Source of the DNA: a virus
IMG/VR virus record: IMGVR_UViG_3300047202_000066
Coordinates: 1-49,205 of that record
DNA length: 49,205 nt
Strand: one strand, 5' to 3'
Every line of letters starts with the position of its first letter. Positions within the stretch are counted from its first letter, which is position 1. The notes under the pieces were generated by a model. That model ran no database searches. It was not told the origin of the DNA and saw nothing but the letters and a program-made list of their open reading frames with translations. Positions 1 to 49,205 of this stretch are shown piece after piece. The position numbers and the translations under genes are program-made.

Positions 1-168
1 CTGAATAGTGCAAGACCGTGCATTCTGAATAGTGCAAGACCATGCATCCTGAATAGTGCAAGACCGTGCATCCTGAATAGTGCAAGACCGTGCATTCTGA
101 ATAGTGCAAGACCCTGCATCCTGAATAGTGCAATACCATGCATCCTGAATAGTGCAAGACCCTGCATC
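1..168. repeat. 24-bp tandem repeats at left end
   Basis: Seven copies of a 24-bp unit (ctgaatagtgcaagaccgtg plus catt or catc) start at 1, 25, 49, 73, 97, 121 and 145. Copies differ mainly at unit positions 14 and 18 and at the last base. Because 24 is a multiple of 3, the repeats are coding (8 residues per unit on the minus strand) and are not separated by spacers. Confidence 0.95.
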
Positions 169-525
169 TATTATCGTCGCATAACCAGCATTCTGAATAA
201 TTATTTCACCTGATAAAATATATTCTCCAACAGGCAAATAATCTTTATTCTCAGTGATAATAATTCGTTTCAAAATAGCAATTAATTTCCGCTGCCATTT
301 TTCTTTTAGATTATCAGTTATCCAGTCAAATTGAGAATCATCGACTGTTAATTTATAAGTCGAAATATTATTAATTTTTTCAGGGATAAATTCAATACGC
401 ACCCAATTTCGGACGGTATCGTCTTTTAATTTCCCAAAACTTATTAAAAGTTCGTGACTTGTTTCGGAAGGGATGCAAATTACATCACCGTTTTTCATTC
501 CGATAGCTGATAAAAAGTTACACAT
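1..525 (-). CDS. Octapeptide-repeat protein, N-terminal part (runs off window start)
   Basis: The ATG at 525 opens 175 codons that reach base 1 without a stop. Residues 1-115 form a unique domain beginning MCNFLSAIGMKNGDV, a start seen in a family of phage and bacterial hypothetical proteins. From about residue 118 it consists of 8-residue repeats of the type DAGSCTIQ or NARSCTIQ, encoded by 24-bp tandem repeats. The frame resumes at 49205 and ends at 49036 if one base is restored at the junction. The regular repeat suggests a solenoid or beta-helix-like tail; function unknown. The gene follows a 42-residue zinc-ribbon gene by 4 bases. Confidence 0.75.
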   Translation of the reverse strand, partial: MCNFLSAIGMKNGDVICIPSETSHELLISFGKLKDDTVRNWVRIEFIPEKINNISTYKLTVDDSQFDWITDNLKEKWQRKLIAILKRIIITENKDYLPVGEYILSGEIIIQNAGYATIIDAGSCTIQDAWYCTIQDAGSCTIQNARSCTIQDARSCTIQDAWSCTIQNARSCTIQ

Positions 526-529
526 ATTT

Positions 530-658
530 TCAGTATTTTAGAATTTGTCCGCAGTCAGGACATTCCTGACCTGATTCGTATCTCGCAAAATCATATCCAC
601 ACGTGCAGGTATGGAAATTTGCAGGATTTGAATCTATTTTATCATACCATTCGGCCAT
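530..658 (-). CDS. 42-residue CxC...CxxC zinc-ribbon protein
   Basis: Small protein beginning MAEWYDKID with CTCGYDF and CPDCGQ motifs (four Cys), typical of a rubredoxin- or zinc-ribbon-like knuckle. The ATG at 658 is preferred over an in-frame ATG at 715, because the latter lies inside the upstream pentapeptide gene; the chosen start lies 2 bases after that gene's stop. Probably co-transcribed with both neighbours. Metal binding is inferred from cysteine spacing only. Confidence 0.7.
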   Translation of the reverse strand: MAEWYDKIDSNPANFHTCTCGYDFARYESGQECPDCGQILKY

Positions 659-660
659 TA

Positions 661-1383
661 TTATAAATTTTGTGCCTCTTGTTTGGTTAAGAAAAAATGA
701 ATTCCCGAAGTGCAATCTAAACGAATGTCATCATCATATTTATCAGGATATATACGTTCACCAACTTTATAGATCAATTCATAATCAATATTCCAGTTTT
801 TTGTTTCTTGAATATTATTATCATTTTGGTCGAATATTTCCAAAACATCTGCAAATTCAGCCCGACATTTACGATTTTTTAAATTTGCCGTTCGTTTTGC
901 TTCTATTGGTATTGCTAATTTTATCAAAGTATTCCTTAATCCTTGCTTCCAAACAATTAAATATCCTTCAGGAATTTGGAAATCTGGCAAATCAGCTCCC
1001 CGCAAATCAACTCCCCGCAAATCAGTTCCCCGCAAATTAGCTCCCTGCAAAAAAACTCCCTGCAAATCAGCTCCCCGCAAATAAGCTCCCTGCAAAAAAG
1101 CTCTCTCCAAATCAACTCCCTGCAAATCAGCTCCCTGCAAATCAGCTCCCTGCAAAAAAACTCCCTGCAAATAAGCTCCCTGCAAATAAGCTCCCTGCAA
1201 ATAAGCTCCCCGCAAATCAGCTCCCCGCAAATTAGCTCCCTGCAAAAAAACTCCCCGCAAATCAGCTCCCCGCAAATCAACTCCCTGCAAATCAGCTCCC
1301 TGCAAATCAGCTCTTTTGTCACCTTTATTATTTAACCATTTTTTATGGTCATCCAAGATTTTTTGTAATTCTTTTGCTTCCAT
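661..1383 (-). CDS. Pentapeptide-repeat protein with DUF5758-like C-terminus
   Basis: 240 residues. Residues 1-22 form a short helical leader; about 23-135 are uninterrupted A(D/N)LQG or A(D/Y)LRG pentapeptides, the right-handed quadrilateral beta-helix fold, encoded by 15-bp DNA repeats (about 970-1320). Residues about 136-240 resemble the DUF5758 domain often attached to phage pentapeptide repeats, ending in CTSGIHFFLTKQEA. Family members may act as DNA mimics or scaffolds; no specific role can be read here. The periodic DNA also leaves two spurious open frames (957-1322 minus, 976-1335 plus). Confidence 0.85.
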   Translation of the reverse strand: MEAKELQKILDDHKKWLNNKGDKRADLQGADLQGVDLRGADLRGVFLQGANLRGADLRGAYLQGAYLQGAYLQGVFLQGADLQGADLQGVDLERAFLQGAYLRGADLQGVFLQGANLRGTDLRGVDLRGADLPDFQIPEGYLIVWKQGLRNTLIKLAIPIEAKRTANLKNRKCRAEFADVLEIFDQNDNNIQETKNWNIDYELIYKVGERIYPDKYDDDIRLDCTSGIHFFLTKQEAQNL

Positions 1384-1386
1384 AAT

Positions 1387-1542
1387 TTATTTTTTAGTTC
1401 GCCGGACTTTCATACGGGCGTGAATTTCGTGTTCGTGCTTATATCTGTTAGCTTCATATTTCGCCTCTTGAATGTTTTCAGCTTCAAAAATATATTCGAG
1501 AATCTGATTAGAGGTTTTATATGTTGCTGTATAGGATTTCAT
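1387..1542 (-). CDS. 51-residue protein, stand-alone copy of HNH-tail module
   Basis: Starts MKSYTATYKT and ends RRTKK. Almost its whole length aligns with the last 45 residues of the HNH-like protein at 3211-3660: EAENIQEAKYEANRYKH here against HCENLQTVKYEANEYKH there, with the same basic tail. It starts directly after the stop of the 85-residue gene upstream and ends 3 bases before the pentapeptide-repeat gene. Function unknown; the module may be a nucleic-acid or partner-binding tail. Confidence 0.75.
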   Translation of the reverse strand: MKSYTATYKTSNQILEYIFEAENIQEAKYEANRYKHEHEIHARMKVRRTKK

Positions 1543-1800
1543 TTAATCAATTATTTTGCTTATATCATTCAAACATTCATCGGTAATTCCGTCCAATAAT
1601 TCTCCACTTCTACCGTATTTTTTTCGTAATCTTAAATTCACATTCATATAATCATCTCGCCTATCTTCATTATATTCAATAAATCCTTGAATGAGTTTAT
1701 GATTCCAAAGCGTTGATTTAGTGCCGTCATTCCCATATATCCACCATAATTTATTTAAAGATTTACGTTGTTTTCCGGTTAATTCTATTTTTTTACTCAT
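1543..1800 (-). CDS. Hypothetical protein, 85 aa
   Basis: Basic protein beginning MSKKIELTGKQRKSLNKLWW and rich in K/R and W. It overlaps the 3' end of the preceding 51-residue gene by 8 bases (ATGAGTAA), a translational-coupling arrangement, and its stop abuts the ATG of the next gene. No recognisable domain. Placement in a chain of small early genes suggests a host-takeover or accessory role, which is inference only. Confidence 0.7.
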   Translation of the reverse strand: MSKKIELTGKQRKSLNKLWWIYGNDGTKSTLWNHKLIQGFIEYNEDRRDDYMNVNLRLRKKYGRSGELLDGITDECLNDISKIID

Positions 1801-1948
1801 ATTTATATAAAATTACATCACCGTCATTATCTAATAATACCTCTTCCCATTGTCCAATTAAACGGAATTTATCAAGTATTTGATTTGTTTGACTTTCATC
1901 AAATGTTTCAAGGCATTTCATTATATCACCATCAATTACTTTTTTCAT
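1793..1948 (-). CDS. Hypothetical acidic protein, 51 aa
   Basis: Reads MKKVIDGDIMKCLETFDE through to DVILYKYE. A coding role is supported by the 8-base overlap with the next start (ATGAGTAA) and by its position after one of three repeated hairpin spacers. Its acidic composition contrasts with the basic product downstream. No family recognised. Confidence 0.6.
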   Translation of the reverse strand: MKKVIDGDIMKCLETFDESQTNQILDKFRLIGQWEEVLLDNDGDVILYKYE

Positions 1949-1952
1949 TTTG

Positions 1953-1980
1953 TTTAGATTAAGATCCCTCGCGGGGTTTC
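1953..1980 (+). repeat. Repeated intergenic hairpin, copy 1
   Basis: Sequence tttagattaagatccctc followed by gcggggtttc. This is the first of three near-identical hairpin spacers (others at 2150-2177 and 2436-2463), each just upstream of a small minus-strand gene. The T in ATCCC pairs with G as a wobble only when the plus strand is RNA. On the minus strand it would be a C-A mismatch. Confidence 0.7.
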
Positions 1981-1991
1981 GGCCTCGTCAA

Positions 1992-2126
1992 TTAACTGTT
2001 AATCACGAAATCAAAACGTAAATCTATAAGTACCAGATTATCTGAGGAATGTAAATGTGATCTCCATAAATTAATCCACGGTAAATCGCTAATTGATGTA
2101 CTTTTTTTTTCAGTAGTTGTTTTCAT
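1992..2126 (-). CDS. Hypothetical protein, 44 aa
   Basis: Small ORF beginning MKTTTEKKSTSISDLPWINL. The start is preceded by the repeated leader (hairpin, then a ttattaactaaaaaact-like spacer) shared with neighbouring small genes, which supports it as a real gene. It has no recognisable domain. It lies between hairpin copies 1 and 2. Confidence 0.45.
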   Translation of the reverse strand: MKTTTEKKSTSISDLPWINLWRSHLHSSDNLVLIDLRFDFVINS

Positions 2127-2149
2127 TTTATTAGTTTTTTAGTTAATAA

Positions 2150-2177
2150 TTTAGATTAAGACCCCGTGCGGGGTTTC
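2150..2177 (+). repeat. Repeated intergenic hairpin, copy 2
   Basis: tttagattaagaccccgtgc followed by ggggtttc: perfect ACCCC/GGGGT stem with a 4-base loop. It sits 24 bases upstream of the 44-residue gene. Reads as a weak terminator or processing hairpin. Confidence 0.75.
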
Positions 2178-2192
2178 GGCCTCATCAGTTAA

Positions 2193-2405
2193 TCAATTTA
2201 ATTCACCTTTATATTCGTGCGTTCCTTCTGTCGTGCGAGTAGCTAAATATTTCCAGCCTGTTTGAGATGCACGAACATAATAAAGATGTCCTTTTGTTTC
2301 ATTGAGACGATTTATTTTGTAATTACCAGCTCCCTGATAACCTTCTACTGTAAACCAGTCTTCACTTCTTTCGTGAAATTTAATTTTAATTGTCCAGGTT
2401 TCCAT
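2193..2405 (-). CDS. Hypothetical protein, 70 aa
   Basis: Begins METWTIKIKFHERSEDWF and ends EYKGELN; likely a small beta-rich fold judging by alternating hydrophobic residues. It is preceded by hairpin copy 3 plus the ttattaacttaaaaac leader and followed by copy 2. Function not recognised. Confidence 0.65.
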   Translation of the reverse strand: METWTIKIKFHERSEDWFTVEGYQGAGNYKINRLNETKGHLYYVRASQTGWKYLATRTTEGTHEYKGELN

Positions 2406-2435
2406 GATTTTTAGTTTTTAAGTTAATAATTAGGG

Positions 2436-2463
2436 TTTAGATTAAGACCCCTTGCGGGGTTTC
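2436..2463 (+). repeat. Repeated intergenic hairpin, copy 3
   Basis: tttagattaagaccccttgc followed by ggggtttc: same stem as copies 1 and 2 with a changed loop. It is separated from the ATG at 2405 by a 30-base AT-rich leader that is also found, with a different hairpin, before the gene at 2725. Confidence 0.75.
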
Positions 2464-2521
2464 GCTGTTCTCAGCTCTTCGGTTAACCGTTACAAGTACA
2501 AGGATAGTGTAATTTATAAAA

Positions 2522-2725
2522 TTAAATAAAAGTTGCTCTTAATTTTCCTGTTTCCGTGAAATAAAGACCCCAAAGGCCTCCGTTTTCATAACAGGATATG
2601 ATACTCTTTGCATATCTTTTTGAACAGTATCTTGATAGTTCATCGATTGATAATTTGATAAATTTTACAACCTGTTCTGATTTCTTTGATGAACAAACAG
2701 CATAGATTTCGATTTGTGTTTCCAT
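2522..2725 (-). CDS. Hypothetical protein, 67 aa
   Basis: Begins METQIEIYAVCSSKKSEQVV and ends TGKLRATFI. Mixed alpha/beta composition with three Cys. Its leader repeats the cctaattattaac element of the genes next to it. No domain recognised; part of the small accessory gene series. Confidence 0.6.
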   Translation of the reverse strand: METQIEIYAVCSSKKSEQVVKFIKLSIDELSRYCSKRYAKSIISCYENGGLWGLYFTETGKLRATFI

Positions 2726-2806
2726 TGTTTTGATTTTTAAGTTGTTAATAATTAGGATTTGAAGGTTTGTGGCTGCAAAGGTGTCGATCCTTTCAGGGCT
2801 ATCATC

Positions 2807-2824
2807 CTGAGTCGCCGGACTCAG
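2807..2824. other. Perfect 7-bp hairpin in spacer
   Basis: ctgagtc-gccg-gactcag is a perfect 7-bp stem with a GC-rich tetraloop between the genes at 2522-2725 and 2835-2981. It takes the place that the repeated ACCCC hairpin occupies in the preceding spacers. No clear U-tract follows on the minus strand, so termination is uncertain. Confidence 0.5.
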
Positions 2825-2834
2825 CCGTGTTAAT

Positions 2835-2981
2835 TTATAAAATGATTACAGAATAAATGACCATTGCTATAATAGCCAGAGTGATAAGAGCATGGGTAAT
2901 TGTTAAGGCTACTTCTTTTACATTGTGTATGTAGGGGGTCTTGCTGAATGTCAGAGCTTCATTGATTGTCATTGTTTTCAT
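2835..2981 (-). CDS. Small single-TM protein, 48 aa
   Basis: Begins MKTMTINEALTF; the C-terminal half (VALTITHALITLAIIAMVIY) is one strongly hydrophobic helix ending a few residues before the C-terminus, so this is an inner-membrane miniprotein. An in-frame ATG at 3029 would add 16 unlikely residues; the ATG at 2981 fits the neighbours better. About 180 AT-rich bases without a gene (3030-3210) lie upstream. They hold only a weak -7-like TATCTTTA box near 3018. Confidence 0.55.
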   Translation of the reverse strand: MKTMTINEALTFSKTPYIHNVKEVALTITHALITLAIIAMVIYSVIIL

Positions 2982-3210
2982 TGTTTTCAGTATTAAGGTT
3001 TGTTGTTGTTTGATGAAGTAAAGATACAACGGATTTCTGGAATGTGGTTACTTTTTAGGCTAAAAAATAATGATTCTAAATAAGGTAAGTCATTGAGTAT
3101 TAATAAGTAATATTTATAATTAGTATAAATTAGTTTTATATATACTTGGGTTGTATATAGACGATATAAAAAGTGTTAATTTTAGCATAAAATTTCATTT
3201 ATAAGAAATA

Positions 3211-3660
3211 TCATTCATCTGTTCTTTTAATTTTTATCAGACCTCTTATATCGTTTTGGTGTTTATATTCATTTGCTTCATATTTGACTGTCTGCAAATT
3301 TTCACAATGAAAGTAAACTTCATATATTTTAATTGATGAAATAAATGTAACTAAATAATGTTTTGTTATTGATGGAAATTCATTAATAGATATTTTTATA
3401 AATTCATAAAATTCTAAATATTTTTCTTTGGTATCCAGTAAAATACCATTTTTTGTTTTATACATCATACTTTTTTTATCATATCTTGTAAGTCTATGTA
3501 TCTTATAATGTTCATCTGGTGTTAACATTATCACATCAGTCCAATGTTCTGGTTTATAACTCCAATGATGCTTAATACAACCACGTTTGGGTATTATATT
3601 TAATGTAGCTTTATGTGCATCATATTTTTCAGGTGCTGTAAATTTTTCAGTTTGTCTCAT
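3211..3660 (-). CDS. HNH-like phage protein with accessory tail module
   Basis: 149 residues. Residues about 25-60 carry PKRGCIKHHWSY, then D-V-I-L-T and a later H-YKIH, the C..HH...H arrangement of degenerate HNH-type nucleases common in phages. Residues about 105-149 are a module also found as the separate 51-residue protein at 1387-1542. The ATG at 3660 is 18 bases after the U-rich end of structured leader L1 (3678-3788), the same position seen for the HNH gene at 43884. A homing or DNA-nicking role is inferred. Confidence 0.6.
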   Translation of the reverse strand: MRQTEKFTAPEKYDAHKATLNIIPKRGCIKHHWSYKPEHWTDVIMLTPDEHYKIHRLTRYDKKSMMYKTKNGILLDTKEKYLEFYEFIKISINEFPSITKHYLVTFISSIKIYEVYFHCENLQTVKYEANEYKHQNDIRGLIKIKRTDE

Positions 3661-3677
3661 AAATATTGAATTAAAAA

Positions 3678-3788
3678 ATCAGGATGGCTTAGTTCAACAA
3701 ATGAAGTTGAAGTCTGGGCGTTACCGCTTGCAGCATCCTGATTAATTCTTATAATTTTTTGAGTGTTTCATCTATTAAACTAAGCCGA
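3678..3788 (-). ncRNA. Structured leader RNA L1 (GNRA hairpin, long-range helix, terminator)
   Basis: Order on the RNA: strand a (3786-3767), 24-nt spacer, P1 5' strand (3742-3734), P2 hairpin (3733-3714) with GCG-GUAA-CGC tip and CUG/CAG base, strand a' (3705-3686), P1 3' strand (3686-3678), then UUUUUU. Strands a and a' can form 20 contiguous pairs, three of them G-U. a' can instead fold locally (UUCAAC/GUUGAA). P1 plus U6 looks like an intrinsic terminator. The same layout recurs at 44194-44302 and 43749-43857. Confidence 0.75.
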
Positions 3789-3790
3789 AA

Positions 3791-3798
3791 CAAAGGTA
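3791..3798 (-). promoter_or_regulatory. Promoter -7 box for leader L1
   Basis: Minus strand TACCTTTG fits the Bacteroidota TAnnTTTG -7 element, followed by TTTCGG. Transcription would start at about 3786, exactly at strand a of leader L1. The -33 box is weak. The TTACCTTTGTTTCG core is shared with the promoter of leader L3. Confidence 0.65.
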
Positions 3799-3856
3799 AG
3801 ATAAAAAGCGATACAAATAATAAAAAATGATAATTATTATTGTATAAAAAAGGTTT

Positions 3857-3874
3857 AATTTCGACGTATTTTTT
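3857..3874. repeat. 18-bp direct repeat, left copy
   Basis: aatttcgacgtatttttt recurs exactly at 4648-4665. The two copies flank the methyltransferase gene and a GH16-like remnant, as expected if that segment entered by recombination or insertion at this site. Confidence 0.7.
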
Positions 3875-4472
3875 AACTATTTTTTTCAAAAACCCAATAA
3901 TGGCATTTAGAAAACCCCCAACCATCATCTCCTAAATCTGAAATTTTACCAGATTTTATTAAATTTACATCAAATTTTTTAAAAATATCACCATAGGGAC
4001 GTAACCAAACTCCTTCTCTGTAAAGAAAATTCTTATATCTTTTACCTTGTTCTTCAGGTGCAAAATATTCAATTAATAAAATATATCTATTTGATACTCT
4101 GTAAATTTCTTTTAATGCAGTTTGAAGTTTTTTTGTGGGAATATGAATCAAAACACCAGCCGTAAATACCAAATCAAAAATACAATCTACAAAAGGAATA
4201 TTATAAATACTACCTTTAATTATATCTATTTTATCAAACGCTTGATCTATTGAGTATTTATTTATTTCGACACCTCTTATTTCTGAAATTTTCGTTTCTT
4301 TTATAGCTCTGATATTATGTCCTCGATTGCAACCAACTTCCAAAATACTATTAAGTTGTAATCCGGATAATAATTTTTTAAAAATATCAATACGATCTTT
4401 ATAATTCACACCACAGCGATCGGTGTATTTATTTCCATAACTGCCAGCCCATTTTGATTCGTAGAAATCCAT
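3873..4472 (-). CDS. Class I SAM-dependent methyltransferase
   Basis: 199 residues. SAM-binding motif I is ILEVGCNRGHN (about residues 43-53), followed by the acidic GVEINKYS loop and the motif IV region FDLVFTAGVLIHI. The later ILLIEYFAPEE and GVWLRPYGDIF segments resemble methylases associated with pseudaminic acid or surface-sugar synthesis (TIGR03587-like). It is therefore more likely a small-molecule or glycan methyltransferase than a DNA methylase. It is flanked by 18-bp direct repeats and preceded by a broken GH16 gene, pointing to recent acquisition. Confidence 0.75.
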   Translation of the reverse strand: MDFYESKWAGSYGNKYTDRCGVNYKDRIDIFKKLLSGLQLNSILEVGCNRGHNIRAIKETKISEIRGVEINKYSIDQAFDKIDIIKGSIYNIPFVDCIFDLVFTAGVLIHIPTKKLQTALKEIYRVSNRYILLIEYFAPEEQGKRYKNFLYREGVWLRPYGDIFKKFDVNLIKSGKISDLGDDGWGFSKCHYWVFEKNS

Positions 4473-4473
4473 A

Positions 4474-4683
4474 TTATTTTGACAAAATTCGTAGATATGA
4501 AATGTTGAAAACCGCCGGTACTTCAGCGTATTTTTCCGCTCCGATGCCCATTTTCAACTGAAATTTTCCATCCCCTGGTAGATAGTCGGAATGAGTTTTG
4601 ACTAATAAATCATTCAAATACCAATTAATCTGATTCGGTAAAACTTCAATTTCGACGTATTTTTTGTTATTTAAAGCCGCATT
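4474..4683 (-). pseudogene. C-terminal fragment of a GH16-like protein
   Basis: A 69-codon open frame with no ATG, GTG or TTG near its 5' end, bounded upstream by TGA at 4684-4686. It reads like the C-terminal beta-strands of a GH16/LamG jelly roll: INWYLNDLLVKT matches in style MVRFSFDGYIFREV of the intact GH16 at 6275-7051, and VFNISYLRIL matches CLNIDWFKLY. The N-terminal catalytic part is missing. Its 5' end overlaps the endolysin stop and its stop (4474-4476) is 1 base before the methyltransferase ATG. Confidence 0.6.
4648..4665. repeat. 18-bp direct repeat, right copy
   Basis: Exact second copy of the repeat at 3857-3874, here inside the GH16-like fragment, where it encodes KKYVEI on the minus strand. 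In the left copy the same bases follow the methyltransferase stop codon. A duplication boundary of the inserted segment is the simplest reading. Confidence 0.7.
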
Positions 4684-5015
4684 TCAAAATGATTCGCGTC
4701 CCAATTCCAATCATAACCAGCTATATTATCTGGATTTAAGGACTTCCAATATTCCGCCAATGGCTTATAAGCCTCTTTATCGATCTGATATTTGCCGTCA
4801 ATAAAAAGATTAAGATCAATCGCTAATCTATCCTGATGCCGGCTTCGCTTTAATTTTGTTTTGCCCTCTTTCAGATATATAGCTTGCTGTTCATCGGTTC
4901 TCCATAGTTCACCACCAGTAAGTCGAAATTTTTTTCCATCTTCACGCTTATTTGTCCAAATAATTAATAAAGCAACATTAAATATGAAGATAGATTGTTT
5001 TTCCCGAAGTGTCAT
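4671..5015 (-). CDS. Endolysin, M15-family peptidase
   Basis: 114 residues, the compact size of phage M15 (VanY/Ply500-like) L-Ala-D-Glu or D,D-peptidases. The zinc-site pattern is visible: SRHQDRLAIDLNL gives His60 and Asp67, and WDANHFEM gives His109. It cleaves cell-wall peptide bridges at lysis. There is no signal peptide, so a holin or similar route is expected; TM-bearing candidates lie at 7053-7791. The long untranslated region upstream contains a compound hairpin and then a tmRNA. Confidence 0.85.
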   Translation of the reverse strand: MTLREKQSIFIFNVALLIIWTNKREDGKKFRLTGGELWRTDEQQAIYLKEGKTKLKRSRHQDRLAIDLNLFIDGKYQIDKEAYKPLAEYWKSLNPDNIAGYDWNWDANHFEMRL

Positions 5016-5033
5016 TTAATTTGAATTTAAAAG

Positions 5034-5123
5034 CTAACAACCGGCTGGCAGGAGCTATAATAAAATGCTTTTTTTACCCAGATAACTTAATATCCATAAA
5101 ACCTGCCAGCTTTACATTGTTAG
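5034..5123 (-). other. Compound inverted repeat between tmRNA and endolysin gene
   Basis: Outer arms ctaacaa (5034-5040) and ttgttag (5117-5123) enclose inner arms ggctggcagg (5043-5052) and cctgccagc (5102-5110), with a loop of about 49 nt containing a T-rich tract. On the minus strand it begins 8 bases after the tmRNA 3' end and stops 19 bases before the endolysin ATG. It could protect or process the tmRNA 3' end, or fold as the endolysin leader. Confidence 0.7.
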
Positions 5124-5130
5124 ATCGATG

Positions 5131-5425
5131 TGGACGTGCAGGGAATCGAACCCTGGTCTATAAATAATAATCTAATCACATTAACAGGCTTTTAGGGCTA
5201 ACTATTGACAATTAAAAAGCCTCCACCACCAAATTTTTGAATTTGGAAACTGCTATTTTCTGTTCCCAGGAATAGTTTCCCGGTTATTAAGCCGCTATAC
5301 GCTGCTCAATAACAGGATTTAAAGCAAATATGCCATTTATCCAAATTTCAGCAATTTTAAGGTAATATGCTGACTTTACCGCCTGAATGATTAACTAATC
5401 ATTTATATCTAAGCCGATCACGCCC
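5131..5425 (-). ncRNA. ssrA: tmRNA (ssrA), phage-encoded
   Basis: The ends form a tRNA-like domain: 5' GGGCGUG pairs with 3' CACGUCC including a third-position G-U pair, the alanine identity element. The T-arm is CAGGG-UUCGAUU-CCCUG. The P2 helix is formed by UAUAAAUGAUUAGUUAAUC and a matching 3' strand. GGUAA-AGUCAGCAUA-UUACC with a downstream UGCUGA makes pseudoknot 1. The tag frame from GGC at 5334 encodes GIFALNPVIEQRIAA and ends in tandem UAA (5284-5289). Two later hairpins (GGAAAC/GUUUCC and AGGCUUUU/AAAAGCCU) fit later pseudoknots. At 295 nt it is short, and CCA is not encoded. Confidence 0.9.
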
Positions 5426-5522
5426 ATAAATCAAAGAACATTATTTTTTTGGGTAAATATATCTTTCTCGAAATTTATATGATTTAGAATTCCTGAAAGT
5501 CTTTTTTATAAATTGATAGAAT

Positions 5523-5891
5523 TTATGCCACATTTTCTTTTTTTGATTTATTTAATAATCCTTCAATAACAATTTGTAAAAAATCCAGTAAACCATCATA
5601 AGCTATAAGTTCGTCCGGTGTGCCATCAATTAATGGTGTGTCAATTAATTGAGTGAGTAATTCAGCCGTTTTTTGTTTTGCCAATTCATAATCTTTTTGA
5701 ATGAGGATAGCAGAAATTATCTCATTAATAATCGGATGATATTGAATATTTATTTTATCCAATACTCTTTTATCCAATTGAGATACTCCAAGCGGTATAG
5801 CTAAATCAGTACCAAATTCGAGTAAACCGCTGAATGGTGTAAGTACATCGAGTAATTCATAAATTGCTTTTTCGTTTTCTTTTGTTAACAT
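5523..5891 (-). CDS. Hypothetical protein, 122 aa
   Basis: Mostly helical, acidic protein starting MLTKENEKAIYELLDVLTPF, with a hydrophobic segment ISAILIQKDYELA and a KSKKENVA tail. No TM helix is convincing. It lies between the terminal 68-residue gene and the tmRNA, in the lysis-side operon started by the promoter near 6205. Family not recognised. Confidence 0.65.
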   Translation of the reverse strand: MLTKENEKAIYELLDVLTPFSGLLEFGTDLAIPLGVSQLDKRVLDKINIQYHPIINEIISAILIQKDYELAKQKTAELLTQLIDTPLIDGTPDELIAYDGLLDFLQIVIEGLLNKSKKENVA

Positions 5892-5917
5892 GATTTTTAA
5901 TTTTTAGATTTTTAAAT

Positions 5918-6124
5918 TTAATCTGGAAAATAATTTCTGAAATCTTCAGGGACTTTGCCTTTATATTCACGTGAAGCACCATAAAAATATGCATAAAAAA
6001 TATCCCACCAATTTCCATAAGCAGGATTTATTTTACCATCAATTTGTGATGAAGGCATTTCACCATGTTTTTGTGTTGCATACCAAGCTGCTTCTTTTTC
6101 GATTTTGATTTGTTTTTTAGACAT
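5918..6124 (-). CDS. Hypothetical protein, 68 aa
   Basis: Begins MSKKQIKIEKEAAWYATQKH and is rich in aromatic residues (NWWDIFYAYFYGASREYKG). It is the first gene after the promoter at 6205-6236, separated from it by a hairpin with a U-tract that ends 11 bases before the ATG. Function unknown. Confidence 0.65.
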   Translation of the reverse strand: MSKKQIKIEKEAAWYATQKHGEMPSSQIDGKINPAYGNWWDIFYAYFYGASREYKGKVPEDFRNYFPD

Positions 6125-6135
6125 AATTTTTATTT

Positions 6136-6166
6136 TAAAAAGAGGGAGATAACCACACCTCCCTCT
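6136..6166 (-). terminator. Hairpin with U-tract just before the 68-aa gene
   Basis: Minus strand GAGAGGGAG...CTCCCTCT (7-bp core stem, 10-nt loop) followed by TTTTTA. It lies between the promoter at 6205 and the ATG at 6124, so it can act as an attenuator for that promoter as well as a terminator for the GH16 gene upstream. Confidence 0.75.
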
Positions 6167-6204
6167 CAGTCAATTTTAACCAAAATCAAATGATTTTAGT
6201 ACAA

Positions 6205-6236
6205 CAAAAGTAATTTATAAAAACAGTAAAAGCAAG
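6205..6236 (-). promoter_or_regulatory. Promoter CTTG-N20-TACTTTTG
   Basis: On the minus strand a -7 box TACTTTTG (6212-6205) lies 20 bases after CTTG (6236-6233), close to the Bacteroidota consensus. The spacer ctttTACTGTTTTTATaaat closely resembles the spacer of the leader L2 promoter at 44306-44336. Transcription would enter the 68- and 122-residue genes through the hairpin at 6136. Confidence 0.6.
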
Positions 6237-6274
6237 AGAAATCTTCATCTAACCGTAATTTAGAACGATTCTAA

Positions 6275-7051
6275 TTACTTTTTATAAAGTTTAAACCAAT
6301 CAATATTTAAACAAGTCGGGGCATAAGGCGTAACACCATTATTTAAGATCACCGTCATTTTCTGAAAAATATTCACTTTCACTTCCCGAAAAATATATCC
6401 GTCGAATGAAAATCTGACCATATCTGGTATCACTTGTATACCATAGATATGGTATCCGTTTGGGTCAGTAATCTTATGATATTTTAGATACATCCGTCCA
6501 TTAATATGAATGTTTGTTGTAAATTCATCCACATTCCAATATTCAAAAATATCTATTTCCTGGGAGCCTTCTAAAGAATATGTCCAAAATGCAGGCCATT
6601 GTTGCAAATTATCTGGCATTTTTGTTCTACAAAATATTGCATATTCTTTATCTAAAGAAATATCATAAACAAAATTATATAAGTCTATCACTCCAATACT
6701 TTGCTCAATCATCACGCTGTCGCCTGTGAGATGATTAAAGAATTTTCTGGGCATTACCTTAGTCCAGAGTTGAATGCTGCTATCGCTCTCTATTACATTC
6801 TCAGAGGCATAGTATCCTGAACCCGGGAAAGATTCATTGAAAATCGGAGGCGACCAATACATCGACTTTTTCCAGATCGGATTTATGGTATCATTAAAAT
6901 TATCCTCAAAAATAAGATTATATCCGACTGGTATTTTGACATTCCGGTTATCAAAAAGTTCGGGTTTAGTCCTGAGAGAATAATAAAGTGAATTGCAAGC
7001 TGTCAGAATTCCGATAAGACATATAAAAATTAAAAATTTAACCTTAATCAT
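6275..7051 (-). CDS. GH16-family glycoside hydrolase lipoprotein
   Basis: 258 residues from the ATG at 7051, 1 base after the stop of the upstream gene. An in-frame ATG at 7126 would remove the signal from the N-terminus. Residues 1-19 are a lipoprotein signal with lipobox L16-T-A-C19. The GH16 active-site signature is SQEIDIFEYW: Glu165 nucleophile, Glu170 acid/base, preceded by WPAFW. GH16 enzymes cut beta-1,3/1,4-glucans, agar, carrageenan and similar. A secreted lipid-anchored polysaccharidase in a phage suggests envelope or capsule remodelling of the infected cell; substrate unknown. Confidence 0.85.
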   Translation of the reverse strand: MIKVKFLIFICLIGILTACNSLYYSLRTKPELFDNRNVKIPVGYNLIFEDNFNDTINPIWKKSMYWSPPIFNESFPGSGYYASENVIESDSSIQLWTKVMPRKFFNHLTGDSVMIEQSIGVIDLYNFVYDISLDKEYAIFCRTKMPDNLQQWPAFWTYSLEGSQEIDIFEYWNVDEFTTNIHINGRMYLKYHKITDPNGYHIYGIQVIPDMVRFSFDGYIFREVKVNIFQKMTVILNNGVTPYAPTCLNIDWFKLYKK

Positions 7052-7052
7052 A

Positions 7053-7292
7053 TTAATGACCTTTATCGGGTGAAAATGAATTTTTTCCACCAAGTTTTTC
7101 AGGCAATATACGCTGGACACCTGCAATAATCATTAATAAACCAACTGCCCAAAGGGAAATTTTTTTTGTATCAGAAGACATTATTTTATCTCCAAATTGC
7201 AAGATTCCAGCTTCAACAGTAGTCAATAACCATGCTTTGTTACCGTCCAAAACAGCCCAGGTTTTTTTTAAAAGTTCTTTGATCTTTTTCAT
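7053..7292 (-). CDS. Small membrane protein, holin candidate
   Basis: 79 residues, starting MKKIKELLKKTW with a basic amphipathic N-terminus, a moderately hydrophobic LLTTVEAGILQFG stretch and a clear TM helix ISLWAVGLLMIIAGVQRIL. Size, charge and location beside TM/coiled-coil genes and upstream of the endolysin make it a holin candidate. Overlaps the preceding gene by 4 bases. Confidence 0.5.
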   Translation of the reverse strand: MKKIKELLKKTWAVLDGNKAWLLTTVEAGILQFGDKIMSSDTKKISLWAVGLLMIIAGVQRILPEKLGGKNSFSPDKGH

Positions 7293-7540
7293 ATTTTGCC
7301 CTCCCTGTATCGTTTTTCTGCTTTTTGTTGTTCATCATAAAAATATCCCTGATAACCTACTTTGACCTTAAAATTAGCCCCTAAAGATTTTAGGTATCTC
7401 AATATTTTTCCTGGTCTTTTCCTTTTCAATTCTGTATATTGAGTCTGAAGATCTGCAATTTTTTTCAAATCTAATGGAGTTTCGGACAAGGCATTTTCAA
7501 TGTCAGATTCCAATTTTTTAAGAATCTTAGATTTTCTCAT
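7289..7540 (-). CDS. Hypothetical helical protein, 83 aa
   Basis: Basic, coiled-coil-like N-terminal half (MRKSKILKKLESDIENALSE) and a C-terminal VGYQGYFYDEQQKAEKRYRE segment. No TM or signal. Overlaps both neighbours by 4 bases, so it is translationally coupled inside the putative lysis cluster. Function unknown. Confidence 0.6.
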   Translation of the reverse strand: MRKSKILKKLESDIENALSETPLDLKKIADLQTQYTELKRKRPGKILRYLKSLGANFKVKVGYQGYFYDEQQKAEKRYREGKI

Positions 7541-7791
7541 TGTATTTTTCTATTATTTTTTAAATAAACGGATGTATCCCGGTAATTCAATTTGAAATGA
7601 TTTAGAAGCATATCCATTTTTGTATCTAAGACATCAATTTTGAACATTTTTCCTTCAATTTGAATTAATCTTTTTTCATGATCTTTATATCTACCGGATG
7701 CTTGACCGGCAGAAAATACCCATCCTAATAATAAAGCAATTATTGTAAAAATTGCTGCTATTTGTCCCCAATTTTTTTTATCAGTTTTCAT
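7537..7791 (-). CDS. Single-TM coiled-coil protein (lysis-cluster membrane protein)
   Basis: 84 residues: short basic N-terminus, TM helix IAAIFTIIALLLGWVFSAG (about 11-29), then a helical periplasmic or cytosolic stalk with heptad character (RLIQIEGKMFKIDVLDTKM). This layout occurs in phage Rz/i-spanin-like and XhlA-like proteins. It follows the long tail-fibre gene by 10 bases and probably belongs to the lysis cassette. Confidence 0.55.
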   Translation of the reverse strand: MKTDKKNWGQIAAIFTIIALLLGWVFSAGQASGRYKDHEKRLIQIEGKMFKIDVLDTKMDMLLNHFKLNYRDTSVYLKNNRKIQ

Positions 7792-7801
7792 TTGATTTAT
7801 T

Positions 7802-10708
7802 TTATGTTGGTAACATTGTCATCCATGAAATTCCATCACAAATAAATATTGCTTTTGTAGCTTTTAGCATTGTCTTTATTGTTGTAGTTCCACTATCATC
7901 TTTTACTAATAAATTACCAATTCCATCCGTATTATTATTAATAATCACTATTATTTGTCCCGCGACTTCAACTGGCAAAAGCATTATAGCATTATTTACA
8001 CTTCCAGTATATTCTACAAAGAAATTGTCTCCGGTACAACGATATTCATCATCAGATGTCTTTATATATCCTAAAATCAAACCTCCATTGACCTGTAATG
8101 TAGCATTAGCTATTGCTCCTCCTAATACCATGTGACCTAATTTATTCACACAAACTGAACTATCTTTCGTGGCATCAGCATCATTGTCAAATATTGCCAG
8201 ATTATTTGTAGTCTTATTTCCGTACACTCGCAACTTTGCCGACGCTGTGGATGTGTTACCGATGCTCAGCCCATCCGTTATGCGTGCAATTTCAACACCG
8301 TCAACGCCAAAACTTAATGCCCCTGTCCCCGCATCAATTACATCAATTTCAGAATTTCCCTCAATTATTTGGTCATGTGAATGTCCAACCTGAGAGTATC
8401 CTGTGAGCGTTCCTGTTATCGTACCCGTGACTGTCAAATCACCATTAACAACCAAACTATCTAAGTCGAAATATCCCAAAAGTAACGGCGTCGCTGAATT
8501 TGAATTTTCAATATAAAGTTTGTTTGATCCTGTTTCGGAATACCCTGCCTGATAACCTAAGAAAACATTAGCGTCACCTGTCACGAGGCTTAGCCCAGCA
8601 TTATAACCAACGGCTACATTATTATTCCCAGCATCACCAATTTTAAACAACGCCCCGCTACCAATAGCCGTATTCGCTGTTTGACTATATGCCGAAGCAC
8701 CCTTCATTGCATTATCCCCAATAGCGACATTATTAGTGCCAGTTTTGTTATAGTATAAAGACATATATCCCAAACAGCTATTTGAATTACCATTCAATAA
8801 ACTTTTCCCAGCATACGCTCCAACGGCTGTATTATATATGATAGATGTTGCTGATTCTAATGACGCCCAGCCAATAGCTGTATTATAATAACCAGAAATA
8901 TCAGTTTGAAGTGAGCCTTTGCCAACCGCTGTATTATAATATCCTGTTTTATTTGCATATCCTGCTTTATAACCAGCAAAGGTGTTCTCATAACCTGTTG
9001 TCATTCCTTTTCCTGCTTCACCTCCCAAAATAGTATTATAATAACCTTCATTCATCGTGGTATGTGCAAGCGTAGTACCACCGGCATTCCTTCCCAAAAT
9101 TGTATTATCCTCTCTTTTTAACTGCCTATCTGTTAAAATGTCTGTTGTAAAATATAAAACCCCCGTCTTATTATTTTTCAGCGTATCAGTGCCAGAATCC
9201 ACCCATGTCCAGTAATTCGAATTTGTTAAATCGCTTTGCGTTGCCAGCCAACTTATTGTGTCGAAAAAAGTCGGTATTCTGGTCGTATCTATTTCGTGTG
9301 TATGTGAGTGTTCTGTTGTGTCATTAATTGATCTATCTGAAAGTGTTGAAGGGATACCCATCTCGATTCGATATGCTGCTGAAATAGGAGTGATATCCAA
9401 AAAGTTCATGCCGTTGCCATGCTTAATTAATTGAATGCCACTACTACCAACTAAACCAGCCTTTGAAGTCCAGCTTAAAATATTTTCGGAAGACAATACC
9501 AAAACGGAATCGGAAACATTGTCTTCTATTACTGTTCCTAAATACGTTTGTGCCTTCGTTTTGTTACCGCTTTCATCAATACCGATATATACACTCCCGT
9601 CCGTTCCGTTATTGCCATCTCCGCCCCAAACAAAGACATCTCCACCTATTTGAGTATCACCGGTGCCATCACCTCCCTGAATGTTTACGTCGCCTCCATT
9701 GTAACCATTTGCACCTAAACCGCCATAAATCCACATAGCATATCCGTTACCGGTTGCATCCTCAATTTTAATCGTTCTATCCGCTCCAGTGCTTAAAAGT
9801 ATATTTCCTGTCACTTCCAACTTTGCATCAGGTGTATCATCACCGATACCAACGTTGCCATTACTCCCTAATATTGTGAATCTATTTGTCGGTGTAAATG
9901 TATTTCCAACCGTTAAACCTGTATCTGCAAACATCTTTATATTACCAGAATATCCACCTATCAAAATCGCCTGTGTACTTTTTGCAATCCAATTATTTAT
10001 TAAAAGATTAGCACCACCCGCTAAATATGCACTACTATTACTATTTGAAATGAGATATAATCCTGCATCTGCATTATTTGATCCGATGTGAGCATTGATA
10101 TATAATAAATCCGTCATCACATCTAAAGAATACAATGGATTTGTTGTTCCTATACCTACATGACCCTCGGAATTAATAGTTACCAAACTGTCATTAATAC
10201 CGTCAATGTCATTTGAAACGATAAATAAATCGTCAGTAGTCTTATTTCCGAATATATCCAACTTAGCTACTGGGAGTGTTTTACCAATACCGACATTACC
10301 GGTGTTTTTGTTGTAAATATCATCACCTGATAATGCCCACAAAGACGTATCTGAGATAGGGGCAAAAATGCTACTTAAATCAGTTGTATAAATGGTATCA
10401 TTTGAAATACTTAAAACGGTCTGATATGACTTTGCAGACAAATTTTTGATGACTAAACTGGTAGTATTTATTTTGAATACATCGGCAAAAATCAAATCCA
10501 GAATACCCGATGTATTAACCTGGAATTTCGCAGTATCTGTTTGTCGAATAAGATACAATCCTGAGTACCCGCTTCCGGAATTTCGCATGATAAAACCGTT
10601 GGCAGTATCAGAAGCCCGCCCTGAAAATTGTGGTGCAAAACCTTTATAAACTGTTTGTGAAAGGCAATTTAAAGATAAAAATATCAGTAATATGATTATA
10701 TATCGCAT
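7802..10708 (-). CDS. Large fibre-like protein with signal peptide and YadA-like repeats
   Basis: 968 residues. Residues 1-18 look like a Sec signal ending in CLSQ. The middle has GNVGIG-type beta-strand repeats. Residues about 560-780 carry repeated N-T-A-[VI]-G-x-x-A-G motifs (NTAVGAYAG, NNVAVGYNAG), as in YadA-head-like adhesins and Bacteroidota tail-fibre proteins. Position behind the capsid genes and length suggest a tail fibre or adhesin. The signal peptide is unexpected for a virion part assembled in the cytoplasm. It starts 6 bases after the preceding repeat protein ends. Confidence 0.75.
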   Translation of the reverse strand: MRYIIILLIFLSLNCLSQTVYKGFAPQFSGRASDTANGFIMRNSGSGYSGLYLIRQTDTAKFQVNTSGILDLIFADVFKINTTSLVIKNLSAKSYQTVLSISNDTIYTTDLSSIFAPISDTSLWALSGDDIYNKNTGNVGIGKTLPVAKLDIFGNKTTDDLFIVSNDIDGINDSLVTINSEGHVGIGTTNPLYSLDVMTDLLYINAHIGSNNADAGLYLISNSNSSAYLAGGANLLINNWIAKSTQAILIGGYSGNIKMFADTGLTVGNTFTPTNRFTILGSNGNVGIGDDTPDAKLEVTGNILLSTGADRTIKIEDATGNGYAMWIYGGLGANGYNGGDVNIQGGDGTGDTQIGGDVFVWGGDGNNGTDGSVYIGIDESGNKTKAQTYLGTVIEDNVSDSVLVLSSENILSWTSKAGLVGSSGIQLIKHGNGMNFLDITPISAAYRIEMGIPSTLSDRSINDTTEHSHTHEIDTTRIPTFFDTISWLATQSDLTNSNYWTWVDSGTDTLKNNKTGVLYFTTDILTDRQLKREDNTILGRNAGGTTLAHTTMNEGYYNTILGGEAGKGMTTGYENTFAGYKAGYANKTGYYNTAVGKGSLQTDISGYYNTAIGWASLESATSIIYNTAVGAYAGKSLLNGNSNSCLGYMSLYYNKTGTNNVAIGDNAMKGASAYSQTANTAIGSGALFKIGDAGNNNVAVGYNAGLSLVTGDANVFLGYQAGYSETGSNKLYIENSNSATPLLLGYFDLDSLVVNGDLTVTGTITGTLTGYSQVGHSHDQIIEGNSEIDVIDAGTGALSFGVDGVEIARITDGLSIGNTSTASAKLRVYGNKTTNNLAIFDNDADATKDSSVCVNKLGHMVLGGAIANATLQVNGGLILGYIKTSDDEYRCTGDNFFVEYTGSVNNAIMLLPVEVAGQIIVIINNNTDGIGNLLVKDDSGTTTIKTMLKATKAIFICDGISWMTMLPT

Positions 10709-10714
10709 ACATCC

Positions 10715-12835
10715 TTATCTTGTTGGCATTATTCTCAATGTATCCGTTCCATGTACAACACAAAGTGTATCTAAACGATTAATGAATTTCTTATCACCAA
10801 GCCAAATAACCGGAGTACAAACGGAATCCGTCGCTGTTAATTCACCCCCTGTTAAAGTTGTAACCCCTGTTACCGCACCGGCCTTTGCCTTAAAAGTTCC
10901 ATCGGTCAAATAACTTGTGCTTGCAATCGTGTCAAAACCAGTCAAGTGGTTAGTTATCCATTGAGCACTCCCGTCCGTAATACTTACTACACCGGACAAA
11001 ACACCTGCCTTAGTTTTAAAAGTGCCGTCTGTTAAATATGAAGTCGAAGCGATAGTATCGAATCCGGTTAGGTGATTAGTTACCCACGAAGCCGTCCCAT
11101 CTGTGATACTTACTACTCCCGAAATTACACCCGCTACTGTCTTAAAATTACCATCGGTAATATAGTGAGTCGATGCGATTGTATCAAATCCTGTAAGGTG
11201 ATCAGTTACCCAAGCACTTGTACCGTCTGTTAAACTCACTAAACCAGTCTGAACCCCAGCTATTGATTTCCAAGTCCCATCACTTAAATATGAAGTGCTT
11301 GCTATTGTGTCGAATCCTGTTAAATGCGAAGTTAGCCAACTTGCTGTCCCATCTGTTAACGAAACCAATCCGGTAACAACTCCTGATATAGTTTTTAAAG
11401 TTCCATCCGATAAATATGATGTTGATGCAATAGTGTCAAATCCGGTTATATGACTATTTCCTACTAAATTACCTTTCCAAAAAGCAGCCGCAACGGAATC
11501 CTGAATGTTTAAATTTGAACCTGCCTTTATAACAATATCTGAACATCCATAAACTGTATCGGCATAAATGTCATAACAAGTTCCTGCAGAACCTACATCA
11601 CCATAATGAGTGCCATAACTATTTCCTGTCAAATCTCCAGTTATATTTCCAGTCAAATTTCCTGTTACGTTTCCGGTCACATCTCCGGTAACATTGCCAA
11701 GCAAATTTCCTGTTACGTTGCCTGTAATATCGCCGGTAATTGTTCCAATTACATTTCCATAAAATCCTACTCCTGTTACATTTCCAGTCACCTCTAAATC
11801 ACCCGTTATCGTTATTTGACCGTCCGTTAAATTATCAATTGTTTCACCATTCATCAATATTAAATCGGCTGTATTAAAAGTGGCTAAATTAAAATTAATA
11901 CCATAATCCCATGTATTAGCCTTCGTTCCTAAAATACTTGATGCCGTAAAACCGCTTGCGGTCATTTCAGCATAATAATTATATCCCTGAGCTGTTATTG
12001 AGGTATTATCACGTCCCAAAAACGAATAAGTACCTATTGCAGTGCCTGCAAAAACTGTCGTTTTTCTAATTGAAACTTTATTTAATGCTCCGATCATCAA
12101 TGAGGTTGCATCAGAACAATCCCTATCCAAAGTCGCTTTACTCTCAGAACCATAAACGCTCACCGCTGTTGATAATGCTGTTGAACTTGTATCAATTTGA
12201 ATAGAAAAAAATCCACCTTGCATTTGTGTTTTTCCATTGAAAGGATTAACACCTGTTAATTTTGCACTCCCTGAAATTATATGCTGTCGTGTTAATACTG
12301 AAATATCTGACATACTTTGAAAATATCCAGATGCTAAACGTCCGTTAAAAGCATGTTCATCTGTCACGGCGTCGCCTAATGTAGCATTTCCTGATATACT
12401 CAATGCACCAGTCCAATTTGTACCAGTTACGTTACCAGTCACATCACCGGTCAAAGCTCCTGTAAATGTCGTTCCATAAAAAATTGAACCCGAAACATTG
12501 CCAGTAAAATCCAAAACCGAACCTATATAAACAGCGTCACCTTTCACGGTATCGGCATTAACGGTCAAATCCGAAGCCGTCGAACCCAAAACAAAATCTG
12601 TATTAGTAAAAACATTCGCATGAATGGTATCGCCCCATATATGATTAAATCGTATTCCTATCGTACCAATATCAGCACCTCCATTTATATCTGGCCAAAT
12701 TAAATAATTTGCCGTAACCGTATCGACATCCAAATTATACATTGAAAGATCAATGTGATTACTTAGCCTGTGAGTATTTTGTCCACTCACCACAAAGGCA
12801 GTCAAAAAACATATTAAAAATATTATCTTTTTCAT
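10715..12835 (-). CDS. Repeat-rich fibre-like protein with signal peptide
   Basis: 706 residues. Residues 1-19 (MKKIIFLICFLTAFVVSGQ) look like a Sec signal. About residues 360-400 hold GNVTGNLTGNITGD-type turns. Residues about 450-680 hold five or six copies of an approximately 39-residue unit containing HLTGFDTIASTSYL and VSLTDGTASWVT. Such repeats make extended beta-structures of fibres. Its ATG overlaps the stop of the upstream secreted protein by one base (TAATG), so the three signal-bearing genes form one unit. Confidence 0.75.
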   Translation of the reverse strand: MKKIIFLICFLTAFVVSGQNTHRLSNHIDLSMYNLDVDTVTANYLIWPDINGGADIGTIGIRFNHIWGDTIHANVFTNTDFVLGSTASDLTVNADTVKGDAVYIGSVLDFTGNVSGSIFYGTTFTGALTGDVTGNVTGTNWTGALSISGNATLGDAVTDEHAFNGRLASGYFQSMSDISVLTRQHIISGSAKLTGVNPFNGKTQMQGGFFSIQIDTSSTALSTAVSVYGSESKATLDRDCSDATSLMIGALNKVSIRKTTVFAGTAIGTYSFLGRDNTSITAQGYNYYAEMTASGFTASSILGTKANTWDYGINFNLATFNTADLILMNGETIDNLTDGQITITGDLEVTGNVTGVGFYGNVIGTITGDITGNVTGNLLGNVTGDVTGNVTGNLTGNITGDLTGNSYGTHYGDVGSAGTCYDIYADTVYGCSDIVIKAGSNLNIQDSVAAAFWKGNLVGNSHITGFDTIASTSYLSDGTLKTISGVVTGLVSLTDGTASWLTSHLTGFDTIASTSYLSDGTWKSIAGVQTGLVSLTDGTSAWVTDHLTGFDTIASTHYITDGNFKTVAGVISGVVSITDGTASWVTNHLTGFDTIASTSYLTDGTFKTKAGVLSGVVSITDGSAQWITNHLTGFDTIASTSYLTDGTFKAKAGAVTGVTTLTGGELTATDSVCTPVIWLGDKKFINRLDTLCVVHGTDTLRIMPTR

Positions 12836-13230
12836 TATCGTTTTCTTTTATAAATTACCCACGCATTAACCGTTCCGGTTGTAATTGAATTTATATCAAA
12901 AAATAACTGTATAGATGTCGCTGTCACTTCATAAAGTTCAAAATATGTATAACCGGTTGCGGAATCCCAAAGTTCATTCATGTCAGTTCCATATTCACAC
13001 GTTATCGTATCACCTGCCATAGTATGTTTTAAAATAATTTCACCATCCAAAGTACCAGCCAATCCATACCATTCAACCTGAATTCCTAAATCATACTGAT
13101 AATCTTCCTGTTCCGGCACCGGAATTGTAAACGTTGAATCTGTTGTAATTACACACGTATTCATAAATTTCACCGCCTGACCAAAATTTAAGAGAGGTAG
13201 CAAACATAAAATAAATATAAGTCTTTTCAT
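12835..13230 (-). CDS. Secreted-type structural protein, 131 aa
   Basis: The ATG at 13230 is chosen because the upstream in-frame extension (to 13281) lies in the terminator hairpin. The N-terminus MKRLIFILCLLPLLNFGQA is a signal peptide ending ..FGQ. The rest is beta-rich (CVITTDSTFTIPVPEQEDY, TGTVNAWVIYKRKR). It is first of three consecutive signal-bearing genes behind the capsid operon. Function unknown; may be a fibre or surface partner. Confidence 0.65.
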   Translation of the reverse strand: MKRLIFILCLLPLLNFGQAVKFMNTCVITTDSTFTIPVPEQEDYQYDLGIQVEWYGLAGTLDGEIILKHTMAGDTITCEYGTDMNELWDSATGYTYFELYEVTATSIQLFFDINSITTGTVNAWVIYKRKR

Positions 13231-13245
13231 TTCATTTTTTTTATT

Positions 13246-13272
13246 AAAAAGGGGACACATTTGCGTCCCCCT
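13246..13272 (-). terminator. Intrinsic terminator after the capsid gene
   Basis: Minus strand GGGGACGCAAATGTGTCCCC followed by TTTTTAAT. The 6-bp GC-rich core separates the capsid gene from the signal-peptide fibre genes. It lies about 16 bases before the next ATG. Confidence 0.85.
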
Positions 13273-13302
13273 CCAACCCAAAACTATGAAAAAAGCACCC
13301 CT

Positions 13303-14229
13303 CTAAGTGAGTAAAGTCTGAACAATTGCGACTACTCCAACGCCGTCATATCTGCGTTTCCGTCCACCAGCTCTAACTAAGCCTGAATAAACATCACCAT
13401 AAAACAGAGGATCACCGATTTTTTCAAAGAATTTAATGTCGCCAAAAGCTCTTTCAACACAACTTGCTGACCAGCAAAGAGCAGCGGCGTTATCCGTTGC
13501 AGCTCCTGTGGGTAATCCAGTTGTAGCTGAAATAGTCTTTGGAACGGGCGTCCCGGTGTTATCATAAGTTAAAACACTTGACCGTTGCATAATTTTGAAT
13601 CCATAAAGATCACCGATTACACCTTTTTCAGTATCGGCCTCTTTTACCGAAGTACGAAATTCTCCAAACTTCAAGTCAAGTAAAAGCTGTTCATACATAT
13701 CAGGGTCAAGCATACAATAACGATCTGCACCCGGAGCTTTAGCTTTAGTTAAAATTTTAGCTGCTGTCATCAAGTCAACTGCAAGTATACGTTTACGCGT
13801 TCCTGTAGCTGAGGTAGTATGACATGCTGTTGAACTTCCGGTTGTACGTGTGATATAAGTTGATACGGTTGGAGCCCAATGATATAGCATGTTATTTCCT
13901 ACCGTGTCGCGTAATTGCCCCATTGTGTCAAATAAAACAGATGCTATTTTATCATAACTTAACTCAACTTGTTCCGCATTTGTGATAACAGTAGGGTCGA
14001 TCGTATATTCATTAATCGTATAATCCGAAATTGCATCTGTTCTTTGAACAGTTGTGGCCGGTAAAGAAGTACGATTCCTTGTTACCCCCGCAGGAGTTCC
14101 CGCTGTGGGAAGGTGAACTGTTAAATTATCAACGAACATATCTGCATTGAAAGCCAGATTCATAAATTCATTGTCCTGAAACAAATTCTCACCTATCCAT
14201 TGTTCCCAAATTTCTTTTTGAATTGCCAT
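13303..14229 (-). CDS. Major capsid protein
   Basis: 308 residues starting MAIQKEIWEQWIGENLFQDN. Location (after protease/scaffold and decoration genes), length and composition, plus segments such as DRYCMLDPDMYEQLLLDLKF, resemble major capsid proteins of Bacteroidota siphoviruses (HK97 or P22-like fold). The start MAIQKE is used directly with no processed delta domain visible, consistent with scaffold being supplied by the protease fusion upstream. A strong terminator follows. Confidence 0.8.
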   Translation of the reverse strand: MAIQKEIWEQWIGENLFQDNEFMNLAFNADMFVDNLTVHLPTAGTPAGVTRNRTSLPATTVQRTDAISDYTINEYTIDPTVITNAEQVELSYDKIASVLFDTMGQLRDTVGNNMLYHWAPTVSTYITRTTGSSTACHTTSATGTRKRILAVDLMTAAKILTKAKAPGADRYCMLDPDMYEQLLLDLKFGEFRTSVKEADTEKGVIGDLYGFKIMQRSSVLTYDNTGTPVPKTISATTGLPTGAATDNAAALCWSASCVERAFGDIKFFEKIGDPLFYGDVYSGLVRAGGRKRRYDGVGVVAIVQTLLT

Positions 14230-14248
14230 TTTATTTAAATTTAAATTG

Positions 14249-14590
14249 TTAGTCTACTTTTACGTAATTTCCGACGGGGTAAAAAGTCGTCCCGTTATAA
14301 TTAAAACTTTGTGTATAAGTTTTTCCGGCTTCGCCTGTTATGGTTGGAGCCGTGAAACCTGTACCAAATATTGTCGTTTCTGTACCGTTGGTTTTTGAAG
14401 CCAGATGAATCAATGCACCTGCTTTTAATAGTGCCGAAATAGTCAGGTTTATAGTTCTGTTGCCTGTTGCCTCGACTGTCACACCGTCAAGGATAGTCAC
14501 ATTGTCAGTGATAGTCAATGCCTGCGCACCTGTAGCTGTTAATGCCTGTGAATCGGCTGCGCCAAATGGATATAATAAATCGTTTGCCAT
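14249..14590 (-). CDS. Head decoration protein, paralogue C
   Basis: 113 residues, third of three tandem relatives. Shared marks with the 114-residue neighbour: a YPFGA/HPFGA start, LTATGAQALTI, KAGALIHLA and a C-terminal SFNYNGTTFYPVG. Beta-rich, no signal. Small multi-copy beta proteins encoded next to the capsid gene are usually capsid decoration or trimer-cement proteins; the exact role is inferred. Confidence 0.7.
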   Translation of the reverse strand: MANDLLYPFGAADSQALTATGAQALTITDNVTILDGVTVEATGNRTINLTISALLKAGALIHLASKTNGTETTIFGTGFTAPTITGEAGKTYTQSFNYNGTTFYPVGNYVKVD

Positions 14591-14592
14591 GA

Positions 14593-14937
14593 TTAATTTA
14601 CTTGTAAAATTTCTGCCATCGGATAAAATGTCGTACCGTTATAAAAAAATGATTGAACGTGTGTTTTTGTGTTTGCCTGCGCATGTGTTGTGGCTATGAA
14701 ACCAGTTGAGAAAACCATATTTCCACCTCCCGAAGCGGCTGCGGCTGCCAAGTGAATTAATGCACCTGCCTTTACTTCTGATCCTATTGTCAATATCAAA
14801 GTACGCCCCGCCGTCGATCCGGTTGTCGTGCCATCTATATACGTCACTTGGGCGTTTATAGAAATGGCCTGATTACCTGAAGCTGTCAAGGTAGCTGTTT
14901 GAATTGCCCCAAAAGGATGATTTAAATATTGTGTCAT
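14593..14937 (-). CDS. Head decoration protein, paralogue B
   Basis: 114 residues, closest to its downstream neighbour (LTASGNQAISI, VKAGALIHLAAAA, SFFYNGTTFYPM). Starts at TAATG overlapping the stop of paralogue A by one base. Probably arose by tandem duplication; see paralogue C for role. Confidence 0.7.
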   Translation of the reverse strand: MTQYLNHPFGAIQTATLTASGNQAISINAQVTYIDGTTTGSTAGRTLILTIGSEVKAGALIHLAAAAASGGGNMVFSTGFIATTHAQANTKTHVQSFFYNGTTFYPMAEILQVN

Positions 14938-15347
14938 TATGTGGTCGTATAAACGTTTACAAGATCGAAAGTGGTTCCATCATAAACCCACGTACACCAA
15001 ATTGCTTTACTTAAAGTTCCTGCGGCCACCAAAGTATCAGTTCCAGTCCCGCCGGTTACGTGGCGCGCCGTTCCATCTGAAAGAAAATAACCATAAAGTA
15101 AAGCACCTTTTTGAATGCCTGAAGTAATGGTCAAGTTCAATGTCATTGCAGCACTCATTACCGTCCACTTTGCAATCGTAATTGGTTGCGAAATTGTCAA
15201 GGCATAGGTGGTATTAGGTGTTAAATTTGAAAGCAATTCACAAGTCAAAGGCAAATTCACCGTTTCACTCGAAGTAGCCGGCATTGTCTTTAATGTTAAA
15301 CTATATGTCCCTTGATTCAGGACACCGTCCATTGTACTTTGTGCCAT
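14937..15347 (-). CDS. Head decoration protein, paralogue A
   Basis: 136 residues, more divergent than B and C but with the matching pattern IQKGALLYGYFLSDG and WVYDGTTFDLVNVY near the C-terminus. It follows the protease-scaffold gene with a one-base overlap, so it is translated from the same transcript as the capsid gene. Likely a decoration protein. Confidence 0.65.
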   Translation of the reverse strand: MAQSTMDGVLNQGTYSLTLKTMPATSSETVNLPLTCELLSNLTPNTTYALTISQPITIAKWTVMSAAMTLNLTITSGIQKGALLYGYFLSDGTARHVTGGTGTDTLVAAGTLSKAIWCTWVYDGTTFDLVNVYTTT

Positions 15348-16495
15348 TATTTCAATTCCTTTCCATACATTGCATTGAACAATTCTTTATAATGATTAGG
15401 ATTTTCTGACTTAATTTTTGCCAGAGTGCCTTTTTTAAAAGCCGCCTTGTATTCGTCTTTGAGGTTATTTTCTCCGTTACTTTTACCTTTATTGATGATA
15501 TCCATAACTGAAGTCGGAGCGTCTGGGATACCTTTTAAGACAGCTTTTAAATTTGTGATGTCAAGTTTTGCAAATGATTCCTTTTCCGTTGCCATGATTT
15601 TTCCGATATCAATAGCATTCTGAATTAAATCAGTTTTCTGATTATCTTCAAATTCTTTGAGTTTAAGATTTAAAGCATCAATTTGTTCCTGAAGAGTTCC
15701 CTTTTCGGTAACAAGTAAAGCATTCGCATCACCACGTTCCTGTAAAAGTTTATCCTTTTCAGTAATTGAAGTTTTTAAAGTTGCTATTTCGGCAAACATA
15801 GTCTGAACTTTAGAGGTCATTTCATCCTCGACATTTGCGACATTAAGTAATTTTGCGAGTTTTTCCATTTTGATATTAATTAATTCATTTTTTGCTTTAT
15901 CAATTTCATATTTTGCAGCAATTTTTGCATATATTTGAGTCGGTGTGAGGTTTTTCAATTGTTTGCTAAAATCTACAGTCAAAATCTTATCCACTAATCC
16001 CATGTTTTGAGCCTCTTCGGCATTATACCATGTTTCGGCCTTTAACATCCCCTCAATTTCTTCTTTTGTTTTATTCAACGATTTCATTGTCAGTTGAACA
16101 AGCATATCCCTGAAATTTATTAATGCTATCTTTTCTGGTTCTTCAATATCATCAATACTTTGCCCCCAAAAATTCGGCTCATGTAGCATTAAACGGGCGT
16201 AATCAAGCATGAATTTTTTCTTTCCTGAAAGATAAATTATCCCTGCCATACTCGCCGCCACTCCATCGTTAAACGTGTGGATGTCGGCCGCCGCCCGTAT
16301 ATTCGCTGCTATAATGCTTAATCCGTTTATGATTGATCCGCCCTCGGAGTTAATGTATTCATTGATAATTTTAACTCCAAAAGAATCCAAAGAACGAATT
16401 TGCTGCGCAATCAGATTACCATCAATTATATTACCTATTTCTCCATATAAGAATATGTCAGCACTTTCTTGGTTGCGTATGTATTTCACATTCAT
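15347..16495 (-). CDS. Prohead protease (ClpP-like) fused to scaffold
   Basis: 382 residues. Residues 1-175 are a ClpP/S14-type head maturation protease: Ser82 in DGVAASMAG, His105 in RLMLHEPNFW. From about 210 to 310 a coiled coil (ITEKDKLLQERGDANALLV, LNLKLKEFEDNQ) serves as scaffold, followed by a basic C-terminus. Met210 (ATG at 15868) could be an internal start for free scaffold. The ATG lies only 6 bases after the -7 box at 16501, so the mRNA may be leaderless. Confidence 0.85.
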   Translation of the reverse strand: MNVKYIRNQESADIFLYGEIGNIIDGNLIAQQIRSLDSFGVKIINEYINSEGGSIINGLSIIAANIRAAADIHTFNDGVAASMAGIIYLSGKKKFMLDYARLMLHEPNFWGQSIDDIEEPEKIALINFRDMLVQLTMKSLNKTKEEIEGMLKAETWYNAEEAQNMGLVDKILTVDFSKQLKNLTPTQIYAKIAAKYEIDKAKNELINIKMEKLAKLLNVANVEDEMTSKVQTMFAEIATLKTSITEKDKLLQERGDANALLVTEKGTLQEQIDALNLKLKEFEDNQKTDLIQNAIDIGKIMATEKESFAKLDITNLKAVLKGIPDAPTSVMDIINKGKSNGENNLKDEYKAAFKKGTLAKIKSENPNHYKELFNAMYGKELK

Positions 16496-16500
16496 TTCCG

Positions 16501-16532
16501 CAAAAATAACCTTGTGTTAAAAAAAAGTCAAA
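16501..16532 (-). promoter_or_regulatory. Promoter TTTG-N20-TATTTTTG for the head operon
   Basis: Minus strand TTTG (16532-16529), 20-base spacer, TATTTTTG (16508-16501): a full match to the Bacteroidota promoter consensus. The start point would fall at or next to the protease ATG (16495). An almost identical promoter stands at 19042-19073 before the tail tube gene. Confidence 0.85.
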
Positions 16533-16538
16533 ATAAGC

Positions 16539-16558
16539 ATGTACACTTTAGTGAACAT
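16539..16558. promoter_or_regulatory. Operator dyad GTACAC-N4-GTGAAC, divergent region
   Basis: atgtacactttagtgaacat is a near-perfect 20-bp palindrome. It begins 6 bases upstream of the minus-strand -33 box and covers the -33 region of the plus-strand promoter of the HTH gene. A second site with the same half-sites and 4-base spacing stands at the same distance from the tail tube promoter (19079-19098). Confidence 0.7.
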
Positions 16559-16575
16559 ATTTGTATCTTTGTGTC

Positions 16576-16944
16576 ATGATTTATATTGAAGATTTTTTAA
16601 AAACGCACCTGCTGATAAATATTAAAGGCTTGGAACGTGAATGCAAACTTCCATTCGGCACGATCAGGCAGGCATTGAATTATAACCGCCAAATCCCGAC
16701 TAAATATGAATCCCAAATTCTGGAAGTGCTTAAAAAGTATGGTTTTGAGATTATCAAATTAGGTAACAAATATTATAAAGAGGGTGATATAGTTCACTTT
16801 GAAATACCAGACCATGATGAACTTTTGGAAGCCCGTTTGTTCTGGTCAAATGTGACTTATGGATATATATTGCAACCCACCGGTCGAACTATATGGATAC
16901 CTGGTTATGAATTTATAAACACAACACTGATATATTATGAATGA
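16576..16944 (+). CDS. Putative HTH regulator, plus-strand operon gene 1
   Basis: 122 residues from ATG 16576. Residues 12-60 (NIKGLERECKLPFGTIRQAL ... YESQILEVLKKYGF) fit a lambda-repressor-like HTH seen in Bacteroidota phage proteins; the C-terminal part has beta-strands of unknown role. The ATG is 5 bases after the -7 box TATCTTTG (16564-16571), so the mRNA is probably leaderless. It is divergent from the prohead protease and shares the dyad operator, making it the likely DNA-binding protein for the two operator sites. Confidence 0.65.
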   Translation: MIYIEDFLKTHLLINIKGLERECKLPFGTIRQALNYNRQIPTKYESQILEVLKKYGFEIIKLGNKYYKEGDIVHFEIPDHDELLEARLFWSNVTYGYILQPTGRTIWIPGYEFINTTLIYYE

Positions 16945-17080
16945 TGAAATGGAACGTAAAATTACTGAGATAATTTTGCAGGAATATATTACAAATTGCA
17001 TGGAGAAAATGCCAGCGGCGGCGGCGCACAAAATAAGACTATTAATAGAGCAGCAATTGGAACTTTTAAATCTTAAATAA
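16937..17080 (+). CDS. Hypothetical helical protein, 47 aa, plus-strand operon gene 2
   Basis: MNDEMERKITEIILQEYITN through an Ala run to LEQ-type helices ending NLK. It overlaps the regulator stop by 8 bases and the next gene by one base, so three genes are coupled. Predicted entirely helical; function unknown. Confidence 0.6.
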   Translation: MNDEMERKITEIILQEYITNCMEKMPAAAAHKIRLLIEQQLELLNLK

Positions 17081-17217
17081 TGCATACAAATATTACAGAA
17101 AAAAGAATGACAGATGTTGTAATAAATAGTTACGATACCTGCGATTTTTGTTTGGAATGTGGAATTAAAATAATGGAAATTTTGAAAAATAAAGGTGTTA
17201 AATTTTATAATGAATAA
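17080..17217 (+). CDS. Small Cys-motif protein, 45 aa, plus-strand operon gene 3
   Basis: Starts at TAATG overlapping the preceding stop. Contains CDFCLECG, a CxxCxxC metal-binding-like knot, between two short helices. It ends 1 base before the convergent stop of the neck gene at 17219. Role unknown. Confidence 0.55.
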   Translation: MHTNITEKRMTDVVINSYDTCDFCLECGIKIMEILKNKGVKFYNE

Positions 17218-17218
17218 T

Positions 17219-17971
17219 CTAAATATGATTTGACCGTTTAGCGTTACCACCTTTATTTACCAACTCGGAATTTACATCATTCGTTTCACCCGAAGCATAA
17301 TAGTCTAAATAAACAGTGACTTCATCCTCTACCTGGTCTTCAATATAAATTTTTAAAACCCTCGAAAGGCTTTGAGCTTTCCGATAAAAGTCATTACGTG
17401 CCTCTGTCCGCGTCTGATTACTGATAATATTTGCATTGTTAGCAGTCAAATGATAAATACCACGCTCTGAAAGTTCCACAAATAACTCATTATAAATATC
17501 ATAAATGACATAATAAGCTAAAACCGGTTTAATATATTCAGTTTGTAAAGATGTTTTAAGTTTGAAGGTATTTGTATCCTTATCAGATACCACGAAAATA
17601 CGTGAATCCCAGACAGTCCACTCACTGTCAGCTTTGGAAGTAGGTTTATTTATTCTAATTTCCTGACCGTTTATGAATCCGTGTCCGGCCAGAGTGAATA
17701 CCGCCGGATCGGCTTTTGTGATTCCAGTTATAGCCGTGTCATTTGCTGTCAGGTCACCGGACACGTAGTTAACCGTAAAAGCACTCGAATCCAAGTAATC
17801 AATGTAATAACTCGAAGGGCTTACAATAATATTATCATACAAATCTTCGGTTAAAATTGCCTTAATATACTGATTTTCGGCACTAACAATATCATTATAA
17901 TTAACAAGGCTTTCGTCGAAAGTCCTCTTAATTGCTAATGCAATAACTTCTTTTCGTGTGATTAAACTCAT
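17219..17971 (-). CDS. Head-tail connector-like protein (DUF6712-like)
   Basis: 250 residues: N-terminal helices (MSLITRKEVIALAIKRTFDE), C-terminal helices (ARNDFYRKAQSLSRVLKIYI) and, at about 70-130, an inserted beta domain with FTLAGHGFINGQEIRI, a motif also seen in the tail protein at 26966 (FTTSSPHGFVVGDFVTG). The helical frame resembles gp6-type neck proteins of Bacteroidota phages. Transcribed with tail tube genes. Confidence 0.55.
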   Translation of the reverse strand: MSLITRKEVIALAIKRTFDESLVNYNDIVSAENQYIKAILTEDLYDNIIVSPSSYYIDYLDSSAFTVNYVSGDLTANDTAITGITKADPAVFTLAGHGFINGQEIRINKPTSKADSEWTVWDSRIFVVSDKDTNTFKLKTSLQTEYIKPVLAYYVIYDIYNELFVELSERGIYHLTANNANIISNQTRTEARNDFYRKAQSLSRVLKIYIEDQVEDEVTVYLDYYASGETNDVNSELVNKGGNAKRSNHI

Positions 17972-18216
17972 GATTTTGCAGGTTCAAAACTTATATATGT
18001 TACTTTGTGATCTTTAAGCAATTTCTTTGCTTCATCAATGGTGAATTTTTTTGCATCAAATCGATAAGTTTGTGTTACCCATTTGCCAGTTGTTTTCAGG
18101 CGTCCGATAATTATACGAATCCCATCTGTAAGATCTTTACTTCCCCAATCATCTTTACCTTTTAAAAATTCATCTGGATTGCGAACACGTGCTGCATGTT
18201 CTAAAGGATATGGCAT
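17968..18216 (-). CDS. Hypothetical phage protein, 82 aa
   Basis: Begins MPYPLEHAARVRNPDEFLKG, with IRIIIGRLKTTGKWVTQTYR and a C-terminal DEAKKLLKDHKVTYISFEP alpha/beta segment. Overlaps the next gene by 4 bases. It lies after a terminator-like hairpin. Not recognised beyond its location in the head-tail module. Confidence 0.65.
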   Translation of the reverse strand: MPYPLEHAARVRNPDEFLKGKDDWGSKDLTDGIRIIIGRLKTTGKWVTQTYRFDAKKFTIDEAKKLLKDHKVTYISFEPAKS

Positions 18217-18219
18217 AAC

Positions 18220-18242
18220 AAAAAGGGGCGTTACCGCCCCCC
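18220..18242 (-). terminator. GGGGCG-GUAA-CGCCCC hairpin with U-tract
   Basis: Minus strand perfect 6-bp GC stem closed by a GUAA tetraloop, followed by TTTTTG. Ends a few bases before the ATG at 18216, so it terminates or attenuates transcription from the tail tube promoter before the neck genes. Confidence 0.85.
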
Positions 18243-18247
18243 TCCAT

Positions 18248-18445
18248 TTATTTAGCCTTTACCGGCTTTGGTTTTTTTTCCTTTGGTTCCTCTTTATACA
18301 CAAACGGATGTTGGATTTCAAAAAGGTATTTTAACTCTTTCTGATTTGCTAAGTCCAAATATATAATGAGTGGTATTCCGATAGGGTGTTTAAGACATGT
18401 AACCGTTGAACCTTTGTCTTTTTGTGTTTCGACTACTTTATACAT
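18248..18445 (-). CDS. Hypothetical protein, 65 aa, lysine/proline tail
   Basis: The ATG at 18445 (MYKVVETQKDKGSTV) is preferred to a TTG at 18454. Compact N-terminal domain and a disordered basic tail KEEPKEKKPKPVKAK. Directly downstream of the tail tube gene. Function unknown. Confidence 0.6.
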   Translation of the reverse strand: MYKVVETQKDKGSTVTCLKHPIGIPLIIYLDLANQKELKYLFEIQHPFVYKEEPKEKKPKPVKAK

Positions 18446-18450
18446 AATTA

Positions 18451-19014
18451 TCAATTAAATGTGCAAAATGCTGTTGCGGCTGTGCTTTCTGCTGAAAGGG
18501 ATGTATTTAAAGTCGTATTAAACGGCACAATGTCATAACCGGAAATGCCTGAAACAGTTATCGTAAACATATTACCAGCTTTATCATCAGGTTTTTTACC
18601 AGAAGTGAAATTATGTTTTACATTATTTAAAGGACGATCAGCCTTTTCAGTATCATTATAACCTACCAAATACCATTGACCATTTCCATCTTTTGCAATC
18701 CCAGCAAGTCCACAAGCAGCACCATCAATAAGGGCTGTTTTCATCGCTAACATCGCAGTAGAAAGTTTGGCAAATCCCATCTCAATAGAATTTGTCTGAA
18801 AAGCAACAGTAGAGGCTTCGCCATCCATTTTCAATTCAACAGAATCGATTTCGCAATTATGTTCCTGAAACTTTTTTCCAGTATCCATTGTGATAGCAGT
18901 AACTTCACCTGTTCCTATTGTCACTGTTGCAATATTGCCAATTTCAGTCCATAAAACTTTAGTTATGCCTGATACATTTTTTGCACATGTTTTTGTATAA
19001 ACAGATATACTCAT
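18451..19014 (-). CDS. Probable major tail tube protein
   Basis: 187 residues, Ala/Thr/Gly-rich beta protein starting MSISVYTKTCAKNVSGI. Size, composition and having its own strong promoter just downstream of the tape measure gene are typical of a tail tube protein. No motif proves it. It is first in the transcript from 19042-19073. Confidence 0.6.
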   Translation of the reverse strand: MSISVYTKTCAKNVSGITKVLWTEIGNIATVTIGTGEVTAITMDTGKKFQEHNCEIDSVELKMDGEASTVAFQTNSIEMGFAKLSTAMLAMKTALIDGAACGLAGIAKDGNGQWYLVGYNDTEKADRPLNNVKHNFTSGKKPDDKAGNMFTITVSGISGYDIVPFNTTLNTSLSAESTAATAFCTFN

Positions 19015-19041
19015 GATTTTTAAATTTTAAAGTTATTTCCG

Positions 19042-19073
19042 CAAAAATAACCTCACTTAAAAAAAATGTCAAA
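19042..19073 (-). promoter_or_regulatory. Promoter TTTG-N20-TATTTTTG for the tail tube operon
   Basis: Minus strand TTTG (19073-19070), 20-base spacer, TATTTTTG (19049-19042), then GCGGAAATAAC. About 55 bases here match the protease promoter region, including the TTTTGACnTTTTTTT and GGTTATTTTTGCGGAAAT blocks, so one is a copy of the other. Confidence 0.85.
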
Positions 19074-19078
19074 ATAGA

Positions 19079-19098
19079 CATGTACACAAAAATGTACT
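19079..19098. promoter_or_regulatory. Operator dyad GTACAC-N4-ATGTAC
   Basis: atgtacacaaaaatgtacta holds half-sites GTACAC and ATGTAC with 4 bases between them, the same geometry and distance to the -33 box as the site at 16539-16558. The upstream position suggests an activator or a competing repressor. Confidence 0.65.
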
Positions 19099-19639
19099 AA
19101 ATAGGTAAATTTTCGAGTGAAATTTTAGGGAAGATTTCAATTTTGGAATCCAAACAAACATTTATTATTTCACAGTCATATTCTAAATTCTCAATCCATA
19201 TCTTTGTTGAACTCCAAATCTCGGAATACTCAATCGGAATGTTATCGTAAAAGTGAACATATTTAATACGGTGCATATCATAACCAAGTAGAAATATTCG
19301 TTTAGGTTGCATTTCAATAGCTAATTTCACGGCCATAAATCCAGAATTGTTCGCAGGATGATATGGTATTTGGATAGTCCCAGGTACATTCCGGTCGTTA
19401 TACATTCTGCCTGTATAGGTTTTGAGCCAAATTTCGTGGTTTGGAAAGTCTGAAATAATACAATTTCTGGTATAAAAATCCTTATCTAATGCCACTAAAG
19501 TTTGTGCAAACGGTACAAAATGCAGGCTTTCATTTACAGCAATGATTTCTTTATTTTTTAACCGTTTAAAATCAAACCCACGCAGAGAGTTACCACCTGC
19601 TACAATATAAATGTCAGATATCCCCTGCATGCGTTGCAA
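19097..19639 (-). CDS. DUF115/sialyltransferase-like Rossmann protein
   Basis: 180 residues. YIVAGGNSLRGFDFKRLKN near the N-terminus, then IIAVNESLHFVP, NNSGFMAVKLA and RIFLLGYDM match the pattern of DUF115/motility-accessory or CST-type glycosyltransferase-like proteins carried by some phages. It would modify a glycan or virion protein, but substrate is unknown. Its start overlaps the tape measure gene by about 26 bases; ATG 19639 or 19630 is possible. Odd location within tail genes. Confidence 0.55.
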   Translation of the reverse strand: MQRMQGISDIYIVAGGNSLRGFDFKRLKNKEIIAVNESLHFVPFAQTLVALDKDFYTRNCIISDFPNHEIWLKTYTGRMYNDRNVPGTIQIPYHPANNSGFMAVKLAIEMQPKRIFLLGYDMHRIKYVHFYDNIPIEYSEIWSSTKIWIENLEYDCEIINVCLDSKIEIFPKISLENLPI

Positions 19640-22600
19640 CTTCTACCAGCCTTTGTGTTTGTGTTATATCATTTTCAAGTACCGTTACCGGAATGTTCTT
19701 AATACCTGACACGGTTTCGTTTACGATATTCCTAATCGTATTTATGTCAACTGAATTATTATTTGTGATTGTCTTTGAAGGTGGTTTGCCGTAACTTGCA
19801 AATGCTACACCATAACCTTTCAAAGTATTAATCTGACTTGCTATCTGTAGTGGTGTGCCGGTCATTGTATAGGTGTCTTTTTCTTTTAACGACCGTGCAT
19901 TTATAACAGCTTCATCAGGTGATGTCCATGTCAGAATATTGTCAGCATCCCAGTTCCCTTGTCCTTTTATTACTGAACCTTTAGCTACTTTATTGATTTT
20001 AGTGATATATGTCAGGATGTCCTCATTATTCTCGAATATTTTTGAATTTAAAATTCTCTTATTATTAATAATATTTTGATTATCCTCAAATGACTTTTTA
20101 CTGATAATGTCCTCAGTTTTTGTATTAAAAATTTTCCTGGTATTTATGTATTCATTTAGATTATTGATTGAATCAGTATTTATAACACTTTTATCATTCT
20201 TAAATATATTAGTATTAAAAGTCTTTTCGATCTCATTTGTTTCAATTTCTTTGTTTAATTTCTCCTGAATTTTAGCCATAGGAATAACCAAAAAGGAATT
20301 TTCTTTGGATGCCTCAATTTCTTTCACCTGTGGTTTGTCATATATCTCGATATACTGCCTGTTTAATTCAATCTTTTCATCTTTTTTCTTTATAATCTTA
20401 TCCAAGTCTTTTTCTCTCACTCCAATTTCGACACCTTTCTCACCGACTATTGCCTTTGTCGGCTCCGTTATTTTAGCACCTTTTGCAAGTTCGGGCAAAG
20501 GTTGCGCCATGACTATTGCTAATTTTGCCAATCCTAATGCACCTGCTAATATTGCTTGAAATGGATTCCATAAAGATTTAGCCACACTTACAGCTGTTCC
20601 AATTATAATCTCAAATATTGCATTTCGTTTAGTCCTTTTGGCTTCATCATATGCTATTTGCCGTTTACGTTTTTCTCCCTCCTCTTCAATCTTTGCTATC
20701 TTTTTGTCATATTCAATTTGTGAAATCGCACCAGAATCTAATTTTTTCTTTAATGCGGCTTTTTCTTTATTCTGATTTGCCTCGAATTTCTGAAAAGAAG
20801 CCTGCTCTTTATTAGCCCGCATTTGATCGAATGATGCCCAAAGTTCCTGCACACCTCCGATATAACTTGCAACTTCATTAATTTTTTTATCAAATTCTCC
20901 TTCTGTAAAACCAAATATTTTTTTCTCAGGTTCTACTTCAGTTATTTTAACTTTAATTCCTGATAATTCATTGCCAGCCTTATCGATTTGTGCCTGTAAA
21001 CTTTCTTTTTCTTCATCAGTTAAAGGAACGGTTTTGTATTTAATAACAGCTTGACCCCCGACCATTTCGACACCTTCGACCTCTTCCTTTGTATCCAAAT
21101 TTAATTTATCCTGAGCAAGTTTTATCTGATCTTCATAAAATTTTTTTTGCCGTGCTAACTCTTCACTATTGTACTTTTCCTTGAGTGCTTTCTTTGCCTT
21201 TTCATCATCTCCAAGCGCGGCATATTCTAAGTTAAAAGCCGTTTCACGTAATAATGTTTCACGGTCAAATGCTTTCTTAATTCTTTCAGTGTCTTGTTTG
21301 GCGGCAAATTCCTTGACCTGTGAGGCAATTTTATTAATGTCAATTAATTGCTTTTCATGTTCGGCAAATTCCGCTTTATATTCATCCGACCCCTCTGTTA
21401 ATGTTTGCTTCATTAACTCCCATTTATGATTTTCTTCTTTAATAGCCTTTGTGGTTTCGGCTTGTAAGTTTTTTAATTCAGTATCACCAAGTTTTTTCAA
21501 TACCGCAATATATTCAGCTGTCTGAATTATATCAGTAATCGAATTATAATGGTTTTCCCAAATAGTTTTCTTTTGTTCGACTGTTAACTTTTCGTTCTTA
21601 ATGCTTTCTTCATAACTTTTGTTCTCTTTGATAATTATTTGTTGAATTTCAGGCTCTAAACCTTCAGTAATTTTATTCAAATTTGCAATATGCTGCAATT
21701 GATTAGCTTCTAATAGCTGATTTTTCAAGGTCTGATCTTTGACCTCTCTGTTAATTTCGGTTTCTTTGTCTGCTCTCCGTTGGTTTTCGGCTGCTATTTC
21801 CCGTGCCGTTCCATTTGCAATATTTGCAATTCGTGCATCCTGAATTTCCTTTTCATATTTTAGTCTGGTCTGAAGTTGTTTTTCATTTTCAGCATTACGC
21901 TTTTCAGATTGTGCTTGCTCTTCTTTTTTCTTCTTAATAATTTCATCAATGACACCTTTATTAACTCCCAAAATTCTAAGTTCTTCCCCACCTTCAGCAA
22001 CGGCGGCCTCTAATGCCTCTAATGACATATTTTTCACGGCGTCAATAGCGGCGGTTTCGGCTTGTTTGGATATAATTATCTCATTAACTACATCCTTTGT
22101 GGTATTTTTTGCCAGAATTTCGGCATCAGTCAGGCTCTTAAGTTGCTCAATAGATAATTTATTTAATTCCGCTTTTGTTTCACCGGCTTTAATTTCTGCT
22201 TTGGTTAATTCGATTTTTGACTTTACCTCTTCACCTGTTAAATTTAACTGATCCGTTAAACCTGTTGTTAAATTTTCATAGGCTTTTGTTAATTTTTTAA
22301 CGCCCCCTTCTTGACCAGATACCTCTCCCTGTACTTCAAAATATTGTTTTAAAAGAAAAATATTATCTCTTTGTGCATTATATTGATTTTTTTGTTCTTC
22401 AGTTGCGTCCTTAGCAAGTTGCAAACTTTGCAAATCGCTGTTAAGTCTTTTTACCGCCAATGCCGGTTCTTCTTTTAAAAATTCAAATTGTCTACTTGCT
22501 TCGGAATTTGCGTTAATCTGATTTTTGAGTATTTTTAATTTTGCTATTGAAATGTCAAGTGTTGTATTTTGTTCGTCAAGTTTTATTTTTGTTTCAGTCG

Positions 22601-24020
22601 CTGTTTTGATTAATTCAGCTTCACCACCGGCGGCGGCATCCTGTTTAGCTTTTACATTGTCCTGAACAGCCTGTGTATTTAACATCCATTGTCCGGTTTC
22701 CTTATCAATGACAAAAATATTATCGCCTAATTCACCCTTTAGAAGTGCAATAGTGTTAATTAATTCCTGACTTTGATTTTCATTAGGTACTAATCCATTT
22801 TGAGTTAATGAATTATAAGTTATTAATAAACTTTGTAAATAACTGGCTTCATTTTTAGACTGAATAATGGATTCCGTTTGTGTTCTAATATGCCTTTTTG
22901 ACGCTTCATTAACTTCAGTTATCCTAAATAACCAGTCCTTTAAACCTGACACCATCGGCATAATCGCACCCGCGACAAAACCGCCGATCTTTTCTTTAAC
23001 TTCACCCCATGCGTTGCCAAGCATCTTAATCGGACTTGTACCACTTTCTGCGACAACTTGAGCCTGTCCGATAAATTTTTTACTAACTGCATCAATGGCC
23101 GCTCCCGCTGCCAATTCTTCTTTAGAAAATCGCTGTAATTCCGGCATTAACTTTCCTAATCCTTTACCCAACGTGCCAGACATTGTTTTTGTTAACTCAA
23201 TCATCGCACCGTTTAAATCCTTACCAGAAACAGCAGCATAATCAACAGCAGCCTTTGTAATATTCTCTATTTGTATTTTAGTAAGACCTAAACTTGCTAA
23301 ATATTGTTGACTTTGTAATATATCTTCATCAGAAAATAAACTAACTTTTTGTAATTCTCCTGCTTGTTTTATTAATGCCTGTTGTTCATCCTTTCTACCC
23401 TTCAAAGCAAATAACAATTGAGCTTCAGCCGTTGCCTGCTTTCCATACTCTTCTAAAGATGCACCTAAGAAATTAGTTATACCACGAACGGCGACAAATG
23501 CTGCCATAACTCCCGCTATGGCCATGCCTATTTTTTTGAAAGCACCGGAAAAACCCTTTTCATATTCACCAACTAACGTACTCGACCCTGATATAGACCG
23601 GTCAAAATCCCTTATCTTTTGCTTGTTAGCATCTATTTGAGTGATTAACTGTTTCCGGGCTTGCTCATCTTTTTTCGTTGCCACAGCCATTTGATCGGCT
23701 TTCTGAACCATTAACGCCGTTTGCGCTCTTAATTCTGCCATTGACCCCTTGGCAACGGTAAATAACTGAGCCTCTTTATTAGTCGCTTTGTTGACCTCTG
23801 TTATGGCGGCCTGATATTGTTTTTTTGTAGCCGTTAAGTCGGCTAACTTAATTTTTTGTTCGGCATTTAAACCTGTAGAACTCCTCTGAACAACTTGTAA
23901 TGATTTTATTTTTGCGACGGTTTCATCCAATTCAAATTGGAACTTGTTTAACGTTGCATTAGTAGCCTCTTCACCTTTGACTAATATTTTAAAACTTAAA
24001 ACTTTTTCGGTATTTGCCAT
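19614..24020 (-). CDS. Tape measure protein
   Basis: 1468 residues, the longest gene, almost entirely helical with long K/E/Q-rich coiled coils. Hydrophobic segments lie near residues 160-185 (IGMAIAGVMAAFVAVRGI) and near 1140-1180 (IFEIIIGTAVSVAKSLWNPF). Such architecture sets tail length in siphoviruses. The N-terminus MANTEKVLSFKILVKGEEAT is duplicated in the 79-residue protein just upstream. Preceded by AAAGGGGAAG, a possible ribosome-binding site. Confidence 0.9.
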   Translation of the reverse strand: MANTEKVLSFKILVKGEEATNATLNKFQFELDETVAKIKSLQVVQRSSTGLNAEQKIKLADLTATKKQYQAAITEVNKATNKEAQLFTVAKGSMAELRAQTALMVQKADQMAVATKKDEQARKQLITQIDANKQKIRDFDRSISGSSTLVGEYEKGFSGAFKKIGMAIAGVMAAFVAVRGITNFLGASLEEYGKQATAEAQLLFALKGRKDEQQALIKQAGELQKVSLFSDEDILQSQQYLASLGLTKIQIENITKAAVDYAAVSGKDLNGAMIELTKTMSGTLGKGLGKLMPELQRFSKEELAAGAAIDAVSKKFIGQAQVVAESGTSPIKMLGNAWGEVKEKIGGFVAGAIMPMVSGLKDWLFRITEVNEASKRHIRTQTESIIQSKNEASYLQSLLITYNSLTQNGLVPNENQSQELINTIALLKGELGDNIFVIDKETGQWMLNTQAVQDNVKAKQDAAAGGEAELIKTATETKIKLDEQNTTLDISIAKLKILKNQINANSEASRQFEFLKEEPALAVKRLNSDLQSLQLAKDATEEQKNQYNAQRDNIFLLKQYFEVQGEVSGQEGGVKKLTKAYENLTTGLTDQLNLTGEEVKSKIELTKAEIKAGETKAELNKLSIEQLKSLTDAEILAKNTTKDVVNEIIISKQAETAAIDAVKNMSLEALEAAVAEGGEELRILGVNKGVIDEIIKKKKEEQAQSEKRNAENEKQLQTRLKYEKEIQDARIANIANGTAREIAAENQRRADKETEINREVKDQTLKNQLLEANQLQHIANLNKITEGLEPEIQQIIIKENKSYEESIKNEKLTVEQKKTIWENHYNSITDIIQTAEYIAVLKKLGDTELKNLQAETTKAIKEENHKWELMKQTLTEGSDEYKAEFAEHEKQLIDINKIASQVKEFAAKQDTERIKKAFDRETLLRETAFNLEYAALGDDEKAKKALKEKYNSEELARQKKFYEDQIKLAQDKLNLDTKEEVEGVEMVGGQAVIKYKTVPLTDEEKESLQAQIDKAGNELSGIKVKITEVEPEKKIFGFTEGEFDKKINEVASYIGGVQELWASFDQMRANKEQASFQKFEANQNKEKAALKKKLDSGAISQIEYDKKIAKIEEEGEKRKRQIAYDEAKRTKRNAIFEIIIGTAVSVAKSLWNPFQAILAGALGLAKLAIVMAQPLPELAKGAKITEPTKAIVGEKGVEIGVREKDLDKIIKKKDEKIELNRQYIEIYDKPQVKEIEASKENSFLVIPMAKIQEKLNKEIETNEIEKTFNTNIFKNDKSVINTDSINNLNEYINTRKIFNTKTEDIISKKSFEDNQNIINNKRILNSKIFENNEDILTYITKINKVAKGSVIKGQGNWDADNILTWTSPDEAVINARSLKEKDTYTMTGTPLQIASQINTLKGYGVAFASYGKPPSKTITNNNSVDINTIRNIVNETVSGIKNIPVTVLENDITQTQRLVEVATHAGDI

Positions 24021-24075
24021 TTAATCTTCCCCTTTATATGTCCATTTTATAACTTTTTTTATTTATGTATTTATG

Positions 24076-24204
24076 TTATCTCCATATTAAAATTAATAAC
24101 AAAACTGACTCTATTGCTATCCATAATGTTGTTATAACTAATAATATTAATAATATATTTGACAATATATTACTATCTAAAATTTTTATTAACCTTAATT
24201 TCAT
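24076..24204 (-). CDS. 42-residue hydrophobic miniprotein
   Basis: MKLRLIKILDSNILSNILLI is followed by a second hydrophobic stretch (ESVLLLILIW), so it probably spans the membrane twice or as a hairpin. The ATG overlaps the TGA of the truncated tape-measure paralogue (ATGA). Location within a partial duplication of the tape measure start suggests it came with an insertion. Role unknown. Confidence 0.45.
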   Translation of the reverse strand: MKLRLIKILDSNILSNILLILLVITTLWIAIESVLLLILIWR

Positions 24205-24440
24205 TTTAATCCATACTTATAAATTAAAAATATCCGTTCTAAATTCCATAACCATTTGACCATCCGCTTTGGAGATTTATCTAATTTTCTGGCAGTTTTA
24301 TAATCTGGAATAATTATAAGTTCTTTAATCCTGTCAGTAGTTTGTTTTAGTTCAACTTGCAACTTGTTTAACGCCATTGTCTTTTCGCCTTCACCTTTTA
24401 CGATTATCCTGAATGATAATGTCTTTTCAATATTTACCAT
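24201..24440 (-). CDS. Truncated tape-measure N-terminus paralogue, 79 aa
   Basis: Residues 1-42 (MVNIEKTLSFRIIVKGEGEK, LNKLQVELKQT) align with the tape measure start (MANTEKVLSFKILVKGEEAT, LNKFQFELDET). Residues 43-79 are unrelated and basic (DKSPKRMVKWLWNLERIF). Upstream sequences of both genes share an AAAGGGGAA element, showing a tandem duplication including the translation start. May be decaying or a separate tail-assembly factor. Confidence 0.65.
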   Translation of the reverse strand: MVNIEKTLSFRIIVKGEGEKTMALNKLQVELKQTTDRIKELIIIPDYKTARKLDKSPKRMVKWLWNLERIFLIYKYGLK

Positions 24441-24451
24441 TTCTTTCCCCT

Positions 24452-26758
24452 TTATAATACCGTATTTATATAGAACCTGACTAAATATGTGCCGTTGTAC
24501 TCATACTTGATTTTTGTCAAATAGTCATAATAATAGTTGCACTCTTTCAATCCCGCTGTCGAACCTGTGTAGTTCTGCGACGTCCAATTAGCCTCTGTCG
24601 TGATTGATGTTATAATTCCAGCATCAGTTATCAAACAACTTGCTGACGTCGTTCCTGTCGAAGATGTTGACCCTCCACCGCCTGATGTTGCCCCTTCACC
24701 TGTGATCGTTTCGGTTGTTACCGTTACCCCTGTTTTAGATACTCTTTTTTGAATTAACTCCACCTCTGAAATTCCTTTACGCAAATATTTGACCGTGTTT
24801 AAATAAAAACTACCGTTAAATCTACCCTGATCTAACCAAATCAAAGCCCTGAAATCCTTACCGGTAACACAATTTAACAAGCAAGCCATGTCGTTATCAT
24901 TCAAAACAAATTTAGAATCTAAACAGTGAGCATTATTATAAGTATATAACCAGTTTGTATATTCATCAATGCTAAAATTGTCCGCTGTAATTTTAGGGTA
25001 ACTTGTTTTTACATCATCATCAAACGTCCATGTATCACCTGCTGTTTCACTGTCGTATGTCCAGACCCTCGCTGCAAATATCATTGATTGCACCGGTGCA
25101 TCAGGATATAAGTCGTTATTATTCCACAGTTTTGGAATCTGATTGATTGTTAATCCTATCGGAGCGCAAATACCAAGTAAGGTATCTGCAAACATTCCAT
25201 TAATGCTTTCCTTTGTGTCTCCGTTGCCGTTGGAAAGTTTGCAAGCTAAGCGGGTGTTTACAATCATCGCATCATTGCCGTCAATTTGACCCTGTAAATA
25301 TAACCACGTCGGAATATCCTTTTTTAAAATTTTCAGATCAGAGTGAAATTTATTAGTCCATGACAGTTTAGTTTCCGTATGAAAGTCATCCCACGGTTCT
25401 ATATATATAGTCTTTTCGGCTACATTTGTAGTGCAGTGTAAATTATATTTATGAAATAACCATTTGACAAAGTCAATTTGCAGGTCATCAGGGAGAATCT
25501 TATCATAAGTCCAAGCATAATTTTCTGCTGGGCGGTATAAAAAATCATTACGAAAATATGTGAAACTTGTTTTTTGAATAAAAAACGAAACGTCTACATT
25601 ATGAAGGGGGTCAATATTGGTAACATTTCCGGTAACGGTTATCTTTGCCTGAAAATAATCAGTTGCTACTAAGTGTAAAAATCCCGTGTCTGCAATAACT
25701 TTCGGGACGTTACCTAATGAAGTGATAATTTCCTGATCTGATACGATAGATACTCCATTTTTAAGAATATCAATTTTAACCGTCACTCCTGCGGTTGTTA
25801 AAAAAGATGAAATGCCAAAACGTGTTTCCAAACTTACTCGAAATTTATAACTACCCGTCGAAGGTATCGTATATTTATAATTTCCAGCTGTGTTTATATA
25901 ATGGCTTCCGGTGTCGAAATTTGGTGCAGTTGAATCATCATTAAATGGAATAATCATATTATTTGCACCGCTGAAAAGCAATAAAGCATCAGTATTGCCT
26001 GGTATTATTGTTTGAGTATAATTTAATTGTGCGCTTAATCCAGCCTGAAAAAGTGCATCCGTTCTGGTTTCGTCAGTATAAATATTCGGGTCACGTGAAA
26101 AACTGACATATTTTTTTGCAAAATCAGCCGTATTCAGATAAGTCGAAGATATTTTGTATTTAAGGTTATTAAATATTTTATTCAAAATTGTGATAATTTT
26201 CCACGCCGGCAACCGGTCTTCAATGTTTACCCATGTTCCATCTGTTACTATTGTTGTACTTCCGTCGCTTTGTAGCGTTTCGGTTTCGGCTCCACCTGAA
26301 AATTTACCGTAATTCGTCAACGGATAAAAATAGTCCCCCGGTGTGGTAACACTTGCATTTATGACCGCCGCCGTATATGAATGGTTTAAAGATGTGATTA
26401 CTAACTCTGATAACTTTCCTGTTATCTGGCTTGCCCAGTCTCCATTGCCAGAAAGTAATTGCCATTGATAAATAACTTCATTCCCCTTTATTAATGTGTC
26501 ATAAATCTTTACTTGTCCAGACATATCAAAAGTTCCATCAGATAGTTTTCCAATCAGTCCCGATATAGTATGTTCCACATTGACATCCTCCAAAAGATCA
26601 AAAAAGGCCTTATTAGTTTCTGTAGCAGGTGATTTTATTACAGCCGTTTTAGTAGCTTTCCGGGTTTCTAAGTCATCAATATTCTGAATCGCAGCCGTCA
26701 CCGGAAAATCCACGTCCGTTACATCAATCTCATTTGTTCCAATCCAAACCCTATACAT
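24452..26758 (-). CDS. Large tail protein (distal tail/baseplate-like)
   Basis: 768 residues beginning MYRVWIGTNEIDVTDVDFPV; the segment ETRKATKTAVIKSPATETNK is typical of Bacteroidota phage tail-tip proteins. Beta-rich throughout with a Gly/Ser/Thr-rich linker near residue 685 (EGATSGGGGSTSSTGTTS). Gene order (between tail-completion genes and tape measure) supports distal tail or hub. Overlaps the upstream 68-residue gene by one base. Confidence 0.65.
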   Translation of the reverse strand: MYRVWIGTNEIDVTDVDFPVTAAIQNIDDLETRKATKTAVIKSPATETNKAFFDLLEDVNVEHTISGLIGKLSDGTFDMSGQVKIYDTLIKGNEVIYQWQLLSGNGDWASQITGKLSELVITSLNHSYTAAVINASVTTPGDYFYPLTNYGKFSGGAETETLQSDGSTTIVTDGTWVNIEDRLPAWKIITILNKIFNNLKYKISSTYLNTADFAKKYVSFSRDPNIYTDETRTDALFQAGLSAQLNYTQTIIPGNTDALLLFSGANNMIIPFNDDSTAPNFDTGSHYINTAGNYKYTIPSTGSYKFRVSLETRFGISSFLTTAGVTVKIDILKNGVSIVSDQEIITSLGNVPKVIADTGFLHLVATDYFQAKITVTGNVTNIDPLHNVDVSFFIQKTSFTYFRNDFLYRPAENYAWTYDKILPDDLQIDFVKWLFHKYNLHCTTNVAEKTIYIEPWDDFHTETKLSWTNKFHSDLKILKKDIPTWLYLQGQIDGNDAMIVNTRLACKLSNGNGDTKESINGMFADTLLGICAPIGLTINQIPKLWNNNDLYPDAPVQSMIFAARVWTYDSETAGDTWTFDDDVKTSYPKITADNFSIDEYTNWLYTYNNAHCLDSKFVLNDNDMACLLNCVTGKDFRALIWLDQGRFNGSFYLNTVKYLRKGISEVELIQKRVSKTGVTVTTETITGEGATSGGGGSTSSTGTTSASCLITDAGIITSITTEANWTSQNYTGSTAGLKECNYYYDYLTKIKYEYNGTYLVRFYINTVL

Positions 26759-26964
26759 TAGTCAATTCCTATTAATATGTCCCCTTTATCTAAAGGCCAC
26801 ATAGATATGGCTTCATTACTGAATTTTATTTCATGATCGTCATTCGTACCCTCTATCCAAATTTTATAATCGTCTCCGGTATCGGGATCAACTTCAGGTA
26901 AATCTTTTACATAATCCTTCAATTGTTTAATAGTAATTCCATTATAATTATACAAAGGTTCCAT
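26758..26964 (-). CDS. Hypothetical acidic protein, 68 aa
   Basis: Acidic (YVKDLPEVDPDTGDDYKIWI, HEIKFSNEAISMWPL). The one-base TAATG overlap with the tail protein downstream shows coupled translation. No function assigned; located between two tail genes. Confidence 0.65.
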   Translation of the reverse strand: MEPLYNYNGITIKQLKDYVKDLPEVDPDTGDDYKIWIEGTNDDHEIKFSNEAISMWPLDKGDILIGID

Positions 26965-26965
26965 T

Positions 26966-28288
26966 TTAGTTTAATTTTAACGGTTGTTTTTTAATCTCAA
27001 TTACCGGCTGAAAAGGGTCTCGGTCTTCGACGGTATTTTTTGTTGAAACAATATTCACCCTTGTTAATGCCGTGTCTTCGATCAGATAAACCACTTTCGC
27101 AGTATATAATTCCTGCAACCATGTCAGCATTGAGGTTGTCTCATAACGTCCTTTCAGCTCCCACGTTTCATTAGCATCTATATAGTGCGTTTTTTCAGTT
27201 GTTTCATCAAAATATAAATCCCTTTTGTTGTTAATGTAAATAGTCCGGTCAATAAACGAATAAGTATCAAAAGCTCCATAGTGATTTTTGAACATCAAAG
27301 TTGATACCTTATAATAATCCCGATGATCAACATATAAAGTTTTTGTTTCACTTATCACTGAATCATCAGCATTATTCTTAATGACTACCGTTATATAAGT
27401 ATTTGCCGATTCAATCAGGTTAGCCGGAATAGGTAATATACATCGGCCATGTACCGGAGTGACTGACCCCGCCGCCGGTATCCTCGAATAACTTGACCCA
27501 TCCCGACCCTGATAACCATAAACCGCCGCTACCGTTGTGATAAAACTGAATTGCAAATAATCTGTATGTAATACTTTTGAATTATTTAGAATATCTGTCA
27601 GGAATTTGTCATCTGAGCCTACACAAATATAGTCAGCGAAGGTTTCGTCATCTTGTTTTGCCCAATTATAAGCCAAAATATCCGCACTTGATAAATCTGC
27701 AATCGTTAACGTGTCTTTGTCCTGCATTAAATTTGAAGCATTTTCATATTGCTCTGTCAAAACTAAAGTATAATGACATACTGAATTTGCGTTAGTAGTT
27801 GTGAGTGCCGTAGTTGCCAGTGCTAAAATATCCTCTGATAACTGACTTTGTAAAATACCAGATATGTCAACAGTAAACGTGCCTGTATTATCTGCTTCGA
27901 CATATTTCGTTCCTATAACTACACCATTAACTTTAATCTCGCATTTTAACTGAAAGGAATCGTTATTCCGTGTCAATATTCCGGTGTCCGTGGCCATTGC
28001 AGTTGTCCAGACTAAATTAGTGGTTACCGTAATCGATGCCACTCCGGTAACTTCCATTTTAGTCACGTTAAACATTGTATATGGGGTGAAAGTTGATCCC
28101 GTCACAAAGTCACCCACAACAAAACCATGTGGCGAACTCGTTGTAAATGTACAAAATCCATCACCTACATTAGCTACACCAGTTACTGTCGAGGCATTAC
28201 TCTGATAACGATTAGACGTGAAACTCCAGAGTACCGGATTATAAGCTGGATGCATTGCCGCTGGTGAGACTGTATTACTTATCGCCAT
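26966..28288 (-). CDS. Tail protein with HGF-type beta insertion
   Basis: 440 residues, Thr/Val-rich beta protein. Residues about 35-100 hold VGDGFCTFTTSSPHGFVVGD, a beta domain related in motif to that in the neck protein at 17219. The C-terminal part (IKVNGVVIGTKYVE, RCILPIPANLIESANT) is a second beta region. Likely tail tip or Dit-like partner of the 768-residue protein; inference from order. Confidence 0.6.
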   Translation of the reverse strand: MAISNTVSPAAMHPAYNPVLWSFTSNRYQSNASTVTGVANVGDGFCTFTTSSPHGFVVGDFVTGSTFTPYTMFNVTKMEVTGVASITVTTNLVWTTAMATDTGILTRNNDSFQLKCEIKVNGVVIGTKYVEADNTGTFTVDISGILQSQLSEDILALATTALTTTNANSVCHYTLVLTEQYENASNLMQDKDTLTIADLSSADILAYNWAKQDDETFADYICVGSDDKFLTDILNNSKVLHTDYLQFSFITTVAAVYGYQGRDGSSYSRIPAAGSVTPVHGRCILPIPANLIESANTYITVVIKNNADDSVISETKTLYVDHRDYYKVSTLMFKNHYGAFDTYSFIDRTIYINNKRDLYFDETTEKTHYIDANETWELKGRYETTSMLTWLQELYTAKVVYLIEDTALTRVNIVSTKNTVEDRDPFQPVIEIKKQPLKLN

Positions 28289-28637
28289 TCAAAACCTCCT
28301 TTATCTGTCTTTCTTTTACTTTTTTTATTAGATTTTTATTTAAAATATTCATTAATTTCTGATGTTTTTCCCTTAAAGATATGCCATTTTCATAAATAAA
28401 TCCATAAGATGTTTCAATTTTTTTTCTAAAAATACCATTTTGTATTAATTTTCGTGCTATTTTAGTCTCATATTTTGTTAAATCATGTGTGCAAACGAAG
28501 CGATTTATATAATGTCCATTCGTTCCGCAGTCAGTTCGACGTTCATCTGCAATAAGTTTGATTATAAACCAATCCTTTCCAAGTGCTTCATTACAGACTA
28601 TCGCTATATTTCCTTGTAAAAAATCCCACTCTGTCAT
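28275..28637 (-). CDS. Hypothetical protein, 120 aa
   Basis: MTEWDFLQGNIAIVCNEALG opens a mixed fold; the C-terminal third is a basic helix (KHQKLMNILNKNLIKKVKER). It overlaps its neighbours on both sides by 4 bases (ATGA upstream) and by 14 bases downstream. In a tail operon at the usual place of tail assembly or nuclease accessories; not recognised. Confidence 0.6.
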   Translation of the reverse strand: MTEWDFLQGNIAIVCNEALGKDWFIIKLIADERRTDCGTNGHYINRFVCTHDLTKYETKIARKLIQNGIFRKKIETSYGFIYENGISLREKHQKLMNILNKNLIKKVKERQIKEVLNGDK

Positions 28638-28810
28638 TTATTAATATAAATTTCATCCTTTCCATCCCATCCCCATTGCATAGCTCTTAAATTCAATTGT
28701 TCATCTGTTTGATTTCTTATCCAATCATAAAAATTATCTTCATAGTCACCAAACATAATGTCTGCTATACAAGCTTTCATTAATGCGGCTCCTTTTGTTG
28801 TTAATTTCAT
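28634..28810 (-). CDS. Hypothetical protein, 58 aa
   Basis: Starts MKLTTKGAALMKACIADIMF and ends KDEIYINK. TGA overlaps the ATG of the next gene. Its codon use and tight coupling support a real gene; no domain recognised. Confidence 0.6.
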   Translation of the reverse strand: MKLTTKGAALMKACIADIMFGDYEDNFYDWIRNQTDEQLNLRAMQWGWDGKDEIYINK

Positions 28811-28817
28811 AATTTTG

Positions 28818-29243
28818 TCAAGTTTTAAGGTTGTTATTTTTGTGTTTTGCCGTGTTTTTTGTTATTAGACTGCTCTCGATTTGCACACTTTTTGCCCCTT
28901 CAATAACTTCAATCCTTTGTTCTGCTTGCTCTACGTCGCTTTTAGTATCTTTGACTTTTGCTAATGCTTTAAATTCCTGCCATTTAGGATACATTATTTG
29001 CCCATGTCCATAGCATCCTTTCAAATAAATAGTATGGCTTTTGCAAAATTCCAAATATTCATAAGCTTCATTAAGTGTCAATTTTGGATGCATTTTCATT
29101 AAATATGGAACTGTTAAATACAAATCTACTTCATATTCAAAATCTTCTCTGAATCGTATAGGAATAATAGTATCCTTTAATTGCTCCCATGAATTCATCC
29201 AATCTATGATAGATTCAATTTGATCCTGTGTTAAACAATTCAT
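28818..29243 (-). CDS. Hypothetical protein, 141 aa
   Basis: Starts MNCLTQDQIESIIDWMNSWE; helical with a conserved-looking EAYEYLEFCKSHTIYLKGCY and a disordered basic C-terminus (NTAKHKNNNLKT). Overlaps the HK97-gp10-like gene upstream by 4 bases. Located in head-tail joining genes; function unknown. Confidence 0.6.
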   Translation of the reverse strand: MNCLTQDQIESIIDWMNSWEQLKDTIIPIRFREDFEYEVDLYLTVPYLMKMHPKLTLNEAYEYLEFCKSHTIYLKGCYGHGQIMYPKWQEFKALAKVKDTKSDVEQAEQRIEVIEGAKSVQIESSLITKNTAKHKNNNLKT

Positions 29244-29731
29244 TGTAATTGTGTTTGATATTCTTTCAATAAATTCTCCATTTGTAATTCAAAATTCACC
29301 CCATAAATCTGAAATAACTTTTCTTCAAATCTTACATTTAATTTGTTTAGTGCTTTGTCCATCCACTTTGTGCCTGTTGGCGCCCGTAATGGCATACCTC
29401 TTTGTTTGTGCTTTGTTGCAATCGCATACGCTATTGAGCGTGCCTTTTTAAGGTCATCGATATCCATTCGTAATTTAACGTATCTGATTAATCCTGCTAT
29501 TCGTGCCGGTGCAAACCTGCTCTTAATCCTGTCAGGTGAAACGCCCTGATCCATATATTGAGCGTATTTATATAAATGCCCTTCAAATGTAACAGGGTCA
29601 ATGCCATTAACTAATAACCCCATGTCACTAACTAACTTACCCGTCAGGTAATGCCCTTCTTTTCGCCATGAACTTTCAATCTCTTCAATGACAAATTTCT
29701 TTAAAACTGCTATGTCTTCAGGCTTTAACAA
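29240..29731 (-). CDS. HK97 gp10-like head-tail joining protein
   Basis: 163 residues. YKYAQYMDQGVSPDRIKSRF and GMPLRAPTGTKWMDKALNKL follow the usual layout of gp10-like neck proteins (helix, loop with YxxxMDxG and a late KWMDKAL helix). It helps complete the head-tail interface. It overlaps the preceding gene by 7 bases. Confidence 0.6.
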   Translation of the reverse strand: MLKPEDIAVLKKFVIEEIESSWRKEGHYLTGKLVSDMGLLVNGIDPVTFEGHLYKYAQYMDQGVSPDRIKSRFAPARIAGLIRYVKLRMDIDDLKKARSIAYAIATKHKQRGMPLRAPTGTKWMDKALNKLNVRFEEKLFQIYGVNFELQMENLLKEYQTQLQ

Positions 29732-30144
29732 AATATTGTGATCTTAGTTTTGAACATAATTCCTAAATCCTTATTTACAGTGATACCTTCCCAGCATGGT
29801 GTACATTCTGTATCAACATTAACATTAAGTGAGGTATCTGTATTGATAGCCGTCTTAAATAGCCCTGCCAATGTCATGCAGTAATCCCATGCCTCTTCTT
29901 GCGTTGCTGTTGCCCGTGATGCTTTTGTGTAGTCGTTGACAATCCAAAATTCAAACTCTGTTACAAAACTGGCAGCCATTGTTATCTGAAATACCGGCGG
30001 AATGACCAGCAAAATTGGATATAACAAAGCGGGATTCTTTTCTCTTTGATTGTTCACTAATTCAGGGTTACCAAATAAAAACGTCTTAATCCCCGCCGTT
30101 GTGGTATGGGTTGTTAACTTGCTCTTTAAACTATCGTATGTCAT
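29725..30144 (-). CDS. Tail completion-like protein
   Basis: 139 residues, starting MTYDSLKSKLTTHTTTAGIK and ending MFKTKITIFC; alpha/beta composition and position directly after the gp10-like gene in phage order fit a tail terminator or completion protein. Overlaps neighbours by 4-7 bases. Confidence rests on synteny. Confidence 0.5.
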   Translation of the reverse strand: MTYDSLKSKLTTHTTTAGIKTFLFGNPELVNNQREKNPALLYPILLVIPPVFQITMAASFVTEFEFWIVNDYTKASRATATQEEAWDYCMTLAGLFKTAINTDTSLNVNVDTECTPCWEGITVNKDLGIMFKTKITIFC

Positions 30145-30335
30145 AATTTAGTCTTTACAATATTTATCCATGTTTGAATTATTTCCTCTTTTACATCTTC
30201 ATCAATTTGCTCCCATTCCTGTTTCAATCCACGCCTGTCAGTAAAATCTGCAATTATATCAAATGCTATTTGTTCCTCTTTAGAAACTTCCATTTCATTT
30301 AATATGTATTCATAATATTTTTCTTGTAATGTCAT
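30141..30335 (-). CDS. Hypothetical acidic helical protein, 64 aa
   Basis: Acidic, all-helical (MTLQEKYYEYILNEMEVSKE, EDVKEEIIQTWINIVKTKL). Its ATG overlaps the TGA that ends the -1 frame extension of the chaperone-like gene, supporting translation of that extension. Unknown role. Confidence 0.6.
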   Translation of the reverse strand: MTLQEKYYEYILNEMEVSKEEQIAFDIIADFTDRRGLKQEWEQIDEDVKEEIIQTWINIVKTKL

Positions 30336-31221
30336 AACATCATTATATTTTGATATTTAATCTTAGCCCTTATATAGTCCAACCTTGCAATGAAATCCCA
30401 CAATGGCATCTGTTCTACTTCCCAATCTTTGAAATTCGTTTCGTCCGAGACTTCGTATATCCACGACGTTTGCCCATAATTACCAAGTCCTGACTTCCTG
30501 AGAGCGTTTTCATGCTTGCTTGCAGGTTTTCGATCTCCTTTTGTTTCATATAGCGAATATCGTTCTGATATAAATTTAATGATCTGACAATATAAAAAAA
30601 AAGTTCTAAAATTACATCCATCGTCAAATCCTGAAATTCAATAGCTCTTTGGGTAACTATTTTCTTGTCATATTTTTCCCCTTTAGGTCGACAATATATT
30701 GCAGTTACAAGCCCCCATGAATCCCAGCCTTTTTCAGATTTAGCCCATGCTGTTATAATTGCAGATGATTCTGTAAACTCCAACGCACAAGCACTATCCG
30801 CTGGCAAGTTCATTTCGAGTATTTTCAAGTTTTCTGGAAATAAATATTCTATATCCTTAAAAATAAAACTTGTTATACCTTTAGTTTGATATGTTTGCGG
30901 TTCGCGTCCAATTAAATCCAATACCATAGGTCTGCAATATTCATCAAAAAAATCCGTTCTATCTATGGCGTTAATTTTACTTAGAATGTCTTTAGGAATA
31001 TCGGTCATTATCTCTAAGACTTTGCCGTAATATTCTGGAAATATTTCAATGACCTCCTCTATATCATAAATCCATTCTGGATTTTTCCCTTCATAGGTAT
31101 CTTTATAATAATTATATAACCTTTCAGGGACTTTCAATTTTTCAATTTGATCGGCCTCTTTTAAAGTCAACTGATCCCAACGTTTAAAGTTATAATCTAT
31201 TCCTGCTACTTCTATTAACAT
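30332..31221 (-). CDS. Frameshifted (-1) long form of the tail-chaperone-like protein
   Basis: From the 0-frame start at 31221 to the U9 run (30602-30594; codons CUU UUU UUU UAU), then -1 reading through FLYCQIIKFISERYSLYE ... ALRKSGLGNYGQTSWIYEV ... EQMPLWDFIARLDYIRAKI to TGA at 30332-30334: 296 residues. The -1 frame is open throughout. It continues 83 bases past the 0-frame TAG, and its TGA overlaps the next ATG. U-UUU-UUU is a legitimate slippery heptamer. Comparable to lambda gpG/gpGT. Confidence 0.6.
30415..31221 (-). CDS. Tail assembly chaperone-like protein, 0-frame form
   Basis: 268 residues starting MLIEVAGIDYNFKRWDQLTL. N-terminal alpha/beta domain, DSWGLVTAIYCRPKGEKYDK middle, then FQDLTMDVILELFFYIV followed by a basic coiled-coil tail ending TKRISKIGK. 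The product belongs to the region between portal and neck/tail genes. The LELFF codons contain a nine-U run, where a -1 shift would give a longer protein (separate entry). Overlaps the preceding zinc-ribbon gene by 7 bases. Confidence 0.65.
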   Translation of the reverse strand: MLIEVAGIDYNFKRWDQLTLKEADQIEKLKVPERLYNYYKDTYEGKNPEWIYDIEEVIEIFPEYYGKVLEIMTDIPKDILSKINAIDRTDFFDEYCRPMVLDLIGREPQTYQTKGITSFIFKDIEYLFPENLKILEMNLPADSACALEFTESSAIITAWAKSEKGWDSWGLVTAIYCRPKGEKYDKKIVTQRAIEFQDLTMDVILELFFYIVRSLNLYQNDIRYMKQKEIENLQASMKTLSGSQDLVIMGKRRGYTKSRTKRISKIGK

Positions 31222-31367
31222 ATTGTGCTTATATAATTAGGTTGTATTAATGTTCCAATTTGGTAATTTCTGCATGTCGGGCAATCGTAAATATGGTTGT
31301 CATACCTTACGAATCCTTTGCCGCCACAGGTCTGGCATTTAGGAATGTATTTATAGTTTATATCCAT
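31215..31367 (-). CDS. Zinc-ribbon protein, 50 aa
   Basis: CQTCGGKGFVRYDNHIYDCP then TC: two CxxC pairs with the GGKG turn as in DnaJ-type zinc fingers. The ATG overlaps the upstream stop (TAATG) and the stop overlaps the next gene. Probably a small structural or assembly cofactor; metal binding is inferred from motif. Confidence 0.65.
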   Translation of the reverse strand: MDINYKYIPKCQTCGGKGFVRYDNHIYDCPTCRNYQIGTLIQPNYISTIC

Positions 31368-31597
31368 TACTTAAATTGATCTAAAATTGGTATTTTAAAA
31401 CGTGGTTTAAATTCTTTCCCAGTTGCATCATGTTCTAATATAAAACATGCCATATCGTACCAATCCCATATTTTATATAATTCCCCGGTTGGTGAATAAT
31501 TAAAAATTTGCTTTGCAGTTGGCCTGCTTCCATCTTTAAAAGCCAATATTTCGGCTTTTTCGATGTGTTCACACATTTGTCTGATTGTTATGTCCAT
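31367..31597 (-). CDS. Hypothetical protein, 76 aa
   Basis: MDITIRQMCEHIEKAEILAF followed by a central IFNYSPTGELYKIWDWYDMA. One-base overlaps on both sides, directly downstream of the portal gene. Function unknown. Confidence 0.6.
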   Translation of the reverse strand: MDITIRQMCEHIEKAEILAFKDGSRPTAKQIFNYSPTGELYKIWDWYDMACFILEHDATGKEFKPRFKIPILDQFK

Positions 31598-32829
31598 TAT
31601 TCTTCTATTGGTTCTGTTATCGGTTGCTCTTCAATAGGCTTTTCAATTATCACAATATCCACAGGTTCAGGTTCTTCCAACTTCCATCCATATTTTACTC
31701 CCAAATCTTCCACCGGCAAAGTACCCACCTTCAAAATGTCCGCTAACAGTTTATCATTTTCCAGCTTCTCTTTCACGGTCATTTTATCGTCTTCAATAAA
31801 CGTAAAAGTGCCCGCATCTGATATCCCCCAAAATGGTAAATATGTCCTTAACTTGTAATTTAGGAAATCTAAAAACATTACTTTGTCATTGTCAAATACT
31901 GATCGTTCAACTTCTAAGGCTACCCGTGCCTTTGCCAGACTGCCAGTACCCTGATCGTTGGTTGTTAAACTTTGTCCCAAAATTAGCTTTAGAATTGAAT
32001 TTGACATTGTGGCGTTGAAGTTTTCAAACAGTTCATTGCTCGAAGCTGACGAATTTGTTAGCCAGTCCACTGTTACCCCTTTAGGTAACTCAATCAATCC
32101 GTTGCTACCTGCATTTTCCAAAGCCATTTTAACACCTGATCGTACGTTAGTATCTGAACCGTTGTAACTCACCTGCCTGAAATTTGTACCCGCTAACTCA
32201 GAATAATCTGCCCAATCGCCCATTGAATTTCGTTTATATATCACAGGAATAGAAATAGCTAATAATAATCCTAAATCATCCGTTCTACCATACTCCAATA
32301 AAGTACGTTTATAAGTCGGTATCCTGAATGATACTCCAGTCCTGTCATAGTCATGTACTAATATATCTCCACGTTTTGGCTCTACGTGCCGGCGTGGTAT
32401 CAAAATATAGTCAAATCCTTTTTTGTAACTAAATTCAAACAATGAAAAACCCCATGCAATGGTATCTACAACGTCACTTTTAAACTCCCTGAATTTTGGT
32501 GCTTTGAAAAACTCACTTGCTTTTTCAGTTGTTCGCTTTGTGCCGGTGTCATAGACTAAGTTCAAATTCAATAATGCAGCCTTTCGTTTATTCCATGCTG
32601 TCTGAAAGTCATCATCCAGAATGGTCATATCGTAAATGTCAAATAAGTCTTTTCGTGTCCATGATGTTGTATTTTCAGCGTTCTTTAAAGCCGTTAACCA
32701 TTTGCTTAAATCCTGTTGTGTCCGATATGGCTGCCGGAGTTCTATTGTAAAGCTACCTACTTTTTTAGGTTCAAGTTTCGGTGTATTAAACGCCGCCCGT
32801 GCTGCTCTTAATTTCTCCGCTAAACTCAT
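31597..32829 (-). CDS. Portal protein (DUF935/Mu gp29-like)
   Basis: 410 residues. AWGFSLFEFSYKKG, IPRRHVEPKRGDILVHDYDR, then LIELPKGVTVDWLTNSSASS and ILKLILGQSLTTNDQGTGSL are the characteristic blocks of DUF935 portals. It forms the dodecameric DNA channel at one capsid vertex and docks the terminase. Acidic Pro-rich C-terminus (EEPEPVDIVIIEKPIEEQ). It follows terL by 10 bases. Confidence 0.9.
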   Translation of the reverse strand: MSLAEKLRAARAAFNTPKLEPKKVGSFTIELRQPYRTQQDLSKWLTALKNAENTTSWTRKDLFDIYDMTILDDDFQTAWNKRKAALLNLNLVYDTGTKRTTEKASEFFKAPKFREFKSDVVDTIAWGFSLFEFSYKKGFDYILIPRRHVEPKRGDILVHDYDRTGVSFRIPTYKRTLLEYGRTDDLGLLLAISIPVIYKRNSMGDWADYSELAGTNFRQVSYNGSDTNVRSGVKMALENAGSNGLIELPKGVTVDWLTNSSASSNELFENFNATMSNSILKLILGQSLTTNDQGTGSLAKARVALEVERSVFDNDKVMFLDFLNYKLRTYLPFWGISDAGTFTFIEDDKMTVKEKLENDKLLADILKVGTLPVEDLGVKYGWKLEEPEPVDIVIIEKPIEEQPITEPIEE

Positions 32830-32839
32830 AATGCCCTCC

Positions 32840-34294
32840 TTAATATCTGTTCTTTCTTTCCGTTGTTTTAATTACTGTTCCTTGCTTTTCGACTGTTATC
32901 ATTTCACCTATACCGGTCAATACGTCCGGTGCATCCTTGTATTTATTTTCTCCATTTCGAATAAACATCGTAATATGTTTGTAGAAATCCGGCCATCTGA
33001 CTGACCAATTCAAAGGGAAATAAATGTTTTGCTGTACCCATGCAGACCATGTATTTATACGTGCATCTTTATTTCCTGACTGATGAAACCAATTTATGAC
33101 AGTTCTATAATTGTTAAACTCCCGACATTTTACCTGAACGGCACGGGCAAAACCACGCCCGCCATTGTTACTTTCAATGTTTGCCTCTTTTACACCTTCC
33201 AATAATTTAGCCGTTGCCGATTCTGTTACCTCCATCGCATCCTGTGTATATAATATATTCAAAATATATGCCTGTTTTTCATATTCCAGATAATTTATAC
33301 TGCAAAGATAACAATCACCTTCATCTGCGGTGTCGGTGTAATTCTTTATTTCTCCTAAAATTTCACCCTGGTCATTTTTAGGTAAATTTTCGTATGTCTT
33401 TAAATTTTGATATAGTCTACCAATTAAGTCAATAGTCATCTGATGATAGTTAGCCCAGAATATCATAGCAGTATTCAAGTCTTGTAACATCAGTTTTTTC
33501 CGGTCTAAATAGGCCTTTTTATTTAATAATTCCTCACATAACATTCGATCTTCACCTTCATAATAGGCTTCCATTTTAATCGTAAACCAATCATCAGAAT
33601 CCTTTAAAAGTCTTCCGGTAATATCCTTTTCGCTCCAGCGCGTTTGAATAATAATAATAATAGGCTCGCCACCTTCAGCACTTACTCTTGATAAAAAAGT
33701 CCCAGTAAACCATACCCAGACTTTTTCAAGATGTGATTCATTTAAAGCCTCTTCAGCTCCTTTTACAGGGTCATCTATAATTAAAATAGACCCGCCTTTT
33801 GAAGTCAGTGACCCACCAACACCCGCTCCCAAATAACTGAAATATTGACCTTCTAATGCCCAGCGTTGCACACCTGCGTCACCTTGTTTTATCCGGGTAA
33901 AAGGGAAAATATCATGATAAATAATTTGATTTTTTGCCTGACGCTTTTCATCTATTCCATCTCGTGTGTACTTTGAAAAGTCAGTAGCTGTAAAATCATT
34001 ATAAGATCCAATAATAAATTTCTCCGTTTGATTCCTGCCAAGTACCCATTTACAGAAATTAACCAATGTCCTGGTTTTTCCGTGCCGTGGAGGAATGTTG
34101 ATAATGACCTTTTTGCAGGGCTTTTCGTTAAATATTAGTTTACCTTCATATAATCGCTGCAATATATCACAAAGGTAAACTAAATGCTTTCGGTTATCCT
34201 TATAAAAGTCAGGGGCTGTGAGCTTGCAAAACTCCCAGAAATTAACACGAGCAAGGTTAATATCTATCCATATATCATTCTGGAGCATGCCCAT
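32840..34294 (-). CDS. terL: Terminase large subunit
   Basis: 484 residues. Walker A PPRHGKT (68-74), Walker B LIIDDP (171-176) and IIIIIQTRWSEKDITGRLL motor motif identify the packaging ATPase; the C-terminal half (about 320-480, GDCYLCSINYLEYEKQAYIL) corresponds to the RNase H-like nuclease. It overlaps the small-subunit gene by 20 bases. Confidence 0.95.
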   Translation of the reverse strand: MGMLQNDIWIDINLARVNFWEFCKLTAPDFYKDNRKHLVYLCDILQRLYEGKLIFNEKPCKKVIINIPPRHGKTRTLVNFCKWVLGRNQTEKFIIGSYNDFTATDFSKYTRDGIDEKRQAKNQIIYHDIFPFTRIKQGDAGVQRWALEGQYFSYLGAGVGGSLTSKGGSILIIDDPVKGAEEALNESHLEKVWVWFTGTFLSRVSAEGGEPIIIIIQTRWSEKDITGRLLKDSDDWFTIKMEAYYEGEDRMLCEELLNKKAYLDRKKLMLQDLNTAMIFWANYHQMTIDLIGRLYQNLKTYENLPKNDQGEILGEIKNYTDTADEGDCYLCSINYLEYEKQAYILNILYTQDAMEVTESATAKLLEGVKEANIESNNGGRGFARAVQVKCREFNNYRTVINWFHQSGNKDARINTWSAWVQQNIYFPLNWSVRWPDFYKHITMFIRNGENKYKDAPDVLTGIGEMITVEKQGTVIKTTERKNRY

Positions 34295-34679
34295 ATTTAT
34301 ATTGATATAATTGTTCGAAATTCAATCCTAAATTAGGTATAATTTGTTCAACTCTTTGCAATGGTGCGCCTTCCATTTGATTCCAAAGAAATTCAATAGC
34401 TCTAATATTCCCCTTTGCGGCTTCTTTCATCAAAACATTAACAATGGTTTTCCCTTTCGTAAGTTCTACCCTTACCTTTTTAATTTCACCTGTTGGATTT
34501 CCTTTATCATCCAGTAATTCACCTTCAAACATAACGTGTGCATCATTCTCTAAATACTCCCGAAGCATCTCATTTAATCCCTTTTTAGCTCCTACGTTTT
34601 TACTTTCAGGATTACCGCTTTCACCAGGTTTCCAGGGTGGTTTTAAACCTTTTTTATTAGGATTAGGATTCCTTTTCAT
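34275..34679 (-). CDS. terS: Terminase small subunit (DUF5681-like)
   Basis: 134 residues. N-terminal KPPWKPGESGNPESKNVGAK matches the GQSGNP-type motif of DUF5681 phage proteins, and gene order before terL supports the small subunit that recognises packaging DNA. Its ATG overlaps the stop of a 19-codon leader ORF. Transcribed from the strong promoter at 34763-34794. Confidence 0.8.
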   Translation of the reverse strand: MKRNPNPNKKGLKPPWKPGESGNPESKNVGAKKGLNEMLREYLENDAHVMFEGELLDDKGNPTGEIKKVRVELTKGKTIVNVLMKEAAKGNIRAIEFLWNQMEGAPLQRVEQIIPNLGLNFEQLYQYKYGHAPE

Positions 34680-34735
34680 TTGTCGGTGATTTTTTCGGTG
34701 AAAACTTTATCAATGTGATCTTTATCATATTTCAT
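34676..34735 (-). CDS. 19-residue leader peptide before terS
   Basis: ATG at 34735 directly after the terminator U-tract, reading MKYDKDHIDKVFTEKITDK, then TGA overlapping the terS ATG (ATGA). The overlap suggests translational coupling of terS to passage through the leader. Short, so coding status is tentative. Confidence 0.45.
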   Translation of the reverse strand: MKYDKDHIDKVFTEKITDK

Positions 34736-34738
34736 AAA

Positions 34739-34762
34739 AAAAGGCATCGGTTAAGATGCCTG
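34739..34762 (-). terminator. Promoter-proximal terminator hairpin before terS
   Basis: GGCATC-UUAACC-GAUGCC followed by UUUUUUU, only about 8 bases downstream of the -7 box. It cannot serve an upstream gene alone, because transcripts from 34763 have to cross it to reach terS. Suggests attenuation or antitermination of the late operon. Confidence 0.85.
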
Positions 34763-34794
34763 CAAAGATAGGTTATAAAAAAAGAAAAGTCAAA
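34763..34794 (-). promoter_or_regulatory. Strong promoter TTTG-N20-TATCTTTG for the packaging/tail operon
   Basis: Minus strand TTTG (34794-34791), 20-base spacer, TATCTTTG (34770-34763): a perfect Bacteroidota housekeeping-type promoter in the gap between NinG and terS. Confidence 0.9.
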
Positions 34795-34797
34795 TAT

Positions 34798-35175
34798 TTA
34801 TTTTAACGCCCTTAATTTATCCTGCATTTCCTCAATTAAATAACTCCATTCAAATTTTGTATACTTTAATTTGTTGTTTTTCTTCCTGTCCAGCTCTTCC
34901 AGTTCCTGCTTCGTGTAATGCTCTTTCATCCACTTTGCGTACTCTGTTCGATTGCCTTCTCTGAAAATATTACACGCCACACACTGACAATGAATATTCC
35001 TTAAATCATATCTGACACCTGGATAAAGTTCCGACTTATAATAATGCCCCGCCTGTGCATGCTTCCAGTGCATTAATTTTCCACAGCTCACACACTTAAC
35101 TATCCCATTTTCATCCGCTTCACTTTGCCGGACAAACAAACTTATCAGTCTCCAGTATTCCTTCTTAAGATTCAT
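34798..35175 (-). CDS. ninG: NinG/Rap-like recombination protein
   Basis: 125 residues. CVSCGKLMHWKHAQAGHYY and NIHCQCVACNIFREGN carry the NinG pattern (Cys28, Cys31, His44, Cys63, Cys65, Cys68). Members bind branched DNA intermediates and aid phage recombination. C-terminal basic helix (ELEELDRKKNNKLKY). Last gene of the upstream operon, ending 4 bases before the promoter of terS. Confidence 0.85.
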   Translation of the reverse strand: MNLKKEYWRLISLFVRQSEADENGIVKCVSCGKLMHWKHAQAGHYYKSELYPGVRYDLRNIHCQCVACNIFREGNRTEYAKWMKEHYTKQELEELDRKKNNKLKYTKFEWSYLIEEMQDKLRALK

Positions 35176-35359
35176 CTAATATTTTGTTTAACTCCTTATC
35201 TCTTCTCAAATCAGGATTTTTTAATTCTGCATATTCTTCCATCCAATCAATAATATCGCCCCAGTCCGGCAAATCTCCTGACATAGTTCCAACAGGATGA
35301 TTTGTGTTAAAATATCCAATTTTACTTTTTAGAAAATCATAAGCATTCATAATATTCAT
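35165..35359 (-). CDS. Hypothetical protein, 64 aa
   Basis: Acidic, starting MNIMNAYDFLKSKIGYF with DLPDWGDIIDWMEEYAELKN. Overlaps ninG by 11 bases. Function unknown. Confidence 0.6.
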   Translation of the reverse strand: MNIMNAYDFLKSKIGYFNTNHPVGTMSGDLPDWGDIIDWMEEYAELKNPDLRRDKELNKILDES

Positions 35360-35408
35360 TTTTAATACATTACAAAATTATTGCATATATCCGCCCGTTA
35401 CCGCCCAT

Positions 35409-35828
35409 TTAAAGAAGCGGCTTAGTCATCCATACAAATCCTTTTCGTGCATGAGTTTTAAGTTCTGAATATCCACGTCTTTGATACCATTCAAACATCC
35501 AGCTTTCTTTTTTTACCCATAAACAAGAAGTATTTGCGTTTAAGTCTTTGCCTATTTGCTCTCTTATTACCTGTAATTTTTCCCCAATTCCTTTGTTTCT
35601 TAATTGTGGATAAACTATAAGGTTTGAAAGATAAACAGTAGAATAGTCATCTAAGTACCAGTAAATACTTGCTTCCGCCACACCATCCGCTTTTATTGTC
35701 AAAGTTTCAATTTCTGAATTCAGAGAAAAGCAAAAACGGGTGGTAACACCGCATAAAACCAATAAAGGTTGTATCGGTAATTTCGGCATCGTAGCCCGTT
35801 CAAAGTGTTGTAAATCTTGATAGTTCAT
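35409..35828 (-). CDS. GNAT-family N-acetyltransferase
   Basis: 139 residues from ATG 35828 (MNYQDLQHFERATM); longer in-frame starts run back through inverted repeats and give implausible sequence. LIVYPQLRNKGIGEKLQVIR is the acetyl-CoA binding motif A (Q/R-x-x-G-x-G/A), followed by SWMFEWYQRRGYSEL. Substrate unknown. Flanked by attC-like inverted repeats upstream and a GC-rich repeat downstream, suggesting a cassette origin. Confidence 0.8.
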   Translation of the reverse strand: MNYQDLQHFERATMPKLPIQPLLVLCGVTTRFCFSLNSEIETLTIKADGVAEASIYWYLDDYSTVYLSNLIVYPQLRNKGIGEKLQVIREQIGKDLNANTSCLWVKKESWMFEWYQRRGYSELKTHARKGFVWMTKPLL

Positions 35829-35857
35829 CTCTCGCATTCCTTTACTGGTCTTATGCA

Positions 35858-35970
35858 AAACGTTATGTGCAAGCTGCCCCTGCTTCAATCCCTTATTATG
35901 CCCCCTTACTAACATCATATACAAGGCTTTGTATATGCTATTGGGGGCATAATTCAGCCAGCACATAACA
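35858..35970. repeat. Nested inverted repeats, attC-like
   Basis: Outer arms gttatgtgcaagctg and cagcacataac, middle arms ttatgccccc and gggggcataa, inner arms catatacaa and ttgtatatg: one extended imperfect palindrome of about 110 bases with no gene inside. The gttatgt/acataac ends resemble integron attC core sites, and a GNAT gene follows, the commonest type of cassette cargo. It could equally be a long RNA hairpin. Confidence 0.6.
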
Positions 35971-36037
35971 GCCATATATATACAATTTCGGTACAGCATT
36001 CTATTTAGTTGCAATTCATACATACAGTTTATCGAAT

Positions 36038-36205
36038 TTATTTTATTAAATACCCACTCTTGTCTAAAATTTCTTGCATATGAACATATTGTTTGCAAGA
36101 ATTACATCTTTTAATAAAATATTCATCTCCTTCTTCACAATAATTATAAGTATAGACTTCTACGCTGTTTTTCGTTCCACAATGCGGACATTTACAAGTT
36201 TCCAT
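36038..36205 (-). CDS. Zinc-ribbon protein, 55 aa
   Basis: METCKCPHCGTKNSVEVYTY then RCNSCKQYVH: a CPHC...CNSC ribbon. Followed by the non-coding palindromic region before the GNAT gene. Function unknown; probable metal binding. Confidence 0.65.
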   Translation of the reverse strand: METCKCPHCGTKNSVEVYTYNYCEEGDEYFIKRCNSCKQYVHMQEILDKSGYLIK

Positions 36206-36270
36206 ATTAGAAATTTTAAACCCTAAAATTTAATAAAACATTCTCTCAACTGTATATATACGGCAGGACA

Positions 36271-36495
36271 TTATGCCTCAGTTTGCATATCACAAAGAAA
36301 GCACATATGACCACGCCATTCACATTTATCAGCATCCGTTTCTTTATTTGGACAATGAGGAATGCAAACCGAAGGCATAACAGTAGATAAATCCAATACT
36401 TGCTTTTCGGCTTTTAATTGGCTTCTGAAATCTTCTTCGGCTATATTCAAGCTGGGCATTTCGGGGAAATCAAAGTTCAATTTTTCTAATTTCAT
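36271..36495 (-). CDS. Cys-rich hypothetical protein, 74 aa
   Basis: Disordered N-terminal half (MKLEKLNFDFPEMPSLNIAE) and a compact C-terminal CIPHCPNK...CEWRGHMCFLC cluster with five Cys and two His. Similar Cys clusters are frequent in Bacteroidota mobile DNA. No function assigned. Confidence 0.6.
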   Translation of the reverse strand: MKLEKLNFDFPEMPSLNIAEEDFRSQLKAEKQVLDLSTVMPSVCIPHCPNKETDADKCEWRGHMCFLCDMQTEA

Positions 36496-36565
36496 TTTGT
36501 CTTAATTTAAAGTTTCGTTTTCATAATCCCAGCCTAAATATAGCCGAGAACCGTTGGCAGCAATA

Positions 36566-37360
36566 CTACCAAAGTGCCAGTTTCAAGTTTCGTTTATAAT
36601 TGAACCATCTATTTTCTTGGTCTTGGAAATATTCCGAATCAATTTCAGCCCCGACAAACTCACATTCAAATTTATCTGCAGTAATTCGGCTACTGCCTGA
36701 GCCTAAATGAGTATCAATTACTTTCATTTTGTATATGTCAAATTTTTTAAAAATGGCATCGTATAGCATCACAGGTTTATGGCAAGGGTGTATTCTTTTT
36801 TCGTTTAGTTTCTTATTCCCTTGTTGCACCATCGGCTCACTAAGGCTTTTAGCCTGCATCATTCCAGCCCATAAAAGAGATATTTCAAGTTCAAAATCTA
36901 TTGAGCTGCAGTAAGCATATTCAAATTGGTTAAAACTTACACCTTCCGAAAATCCTTTATTCCATTTAATACGTCCTTTGCCTAATCCTGTCCAGTCGGT
37001 ATAATCAGCCCCAAATATTATTTGATTTTTAGTTATTCTTCTTAGTTCGTCAAAATATGATTGAGGCGGTATTGTATTATCCCAATCCTTTAAAGTGTAT
37101 TTATGTTTATTCCTATTTGGGTTTATTCGAGTTCCGTTTTTTTGCTTTACAGTCGTTTTGGTTTCTTTCAAATAAGCCATTTTAGCAACTCCAATTCCAT
37201 AAGGAATATCACAAACAGCCCAATCGAAAAACTTATCCGGAAACAAACACATAACATCCGAATAATGAGCATTAAATACCGTACTGCTGCCAACATCAGG
37301 TATAGCAAATAAAGGCTGTCGTGGTTTGCGGTCGGTTGTGTTTTCTATATTATTTGTCAT
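36566..37360 (-). CDS. DNA methyltransferase, N4/N6 type
   Basis: 264 residues. Catalytic DIPY (residues 51-54, a DPPY variant), HPCHKPVMLYDAIF and the SAM-binding VIDTHLGSGSSRI in the order of beta-class DNA amino-methylases. It modifies A or C in a short site, probably to evade host restriction. No partner endonuclease is visible. Overlaps the upstream 83-residue gene by 11 bases; bordered downstream by an aaccgttggcagc segment. Confidence 0.85.
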   Translation of the reverse strand: MTNNIENTTDRKPRQPLFAIPDVGSSTVFNAHYSDVMCLFPDKFFDWAVCDIPYGIGVAKMAYLKETKTTVKQKNGTRINPNRNKHKYTLKDWDNTIPPQSYFDELRRITKNQIIFGADYTDWTGLGKGRIKWNKGFSEGVSFNQFEYAYCSSIDFELEISLLWAGMMQAKSLSEPMVQQGNKKLNEKRIHPCHKPVMLYDAIFKKFDIYKMKVIDTHLGSGSSRITADKFECEFVGAEIDSEYFQDQENRWFNYKRNLKLALW

Positions 37361-37601
37361 AAGATTTAATTATATTTCTTTTCGTATGTTCGTGAAAATC
37401 TGCACATCCTGTTTTTATATCAATCGCTTCCCACCATATACATTGATCTGGTGGATAATAGCCATGATTTCTTATTTCATATCCTCTGTATAAATATCCC
37501 TTGCTGATTATTTTACCATCATCAATCCTATGACAAGTAGCAACTAATACAAGGTTAGCGTTATTGTCTTTTTGCTCTTTCCATACGGTTTCGGTTTTCA
37601 T
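37350..37601 (-). CDS. Hypothetical protein, 83 aa
   Basis: MKTETVWKEQKDNNANLVLV followed by YRGYEIRNHGYYPPDQCIWW, a small beta-rich domain. Overlaps the DNA methylase gene by 11 bases. No family recognised. Confidence 0.6.
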   Translation of the reverse strand: MKTETVWKEQKDNNANLVLVATCHRIDDGKIISKGYLYRGYEIRNHGYYPPDQCIWWEAIDIKTGCADFHEHTKRNIIKSYDK

Positions 37602-37613
37602 GATATCTTGACA

Positions 37614-38228
37614 TTATTTAATCCTTCGTCCAAGTATATCAAATAAAAAATTTATAGATTTCCCTTTGATCTTCAATGGCTCTATTCCAATCCGGATATC
37701 ATAATTAACCAAAAGCCAACTATCACAATGAAGTTTATAAGCATGTCCAGGTATCAGATATTTCAAAGAATTAATATTTTGCCATGGCCAATAAACTCCC
37801 ATCCCTGCAGTTTCTAAGATAATATCCCCTTGTCCACCTGTCATTGTTCCAAATAGATTTTCGACATTAATAGGATAATCAACCAAAACTGGAATATAAT
37901 GCCATCCTGGACTTAAAATAAGTTGCAATTCATCAGTTTGAATCCCATAAAAAATAATATCACAATCCGCATAAATATGAATTTGATAACCTTCGCTTGT
38001 TATCCAATCCCCGATAGTATTTATTCCCTGATCTGGCCAGTATACCGTACCATAATCGCTTTTGATAATAGTCACCGGCAAATCCTTAAAAATAGAATCC
38101 AGACAAGGTTCTGTCAGTTCCAGATAAGTAGAAATCCCATGCCAGCCGGCTGTTAAACTAACAACTTGTTGCGCATTTGCAGTAATGAAAAGAAATACTG
38201 CGATCAAAAATAAGTTCATTTTTTTCAT
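37614..38228 (-). CDS. Secreted protein with T9SS-like C-terminal end
   Basis: 204 residues from ATG 38228, chosen because a GGAGG Shine-Dalgarno lies 6 bases upstream. Signal peptide MNLFLIAVFLFITANAQ. The body has repeated WHGISTYLEL and DYGTVYWPDQGINTIGDW / GMGVYWPWQNINSLKYL units typical of Bacteroidota exported proteins. The C-terminus SINFLFDILGRRIK resembles the start of a type IX secretion sorting domain, cut short. Unusual cargo for a phage early operon. Confidence 0.65.
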   Translation of the reverse strand: MKKMNLFLIAVFLFITANAQQVVSLTAGWHGISTYLELTEPCLDSIFKDLPVTIIKSDYGTVYWPDQGINTIGDWITSEGYQIHIYADCDIIFYGIQTDELQLILSPGWHYIPVLVDYPINVENLFGTMTGGQGDIILETAGMGVYWPWQNINSLKYLIPGHAYKLHCDSWLLVNYDIRIGIEPLKIKGKSINFLFDILGRRIK

Positions 38229-38270
38229 TTTAACCTCCATTTATTAAGTTTTCTATTATAAAAAAGTATT

Positions 38271-38441
38271 CTAAGCATTATTTTCATTGACTTCAATTAT
38301 GATATTATATATCGTTTTAGGATAACAATATGCAGGGTCTTGTATTTCTTCAATCTTAACAAAATACCCTGAATTTGCTAATGCTGTGACAATATTTTTT
38401 CTGTCATCGGCATTATTTATTTTGAATTTTATTTCTTTCAT
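38271..38441 (-). CDS. Hypothetical protein, 56 aa
   Basis: ATG 38441 (MKEIKFKINNADDRKNIVTA) chosen; upstream in-frame codons overlap the broken gene at 38452-38676. Alternating beta pattern ending IYNIIIEVNENNA. Function unknown. Confidence 0.55.
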   Translation of the reverse strand: MKEIKFKINNADDRKNIVTALANSGYFVKIEEIQDPAYCYPKTIYNIIIEVNENNA

Positions 38442-38451
38442 TTTATTCCAT

Positions 38452-38676
38452 TTATTTATTAATATATTCAAATTCAATCGTCTGAATCTTTGCATTACCA
38501 GCATAGTGATTATCAATCTTATTAAGTGCTTTTCCCCTGCTATCACATTCAAGAGAATAACCATATATCGACTTACCGTCATAAGTTATACCAGCCCAGC
38601 CCTAAAAACATTTAACATAAGCATAATATGCTTTTCTACCATTTACAAATGTAACTATTTTAATTTTGTATTTCAT
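38452..38676 (-). pseudogene. Small gene with in-frame TAG at codon 25
   Basis: The frame reads MKYKIKIVTFVNGRKAYYAY to VKCF, then TAG (38602-38604), then GWAGITYDGKSIYGYSLECD ... TIEFEYINK and TAA. The second part is clearly protein-like. CAG to TAG is the simplest origin. Either a recent nonsense mutation or readthrough. Confidence 0.65.
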
Positions 38677-39097
38677 AATTTAAAGTATTTATTAGTTGTT
38701 TTATAGCTTCAAAATCTGCTCGAAATTTTGCATCTGTCTCAATTAAATCATTAATATGTTTAATCGCATGAGTAACTGATGAATGATCTAAAAATCCATC
38801 TCGGTCTGGTGAAGGAAACATTTGTCCAATTTGTTTTAAATTATATATTCGTTCAATATCTGTTATTCGTATAAAATAAATAGCTAATTGACGTGCAAAA
38901 ACAATTTTGAACTTTCGAGTACGTTCAAAAAGATCGATTTTTAAATAATCTTCAATTATGCAAATAATTTGTTTCACCCGTTCATCTGTAATTTTTTCAA
39001 TATCAGTTATATGCTGTTCGATTTCAGAAATCATTTTATCAATATCAAACCGATTTTCTAAATATTGTTTGATTACTCTTTTTTCAAGATTATTCAT
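38660..39097 (-). CDS. Stand-alone DnaA domain IV-like protein
   Basis: 145 residues. Residues 60-120 contain RTRKFKIVFARQLAIYFIR, LKQIGQMFPSPDRD and DHSSVTHAIKHINDL, the conserved DnaA-box-binding helix-turn-helix signature. The AAA+ domain is absent; the first 55 residues are a helical N-terminus. Could recruit or compete with host DnaA at a phage origin. Overlaps neighbours by 8-17 bases. Confidence 0.85.
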   Translation of the reverse strand: MNNLEKRVIKQYLENRFDIDKMISEIEQHITDIEKITDERVKQIICIIEDYLKIDLFERTRKFKIVFARQLAIYFIRITDIERIYNLKQIGQMFPSPDRDGFLDHSSVTHAIKHINDLIETDAKFRADFEAIKQLINTLNYEIQN

Positions 39098-39248
39098 GAA
39101 TATTCTGTTTTATTTGTTTTTCTAAAAATTTTATTTTTTTTTCGAGATAGACCATATATCCCATAGAACAATATCCTTTATGATGATTACCAGATATTAC
39201 TCTCCAATTCTGTCCAGTTTTATATTCATATTCTGCTTTTATATTCAT
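39090..39248 (-). CDS. Hypothetical protein, 52 aa
   Basis: MNIKAEYEYKTGQNWRVISG plus a C-terminal basic coiled coil (YLEKKIKFLEKQIKQNI). Overlaps the DnaA-like gene by 8 bases (ATGAATAA) and the 107-residue gene by 4. Role unknown. Confidence 0.6.
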   Translation of the reverse strand: MNIKAEYEYKTGQNWRVISGNHHKGYCSMGYMVYLEKKIKFLEKQIKQNIHE

Positions 39249-39568
39249 ATATCCTCCATAATTTCAATATCGAAAACTTGACCTATCTTTAATTTATAAT
39301 AAACATATTTTTCAGGTGTATATCGTCGCATAGTGGTAAAAATATCATACTTACTTTTCTGAAATATTAACATCAAAAAATTGCCCTTTTTAGGTAACTC
39401 ATATTTCCCATCATCAGTATCGTAATCCAAAAATTCTTTCGATATATTTTTAATTAAAACTGAAATTACCTCAAGTAATTTTGCCTCTTTTACCAAATAT
39501 CCATTCTTTGAACTTTCGGTTCTTATCAATTTTGAGTATCGATGCGAAAATTTAATTTTTGGATTCAT
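39245..39568 (-). CDS. Hypothetical protein, 107 aa
   Basis: Starts MNPKIKFSHRYSKLIRTESS; beta-strand pattern near the end (EKYVYYKLKIGQVFDIEIME). Its ATG overlaps the TGA of the ATG-less frame upstream. Unrecognised. Confidence 0.6.
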   Translation of the reverse strand: MNPKIKFSHRYSKLIRTESSKNGYLVKEAKLLEVISVLIKNISKEFLDYDTDDGKYELPKKGNFLMLIFQKSKYDIFTTMRRYTPEKYVYYKLKIGQVFDIEIMEDI

Positions 39569-39786
39569 TTTTTACAGTTTTTATGTTTTTCACGGAATTT
39601 ATTTATCTTTTCAATATTTCCAGCATCAAAAGTCCTGCCTTCAATATACCATTTAACTCGACAAATACGGCAATATATAGAGCCAGCAGAAAAATTAATC
39701 ACTATCCGACCTACATCCTTTTTTTTAAATTTGTCAGGATTTCTTCGATAAGTACCTTTGCCGCTTTGATCTGATAATGTGTTTAT
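39565..39786 (-). pseudogene. Gene-like frame lacking a start codon
   Basis: An open frame of 74 codons with protein-like content (GSIYCRICRVKWYIEGRTFD) ends in TGA overlapping the next ATG. At its expected start, in the overlap with the previous stop, stands ATA (39786-39784) rather than ATG; no ATG, GTG or TTG is in frame upstream before a stop. Start mutated, or ATA/other start used. It has a CRIC Cys pair. Confidence 0.5.
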
Positions 39787-39989
39787 TTTGCGTTCCTTTC
39801 CTTTTTTATGTCAATTATTAGCGATTCCAAATCATCATAAACTTGATTATAACGATCTTGAGATTTTTCATTTCTCGCATCATCACACCAATGCCAGCCT
39901 TGAAATTCCTCAATATGATTATAAAATTCTTGCAATTCATCGACTGTCATATTATCATAAAGCCGTTTAAATAAATCATTGTAATTCAT
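39783..39989 (-). CDS. Hypothetical protein, 68 aa
   Basis: Acidic helical protein: MNYNDLFKRLYDNMTVDELQ, GWHWCDDARNEKSQDRYNQV. A similar layout occurs in small Bacteroidota phage proteins of unknown role. Confidence 0.6.
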   Translation of the reverse strand: MNYNDLFKRLYDNMTVDELQEFYNHIEEFQGWHWCDDARNEKSQDRYNQVYDDLESLIIDIKKERNAK

Positions 39990-39999
39990 AATTAATATT

Positions 40000-40284
40000 T
40001 TAAATATGTAATATTATTGATTTCTCTATTGGTTCATATAAATAGCCATAATGAATACATCTTCCACTTTTACCATTTAATGGTTTATAATTATCACAAT
40101 ATCTACCACAATTATCAGATTTACTAACCTCAGACAATTTTTTACAAAAAAAATAACCTTCAACATATTCACGTTTAGCCTCAAATACCTCCATTTCCTC
40201 GATATAATTTTCTCTCATATATTCAAGATGAAATTGCAATGTATAACAACTATCATCATCTTTTTGAAAATAAAATTTTGCCAT
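40000..40284 (-). CDS. Cys-rich hypothetical protein, 94 aa
   Basis: C-terminal FFCKKLSEVSKSDNCGRYCD then YKPLNGKSGRCIHYG: a four-Cys motif (C-x13-C-x3-C-x12-C) recurring in Bacteroidota phage and conjugative element proteins. Metal binding likely; function unknown. Confidence 0.65.
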   Translation of the reverse strand: MAKFYFQKDDDSCYTLQFHLEYMRENYIEEMEVFEAKREYVEGYFFCKKLSEVSKSDNCGRYCDNYKPLNGKSGRCIHYGYLYEPIEKSIILHI

Positions 40285-40336
40285 TTTGTTATATTTAAAA
40301 TTGATTTTCTGTCATGATTTTATCTCCTTTTACTGA

Positions 40337-40582
40337 TTAAAATAAATCTACCATGTCATCAAAATTTAACCAATATTCAGTTTCTTCAACTGCATCAAAA
40401 ATTTCTATTTCTTCATCCGAATCCTGTTCAAAATCATCAATGATTTGACTGCCATCTAAAATAGAAATTTAGGCATCAATTTTTCTCCAGTTATTATCAC
40501 TAAAAAATGAAAATTCTGGAAGATTTTTACGTTCATTTTGTAGGCCTTCAATTTGTCTTTGAATTTCTTGTTGTGTTCTCAT
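40337..40582 (-). pseudogene. Small gene with in-frame TAA at codon 38
   Basis: Reads MRTQQEIQRQIEGLQNERKN ... NNWRKIDA, then TAA (40469-40471), then ISILDGSQIIDDFEQDSDEE ... MVDLF and a final TAA. Both halves share one frame and composition (acidic). CAA to TAA restores a continuous 81-residue protein. The upstream half is still a 37-residue ORF. Confidence 0.65.
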
Positions 40583-40586
40583 TTAT

Positions 40587-40823
40587 TTAAATTTTAAGAT
40601 TATTTTTTGATTTTAAAAAATCAGGACAATTCTCAATTATTATAAATTTATCATTCATAATCCTGAGAAAACAAGCCCCACCATTTTGTATTTCCCAATC
40701 CGGATATTTAGAATATTTCCATTTTTTTCGATCACTTATTAATCGTCTACAGTAATTACAACCTTTTTCTAAATTCATTTTTATCTCCAAATTTAAATAA
40801 TCAAAAAGGTGGTTCAATTCCAT
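40587..40823 (-). CDS. Cys-containing hypothetical protein, 78 aa
   Basis: MELNHLFDYLNLEIKMNLEK, with GCNYCRRLISDRKKWKYSKY, then ACF and ENCPDFL. Its start overlaps the end of the broken gene at 40801-40977 in another frame. An internal Met16 start is possible. Function unknown. Confidence 0.55.
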   Translation of the reverse strand: MELNHLFDYLNLEIKMNLEKGCNYCRRLISDRKKWKYSKYPDWEIQNGGACFLRIMNDKFIIIENCPDFLKSKNNLKI

Positions 40824-40977
40824 ATAATATCCACTCTAAAGCATCTTTTACGCCTTCTTCATAAGTCATTCCCCAATTAGTACCATTTTATCTCCAGGTT
40901 AACATAATATTATAAATACTTTTTAAACTTATTTTAAAGCGATTTAACACATTTTCTTTTTTATCAACGGATACCAT
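40801..40977 (-). pseudogene. Small gene with in-frame TAA at codon 30
   Basis: MVSVDKKENVLNRFKISLKS to MLTWR, then TAA (40888-40890), then NGTNWGMTYEEGVKDALEWI and IEPPF, TGA. The downstream part has a typical small-protein ending and overlaps the next gene. CAA to TAA is the simplest explanation, the third such lesion within 2.5 kb. Confidence 0.6.
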
Positions 40978-40982
40978 TACTT

Positions 40983-41138
40983 TTATCTGATCGTTCGTAA
41001 TTTGTTATTCTGTGACATCCACAATGCCATTTTATTTCCTATCCATATACCGGCATTAATTATGGTTAAAAAAATAAGTTCTATCAAAATTCCAATACAC
41101 CCAGCAATTACAAATCCTATTTTATATAATATTTTCAT
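40983..41138 (-). CDS. Small membrane protein, 51 aa
   Basis: MKILYKIGFVIAGCIGILIE and ELIFLTIINAGIWIGNKMAL form a long hydrophobic region with one or two TM helices and a polar tail SQNNKLRTIR. Unknown role in an early operon. Confidence 0.6.
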   Translation of the reverse strand: MKILYKIGFVIAGCIGILIELIFLTIINAGIWIGNKMALWMSQNNKLRTIR

Positions 41139-41148
41139 TCCCAGATAT

Positions 41149-41307
41149 TTAATATTCGATCTTTTTGATTTTTCCGCAGCTTTTACAAATTAATATCTCA
41201 ATAGTGCCAGTATGTTTAAGATAAGGAAATAAACTTTCTCTGACAAAATTCCTTTTTACATGAACTTCCCAGATATGTTTGCAGAATAATTTTTCAAATA
41301 TTTTCAT
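41149..41307 (-). CDS. Zinc-knuckle-like protein, 52 aa
   Basis: MKIFEKLFCKHIWEVHVKRN to LICKSCGKIKKIEY: C-x2-H/W and CKSCGK near the end, possible C4/CH zinc site. Overlaps the preceding 57-residue gene by 14 bases. Confidence 0.6.
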   Translation of the reverse strand: MKIFEKLFCKHIWEVHVKRNFVRESLFPYLKHTGTIEILICKSCGKIKKIEY

Positions 41308-41467
41308 TTATCAATTCTTTAACTTGTTTATTAGTAATCTTATAACCTTCTTTTCTTATCCAGTTGCAAAATTTCTTGGGATTCATTGTATAGGATTCAA
41401 TTGGATGTAATTTTGAAAAAGCATTATATGCAATTTCTTGAGCTTCTTTAAGTTCTTTTTTATTCAT
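41294..41467 (-). CDS. Hypothetical protein, 57 aa
   Basis: Basic helical protein: MNKKELKEAQEIAYNAFSKL, KFCNWIRKEGYKITNKQVKE. The latter looks HTH-like but is too short to assign. Tight overlap with the next gene. Confidence 0.55.
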   Translation of the reverse strand: MNKKELKEAQEIAYNAFSKLHPIESYTMNPKKFCNWIRKEGYKITNKQVKELINENI

Positions 41468-41499
41468 TTTGATATTTTTTTTTAATAGTTTGGTTCATC

Positions 41500-41721
41500 C
41501 TAATCTGGATAACGAATTGCTGCCCGACGCCATTTTTTTATCTCAATATCCTTTCCGATAATCACTAATCGCATACTATCATTTTCTTTTTTCAAAATTG
41601 TAATTATCGAATCCTTGTTCTGATTTTTTTGATTCTGATTTTTAGTTTCGAATGTTGCTATTATTAACATTAATAACATGCAAAAAATAGCAACAGTTAG
41701 ATATCCTATTCCTGTTTTCAT
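41500..41721 (-). CDS. Single-TM coiled-coil protein, 73 aa
   Basis: MKTGIGYLTVAIFCMLLMLI starts with a TM helix or uncleaved signal, then a polar coiled coil (DSIITILKKENDSMRLVIIG). Overlaps the zinc-ribbon gene by 4 bases. Possibly an early membrane-associated host-interaction factor. Confidence 0.6.
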   Translation of the reverse strand: MKTGIGYLTVAIFCMLLMLIIATFETKNQNQKNQNKDSIITILKKENDSMRLVIIGKDIEIKKWRRAAIRYPD

Positions 41722-41909
41722 AGTAAATGTTTTTTTAATTTATATTCATCAAAAATAAGTTCTTCGCTTCCACATATCGGACACTGCAATATCGTTTCAC
41801 CGTCCCTGATTGTATTATCCTTTGAAAACATTGCCAACGTTTTACCATTGACTTTATAATCAAAATTAATATCACATTTGCAACAATATAATGATATATT
41901 ATATTTCAT
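41718..41909 (-). CDS. Zinc-ribbon protein, 63 aa
   Basis: YCCKCDINFDY and LQCPICGSEELIF provide a C-x2-C ... C-x2-C ribbon of the kind found in small nucleic-acid-associated proteins. Overlaps both neighbours by 4-11 bases. Confidence 0.65.
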   Translation of the reverse strand: MKYNISLYCCKCDINFDYKVNGKTLAMFSKDNTIRDGETILQCPICGSEELIFDEYKLKKHLL

Positions 41910-42243
41910 CCGGTTTTGTTTTTACAATCAACTTTAACATTTCATCTATTGCTTTCCTTACCGCACGACGATCATTATTATACATAGCTTTACAAAAATT
42001 TCTAAATATAGAATGATCATCAGGACAAGTAAGTCCAACACTTAAAGGACAATAAGGACAGTTACCTATTGGATTAGCAAATAATTGACAGTAAGCACAT
42101 CCTGCAGTTAATTTATAAAAATTATCTGAAAAACAAACAGAATCATAAATGTCATTTAAATCTCTGTCATCGTCTTTATCAAATTCTTTTTTTAAGAGCG
42201 TCCACTTCAAAAAGACTAACTCATAGGCTTCATTTATAGTCAT
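41899..42243 (-). CDS. Cys-cluster protein, 114 aa
   Basis: MTINEAYELVFLKWTLLKKE; a central GCAYCQLFANPIGNCPYCPL then TCPDDHSIFRNFCKAMY with six or seven Cys, a motif shared by Bacteroidota phage proteins of unknown role. Possible Fe-S or zinc binding. C-terminal helix. Confidence 0.65.
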   Translation of the reverse strand: MTINEAYELVFLKWTLLKKEFDKDDDRDLNDIYDSVCFSDNFYKLTAGCAYCQLFANPIGNCPYCPLSVGLTCPDDHSIFRNFCKAMYNNDRRAVRKAIDEMLKLIVKTKPDEI

Positions 42244-42287
42244 TTTATAAATAATTTCGTGTCCATGTGAATATCCAGTTATTATTT

Positions 42288-42464
42288 TTAATCAATATAT
42301 CCTATTATTTTCAATGTTTTTGGTTCACATAAAATCGCAGTCGCAGAAAATTTAAATTTGTTTATTTCTAAATAAACAGGCATTTTCCCATTTATTAATT
42401 CCTTTGAATTAAAAATCCTTCCTCTTTTCCCTGTTTTTGTTTCAACTAAATATCCTGGATTCAT
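42288..42464 (-). CDS. Hypothetical protein with Shine-Dalgarno, 58 aa
   Basis: MNPGYLVETKTGKRGRIFNS is a small beta-barrel-like protein (MPVYLEINKFKFSATAILCE). Its start is preceded by AGGAGGAAATA, one of the few clear Shine-Dalgarno sequences in the window. Function unknown. Confidence 0.65.
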   Translation of the reverse strand: MNPGYLVETKTGKRGRIFNSKELINGKMPVYLEINKFKFSATAILCEPKTLKIIGYID

Positions 42465-42476
42465 TATTTCCTCCTA

Positions 42477-42998
42477 TCATTGACGGTTATTATAATCTTT
42501 CTTTTTTAAATCGCCCCAAAAATCCCTTAATAGTTTTCCTTCGCTTGTCCGCTTAAATGTATCTTTTGGCTTTTCTGCTTCAGTCTGTTCTTCGCAAATG
42601 TCACACCTCGAATTAAAGTGAATATCAAACCAGCTGTAAATCTTTTGTCCGTTCAAGGTTTCATACAACTGTCCGTAGTGCCCCTTTTCGGCTTCACTGA
42701 AAATAAATTCAATGTCTTTCACCGTCAAATACCAGAAATCCTCCAGTATCATTCCGGCTGTCTTGGTGATGTTTTCAGCACTCATTGGCCGTGCCACGCT
42801 CACAAATTCATTGATCTGCAATATTTTTATTTGCAAATAGTCAATTATACGTTGTTCACCCTGTTCTTTTTTTATAACAGATAATTGTTGACCAGGATTT
42901 TTAAGGATTTCCTGTATTGACTTTGCTAAGATTGTTTCTATTTCTGATTTCCTGTCTAAGAGCGGAATAATCAGGCTTCCCTTTTTGTCCTTTTCCAT
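42477..42998 (-). CDS. Hypothetical replication-associated protein, 173 aa
   Basis: MEKDKKGSLIIPLLDRKSEI, then EKWYL-type helices FWYLTVKDIEFIFSEAEKGH and YSWFDIHFNSRCDICEEQ. Occurs after the DUF4373 initiator in Bacteroidota phages and may load a host helicase. It overlaps the DUF4373 gene by 98 bases in another frame, an unusually long overlap; no later ATG before residue 73. Confidence 0.55.
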   Translation of the reverse strand: MEKDKKGSLIIPLLDRKSEIETILAKSIQEILKNPGQQLSVIKKEQGEQRIIDYLQIKILQINEFVSVARPMSAENITKTAGMILEDFWYLTVKDIEFIFSEAEKGHYGQLYETLNGQKIYSWFDIHFNSRCDICEEQTEAEKPKDTFKRTSEGKLLRDFWGDLKKKDYNNRQ

Positions 42999-43728
42999 CT
43001 TTGATAGTTTTTATGATATTGACTAAATTGTATTTTATTCCTGTGATTTTTAAATTTTTCTTCGAAAAGTCATCCCATTTATCGTAATGACTTAATACGT
43101 ATTTCCACATATTTAATGCCTCAGTATCGACATTTTCCGGCGTGGCATTTTTATCTCTTGCAATTTTTTGGAAATAGGCAATAATAGATTTTAATATTTT
43201 TCCATCGGCCGGCGTTATATCGGCCGGTACAGTTGTTTGCTCTAAAATAAAATTATTATAGGCTTCCATGAACGGAGTGAATAGTAATATATTATTTACT
43301 TTAATTTTCTTTTCTTTTATTTCCTTTACTTTATTTTCCTTTACTTTAATAGCATTGCCATCGCTATCCGTTTGCAATGCGTTCGCTTTACGTTCGCTTT
43401 GCCCCCATCTCTTTTTAGCTGAATTTGAGGCTTTTAAGGATTTATTTTTTCTTTGTCCTAAACGCCTTGAAACGCTCTCAGACCAAAAAAAATCATTATC
43501 AAAATTAAATAATTCAAAGCCTTCAATTACTGCCTGAATTACATTTTTATCACATCGTAATTCGAATGCAATGCGATCGTATTCCTTTCGCATTTTTCCG
43601 CCTTCTTCATAAAGCATTTCCGCTATGCACCAGAATGCTCCAATCCCCTGCATTTGGTATTTCATTTGAAGGTTAACTAATTTCCGGTCATTCCTGGCAT
43701 TATAGTCATGGCTAAAATATTCCCGCAT
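42901..43728 (-). CDS. DUF4373-domain replication protein
   Basis: 275 residues from ATG 43728 (MREYFSHDYNARNDRKLVNL), chosen because an earlier ATG at 43842 lies inside the structured leader L3. N-terminal YQMQGIGAFWCIAEMLYEEG is the Lin1244/DUF4373 winged-helix domain of phage replication initiators; the middle is charged (KENKVKEIKEKKIKV) and the C-terminal part resembles DnaD-like helicase-loader ends. Gene regulated by promoter 43863-43894 and leader L3. Confidence 0.75.
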   Translation of the reverse strand: MREYFSHDYNARNDRKLVNLQMKYQMQGIGAFWCIAEMLYEEGGKMRKEYDRIAFELRCDKNVIQAVIEGFELFNFDNDFFWSESVSRRLGQRKNKSLKASNSAKKRWGQSERKANALQTDSDGNAIKVKENKVKEIKEKKIKVNNILLFTPFMEAYNNFILEQTTVPADITPADGKILKSIIAYFQKIARDKNATPENVDTEALNMWKYVLSHYDKWDDFSKKNLKITGIKYNLVNIIKTIKDGKGQKGKPDYSALRQEIRNRNNLSKVNTGNP

Positions 43729-43748
43729 TTTTGATTGAATAAAAGAAA

Positions 43749-43857
43749 ACTCAGACGGTCTAACCACACTATCATGGATAGGTAAGTTCTGGGCGTCGCC
43801 GTTACCAGCATCTGAGTTTAATATGTCCTTTTTATTTTCCAAAATAATATGATTAGA
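43749..43857 (-). ncRNA. Structured leader RNA L3
   Basis: Strand a (43857-43839), spacer 21 nt, P1 5' (43817-43811 ACUCAGA), P2 hairpin (43808-43789; CUGG...CCAG with GNRA-type GCGA or GAC tip), strand a' (43777-43759), P1 3' (43755-43749), then UUUUCUUUU. a/a' give 19 positions with four G-U and one mismatch. a' can fold alternatively as CUAUC/GAUAG. The next ATG is 20 nt after P1. Confidence 0.7.
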
Positions 43858-43862
43858 CGAAA

Positions 43863-43894
43863 CAAAGGTAATTCAAAAAAATGTTAAAAGCAAC
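43863..43894 (-). promoter_or_regulatory. Promoter GTTG-N20-TACCTTTG for DUF4373 gene
   Basis: TACCTTTG (43870-43863) with 20 bases to GTTG (43894-43891). It is embedded partly in the end of the HNH gene (43884-44177) because of a 31-bp duplication; start of RNA coincides with strand a of L3. Confidence 0.75.
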
Positions 43895-44177
43895 ATATAT
43901 CTGAAATAAATTTTTGTATCTGTTCTAAAATTGATTTTTTTAATTGTGAAAATTTTGAATGACATTCTTCGCAAAGTGTAATTAAATAAACATTATTATA
44001 ATCCCAGATTTCGTGATCTGGCAAATATATTTTATGATGGACATTCAATGTTTCATTTTTTTCACCGCACCATTGACAGGTAAAATTATCCCGTTCCATG
44101 ATTTCAAGACGTTTCTTTTGCCACTTAGGGTGCAAATATGGATTTGATGAATTTTTACGATTTGATTTTTTAGTCAT
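43884..44177 (-). CDS. HNH endonuclease
   Basis: 97 residues. CQWCG (Cys34, Cys37), VHHKIYLPD (His47-His48), NN in DYNNVYLITL, CEECH (Cys69, Cys72, His73) form the complete HNH/zinc site. Probably a free-standing homing or mobility nuclease. Its last residues (SDICCF, stop) come from the duplicated sequence 43885-43915. Preceded by leader L2 with ATG 16-18 nt after P1's U-tract. Confidence 0.85.
   Translation of the reverse strand: MTKKSNRKNSSNPYLHPKWQKKRLEIMERDNFTCQWCGEKNETLNVHHKIYLPDHEIWDYNNVYLITLCEECHSKFSQLKKSILEQIQKFISDICCF
43885..43915. repeat. 31-bp direct repeat flanking HNH gene, left copy
   Basis: taaaagcaacatatatctga continues to aaataaattttt; the right copy at 44327-44357 differs by a single base (a/t). 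Contains the -33 part of both downstream promoters. Confidence 0.85.
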
Positions 44178-44193
44178 TTTGATAAAATTAAAA

Positions 44194-44302
44194 AGTCAGG
44201 CACGTCAAACTTCACAAATGAATTTGGGGAGTTGGAGGCGTTGCCGCTACTCCGTACCTGACTAATTATTTTTTCCTTAATGTTCATTTATGAAATTTGA
44301 CG
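44194..44302 (-). ncRNA. Structured leader RNA L2
   Basis: Strand a (44302-44283), spacer 19 nt, P1 5' (44263-44257 AGUCAGG), P2 hairpin (44253-44234; GGAG...CUCC with GCG-GCAA-CGC tip), strand a' (44222-44203), P1 3' (44200-44194), then UUUUUU. a and a' pair over 20 positions, two as G-U. a' alternatively folds as UUCA-UUUG-UGAA extended by CAAA/UUUG. The HNH ATG (44177) follows. See L1. Confidence 0.75.
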
Positions 44303-44305
44303 CTA

Positions 44306-44336
44306 CGAAGATAATCATAAAAACAGTAAAAGCAAC
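44306..44336 (-). promoter_or_regulatory. Promoter GTTG-N19-TATCTTCG for the HNH gene
   Basis: TATCTTCG (44313-44306) with 19 bases to GTTG (44336-44333), near-consensus. RNA would start at strand a of leader L2. Confidence 0.6.
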
Positions 44337-44357
44337 ATTTATCTGAAATAAATTTTT
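44327..44357. repeat. 31-bp direct repeat flanking HNH gene, right copy
   Basis: One mismatch to 43885-43915. The repeats bracket the HNH ORF plus leader L2, as expected if the cassette inserted upstream of the DUF4373 promoter and duplicated it. Confidence 0.85.
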
Positions 44358-44363
44358 AGTAAA

Positions 44364-44628
44364 TTTTGCCATACCTGCCATGCCAGATCACACCTAACCG
44401 TACCGCACCCGATCCAACCAGACCTATCCGCACCTGCCTTATCTTACCCCATCATTCCGTAACTTACCGTACCGAACCTTATCTCACCATACCTGCCAAA
44501 TTAAACCGTACCTTACCTCACCCGACCGAACCAGACCCTGCCTGACCTCACCTTACCGCACCTGCCATGCCTTACCACACCTAACCAGACCGCACCCGAT
44601 CCAACCTCACCTTACCGCACCTGCTTTG
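44364..44628 (-). repeat. Pentanucleotide array (minus strand GGTNN period)
   Basis: About 265 bases with GG about every 5 bases on the minus strand (GGTAAGGTGAGGT style, 'acc' per 5-mer on plus), roughly 50 units, no open reading frame and few exact repeats beyond blocks such as accgcacccgatccaacc (twice) and ttaccgcacctgc. It fills the gap between the 146-residue gene stop and the leader L2 promoter, so it would be in the 3' region of the upstream operon's RNA. Confidence 0.9.
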
Positions 44629-45069
44629 TTATTCTACATTGACCAATTCTTTTATCACTGCAAATACCTTCGCCAATTCTGTCAACATCTGATATTTTTC
44701 CCTGATTCTATTCAACTCCTCCAATGCCTCTTTCAGCATCCGTCCCCGATATTCCTCATTTGTCAAAACATTAGTTATCAGTCTATACCCAGTTTCACAA
44801 TTCCGGTCATCTTTTAAAGATATAAATAGCCTGACTGGTTTCAAATCTTTATCATCAGATTTGATAATCTCAAATTCCAGACTAATTATTTTCCGTGCCT
44901 GCCATAACCGGTATTCATAACCGGCCTTTTCATCATTCCATTCAAATTTAGAATGAAGCAATGTATTTTGATTTTTTGCATATTCCACAATATTTTGCGG
45001 ACTTAGCAAACCTTCATTTTTCTGACTAAGAAATAAAAGTTCTTCACGGATTGACTTAAATTTTTTCAT
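44629..45069 (-). CDS. Phage early protein, 146 aa, partner of the 211-aa protein
   Basis: Contains LLHSKFEWNDEKAGYEYRLW, VRLFISLKDDRNCETGYRLI and helical C-terminus LNRIREKYQMLTELAKVFAV. This conserved phage family lacks an assigned function. It overlaps the 211-residue gene by 4 bases (ATGA) and directly precedes the pentanucleotide array. Possible RNA/DNA-binding or annealing factor. Confidence 0.7.
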   Translation of the reverse strand: MKKFKSIREELLFLSQKNEGLLSPQNIVEYAKNQNTLLHSKFEWNDEKAGYEYRLWQARKIISLEFEIIKSDDKDLKPVRLFISLKDDRNCETGYRLITNVLTNEEYRGRMLKEALEELNRIREKYQMLTELAKVFAVIKELVNVE

Positions 45070-45701
45070 TTCAGCAATTTCCCTTCCATTACTTCAAACA
45101 AACCCCATCCCATGCCGGCGGACTTTTTTGAATCCGGCCGCCCTTCACATAAACCTACCTGCATACCAACACGAGTAAGTAAGTTGTAAATATCATCAAT
45201 AGTAAATTGGTCAGCATCCCATCTGATTTTTATTTTTGCTGACCAATTATGATAAGCAGCTCGAACGGTCACATAAGGCTGTCCAGTTTCAACTTTTGCA
45301 ATGTCCTCTTGCTTTTGCGGTTCACCGATAATTTTTATCAAAGGGATTTGAGGTTCTTTTTTATCCCACCCATCAGGAATGATAAATACCGATAACTTTG
45401 CCAACGTCATTTTAAAATTAACCAGCCGACAAGCTGAAATCATTGCAGCCCTGATCGCACCGGCATGGAATCCATCCCATCCGTCAGGTGAAATATAACG
45501 GGATTCAAAATATGAATCATCCGTCATTTTTGGTTCACGGTCTTTTTTGCTCGAAGCAGCTTTACCGGATTCCATTTTTTGCTTCATTTGCTCTTTGATT
45601 TTTGCACTAAAACGGTGAATCACCAGCGGTGCAATGCCTTTAATTTCAAACTCTGCAATTTGAAAATTTGGTGCTTTAATCGTAACAGTTTTTGTTTCCA
45701 T
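45066..45701 (-). CDS. Phage early protein, possibly RAMP/Cas7-like, 211 aa
   Basis: IAPLVIHRFSAKIKEQMKQK at the start; ISPDGWDGFHAGAIRAAMIS in the middle; VGLCEGRPDSKKSAGMGWGL near the end, a Gly-rich loop that recalls RAMP-fold proteins (Cas7/Csm3-type), here without any CRISPR array. Widely found in phages next to the 146-residue partner; function not settled. The similarity is by eye and weak. Confidence 0.55.
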   Translation of the reverse strand: METKTVTIKAPNFQIAEFEIKGIAPLVIHRFSAKIKEQMKQKMESGKAASSKKDREPKMTDDSYFESRYISPDGWDGFHAGAIRAAMISACRLVNFKMTLAKLSVFIIPDGWDKKEPQIPLIKIIGEPQKQEDIAKVETGQPYVTVRAAYHNWSAKIKIRWDADQFTIDDIYNLLTRVGMQVGLCEGRPDSKKSAGMGWGLFEVMEGKLLK

Positions 45702-45752
45702 GTGTTTTGAGTTTTAAGTTATTTGTAAAAGTGTATTATTTCTTCAATGAAA

Positions 45753-46550
45753 TTAAAATAATATCGGATATTCCTGTGAAATTTTAGTTTTTGCAAATCC
45801 CATTTCCTTTATTTCAGCTTTTTGCAGCCGGTTTTTTTCAATAGCATCCGTAGCTAATTTGAAAAATTTCTTATTAATCTCAAATCCGTATGCTCTCCTC
45901 CCTATGTTTTCAGCTGCAATTAAAGTACTACCACTCCCAGCAACCGGATCAATAACCACGTCATTAGGATCTGTGAATATTTCTATTAATTTTTCAAGTA
46001 ATTTAACAGACTTTTGAGTAGGGTGTATTTTTTCGGTGTCATTATCTCGAATCCAGTCGATGCAGTTAAATATCATTTTGTCATTATTCCTGAATTTTGG
46101 CAATTTTTCACGGTAAAAAATTAATCCATATTCACAGTTCCCGACTATTTTCATATTTGCTTTCAATACCTGAGCGGAAAAGTTCTTACGAAATACTAAA
46201 TTTATATAGTGATTTAAGCCATATTTTTTAGCAAGTTCAATATAATAAAATTGCTGTTCAAATTCACAAAATAAAAGCATACAGGGAGCTTCTTTTTTCC
46301 CTTTCGGCTCGTTAATTAGCATAGTACTACAAAAGTGCATAAATTCAGCGGGTTTAAAATTAATATCAGTATCATAAAAACTTTTACCGGCCAATTCACT
46401 CTCTCCCTTTTTATTATCACCATCCTGATACCATGCAGGATTTGAAGCATAAGCATTATTTCCTAAATTATACGGAACATCAGCAATTATTAATTGTGCT
46501 TTTGGAATTTGATAAACCTTAAAATTTTGAAAATGATCATGAATTAACAT
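45753..46550 (-). CDS. DNA adenine/cytosine N-methyltransferase
   Basis: 265 residues. Catalytic DVPY at residues 24-27 (DPPY-type), HPTQKSVKLLEKLIEIF, then VIDPVAGSGSTLIAAENIGR with the SAM motif: beta-class order. Protects phage DNA or regulates its expression. The second such methylase in the genome (other at 36566-37360); neither has an adjacent endonuclease. Confidence 0.9.
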   Translation of the reverse strand: MLIHDHFQNFKVYQIPKAQLIIADVPYNLGNNAYASNPAWYQDGDNKKGESELAGKSFYDTDINFKPAEFMHFCSTMLINEPKGKKEAPCMLLFCEFEQQFYYIELAKKYGLNHYINLVFRKNFSAQVLKANMKIVGNCEYGLIFYREKLPKFRNNDKMIFNCIDWIRDNDTEKIHPTQKSVKLLEKLIEIFTDPNDVVIDPVAGSGSTLIAAENIGRRAYGFEINKKFFKLATDAIEKNRLQKAEIKEMGFAKTKISQEYPILF

Positions 46551-46587
46551 CCCTTAAATATTAGCGATTTCCATATATTGATAGGAT

Positions 46588-46791
46588 TTAAATATAATAC
46601 TCTTTGTATTTTTTCACTTCGCCCAAATATGTGGATTTTGTGAAATTTGACCGTATGATATGACCTTGTTTTTTTAAGTCATAAATACGTCCTGACAACC
46701 TCAGGCATCCAAAGAATTTCAGAGCCTTTAAAGCAGTTATTTTGTTACCGGCTTTGAGGTAATTTAAAATAGCAGTGTTTTGAGTTTCCAT
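46588..46791 (-). CDS. Winged-helix/HTH small protein, 67 aa
   Basis: ILNYLKAGNKITALKALKFF then LRLSGRIYDLKKQGHIIRSN is the classical HTH pattern of small phage winged-helix proteins (helix 3 RIYDLKKQG). Likely an early transcription regulator or DNA-binding protein. Confidence 0.75.
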   Translation of the reverse strand: METQNTAILNYLKAGNKITALKALKFFGCLRLSGRIYDLKKQGHIIRSNFTKSTYLGEVKKYKEYYI

Positions 46792-46802
46792 TGTTACAAA
46801 TG

Positions 46803-47018
46803 TTAAGTAAATGTAATTTCGACATTATCAATTTCCCCCTGCAAATATCCATTTTTTATAATCGTAAATATATATTCTAATTGTATATATTTTACGATTT
46901 TATTTGATTCATATTGACCTTGTAACATTATTTTTTCAGAAGTAAAAGAGATAGAATAGAAATCATTCATATCTATCGTTTTACATAATTCATTGAATTT
47001 TTCAATTTGTGTTTTCAT
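46803..47018 (-). CDS. Hypothetical protein, 71 aa
   Basis: MKTQIEKFNELCKTIDMNDF then beta strands (IMLQGQYESNKIVKYIQLEY). Conserved-looking but unrecognised. Terminal IEVTFT end. Confidence 0.6.
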   Translation of the reverse strand: MKTQIEKFNELCKTIDMNDFYSISFTSEKIMLQGQYESNKIVKYIQLEYIFTIIKNGYLQGEIDNVEITFT

Positions 47019-47062
47019 AATTTATATTTGTTAAATTAATATTGGTTTACTTTTGTATAAAA

Positions 47063-47431
47063 TCATCTCGGAAGTAGTTTACTTTTGTAATGTTCGCAAA
47101 TCTTATCAATGTAATATCTGTAATGCAGCTCGCTGTCAGTATAGCCTTCAGGGTTTTGCTGCCACATTACAAATAGTATATTTCTTAATCTTTGGCTTGG
47201 CGTTTTGTAACTAAAATCAAGTTCCGCTTGTAACTTTTCAATACGCTCACATTCATCTGTCAAGAATATTTCAGGCTTAAAAGCTACATAACACGTCATC
47301 TGATTTAGTCGCATAATTTCGACCGATTGTTCAGGTGTCAGTTCCTGTGAGCCTATTATTATTTTGAGCGACTTATCCCTACGGGTGCTTATGCCTTCAA
47401 TGGCAGCCGGAATGACTATTAATTTTTTCAT
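47063..47431 (-). CDS. Hypothetical phage protein, 122 aa
   Basis: MKKLIVIPAAIEGISTRRDK, LTPEQSVEIMRLNQMTCYVA, KTPSQRLRNILFVMWQQNPE. Found by layout beside single-strand annealing genes; likely part of the recombination module. The last residues YIDKICEHYKSKLLPR are basic. Confidence 0.6.
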   Translation of the reverse strand: MKKLIVIPAAIEGISTRRDKSLKIIIGSQELTPEQSVEIMRLNQMTCYVAFKPEIFLTDECERIEKLQAELDFSYKTPSQRLRNILFVMWQQNPEGYTDSELHYRYYIDKICEHYKSKLLPR

Positions 47432-47433
47432 CT

Positions 47434-47895
47434 TTAAAATGGTAAATCTATTTTTTCGGGTTTTTTACCAGCTTCCAAAGTGATAGACAAAAATGTACTT
47501 TCTTTCCACTTTGCCGGATAAATCATTTCACCGGTGTCAGAATCAGCAACAGCATCCGTGAGGGCTTTTAACATTGTTTCACGGGCTTTCTTTTCAGCAT
47601 CCAAAGACTGCCATTTGCTGTCAATTGAAAAGTCATAAGTTTTCCGGCTTTTTTTTTCAAATTTAGCACCAGCATATATAAAGGATTTTTCCGTCCATTT
47701 TTCGGCCTCATCCTTTACAACCTGATCGATATTCTTTTCAATCTGATCAATGGCTTCTTTCATTGCCTTCAGACATAATGTAATTTCGAGCGGGTGATAT
47801 TCACCGTTCAAAATTTCCTGACTTACTTTTTGAGCAAAATCTGCAATTTCAACTTTAGTCAGGTTAAATTGGGTTATTAAACTTGTTGCATTCAT
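47434..47895 (-). CDS. Phage protein with DLPF C-terminus, 153 aa
   Basis: Helical N-terminus (NLTKVEIADFAQKVSQEILN), a conserved-looking EKWTEKSFIYAGAKFEKKSR core and a final KKPEKIDLPF. The DLPF tip resembles the SSB C-terminal hook that binds replication and repair partners. The product behind it has the same ending, suggesting common partner binding. Confidence 0.65.
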   Translation of the reverse strand: MNATSLITQFNLTKVEIADFAQKVSQEILNGEYHPLEITLCLKAMKEAIDQIEKNIDQVVKDEAEKWTEKSFIYAGAKFEKKSRKTYDFSIDSKWQSLDAEKKARETMLKALTDAVADSDTGEMIYPAKWKESTFLSITLEAGKKPEKIDLPF

Positions 47896-47897
47896 TT

Positions 47898-48134
47898 TTA
47901 AAAGGGTAAATCATTTGGTTTTTCTGATGTCATTTGCTTATCGGTATTTTCCAATGGCTGAATGGTTCCAGACATAAACTTGCTGCCATTTTGTGCGGTC
48001 ATCACCCACAGGGCAATGTTATAAGTCATTCCTTCAAGGGTTAACCCACCCCGATAATCAGGGTACTTATCTTCTTTTTTTTGTGAATTTTTGAAGATCA
48101 AAATCCGTTTTTCTTCGACTTCTAATTTTTTCAT
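47898..48134 (-). CDS. Phage protein with SSB-like tail, 78 aa
   Basis: YPDYRGGLTLEGMTYNIALW ... NGSKFMSGTIQPLE gives a small OB/beta-like domain, followed by a linker and EKPNDLPF tail. It may act as a minimal SSB-type adaptor. 2 bases from the neighbour. Confidence 0.6.
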   Translation of the reverse strand: MKKLEVEEKRILIFKNSQKKEDKYPDYRGGLTLEGMTYNIALWVMTAQNGSKFMSGTIQPLENTDKQMTSEKPNDLPF

Positions 48135-48151
48135 TTTGTGCTATTTTTAAA

Positions 48152-48661
48152 TTATTCGTCAAGTGTTTGTTTTTGATGCTGCTGTAAAAAAGTGATGCAC
48201 TTTGCAGCCCGTTGCTGCGAGAATGTACTCATTTCGCTTTCAATTTGTTTGAGTTGAGGCTCTGGTAGTGTACAGGTGTGTATTAGGTTTTCAATCCATT
48301 TTGCCTGGTCATCGGTCATCATTTCATCTTGCTGTAAAATAGCATTTGCAACCTCTTCATAACTCGCTAAACTGGTATCTATTCCGATACCTAAAATTCC
48401 TAATGCCCGTCCAATTGCGGACGTTTCGCAGTTCTCAATAAAAGATGTTTTGTTTATGAAAGAGCTTCCCTCTCTTTCATAAGCATGTCCATTAGAGCGT
48501 TGTTTTCCTGTGTCATCTAAAATTACAGCTTTCATTACTACCCTTGCACCGTCCAGAGTGTGTATTTCAGTCTGAATCGTCCAGTCAGGATGTTGAATAT
48601 AAAATTCTTTTATCCGTTCATTTACCGGTACATAGTCTTTTCCTTTGAAATCAATTTTTTT
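48152..48661 (-). CDS. Rad52-like single-strand annealing protein
   Basis: 169 residues from ATG 48661 (or 48667). GKDYVPVNERIKEFY, DDTGKQRSNGHAYEREGSSF and ENCETSAIGRALGILGIGID are hallmarks of phage Rad52-type annealing proteins. The C-terminus (QLKQIESEMSTFSQQRAAKC) is helical and likely binds partners. It catalyses annealing of complementary single strands during phage recombination. Confidence 0.75.
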   Translation of the reverse strand, partial: KKIDFKGKDYVPVNERIKEFYIQHPDWTIQTEIHTLDGARVVMKAVILDDTGKQRSNGHAYEREGSSFINKTSFIENCETSAIGRALGILGIGIDTSLASYEEVANAILQQDEMMTDDQAKWIENLIHTCTLPEPQLKQIESEMSTFSQQRAAKCITFLQQHQKQTLDE

Positions 48662-48788
48662 CATTTTCATTTGGATTAAAGTGTATACAAACTCGATCAT
48701 CAGGATAAACGAAATGATCTGCATTTAAACAATGTCCCACATTTTCACAGCGTGGATTTATGAAATATTCACAATCTTTACATTTCAT
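48651..48788 (-). CDS. Cys-rich protein, 45 aa
   Basis: MKCKDCEYFINPRCENVGHC then LNADHFVYPDDRVCIHF: five Cys and three His, of the 'CKDCxxF' type. Its TGA overlaps the annealing-protein start. Possibly zinc or Fe-S binding. Confidence 0.65.
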   Translation of the reverse strand: MKCKDCEYFINPRCENVGHCLNADHFVYPDDRVCIHFNPNENEKN

Positions 48789-49039
48789 AGTTTACCCTCC
48801 GTTTCCCGACATGAAATAAAAATCGGTTTCGACTGCTCTTCGTATTTCAGCATCTCAATAACCTGATCGCCATAACGCCATGTATGATCGTCGAAAGTTA
48901 CTGAACACATCAGCAGGTATTCAGTTGAAATTTCCGGTATCTCTACAGCAGTTATATCATTTCCTTTTAAGGGGTGAAAATGGATATGCAGCACTTTTTT
49001 GTTACAAATCCGATCTCCGATTTTAATTGTTGGTTTCAT
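48785..49039 (-). CDS. Hypothetical protein, 84 aa
   Basis: MKPTIKIGDRICNKKVLHIH and IPEISTEYLLMCSVTFDDHT are beta-rich. The ATG overlaps the TGA (49036-49038) of the octapeptide-repeat frame, tying both ends of the window. Function unknown. Confidence 0.65.
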   Translation of the reverse strand: MKPTIKIGDRICNKKVLHIHFHPLKGNDITAVEIPEISTEYLLMCSVTFDDHTWRYGDQVIEMLKYEEQSKPIFISCRETEGKL

Positions 49040-49205
49040 AAAATTTTACAGTTTTGTTTGTTAATGATTACTGAAGACCCTGCATCCTGAATAGTGCAAT
49101 ACCATGCATCCTGAATAGTGCAATACCATGCATTCTGAATAGTGCAAGACCGTGCATTCTGAATAGTGCAAGACCATGCATCCTGAATAGTGCAAGACCG
49201 TGCAT
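49036..49205 (-). CDS. Octapeptide-repeat protein, C-terminal part (continues from window start)
   Basis: In the frame matching the window-start segment this reads ARSCTIQ DAWSCTIQ NARSCTIQ NAWYCTIQ DAWYCTIQ DAGSS, then VIINKQNCKIL and TGA at 49038-49036, overlapping the next ATG. Direct joining of 49205 to 1 leaves one unit 23 bases long and breaks the frame, so a base was lost at the cut. Confidence 0.7.
   Translation of the reverse strand, partial: ARSCTIQDAWSCTIQNARSCTIQNAWYCTIQDAWYCTIQDAGSSVIINKQNCKIL
49087..49205. repeat. 24-bp tandem repeats at right end
   Basis: Five units starting at 49087, 49111, 49135, 49159 and 49183, the last one 23 bases. They continue the left-end array (1-168), showing that window ends meet within one tandem array of at least 12 units. 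Confidence 0.95.

Follow-up and report, generated by a model that had tools for sequence, protein, structure and literature searches.

The leaders reported here have a relative in C4, the antisense RNA by which phage P1 controls its antirepressor. The record of phage P1 annotates a promoter, the sites a1 and b1, C4, the sites a2 and b2, and the genes icd and ant. According to the passages of PMC5320573 that cite Citron and Schuster and Hartmann and colleagues, RNase P processes C4 where stem P1 begins, at its 5′ end, and the a′ and b′ loops of C4 base-pair with their targets.

The DNA analysed here (the window, 49 205 bp in full) is a phage genome with a 71-bp direct terminal repeat. It carries three structured leaders on the minus strand, upstream of genes that start at 3660 (copy 1), 44177 (copy 2) and 43728 (copy 3). 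We consider it probable (roughly 70%) that these leaders are C4-derived antisense RNAs, each fused to the start of the transcript that it controls, insulated from one another and having their own 5′ ends as the main target.

The genome and the three leaders

The three leaders share a common order: a TAnnTTYG box, strand a, a spacer, P1, a GNRA hairpin (P2), strand a′, P1′, a U-rich stretch and the start codon (Table 1). Every part of the three-copy structured leader described in a first-pass annotation of this DNA is present at its place. The tips of P2 are GUAA, GCAA and GCGA in copies 1, 2 and 3, respectively, and U-rich sequence trails P1′ in all three. Strand a begins about 5 nt past the TAnnTTYG box, which we take to be a match to the −7 box of Bacteroidota promoters. 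The same annotation had put strand a at the start of the transcript; the position of the strand holds, and the start itself is a prediction from this Bacteroidota-like box. A 149-aa protein, HNH-like by eye, follows copy 1 and gave no match in Pfam or PHROG.

Table 1. Coordinates of the leaders, their parts and the genes behind them.
Feature	Position	Strand	Basis or remark
Copy 1, whole leader	3677–3798	−	20 a:a′ pairs
Copy 1, promoter −7 box TACCTTTG	3791–3798	−	Equal box and spacing precede homologous leaders
Copy 1, strand a (a1b1-like) GGCTTAGTTTAATAGATGAA, putative transcript 5′ end	3767–3786	−	20/20 pairs with a′
Copy 1, P1 5′ strand AATCAGGAT	3735–3743	−	Domain fold
Copy 1, P2 hairpin CTGCAAGCGGTAACGCCCAG, GUAA loop, 2-nt bulge	3714–3733	−	Rfam/covariance models and fold
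Copy 1, antisense strand a′ TTCATTTGTTGAACTAAGCC; 5′ part folds into P3	3686–3705	−	Pairing, fold
Copy 1, P1 3′ strand, then U-rich stretch	3677–3685	−	Domain fold
Gene after copy 1, 149 aa, HNH-like	3211–3660	−	By eye
Copy 2, whole leader	44194–44313	−	20 a:a′ pairs
Copy 2, promoter −7 box TATCTTCG	44306–44313	−	
Copy 2, strand a CGTCAAATTTCATAAATGAA	44283–44302	−	20 pairs with a′
Copy 2, P1 5′ strand	44253–44263	−	Domain fold
Copy 2, P2 hairpin GGAGTAGCGGCAACGCCTCC	44234–44253	−	Rfam/covariance models and fold
Copy 2, antisense strand a′	44203–44222	−	Pairing with strand a
Copy 2, P1 3′ strand, then U-tract	44194–44204	−	Domain fold
Gene after copy 2, HNH endonuclease, 97 aa	43884–44177	−	PF01844
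Copy 3, whole leader	43748–43870	−	a:a′ of 16 + 3 pairs, interrupted by one T-T mismatch
Copy 3, promoter −7 box TACCTTTG	43863–43870	−	
Copy 3, strand a GTCTAATCATATTATTTTGG	43839–43858	−	19/20 pairs with a′
Copy 3, P1 5′ strand	43809–43818	−	Domain fold
Copy 3, P2 hairpin CTGGTAACGGCGACGCCCAG	43789–43808	−	Covariance model and fold
Copy 3, antisense strand a′	43758–43777	−	Pairing with strand a
Copy 3, P1 3′ strand, then U-rich stretch	43748–43757	−	Domain fold
Gene after copy 3, replication initiation protein	42901–43728	−	Lin1244_N (PF14297), phrog_2562

Several other features of the genome deserve mention. A shared segment, TTGCTTTTA, lies about 20 nt before TAnnTTYG at 6208–6244, 43873–43915 and 44315–44357, that is near 6.2 kb and at copies 3 and 2, and represents a phage promoter family. 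The promoter of copy 2 is abutted upstream by some 250 nt of non-coding DNA (44366–44627) with CC about every five bases, an ACCNN-like degenerate repeat. Tandem repeats of 24 nt span both ends (1–239 and 49026–49205), together with the exact 71-bp terminal repeat, and the genome is therefore likely to be circular or to have terminal redundancy. A G+C-rich hairpin (CCCC..GCGGGG) lies in a 43-nt unit that occurs three times (1953–1995, 2150–2192 and 2436–2478) and perhaps serves as a terminator, and a 15-nt tandem array of about 20 units (927–1373) lies inside a 240-aa minus-strand frame. The minus strand at 5128–5425 matches the tmRNA family (RF00023; 67.5 bits, E = 2.9e-24) with a clear T arm and is not recognized by ARAGORN; we read it, from its sequence, as a divergent phage-borne tmRNA.

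Family assignment and relatives

In a search of all Rfam families with permissive filters, c4-2 (RF02944, clan CL00128) outranked every other family for copy 1 (28.9 bits, E = 6e-4) and copy 2 (23.7 bits, E = 0.019); the c4-2 model alone finds them at E = 1.2e-5 and 3.7e-4. The gathering score of this family is 41 bits, which none of the three copies reaches, and copy 3 has no match with the Rfam c4-2 model. The C4 model of phage P1 (RF01695) does not match the leaders at E = 1. Intermediate sequences provide the connection: a covariance model (R1) built only from L138, L141, L158 and L199, all from outside the window, places the three copies as the top three matches in the window (32.3, 26.9 and 16.8 bits), copy 3 weakly with E = 0.24 in 186 kb, and also recovers three true c4-2 RNAs (L190, L197 and L176). 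The structural elements of c4-2 are found as well, namely the P1 stem, P2 with its 2-nt bulge and tetraloop, and the P3 hairpin. On the evidence of these models, the P1-P2-P3-P1′ domain can be assigned to divergent members of c4-2 or its close relatives.

The relatives outside the window were found by pattern. Scans for the promoter and GNRA core alone returned chance matches only. A pattern for the whole P2 hairpin, 2-nt bulge included, proved specific and gave L138 and L141 in viral contigs and L158 and L176 in genome contigs; this pattern together with a CCKGACA motif gave L190, L197 and L199. The sources of these seven leaders are metagenomic phages or assemblies of Bacteroidota. Some 30 canonical c4-2 loci were recovered as well. 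All seven have the order a-P1-P2-a′-P1′ with a TAnnTTTG box upstream, and L190, L197 and L176 score above the c4-2 cut-off (53.9, 51.9 and 50.2 bits). The first-pass annotation had proposed a new RNA family, to be given up if no further homologues appeared; homologues did appear, in a known clan and with the C4 layout of phage P1. As the core of the leaders falls in the c4-2/C4 clan, the leaders are not a new family, and we regard them as an unusual variant of a known regulator, the C4 antisense RNA.

In all seven related leaders the first bases past the promoter look like the region in which the downstream gene starts; at L190, for example, TGTCAAATTCTACTT stands at both sites. Over ten leaders the own leader/gene-start match exceeds the swapped matches (0 of 20 000 permutations), a result driven by the seven from outside the window. 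Among 395 Bacteroidota genomes surveyed, ten have c4-2 above the cut-off, with up to six matches per genome. At most canonical loci the leader nearly duplicates the gene start together with its ATG; the genomes that hold these loci are related, and the loci are only partly independent of one another. In these relatives a′ can therefore pair with both sites, giving two competing targets as in phage P1. Antirepressor genes, the same kind of gene as in phage P1, stand behind L158 and L190 only (P22_AR_N, E = 1.8e-19; ANT/KilAC, ANT E = 4.9e-20).

Most canonical c4-2 RNAs (L230–L257, Bacteroidota genomes) precede a conserved 77-aa protein, MSTNTLSKETELRL..., which occurs in several copies per genome and has no Pfam match; this multi-copy gene is probably under c4-2 control.

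Pairing, covariation and folds

In copies 1, 2 and 3, strand a forms 20, 20 and 19 pairs with a′, with scores of 42, 44 and 36. The highest score of any dinucleotide shuffle was 31, and none of 2000 shuffles per copy reached the score of that copy. At 14 of the 20 a/a′ positions both sides have changed in a compensatory manner between copies. The covariation that had been proposed at first is real, in a/a′ and in P1. It rests on three paralogues within one genome, since no sister phage with leaders of the window type was found: neither the three downstream proteins nor the terminase, used as queries, led to a relative in which the leaders are present, and a phage collection gave no match for copy 1 and only chance pieces of 34–43 nt for the region of copies 2 and 3.

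The computed three-stem domain (P1/P2/P3) is more stable than its shuffles, with z values of −3.6, −4.1 and −2.9 for copies 1–3. Folding the single strand with strand a included gives the a:a′ helix. Folding the domain without strand a gives the three-stem shape, in which the 5′ part of a′ forms P3; this is the alternative local fold that the first-pass annotation had expected of a′. Its mutually exclusive states apply to one pair of helices and not to the other: a:a′ excludes P3, so that the antisense strand has two states and could act as a two-state switch, but a:a′ and P1:P1′ draw on separate bases, in the strand order a-P1-a′-P1′, and are therefore not exclusive. The latter two helices could form together as a pseudoknot and, with a′ directly abutting P1′, could stack with the 5′ end of the RNA at the junction.

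Open frames run from the AUG or UUG of strand a through the domain; as c4-2 loci do not conserve the frame, we assign no coding role to them. In copy 2 the frame is out of frame and ends in an ATGA overlap; in copy 3 it is in frame.

The stability of both folds would also suit a leader that acts purely in cis, as first proposed, in which a:a′ versus P1/P2/P3 and the U-tract decides termination or translation and P1/P2 possibly senses a ligand or a protein. The U-rich sequence after P1′ in all three copies and the lack of a second target near the genes agree with this. However, a:a′ and P1 can coexist, the domain is related to C4, a class known as antisense RNA, and the equivalent leaders outside the window clearly carry the gene-start target; furthermore, copies 2 and 3 have no terminator-like site in a scan that allows loops of 3–8 nt only. 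We consider such a leader to be unlikely.

Targets of the antisense strand

For each antisense strand, duplex energies were calculated with the leader and gene start of its own locus and with those of 28 others. In the window, a′ binds its own leader with −22.3 to −24.7 kcal/mol, compared with swap means of −6 to −8 kcal/mol. This pairing is specific (P < 1/20 000), as it is in the canonical and non-canonical groups outside the window. Pairing of a′ with the gene start is specific in both outside groups (P < 1/20 000 each) and is not detectable for the adjacent gene starts of the three window copies (swap test, P = 0.45). In the terms of a C4-type RNA, the antisense strand is thus complementary to its own transcript start (a1b1) over 19–20 bp, the own pair exceeding all swaps, and a site corresponding to a2b2 is not detected at the three adjacent genes; these encode HNH-like, HNH and replication-initiation proteins and not an antirepressor or coupled gene. 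Strand a itself looks like a gene start, though unlike that of the adjacent gene: copies 1 and 2 have AUGAA here, and copy 3 has UUG. A trans target for each a′ was sought across the window, and none clearly exceeds shuffled controls, including the best candidate (46614–46653, inside an HTH gene). As a second target is not detectable in the window, the own 5′ end of the leader is indicated as the main target, and it is an extrapolation to describe a′ as an antisense repressor acting on the gene next to it. Each copy has its own version of a and of a′, and therefore the three circuits do not cross-react.

Another reading takes the targets out of this genome: the leaders would be C4-type RNAs acting in trans on the host or on rival phages, and a1 would be no more than a memory, or a mask, of the region in which the target starts. 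The near-copy of a gene start in a1 of the homologues and the AUGAA at the corresponding place in copies 1 and 2 are consistent with this, as are the C4-like sRNAs of Acinetobacter, which have variable a′ loops and, according to PMC5320573, are thought to act in trans. The trans search described above, which found nothing better than shuffled controls elsewhere in the window, speaks against it, and we give it the same low credence as the purely cis-acting leader. Target-site duplications of a mobile insertion might explain why leader and gene start are near-identical over 15–30 nt in the homologues, but these repeats take in the gene start in every case, enclose a′ as a third, complementary strand and do not occur in the window copies, which makes an insertion very improbable. 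A self-cleaving ribozyme of HDV-like topology, with the equal strand order P1-P2-P3-P1′-P2′ and a helix beginning at the putative 5′ end, has next to no likelihood given that a′ runs into P1′ without a joining segment for a catalytic residue, that a:a′ is a 20-bp helix and P2 a GNRA hairpin, and that no Rfam ribozyme matches even at E = 10; it was dropped, as was the mobile element.

Proposed mechanism

For antisense leaders directed at their own 5′ ends, the following course can be proposed. The promoter would start the RNA within strand a, the counterpart of the phage P1 sites a1b1. The RNA would then form the three-stem C4 domain, consisting of the closing stem P1, the GNRA hairpin P2 and the hairpin P3, with its 3′ part, a′, antisense to strand a. 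This part would pair with the first 20 nt, either in cis, where it would form a pseudoknot, or in trans once a predicted processing step, like that by RNase P in phage P1, had freed the C4 domain. The a:a′ helix would close the 5′ end with its AUG or UUG, or else the 20-bp duplex would be open to RNase III, and the expected result is lowered expression of the gene behind the leader. A further idea is more tentative and, in our estimate, somewhat doubtful: that a C4-derived module has become a set of self-contained, mutually insulated 5′-end switches in one phage, each of which has shed its separate target at the gene start, lengthened its pairing with the leader into a helix of 20 bp and taken control of a different non-antirepressor gene, the replication initiator among them.

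The analysis links a previously unexplained phage leader to the C4 antisense class. In Bacteroidota, c4-2 RNAs retain the complete arrangement known from phage P1, with a leader copy of the gene start, the antisense domain and the gene start, in some cases before an antirepressor, and this arrangement gives c4-2 a testable function. The window variant, with three orthogonal copies on replication and HNH genes of one phage, would offer a natural set of insulated antisense controllers.

Comparison with known systems

The C4-like Group 1 sRNAs of Acinetobacter baumannii resemble the window leaders in having many copies per genome and a variable antisense part; they differ in being of the Proteobacterial C4 type and in being reported as processed sRNAs, and the sections of PMC5320573 concerned with them do not tie them to HNH or replication genes. 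The C4 RNAs of phages P1 and P7 (RF01695; c4-a1b1, RF03163) share the order of promoter, a1b1, C4 domain and gene, with leader sites complementary to the antisense strands, but have a UUCG hairpin, an a′ and a b′ that are separate from each other, and a second target, annotated as a2b2, ahead of icd-ant. The likeness to c4-2 includes stem P1, a P2 of 4 bp, a 2-nt bulge, 3 bp and a tetraloop, hairpin P3, an antisense strand that ends just before P1′, a U-rich 3′ end, a promoter and complementary leader immediately upstream, and multiple copies per genome. In contrast to c4-2, the window copies score below the cut-off, have no matching site at the adjacent gene start and precede neither the small 77-aa protein nor an antirepressor, and their a′ matches the leader in one continuous helix of 19–20 bp, where that of c4-2 does so in two short pieces.
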